Below, piece after piece: positions 1 through 8,264 of a stretch of DNA of 8,264 nucleotides; within the stretch, counting starts at the first letter, position 1, and each line of letters starts with the position of its first letter. This stretch comes from Nitrospira sp. Its GTDB lineage: Bacteria > Nitrospirota > Nitrospiria > Nitrospirales > Nitrospiraceae. The stretch lies in contig JABMDH010000003.1 of NCBI GenBank assembly GCA_015904075.1, forward strand, positions 1 through 8,264, in the 5' to 3' direction. Both the position numbers and the translations under genes were made by a program. The notes below the pieces were generated by a model. It was not told the origin of the DNA, did not search any database, and worked only from the letters and a program-made list of their open reading frames with translations.

Positions 1-1
1 T

Positions 2-217
2 GTGCGGCAGACGGCAAAGATTCAGAGCGGACTCGCGGTAGAAAAGGCCAAAGAGATTACGAGGGCGATCAAGGAATCAAAATTAAAAGTGCAGGGGCAA
101 ATTCAGGGCGAACAGGTGCGGGTGTTGAGTAAGAGTAAAGACGATTTGCAGGGAGCGATCGCCTTTCTCAAAGGCAAAGATTTCGGTATCGATCTGCAAT
201 TTACCAACTATCGATAA
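2..217 (+). CDS. yajQ: YajQ-family nucleotide-binding protein, 3' end (partial)
   Basis: This is the C-terminal 71 residues of a YajQ (UPF0234) protein; the gene begins upstream of the window and stops with TAA at 215-217. Recognition rests on the typical YajQ tail: a segment like [19 protein letters not shown], then IQGEQVRV, then [14 protein letters not shown], ending in LQFTNYR. From family knowledge, YajQ proteins are small cytosolic proteins of about 160 residues with two ferredoxin-like domains. They bind nucleotides, and some bind cyclic di-GMP and act as effectors with transcription factors. What it does here cannot be told from the tail alone. The next gene starts 62 bases downstream on the same strand with no obvious terminator between, so co-transcription is possible. 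The first GTG at position 2 is an internal codon, not the start. Confidence 0.9.
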
Positions 218-279
218 GATTCGACGGCCGGGAACGCTCTCATTTATCGGACTCCCTATTTGTTACTCCGCCGGACTTT

Positions 280-1299
280 ATGAAAAGGCTCGTCGGCCTC
301 CTGGTATTTCTTATTGGATTGCCACTGGCGGGCTGCAATCGCAGCGATCCGATCGTTGTGATTCAGCTCCACCCCAAGAACCCTGACATCATCTACGTCG
401 CCACGAACGACCATATTTATAAGACCCGTGACGGCGGCCAGACCTGGGCGAATCTCTCCAGAGGCATGAGCTATTCCCGTGTGATTGCCATGGCGATCGA
501 TCCGTCCTATCCGGCCACAGTCTATGCTGGTACGAAGGGTGATGCCGTCTACAAGAGCCATGATGGCGGGCAGCGCTGGATGTCGATGCGTGCGGGGTTG
601 GACGATGTCACGATCACGTCAGTTGTGAATCAGTTTCTGTTCGATCCAGCCGACAGTCAGCACATTTTTCTTGCCACCACGATGGGTGTGTTTGAAACAA
701 AGAACGGTGGCGAGCAATGGACGAAGCGTATGGAAGGGATGAAGGAAGTCTTGATGGTGGTGACACTCGGAATGGATCCGACCAGGCCTGCCGTTCTTTA
801 TGCGGGAACCAGCGGCGGCGTATATAAATCAGTCGATGGCGCCGGCCATTGGGAGAAGGTCAATAACGGGCTGGTGCCGCCCGGCATGCTCAAGACGTCT
901 CGCGCACTCAATGTGACGTCGATCCATGTTGATCCCTACGAGCCAGATACTGTTTATGCTGCGACGCTGGCGGGATTTTATAAGACGATTGATGGAGCGA
1001 AATCCTGGGCGCGTGTGGCGGAATCACTCGCAGATCAAATGTTGATGGGGATGGTTCTGGATCGCAGTAAAAGAGGTGTGATCTATCTTGCCGGAAGGGA
1101 TGGTGTGCATCGGAGCGAGGATGGTGGCGCGACATGGCACACGCTGAATAACGGGTTTTCAAGCACAAACATTCGATCGATTGCCCAGAGTGAGACCGAT
1201 TCCAGGCTCTTCTACGCGGGCACGAACGGCAGCGGGTTGTACCGCAGCCGTGATGCCGGTGAGACATGGGAGCCTATGTCAATGTTGGTTGAGAAGTAA
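280..1299 (+). CDS. Lipoprotein with seven Asp-box (BNR/Ycf48-like) repeats, predicted beta-propeller
   Basis: This 339-residue protein starts with a short lipoprotein signal: KR at residues 2-3, a hydrophobic stretch at 4-16, and lipobox LAGC with Cys19 as the lipidated residue. Asn20 at the +2 position suits export to the outer membrane. The rest is seven Asp-box repeats of type (S/T)xDxGxTW at about 49-56, 93-100, 140-147, 184-191, 236-243, 279-286 and 323-330. They are spaced 43-52 residues apart, as in a seven-bladed propeller of the sortilin/BNR/Ycf48-like kind. Between them recur blocks such as DPxxPxxVYAGT, one per blade. Boxes 4, 5 and 7 are degenerate (DGA or DAG instead of DGG). 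Such propellers usually act as binding or assembly scaffolds; Asp boxes alone do not show sialidase activity, and I see no catalytic set. The Shine-Dalgarno sequence before ATG 280 is weak. The gene may be co-transcribed with yajQ and faces the next gene tail to tail. Substrate unknown. Confidence 0.85.
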   Translation: MKRLVGLLVFLIGLPLAGCNRSDPIVVIQLHPKNPDIIYVATNDHIYKTRDGGQTWANLSRGMSYSRVIAMAIDPSYPATVYAGTKGDAVYKSHDGGQRWMSMRAGLDDVTITSVVNQFLFDPADSQHIFLATTMGVFETKNGGEQWTKRMEGMKEVLMVVTLGMDPTRPAVLYAGTSGGVYKSVDGAGHWEKVNNGLVPPGMLKTSRALNVTSIHVDPYEPDTVYAATLAGFYKTIDGAKSWARVAESLADQMLMGMVLDRSKRGVIYLAGRDGVHRSEDGGATWHTLNNGFSSTNIRSIAQSETDSRLFYAGTNGSGLYRSRDAGETWEPMSMLVEK

Positions 1300-1311
1300 C
1301 CAGCCCAGAAA

Positions 1312-2391
1312 CTATCGGCGGTTGCTGTTGAGATTGGAATCTCCAATCGAAGGACCGACTCCACGACGTGGAATGGTCGAGGATCCATCATGATTTTGCG
1401 CGTTATCGACTTCGAACCCGGTGCTGCTGTGAATCGTGGTGTCTTGCAGGTCTGTTCCTGGTCGATGAGGCAACTGGCTGTCATGAATGGCGTCGCCTCT
1501 CCGTGGACGTAACGATTCTCCAACGTTACTGTACGGAGAGACTGACGCTCCGATGTCTGCACCGAAGTTTGCATTCAGCTTGGTGTCTTCAATCTCTCCA
1601 CCGATCTTGGGGCGCAATGTGGTGTCCTGAATGTCCATGCCCGTGGGCGCTGCTGACGGCGGCTTCTTCGCGTTGAACTCTTTTTTGATCGCTTCCCGTT
1701 CGTCTTCTATCTGTTGCCGGACACGACCGCTTTGCTCATATTCTGCTTTGTCGACACCTTGTTGAGCCTCGCGCAAGTTATCGAGCCGTTCTTTGACGGA
1801 ACGTAAGTCATTCCTCGCTCGCGCCACTGTGCCGACGATCTCGCTGAGGGTGAATTGACGGGCGAACGTTCCGAGTTTTGGGGCCACTCCGGCGCCACCG
1901 CCAAGCCCTGTGTTTCCGGAGCCAACTCCGAATCCTGCCGAGTTAAAAATACCTTTTTGCTGAACGGCCTTCAGGATGTGGTTTGCCTCGTCGATCAAAT
2001 CGATGATTTCGCTTGGGGCGTCATCGGAGAGCAAACAACAGGATAGAAAGTTCCGGTATCGATCGGAAAACTTCGAGGCCTCGCTCTGCAATTCCACGAT
2101 TTTTATGGGGTCGCGATCCGGAAGGTCGTAACCCTGGTTTCGTGCGTTCTTTCGAAACGATTCCTCTGCTTGTGGGTCGTGCAGCGGTTGACAGCCGGAA
2201 CGTTGCTTAGTCGCGATCTGCTGATCCTGTGTTTTCCCAGGGCACCAAAAAATGGGGGCGGGGGGATTCAGTGGATTGTCGGGATTGAAGTCTTTTGCCA
2301 TCAGCTCGCCAGGAGTAAGGAAGGTCCAGAGAAGGACGGCGAGAGAGAACAGGAGAGCCGTGTGCTGTGATAGCGAGTGCAGAGTAGGCAT
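1312..2391 (-). CDS. Hypothetical secreted protein with coiled coil and C-terminal 13-residue repeats
   Basis: I do not recognise this family. The 359-residue product (ATG at 2391-2389) begins with a signal peptide: hydrophobic core about residues 11-27 and a likely signal peptidase I site after Ala32 (LMA|KDF). Next comes a Pro/Asn-rich segment at 34-48 and four cysteines (50, 67, 118, 119). A Gly-rich linker spans about 150-173, a charged, probably coiled-coil helix about 185-242, and a polar low-complexity tail from 251 has 13-residue repeats. It looks periplasmic or surface-exposed. A GTG two codons upstream (2397) is an alternative start. A GGAG element lies 9 bases before the ATG but only 3 before the GTG, so I prefer the ATG. 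The gene is divergent from rsmH and convergent with the propeller lipoprotein (12-base gap). A second copy of its first 68 codons lies at 2868-3073; between the copies the mature N-terminus (33-63) is identical in protein but has several silent changes, which supports a real translated gene. Confidence 0.75.
   Translation of the reverse strand: MPTLHSLSQHTALLFSLAVLLWTFLTPGELMAKDFNPDNPLNPPAPIFWCPGKTQDQQIATKQRSGCQPLHDPQAEESFRKNARNQGYDLPDRDPIKIVELQSEASKFSDRYRNFLSCCLLSDDAPSEIIDLIDEANHILKAVQQKGIFNSAGFGVGSGNTGLGGGAGVAPKLGTFARQFTLSEIVGTVARARNDLRSVKERLDNLREAQQGVDKAEYEQSGRVRQQIEDEREAIKKEFNAKKPPSAAPTGMDIQDTTLRPKIGGEIEDTKLNANFGADIGASVSPYSNVGESLRPRRGDAIHDSQLPHRPGTDLQDTTIHSSTGFEVDNAQNHDGSSTIPRRGVGPSIGDSNLNSNRR
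1315..1641 (-). repeat. 13-residue repeat array in the C-terminus of the secreted hypothetical protein
   Basis: Residues 251-359 of the minus-strand protein are built from a unit with approximate consensus G-x-x-(I/L/V)-x-D-(S/T)-x-(L/I) followed by four variable positions. Units start at Gly251, 264, 277, 299, 312, 325 and 346. The steps 251-264-277 and 299-312-325 are exactly 13 residues. The 277-299 and 325-346 steps carry irregular inserts, each with an RPRR- or PRR-type element just before the next Gly. Clear examples are GMDIQDTTL, GGEIEDTKL, GDAIHDSQL, GTDLQDTTI and GPSIGDSNL. The units at 277 and 325 are degenerate. I do not recognise the repeat as a known family; a short-period repeat with one conserved aliphatic residue per unit could form an extended or solenoid-like tail, but that is inference. 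Confidence 0.7.
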
Positions 2392-2593
2392 GGTCACATT
2401 CTCCGTCTCATTCCCTGATATGTCAACGAAACCGCAAGAGTTGGAAACTTTGGACGCATGTACGTCGCTTCTGTTGAGCGTCCAACTGTACGTCAGTCGA
2501 TGGAGGAATAATGAAATTAGACCAGAGCTTAGCCCCTCTTCACGCGCATGATCCTTTGACAGTATGAATCTGCAGTCAGCATTAAATTCCCCA

Positions 2594-2621
2594 TTGACAA
2601 CCGAATTTGCCGGAGTATACT
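2594..2621 (+). promoter_or_regulatory. Sigma70-type promoter, copy A, upstream of truncated rsmH
   Basis: A perfect -35 TTGACA (2594-2599), a 16-base spacer and a -10 TATACT (2616-2621) lie 28 bases before the GTG at 2650, leaving a leader of about 20 bases. The -10 sits in a perfect 12-bp palindrome, GGAGTATACTCC (2612-2623), so TATACT can be read on both strands. The element is identical in copy B although the surrounding intergenic DNA has diverged. From here transcription would cover the rsmH fragment and then run antisense to the truncated secreted-protein gene towards the intact rsmH; I see no convincing terminator on the way. Confidence 0.75.
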
Positions 2622-2630
2622 CCCGCTCTG

Positions 2631-2655
2631 TGGGTCGAAGTGGAGGATAGTGGGA
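2631..2655 (+). promoter_or_regulatory. MraZ-box-like triple repeat, copy A
   Basis: TGGGT (2631-2635), TGGAG (2641-2645) and TGGGA (2651-2655) are spaced by 5 bases each, giving a 10-base period. The MraZ operator of E. coli is known as TGGGN direct repeats with 5-base spacers between the promoter and the first dcw gene. The first and third repeats match; the middle one has A for the third G and doubles as the Shine-Dalgarno sequence. The copy differs from copy B by one spacer base only. Confidence 0.45.
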
Positions 2656-2865
2656 AATATTACTTCAGGAAGATCTGGGCATGTTCAAGTCCTTGGAAAT
2701 GAAGTCTCTTTTTGGCTCGATTTTAAGAGGCCAGTGACTATTTTGGATTGTACGGTGGGATATGGTGGGCATGCAGAAATGCTGCTGGATCACTCCGATC
2801 GAGCCACCAGGTTGGTTGGATTAGATCAGGATTCCCAGGCAATTGCATTTTCTCAAGAGCGGTTG
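2650..2865 (+). pseudogene. rsmH: Truncated rsmH (codons 1-72) with intact promoter and start
   Basis: GTG at 2650 opens a frame aligning residue for residue with the first 72 residues of the intact RsmH at 3331. It includes HVQVLGNEVSFWLD and the SAM-binding motif DCTVGYGGHAEMLLD. About five replacements occur after the conserved start region (Phe/Tyr and Lys/Gly near 25-26, His/Arg 48, Ala/Asp 52, Gln/Arg 60), with about seven silent codon differences. Homology ends at ggttg (2861-2865). The frame stays open for 34 more codons of unrelated sequence, antisense to the truncated secreted-protein gene, and stops at 2970. Without the rest of the methyltransferase fold and the substrate-binding domain it cannot be an active enzyme. 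Whether the 106-residue chimera is made is unknown; its promoter and ribosome-binding site look functional. Confidence 0.85.
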
Positions 2866-2867
2866 GT

Positions 2868-3073
2868 GGTTGACAGCCGGAACCTTGCTTGGTCGCAATC
2901 TGCTGGTCCTGCGTTTTTCCGGGGCACCAAAAAATGGGGGCGGGGGGATTCAGGGGATTGTCGGGATTGAAGTCTTTTGCCGTCAGTTTGCCAGGAGTAA
3001 GAACGGTCCAGAGAAGGACGGCGAGGGAAAATAGGAGGGTCGTGTGCAGTGATGGCGAGTGCAGCGTAGGCAT
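2868..3073 (-). pseudogene. Truncated copy of the secreted hypothetical protein gene (codons 1-68)
   Basis: From ATG 3073-3071 leftwards this matches the first 68 or so codons of the gene at 1312-2391: signal peptide, mature start KDFNPDNPLNPP, and the FWCPGK cysteine motif up to GCQP. Residues 33-63 are identical in protein but differ at about seven silent codon positions; about six replacements fall in the signal peptide. Past position 2868 the frame enters antisense rsmH and remains open to a stop at 2738, so a chimeric exported peptide of about 111 residues is possible on paper. The coiled coil and repeat tail are missing, so I call it a broken gene. Confidence 0.8.
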
Positions 3074-3274
3074 GGTCACATTTTCCGTCTCATTCCCTGA
3101 GAAGTCAACGAAACCCCAAGAGTTGGAATCTTTGATTGCAGGTACACCGCTTCTGTAAGGGTCTAACTGTGTGTCAGTGATGGGGGAATAATGAAATGAG
3201 ACCGGACTGTGGTCTCTCTCCATACACGTGACCCTTATGACGGTATGAATCTGCAGGTAGCGTCAAATTCCCCA

Positions 3275-3302
3275 TTGACAACCGAATTTGCCGGAGTATA
3301 CT
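3275..3302 (+). promoter_or_regulatory. Sigma70-type promoter of rsmH and the dcw cluster, copy B
   Basis: TTGACA (3275-3280), a 16-base spacer and TATACT (3297-3302) precede the rsmH GTG at 3331 by 28 bases. The -10 again lies in the 12-bp palindrome GGAGTATACTCC (3293-3304). It is the obvious promoter for the tightly packed rsmH-ftsL-ftsI-murE-murF genes downstream. The symmetric -10 could also fire leftwards, toward the minus-strand gene, although no good -35 is visible on that strand. Confidence 0.8.
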
Positions 3303-3311
3303 CCCGCTCTG

Positions 3312-3336
3312 TGGGTTGAAGTGGAGGATAGTGGGA
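3312..3336 (+). promoter_or_regulatory. MraZ-box-like triple repeat at the rsmH start, copy B
   Basis: TGGGT (3312-3316), TGGAG (3322-3326) and TGGGA (3332-3336) sit at exact 10-base period, just downstream of the promoter. The second overlaps the Shine-Dalgarno sequence GGAGG (3323-3327) and the third overlaps the GTG start. Position and spacing match the known MraZ operator layout, TGGGN-N5 repeats. The middle repeat deviates by one base. mraZ itself is not in this window, so the binder, if any, would be encoded elsewhere. Some of the match is unavoidable, since a Shine-Dalgarno and a GTG start supply TGG-like strings. Confidence 0.5.
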
Positions 3337-4263
3337 AATAATAAGTCAGAGAACTCAAGGCATGTTCAAGTCCTTGGAAATGAAGTCTCTTTTTGGCTCG
3401 ATTATGGGCGGCCAGTGACTATTTTGGATTGTACGGTGGGGTATGGTGGGCATGCAGAAATGCTGCTGGATCGTTCTGATCGAGATACCAGGCTGGTTGG
3501 ACTGGATCGGGATTCCCAGGCGATTGCATTTTCTCAAGAACGGTTGATGAGATTTTCGGAGCGTGTCGTGTTGAGAAAGGGAAATTATCGGGATCTCAAA
3601 CGGCATCTTGCAGACATAGGAATTGTGAAAGTGGAGGGAGTGTTGTTCGATTTCGGCGTGTCGTCTCCTCAGCTCGATGATCCGGCACGCGGGTTCAGTT
3701 TTCAGCAAGACGGCCCGCTTGATATGCGCATGGACCAAACGACCGGCTCGACAGCAGCCGTATTGGTGAATAGCGCTCGGGAAGATGAACTTGCGGACAT
3801 CATTTTCCACTATGGCGAGGAGCGCTATTCGCGGAGAATCGCTCGCGCAATCGTGCGAGAGCGGGAACGCCGGCCGATTGAGACTACGGGTGTGCTCGCG
3901 TCTGTGATCGCGGGGGCGGTTCCGTCTGCCTATCGGCATGGACGGATTCACTGTGCAACGAGAACGTTTCAGGCGCTTCGTATCGCCGTGAATGGTGAGC
4001 TTGAATGTCTGGAGCCGGCGCTTCGAGACGCTGCCGACATATTGGCTCCGGGAGGAAGGATTTGCGCGATCTCGTTTCACTCCCTTGAGGATCGTATCGT
4101 CAAGCATACGTTCAGATCTCTTGCGCAGGGCGCCAGCGCGCGGCTGTCACTTCTGACAAAGAAACCTGTTCTCTCTTCTGAGCAGGAGTGCCAGGTGAAT
4201 TCCAGGGCGCGAAGCGCCAAGCTGCGTGTTGCCGAGCGTGCGCCTGAGGAGATGGCTCTATGA
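3331..4263 (+). CDS. rsmH: 16S rRNA (cytosine-1402-N4)-methyltransferase RsmH
   Basis: This 310-residue protein has the usual RsmH (MraW) length. The family transfers a methyl group from S-adenosylmethionine to N4 of C1402 in the 16S rRNA decoding centre. Visible motifs are HVQVL (11-15), SAM-binding DCTVGYGGHAEMLL (33-46), GLDRD (57-61), FDFGVSSPQLD (106-116), GFSFQQDGPLDMRM (121-134), YGEERYSRRIARAIV (161-175), ATRTFQALRIAVNGEL (209-224), SFHSLEDRIVK (248-258) and the C-terminal NSRARSAKLRVAER. I chose GTG 3331 because GGAGG lies just upstream and it gives the family-typical N-terminus. An in-frame TTG at 3316 is not conserved in the duplicated copy, where the codon is TCG. It is the first gene of the dcw cluster here, follows a strong promoter, and overlaps ftsL by 4 bp (ATGA). 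Its 5' 216 bases are duplicated at 2650-2865. Confidence 0.97.
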   Translation: MGNNKSENSRHVQVLGNEVSFWLDYGRPVTILDCTVGYGGHAEMLLDRSDRDTRLVGLDRDSQAIAFSQERLMRFSERVVLRKGNYRDLKRHLADIGIVKVEGVLFDFGVSSPQLDDPARGFSFQQDGPLDMRMDQTTGSTAAVLVNSAREDELADIIFHYGEERYSRRIARAIVRERERRPIETTGVLASVIAGAVPSAYRHGRIHCATRTFQALRIAVNGELECLEPALRDAADILAPGGRICAISFHSLEDRIVKHTFRSLAQGASARLSLLTKKPVLSSEQECQVNSRARSAKLRVAERAPEEMAL

Positions 4264-4592
4264 AAATTCTGGCTGTGCTCATTGGGTTGTGCCTGGTTTT
4301 CCTCTTTGTGTGGGAACGAGTGGATATTGTGCGGGTCGGATATCACGTCGAACGGCTCAAGGTTGAGAAGTCGAGACTTGAGCGAGAGCGCGATCAGCTC
4401 CAGGTCAAACTCTCTGCGCTCAGCGCTCCTGACCGAATCGCCAAAATGGCAACGGAGCAACTCGGTATGGTTTCGCCGCAGAAGGGGCAGGTGATTATGG
4501 TGCAAGCCAGGCCTGCTGGAGATCCACGCGTTCGTCCGGCTCCGGCTGAAGTACGCATTGCACGCAATGATGTGTCCGACTGGAGGAGATAG
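4260..4592 (+). CDS. ftsL: Cell division protein FtsL
   Basis: This 110-residue protein has the FtsL layout: a very short cytoplasmic start, one transmembrane helix at about residues 3-18, and a periplasmic coiled coil at about 28-54 rich in Glu, Arg, Lys and Leu. The conserved juxtaposed block PDRIAKMATEQLGMVSP follows at 57-73, then a Pro/Arg-rich tail. FtsL forms a trimer with FtsB and FtsQ (DivIC/DivIB in Gram-positives) and helps activate FtsW-FtsI at the septum. Sequence conservation is low in this family, so the call leans on topology, the PDRI-type block and position between rsmH and ftsI. The ATG overlaps the rsmH stop (ATGA) and the TAG shares its last base with the GTG of ftsI, so translational coupling on both sides is likely. 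Confidence 0.9.
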   Translation: MKILAVLIGLCLVFLFVWERVDIVRVGYHVERLKVEKSRLERERDQLQVKLSALSAPDRIAKMATEQLGMVSPQKGQVIMVQARPAGDPRVRPAPAEVRIARNDVSDWRR

Positions 4593-6334
4593 TGGCTGCC
4601 CCTCTTGGGCGTGGACGGCGATACATTACGTTGCTGCTGCTCTTGTGCGGGTTTGGAGTGGTGTTGTTCCGGCTGGCCACGCTTCAGGTCTTGCAGGCTG
4701 CGGAGCTGACGGTCAAAGCAGATCGGCAACATCAAAAAACGGTCTCGCTTGAAGGGGTGCGGGGCACGATCGTCGATCGTCATGGAAAGATGCTGGCGAT
4801 GAATTTAGAAGTGCCGTCTGTCTTTGGTGTTCCGACTGCGCTTGACAGCCCGGCAAAAACAGCCCGTTCGCTCTCGCCCGTCCTTCATGTGCGGGCCGAC
4901 GAGTTGGAGCGGAAGCTTCGGCAAGACCGAGGGTTTGTCTGGTTGGCAAGAAAGTTAGACCCTGAGCAGGGTCGCCGGCTTGAGCGTATGTCCATGGAGG
5001 GCATCGGCCTTGTGTTGGAAGGCCGTCGGTTTTATCCCAAGGGGCCGCTTCTGTCTCACGTCTTGGGCTTTGCGGGAATGGACGGCGACGGATTGGAAGG
5101 CATCGAGCGTCGATACGAATCGCATTTACATGGTGAGAAACGTGTGACAGTGCTGCAGCGTGATGCGTTGGGTCGTACGGTATTTCCTAAGGAATTGTCG
5201 AAAGAGCAAAGCCCTACACCGGGTCATCAGCTGATACTCACGATCGACGAAGTCATTCAATACGTTGTGGAAAAAGAATTGGAGGCAGCAGTTGCTCGCG
5301 CCGAGGCGAAGTCCGGCACGATGATCGTGTTGGATCCGAGCACCGGCGCGCTCCTGGCTTTGGCCGTCAGCCCCCGCTTTGACCCCAACGCAGTTTCCGC
5401 TTTGAAGCCTGATCGCTGGCGGAACCGCGCATTGACGGACGCCTATGAGCCTGGTTCCACCATGAAAGCGATTCTCGCTGCGGCAGTTATTGAGGAGCGG
5501 GTGATGAAGCCGGATACGCTGGTATTTGGAGAGCAAGGGCGCATGGCCATTGGGAATACCATGATCCACGATCATGAAAAGCTTGGATGGCTCTCGTTTG
5601 CCCAGGTGATTCAAAAGTCCAGTAATGTCGGCGCGGCGAAGGCCGGGATGGCTTTGGGTGAGCAGCGATTCTATCGCTATCTCCAATCCTTCGGATTCGG
5701 GGAGCGTACTGAGATTGATCTTCCCGGAGAAGCTGCAGGGTTGCTCAAACATCCGCGAGATTGGGGAGGGCGAACCCTTGCGTCGGTTTCGATGGGCCAA
5801 GAAATCGGCGTGACTCCGATGCAAATGGTATCCGCTGTGGCCGCCATTGCAAACGGCGGAGTGCTGATGAGGCCCTATGTCGTTTCGGAAATCCGCGATG
5901 CTCAGGGGCAGACTTTGAAAGAGGTTCTCCCTCATGTGAGGCGGCGGGTCATCTCACCGGAGACTGCGCGAACCGTCACCGCGATTCTTGAAGGTGTCGT
6001 CACTGACGGTACGGGAGGGAAGGCGGCAATCGCCGGGTTCCGGGTGGCGGGGAAGACCGGGACTGCGCAAAAGATCGATCCACGTACAGGAAGGTATTCG
6101 GCGTCCCAGTTTGTCAGTTCATTCGTGGGGTATGTCCCGGCAAACAATCCACGGTTGGCTATGATCGTCGTGATCGATGAGCCGCGAGGCGAGTCTTGGG
6201 GTGGGACCGTGGCGGCGCCCGTCTTCAATCGTGTCGGTGAACAGGTGTTGAATTACCTGGGTGTGTCATCGAATGTCCCAGTCAAGCTTGCGATGGCATC
6301 CGATGGCATCGGGAAGACCGGGATCGATTTCTAG
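4592..6334 (+). CDS. ftsI: Septal peptidoglycan transpeptidase FtsI (PBP3, class B PBP)
   Basis: This 580-residue class B penicillin-binding protein makes the peptide cross-links in septal peptidoglycan, partnered by the glycosyltransferase FtsW. After a basic start (GRGRR) it has one membrane anchor at about 11-30. The non-catalytic dimer/pedestal domain follows, with RGTIVDRHGKMLA at 57-69, GRRFYPKGPLLSHVLGF at 144-160, and GLEGIERRYESHL at 167-179. The transpeptidase domain spans roughly 235-555. Its catalytic motifs are complete: SxxK as S289-TM-K292, SxN as S343-S-N345, and KTG at 488-490 followed by TAQK. No PASTA domain is present, as in proteobacterial FtsI and unlike SpoVD-type proteins. 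GTG 4592 has GGAGGAG 3-4 bases upstream. The last 13 residues are set by a 10-bp tandem repeat (6291-6310) and look unconserved. beta-Lactams are the known family inhibitors. Confidence 0.97.
   Translation: MAAPLGRGRRYITLLLLLCGFGVVLFRLATLQVLQAAELTVKADRQHQKTVSLEGVRGTIVDRHGKMLAMNLEVPSVFGVPTALDSPAKTARSLSPVLHVRADELERKLRQDRGFVWLARKLDPEQGRRLERMSMEGIGLVLEGRRFYPKGPLLSHVLGFAGMDGDGLEGIERRYESHLHGEKRVTVLQRDALGRTVFPKELSKEQSPTPGHQLILTIDEVIQYVVEKELEAAVARAEAKSGTMIVLDPSTGALLALAVSPRFDPNAVSALKPDRWRNRALTDAYEPGSTMKAILAAAVIEERVMKPDTLVFGEQGRMAIGNTMIHDHEKLGWLSFAQVIQKSSNVGAAKAGMALGEQRFYRYLQSFGFGERTEIDLPGEAAGLLKHPRDWGGRTLASVSMGQEIGVTPMQMVSAVAAIANGGVLMRPYVVSEIRDAQGQTLKEVLPHVRRRVISPETARTVTAILEGVVTDGTGGKAAIAGFRVAGKTGTAQKIDPRTGRYSASQFVSSFVGYVPANNPRLAMIVVIDEPRGESWGGTVAAPVFNRVGEQVLNYLGVSSNVPVKLAMASDGIGKTGIDF
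6291..6310 (+). repeat. Perfect 10-bp tandem repeat at the 3' end of ftsI
   Basis: cgatggcatc occurs twice in a row (6291-6300 and 6301-6310), within ftsI, 22 bases before its stop codon. The unit is not a multiple of three. Reading with only one unit puts ftsI into the murE frame, passes the current TAG out of frame, and meets no stop before the murE ATG at 6342. Confidence 0.9.
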
Positions 6335-6341
6335 CGAGACG

Positions 6342-7847
6342 ATGATGACGTTTGCGGCAATGCTTCAGGCGCTTACAGGACAGGTCAAGACGCTCGATCG
6401 TCGCGGCAATTTCGATATCTCGATCAGTGCGATTACCGACGACTCTCGAGCGGTTCAAGCGGGGAGCGTTTTTGTGGCTGTCAAAGGCGAACAGGCGGAT
6501 GGGCACACATTCATCCCCGTTGCGGTGAAAGGCGGCGTGGCGGCTGTCGTTATGCAGGAGCCCGCAATGGACTTGCCGATTCCATTCGCTCGGGTGGCGG
6601 ATTCACGAAAAGCGCTCGGCCTGCTTGGAAATCATTTTTATGGAGAGCCATCATCGAAGATCCGGATGATCGGCGTCACCGGGACAAATGGAAAGACCAC
6701 CACGACGTATGTGTGCAAGGCGTTGTTGGAAGCGTTGGGCCGACGGGTTGGATTGATCGGAACCGTGGCCTATCAGATCGGCAACGAAACGATCCCGGCC
6801 TCGCATACGACACCGGGTGCATTGGAGTTGCAACAGTTGCTCGCCAAGATGGTGACAGGCGGCTGCACGACGGCAGTGATGGAGGTGTCGTCCCATGCCC
6901 TTGCGCAGGACCGTGTTAGCGGATGCGAGTATGACGTTGCCGTGTTTTCAAATTTAACGCAGGACCATCTCGATTTTCATCGCACCATGGAAGAGTATTT
7001 TTTGGCGAAGTTACGTCTGTTCACCGGACTCACTGGAACCAGCAAGCCGAACAAGCGCGCCATTGTAAACGTAGACGATCCTGCGGGAGACCGGATCAAG
7101 CAGCTTTGTCCGGTTCCCGTGTGGAGCTATGGATTGAAAGCGAAAGCGGATCTGCGAGCCGAGCATGTCCGGCTATCGCTCGGAGGTACAACCTTTACGG
7201 CGGCGACGCCGGCCGGGTCCTTTTCAGTTGAGAGCCAGTTGGTGGGTGAGCACAACGTCTATAATTTGTTGGCTGCGATCGGAGTCGCACTTCATGAGGG
7301 GGCCACGCCGGATCAGGTTCGCCAGGCGGTTGCACATGTCACGAATGTGCCGGGACGGTTCGAGCGTGTGATGGCAGGACAGGAATTTACCGTCGTTGTC
7401 GATTATGCCCACACGGAGGATGCGCTCGTCCGGCTGTTGACCGCCGCACAGGCGCTCAAGGCCGGACGCATCATCACGGTATTCGGCTGCGGGGGCGATC
7501 GCGATCGCGGAAAGAGGCCCAAAATGGGAAAGGCGGCCGTGCAGTACAGCGACGTGGTGATTCTGACTTCCGACAACCCGCGGACCGAAGACCCGCTCTC
7601 GATTCTTCAGGACGTCGAGGCTGGCGTGGCTGAAGCTTTGAAGCAGCGATCGCAGGTGCTTTATCGAAAGGTCGCTGATCGGCGGGAGGCGATCAGTGAG
7701 GCGGTGCGAGAGGCTCGTTCCGGAGACATGGTGTTGATCGCCGGGAAAGGGCATGAGGATTACCAGATCATCGGCACAAAGAAATATCATTTCGACGACC
7801 GTGAAGTAGCACGTGAAGCCATTGAACGGCGTAAGACCTGTGCATGA
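6342..7847 (+). CDS. murE: UDP-MurNAc-L-Ala-D-Glu:meso-2,6-diaminopimelate ligase MurE
   Basis: This 501-residue cytoplasmic Mur ligase adds the third stem residue to UDP-MurNAc-L-Ala-D-Glu with ATP. Domain 1 (UDP binding) includes DDSRAVQAGSVFVAVKG at 33-49. The central ATPase domain has P-loop VTGTNGKT (112-119), HTTPGALELQ (155-164) and MEVSSHALAQDRV (180-192). The EEYFLAKLRLF segment carries the family's carbamylated lysine, here Lys223. The C-terminal domain has PGRFERV (337-343), VDYAHTEDAL (353-362), GCGGDRDRGKRPKMG (382-396) and GKGHEDYQ (468-475). DNPR at 411-414, followed by TEDP, is the signature for meso-diaminopimelate rather than L-lysine, so the wall is predicted to be of the A2pm type. 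I chose ATG 6342, 7 bases after the ftsI stop; ATG 6345 is equally possible. The frame is also open upstream to 6261 inside ftsI, but that overlap carries no MurE sequence. The ribosome-binding site is weak, suggesting coupling to ftsI. Confidence 0.97.
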   Translation: MMTFAAMLQALTGQVKTLDRRGNFDISISAITDDSRAVQAGSVFVAVKGEQADGHTFIPVAVKGGVAAVVMQEPAMDLPIPFARVADSRKALGLLGNHFYGEPSSKIRMIGVTGTNGKTTTTYVCKALLEALGRRVGLIGTVAYQIGNETIPASHTTPGALELQQLLAKMVTGGCTTAVMEVSSHALAQDRVSGCEYDVAVFSNLTQDHLDFHRTMEEYFLAKLRLFTGLTGTSKPNKRAIVNVDDPAGDRIKQLCPVPVWSYGLKAKADLRAEHVRLSLGGTTFTAATPAGSFSVESQLVGEHNVYNLLAAIGVALHEGATPDQVRQAVAHVTNVPGRFERVMAGQEFTVVVDYAHTEDALVRLLTAAQALKAGRIITVFGCGGDRDRGKRPKMGKAAVQYSDVVILTSDNPRTEDPLSILQDVEAGVAEALKQRSQVLYRKVADRREAISEAVREARSGDMVLIAGKGHEDYQIIGTKKYHFDDREVAREAIERRKTCA

Positions 7848-7884
7848 CCGAGGATAGGATTGCTTGATGCGGAGAAGAAGACCT

Positions 7885-8264
7885 ATGCCGCTGTTAACCG
7901 TTGAAGAACTGCGGGAAGTAATCAGCACCAAGATCTTGGCCGGTGCGGGAGCCGGCTGGATGAAACAGTCGGTTCGGCAGATCAGTCTTGATAGCCGGTC
8001 GATCCGTTCCGGAGATCTCTTCCTGGCCATGAAGGGAGAGCGCTTTGACGGGCACGATTTCGTCGGCGCTGCGTTGTCTCGCGGAGCCGCGGGGGCGATC
8101 GTGTATGACTCCTATGATGTCGAACCGCTCGCAATAAAACCCAACCCGAAGCGACTGGCCCCGTTCATCTTGGGCGTCCGTGATCCGTTATTTGCGTATC
8201 AGCAGCTTGCAACCCACCATCGAAGCCGGTTTGACATTCCGGTTGTGGCGGTGACGGGGAGCAA
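7885..8264 (+). CDS. murF: UDP-MurNAc-tripeptide:D-Ala-D-Ala ligase MurF, 5' part (partial)
   Basis: The first 126 codons of MurF run off the right edge. The visible part is the N-terminal UDP-binding domain: PLLTVEELREVI at 2-13, ISLDSRSIRSGDLFLAMKGERFDGHDFV at about 33-60, a Gly/Ala-rich turn AALSRGAAGAIV at 62-73, then LGVRDPLFAYQQLA at 96-109. The start of the P-loop, VAVTGS (121-126), is followed by the window end, where NGKT is expected. MurF adds D-Ala-D-Ala to the A2pm-containing tripeptide made by the upstream MurE, completing the UDP-MurNAc pentapeptide. ATG 7885 fits the family start and has GGAGAAGAAG 4-14 bases upstream. An in-frame ATG at 7867, also with an AGGA upstream, would add six residues (MRRRRP) and cannot be excluded. 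The gap from murE is 37 bases with no terminator, consistent with one operon. Confidence 0.95.
   Translation, partial: MPLLTVEELREVISTKILAGAGAGWMKQSVRQISLDSRSIRSGDLFLAMKGERFDGHDFVGAALSRGAAGAIVYDSYDVEPLAIKPNPKRLAPFILGVRDPLFAYQQLATHHRSRFDIPVVAVTGS

Follow-up and report, generated by a model that had tools for sequence, protein, structure and literature searches.

Spontaneous tandem duplications in bacteria form with short homology at the junction, and their copies start out identical. In homology-facilitated illegitimate recombination, which accompanies natural transformation, one end of the incoming DNA is homologous to the recipient and the other is joined at a few bases of microhomology. Apparent duplications can also be false: in a "heterotype" duplication, two haplotypes are assembled as paralogues, and gaps between the copies are typical, not obligatory (PMC9516828).

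The locus described here lies in a Nitrospira sp. contig (JABMDH010000003.1, assembly GCA_015904075.1), of which we analyzed an 8,264-nucleotide stretch, hereafter the window. As in a spontaneous tandem duplication, its two repeat copies are arranged head to tail across a non-homologous junction, but they are 12.7% apart, and the gene parts that are cut show no sign of decay. Homology-facilitated illegitimate recombination would likewise leave one end joined non-homologously, the donor sequence continuing in register on the far side; however, this join shows no more than one shared base (from the letters and the BLAST boundaries), and the homologous end was not located. The locus resembles a heterotype duplication in that two diverged forms of a single locus lie next to each other, each under constraint, and differs in that the cases described come from diploid animals and often have gaps between copies, whereas this is a bacterial contig without Ns. 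As expected of a heterotype duplication, the copies look, on indirect sequence evidence, like alleles of a single-copy locus that have diverged. The apparent repeat thus appears to be two lineages' versions of one locus, brought together by assembly error or by very recent transfer, and not an ordinary duplication.

Comparing the window with itself by BLAST gave a head-to-tail direct repeat at 87.3% identity over 684 columns, with 84 mismatches, 3 gap openings and an E value printed as 0.0. BLAST finds no other direct repeat of at least 100 bases in the window; a separate repeat listing splits this one into three pieces and shows no pair of inverted repeats around the unit. The first-pass annotation had described direct repeats of about 680 bp that each hold the 5' ends of two divergently oriented genes, truncated in complementary fashion so that one intact copy of each gene survives, and both descriptions hold: the left copy has the whole secreted-protein gene and a cut rsmH, and the right copy the reverse (Table 1). 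The copies are not 2 bases apart, as it had stated, but adjoin directly and share the single base 2868. Nor had it mentioned that they differ by 12.7%, the point on which the interpretation turns. An rsmH 5' part is present in the left copy as claimed, although the rsmH-like sequence runs to codon 73 instead of stopping at 72; that codon is GTG (Val), as in homologues P0005, P0006 and others in the alignment.

Table 1. Positions of the repeat copies, genes, promoter-like sites and junction within the window
Feature	Position	Strand	Basis or remarks
Left copy: secreted-gene 5' end, spacer, rsmH 5' end	2186..2868	+	BLAST, 87.3% identity to right copy
Right copy of segment	2868..3549	+	BLAST vs left copy
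Junction GGTTGGTGGTTG: pentamer twice; rsmH-like up to 2868, secreted-gene-like from 2868 on	2861..2872	+	Letters read directly, BLAST boundaries
Intact gene, 361-aa secreted-looking protein	1315..2397	-	Start GTG 2397, stop 1312-1314
Cut 5' part of secreted gene, right copy, ~71 codons, frame open	2868..3079	-	Codon comparison with left copy and homologues
Cut rsmH 5' part, left copy, 73 codons, open frame continuing to 2970	2650..2868	+	PF01795
Intact rsmH, 310 aa, start GTG	3331..4263	+	PF01795, 359.5 bits; 91% to G098
rsmH promoter-like site, left copy, TTGACA-16-TATACT	2594..2621	+	11/12 matches
rsmH promoter-like site, right copy	3275..3302	+	11/12 matches

We considered whether the repeat arose as a tandem duplication in situ, within one genome and through short microhomology, its halves diverging afterwards. 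This geometry fits, and so does the presence of GGTTG at both original ends, correctly placed by the earlier annotation at 2186-2190 and 3542-3546. Its further proposal, that the pentamer served as the joining microhomology, fails at the junction: joining through GGTTG would keep one occurrence, but two stand there (2861-2865 and 2868-2872), so the pentamer was not merged.

Divergence between the copies provides a second measure of this origin. In the two cut gene parts, left and right copies differ at synonymous sites with dS of 0.33 and 0.29 (14 and 12.5 of 52.2 synonymous sites each), and the synonymous divergence of the window's flanking genes from G098, the closest genome found, is 0.15-0.36. 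At the same time dN/dS is 0.14 and 0.30, with 7 and 11 amino-acid changes where neutrality gives means of 13.6 and 17.0 (P = 0.0011 and 0.0047), and neither cut fragment contains a stop or frameshift. When the differing residues were checked against 120 listed homologues per gene part, each of the 18 was present in full-length homologues; the neutral means were 6.3 and 9.3, and none of 5,000 runs was as low for either part. Both cut fragments therefore still look like working genes, with sequences that bear the mark of constraint and not of decay, and in our simulation no more than about 15% of the divergence can be free of constraint, as it would be had it arisen after truncation. Species-like dS, constraint and this small post-truncation share together suggest that the copies are alleles that diverged while functional and were recently joined. 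Residues particular to one copy also recur in different homologues: L11 and V26 of the right copy are common to the full-length P0125 and absent from the nine other aligned homologues, while M33 of the left copy is common to P0126, P0129 and G098. An out-of-frame rsmH row of G077 was left out of these alignments.

A three-way comparison with G098 bears on the same question. Over the segment, identity is 87.6% between left and right copies, 90.9% between left copy and G098, and 85.7% between right copy and G098, so that the left copy is nearer G098 than it is to the right copy, against what divergence in situ predicts. The secreted-gene part and the spacer have 15 and 29 changes unique to the right copy and 5 and 5 unique to the left, an excess that, by number alone, fits relaxed constraint. 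In the rsmH part, however, it is the left fragment that is cut, and its unique changes (12) do not outnumber those of the right (13); here the counts of the three-way comparison look star-like (11, 13 and 12). The best tree of the secreted-gene end plus leader separates the left copy from the right (bootstrap 75), but the AU test rejects no arrangement of the three (0.848, 0.233 and 0.111), and we do not take the tree as proof; the arrangement at 0.233 makes the copies mutual closest relatives, as in-situ duplication would have it. With copies as distant as neighboring species, cut parts under constraint and undecayed despite that divergence, and the pentamer unmerged, we consider in-situ duplication via GGTTG very unlikely.

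We searched 175 genomes, the family of G002 and G001, and found an RsmH match in 170. None of the 170 showed a second 5' part of rsmH. The gene was found once in 166; of the other four, G006 has its second match through a split gene and G171 through a partial 3' piece that lies on a different contig, while those of G110 and G139 are weak, with E of about 3e-4. The segment is present once in G098, and the first-pass annotation had named a single copy in relatives as evidence against its duplication. G077, whose contig stops a few bases short of the junction-equivalent place, might share the repeat; its assembly showed no second copy and no other part of rsmH. An old duplication of both complete genes, long functional in two copies until a deletion fused the pairs, would account for divergence under constraint, but the single rsmH of these 166 genomes, and the split, partial or weak matches of the other four, speak against it; no genome with two complete gene pairs was found among the family genomes searched, and we regard this history as extremely improbable.

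Taken together, the indirect evidence of the sequences makes the copies very probably alleles that two Nitrospira lineages carry at one single-copy locus, which diverged as working pairs and were recently set end to end. The two source lineages would be about as distant from each other as the window is from G098.

As to how the alleles were joined, we infer, at roughly even confidence, a chimeric metagenome contig, which is the single most likely route. Sequence of one lineage up to rsmH codon 73 would then be joined to sequence of the other starting inside the secreted gene, and the shared 0.68 kb would thereby be counted twice. The match between the copies' synonymous divergence and that of the flanks from G098, the low dN/dS, the residue check, the small unconstrained share, the copy-specific residues and the lack of a second rsmH 5' part in the family all fit this route. 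A search with the junction protein returned three matches, of which one is the window's own; the remaining two, both RsmH fragments, continue as normal RsmH beyond codon 73. The junction protein thus had no match in another assembly, though the window's RsmH has a 93% relative standing for 94 sequences. Nitrospira species are reported to co-occur and, in the populations studied, to recombine little (PMC8751384), which we also count for a chimeric contig. Against it, the tree allows the copies to be mutual closest relatives, and the join is free of Ns where false duplications typically have gaps (PMC9516828). The finding of the junction in a single assembly is also a weak count, as the 94 sequences may not all be of the same species.

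Overlap-based assemblers do not normally join non-homologous positions that share at most a few bases, and the positions linked here are of that kind. In the left flank, identity is 89.9% for window-G098, 89.2% for window-G077 and 89.3% for G098-G077; the corresponding values in the right flank are 92.6%, 91.0% and 92.1%, with no clear lineage change across the join. On their own, we read these flank identities as neither for nor against a chimera.

The other route, to which we give somewhat less than even weight, is that the inter-lineage junction is real and very recent, made by one-ended, homology-facilitated illegitimate recombination. DNA of a related Nitrospira would have entered and, at one end, found its homologous partner within rsmH or at some point downstream in the dcw cluster, while non-homologous joining attached the donor's other end to codon 73 of the resident gene. 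The same product would result if a tandem duplication had recently formed and allelic replacement had then changed one of its copies. The evidence for two alleles (constraint, dS and residues) fits this route equally well, the gap-free join favors it, and both flanks are similarly distant, in relative terms, from G098 and G077. The right copy is less like G098 only over 2868-3267 (85.5% and 77.4% in two windows), as if a short foreign piece were present, although the rise to about 90% or more past 3268 also fits conservation of the rsmH promoter and coding part. Only one contig shows the junction, with at most that single shared base, and the absence of decay would require a very recent event; the low recombination in the Nitrospira populations studied (PMC8751384) also weighs against it. 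The window may nonetheless, we suggest tentatively, capture a wild Nitrospira chromosome shortly after one-ended inter-species integration at the front of the essential division cluster, its truncated genes undecayed.

The two routes differ in consequence. If the contig is chimeric, the decoy rsmH exists in neither genome and should not enter the record as biology. A real junction would be a fresh example of one-ended inter-species DNA integration in nitrifying bacteria, some of them reportedly low-recombining. Either way, sequence alone can unmask an apparent duplication in a metagenome contig as two joined alleles, the diagnostic pair being species-level synonymous divergence and intact constraint in parts expected to be dead.

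The secreted-looking protein has no Pfam match and 366 homologues at E up to 0.001. Minus-strand promoter-like matches at 2426-2398 and 3108-3080 were rejected as promoters of its gene; they abut the start codon, and 1.6 such sites are expected by chance. Upstream of the intact rsmH, the second promoter-like site anticipated by the earlier annotation is indeed present, in the left copy, and both hexamers of the site are identical in the left copy, the right copy, G098 and G077. Were the junction real, rsmH would retain its own promoter and start and acquire a second promoter upstream, and with one-ended integration the divergent promoter region would be present in tandem, in the versions of two species. 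Inverted repeat pairs I2 and I4 of the repeat listing sit at promoter-like sites.

The two copies of the direct repeat align at 87.3% identity (BLAST); the 684-column alignment contains 84 mismatches and 3 gap openings. In the left copy, the secreted-protein gene is intact and rsmH ends after 73 codons; in the right copy, the secreted-protein gene ends after ~71 codons and rsmH is intact. The first-pass annotation was right in outline about this repeat, but the origin it proposed, in-situ tandem duplication through GGTTG microhomology, is unsupported. No spacer separates the copies, which had been placed 2 bases apart: rsmH-like sequence extends through codon 73, and base 2868 belongs to both copies, the only base common to both sides of the join. 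The join reads GGTTGGTGGTTG, in which the pentamer stands twice and was therefore not merged as microhomology. We regard in-situ tandem duplication as improbable.

Features of the window around the repeat
Feature	Position	Strand	Remark
yajQ, end only			Name from first-pass annotation and gene order
BNR/sortilin-type repeat protein gene			Between yajQ and secreted-protein gene
Secreted-protein gene, 361 aa	1315-2397	minus	Signal-peptide-like start by eye; no match in Pfam search
Left copy	2186-2868		
Join	2861-2872		
Right copy	2868-3549		
rsmH			
ftsL			Follows rsmH
Penicillin-binding transpeptidase gene			ftsI by position
Two Mur ligase genes			

Protein P0001, marked as the window's own, lies on a 59,534-base contig, so the window probably comes from a metagenome contig. 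Gene order was the same at loci L001 to L006 (Nitrospira, Nitrospiraceae, or Nitrospirae MAGs): L002 to L005 have a single secreted gene and a single rsmH, the secreted protein of L001 is far more diverged (23% identity), and that of L006 is diverged too (31%), with a gap between the BNR and secreted genes that is ~2 kb longer. The secreted-looking protein, with 366 homologues at E values up to 0.001, is fast-changing (23 to 75% identity across these loci), and its gene is head-to-head with rsmH in the Nitrospira loci compared.

The closest genome found, G098 (RsmH, 91%), is collinear with the window on either side of the repeat, and both window copies map to one and the same G098 stretch. It thus has the single copy that the first-pass annotation had named as evidence against its own reading. 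RsmH matches were found in 170 of 175 family genomes, which may be incomplete, with exactly one in 166. The second matches were one gene split into two adjacent pieces (G006), a partial 3' piece on a different contig (G171), and weak hits with E values of ~3e-4 (G110 and G139). Since a 66-residue piece from G077 scored 104 bits, an rsmH 5' fragment would have shown. No internal repeat of at least 100 bases occurred in the 77 family loci fetched (several of which share a genome, with the spacer not always covered). The two rsmH genes of G171 (L153 and L156) differ, with 60% and 68% identity to the query, the second partial; this genome is perhaps a mixed bin.

Identity was 87.6% between left and right copies, 90.9% between left and G098, and 85.7% between right and G098. 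Left-right dS was 0.33 in the secreted-gene part and 0.29 in the rsmH part (uncorrected, 14 and 12.5 differences per 52.2 synonymous sites); flanking genes differ from G098 by 0.15 to 0.36 (uncorrected synonymous difference). A duplication as old as this dS implies should have left drift in the cut parts. The corresponding dN/dS values were 0.14 and 0.30, with 7 and 11 amino-acid changes where neutral change would give 13.6 and 17.0 on average (P = 0.0011 and 0.0047). Neither cut part contains a stop or frameshift, and 53% and 61% of neutral runs had a stop. All 18 residues separating the cut fragments from the intact genes are also found at the equivalent positions of full-length homologues (among the 120 listed out of 366 and the 120 listed out of 218), so that unseen residues numbered 0 against neutral means of 6.3 and 9.3 (0 of 5,000 runs as low in either part). 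With transitions and transversions set as in the spacer, 0 unseen residues had a P of 0.045 at 15% unconstrained changes and 0.11 at 10%, which puts the limit at ~15%. L11 and V26 of the right copy are shared with full-length homologue P0125 and with none of 9 other aligned homologues; the left copy has M33 in common with P0126, P0129, and G098, and its R66 is found in those three as well as in P0128. From these comparisons, the copies are most likely alleles rather than decayed duplicates. A scenario in which both genes were fully duplicated long ago and a deletion followed appears highly implausible.

Some results point the other way. All arrangements of the copies remain compatible in the tree test, and the left copy, the right copy, and G098 are mutually equidistant across the rsmH part. 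Changes unique to one copy number 15 (secreted-gene part) and 29 (spacer) in the right copy, compared with 5 in each of these segments in the left copy. By number this excess fits relaxed constraint, which the kind of changes speaks against. In the same two segments, identity to G098 is 86.3 and 82.5% for the right copy and 91.0 and 92.5% for the left; because G098 and G077 are similarly distant (84.4 and 80.9%), the right copy lies within the normal range and the left is unusually near G098.

Most likely, alleles of two lineages were set end to end, through assembly or very recent transfer. We give about an even chance to a chimeric contig, in which assembly would have placed the two alleles end to end. 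Overlap-based assembly does not normally join non-homologous positions, and the position of this join and its lack of Ns count against a chimera. In its favor are the co-occurrence of species, a known type of error, and a junction protein that a protein search found in this contig only. One study describes at least five Nitrospira species together in every waterworks, with low recombination (PMC8751384), and diverged alleles assembled as duplicates are described as an error of animal assemblies (PMC9516828). Real one-ended integration of related-lineage DNA, or recent duplication followed by allelic replacement, is a tentative but serious alternative: the join is free of gaps, and identity to G098 returns to normal after 3268, although conserved sequence would account for this too. 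The flanks of the repeat favor neither a chimeric contig nor real integration.

Both copies contain a promoter-like site for rsmH whose hexamers are identical (TTGACA-16-TATACT, matching at 11 of 12 positions); these hexamers also occur in G098 and G077. If the structure is real, cluster expression would be expected to continue, as neither the start codon of rsmH nor its own promoter-like site is lost. Judged from sequence, the upstream site would then add transcript running across the truncated secreted gene, opposed by any promoter that this gene still has.

At the same locus, similarity to G112 (L151, G112:C366) covers the left flank and the secreted gene and ends ~40 bases past the start of that gene; with no match to the spacer or rsmH there, and no RsmH match found anywhere in that genome, the locus seems to run into other sequence. 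The G077 contig (L150, G077:C22:1-6590) stops inside rsmH at ...TTTTCTCAAG, within ~10 bases of the position matching the window's junction, possibly by chance or through trouble at the same spot.
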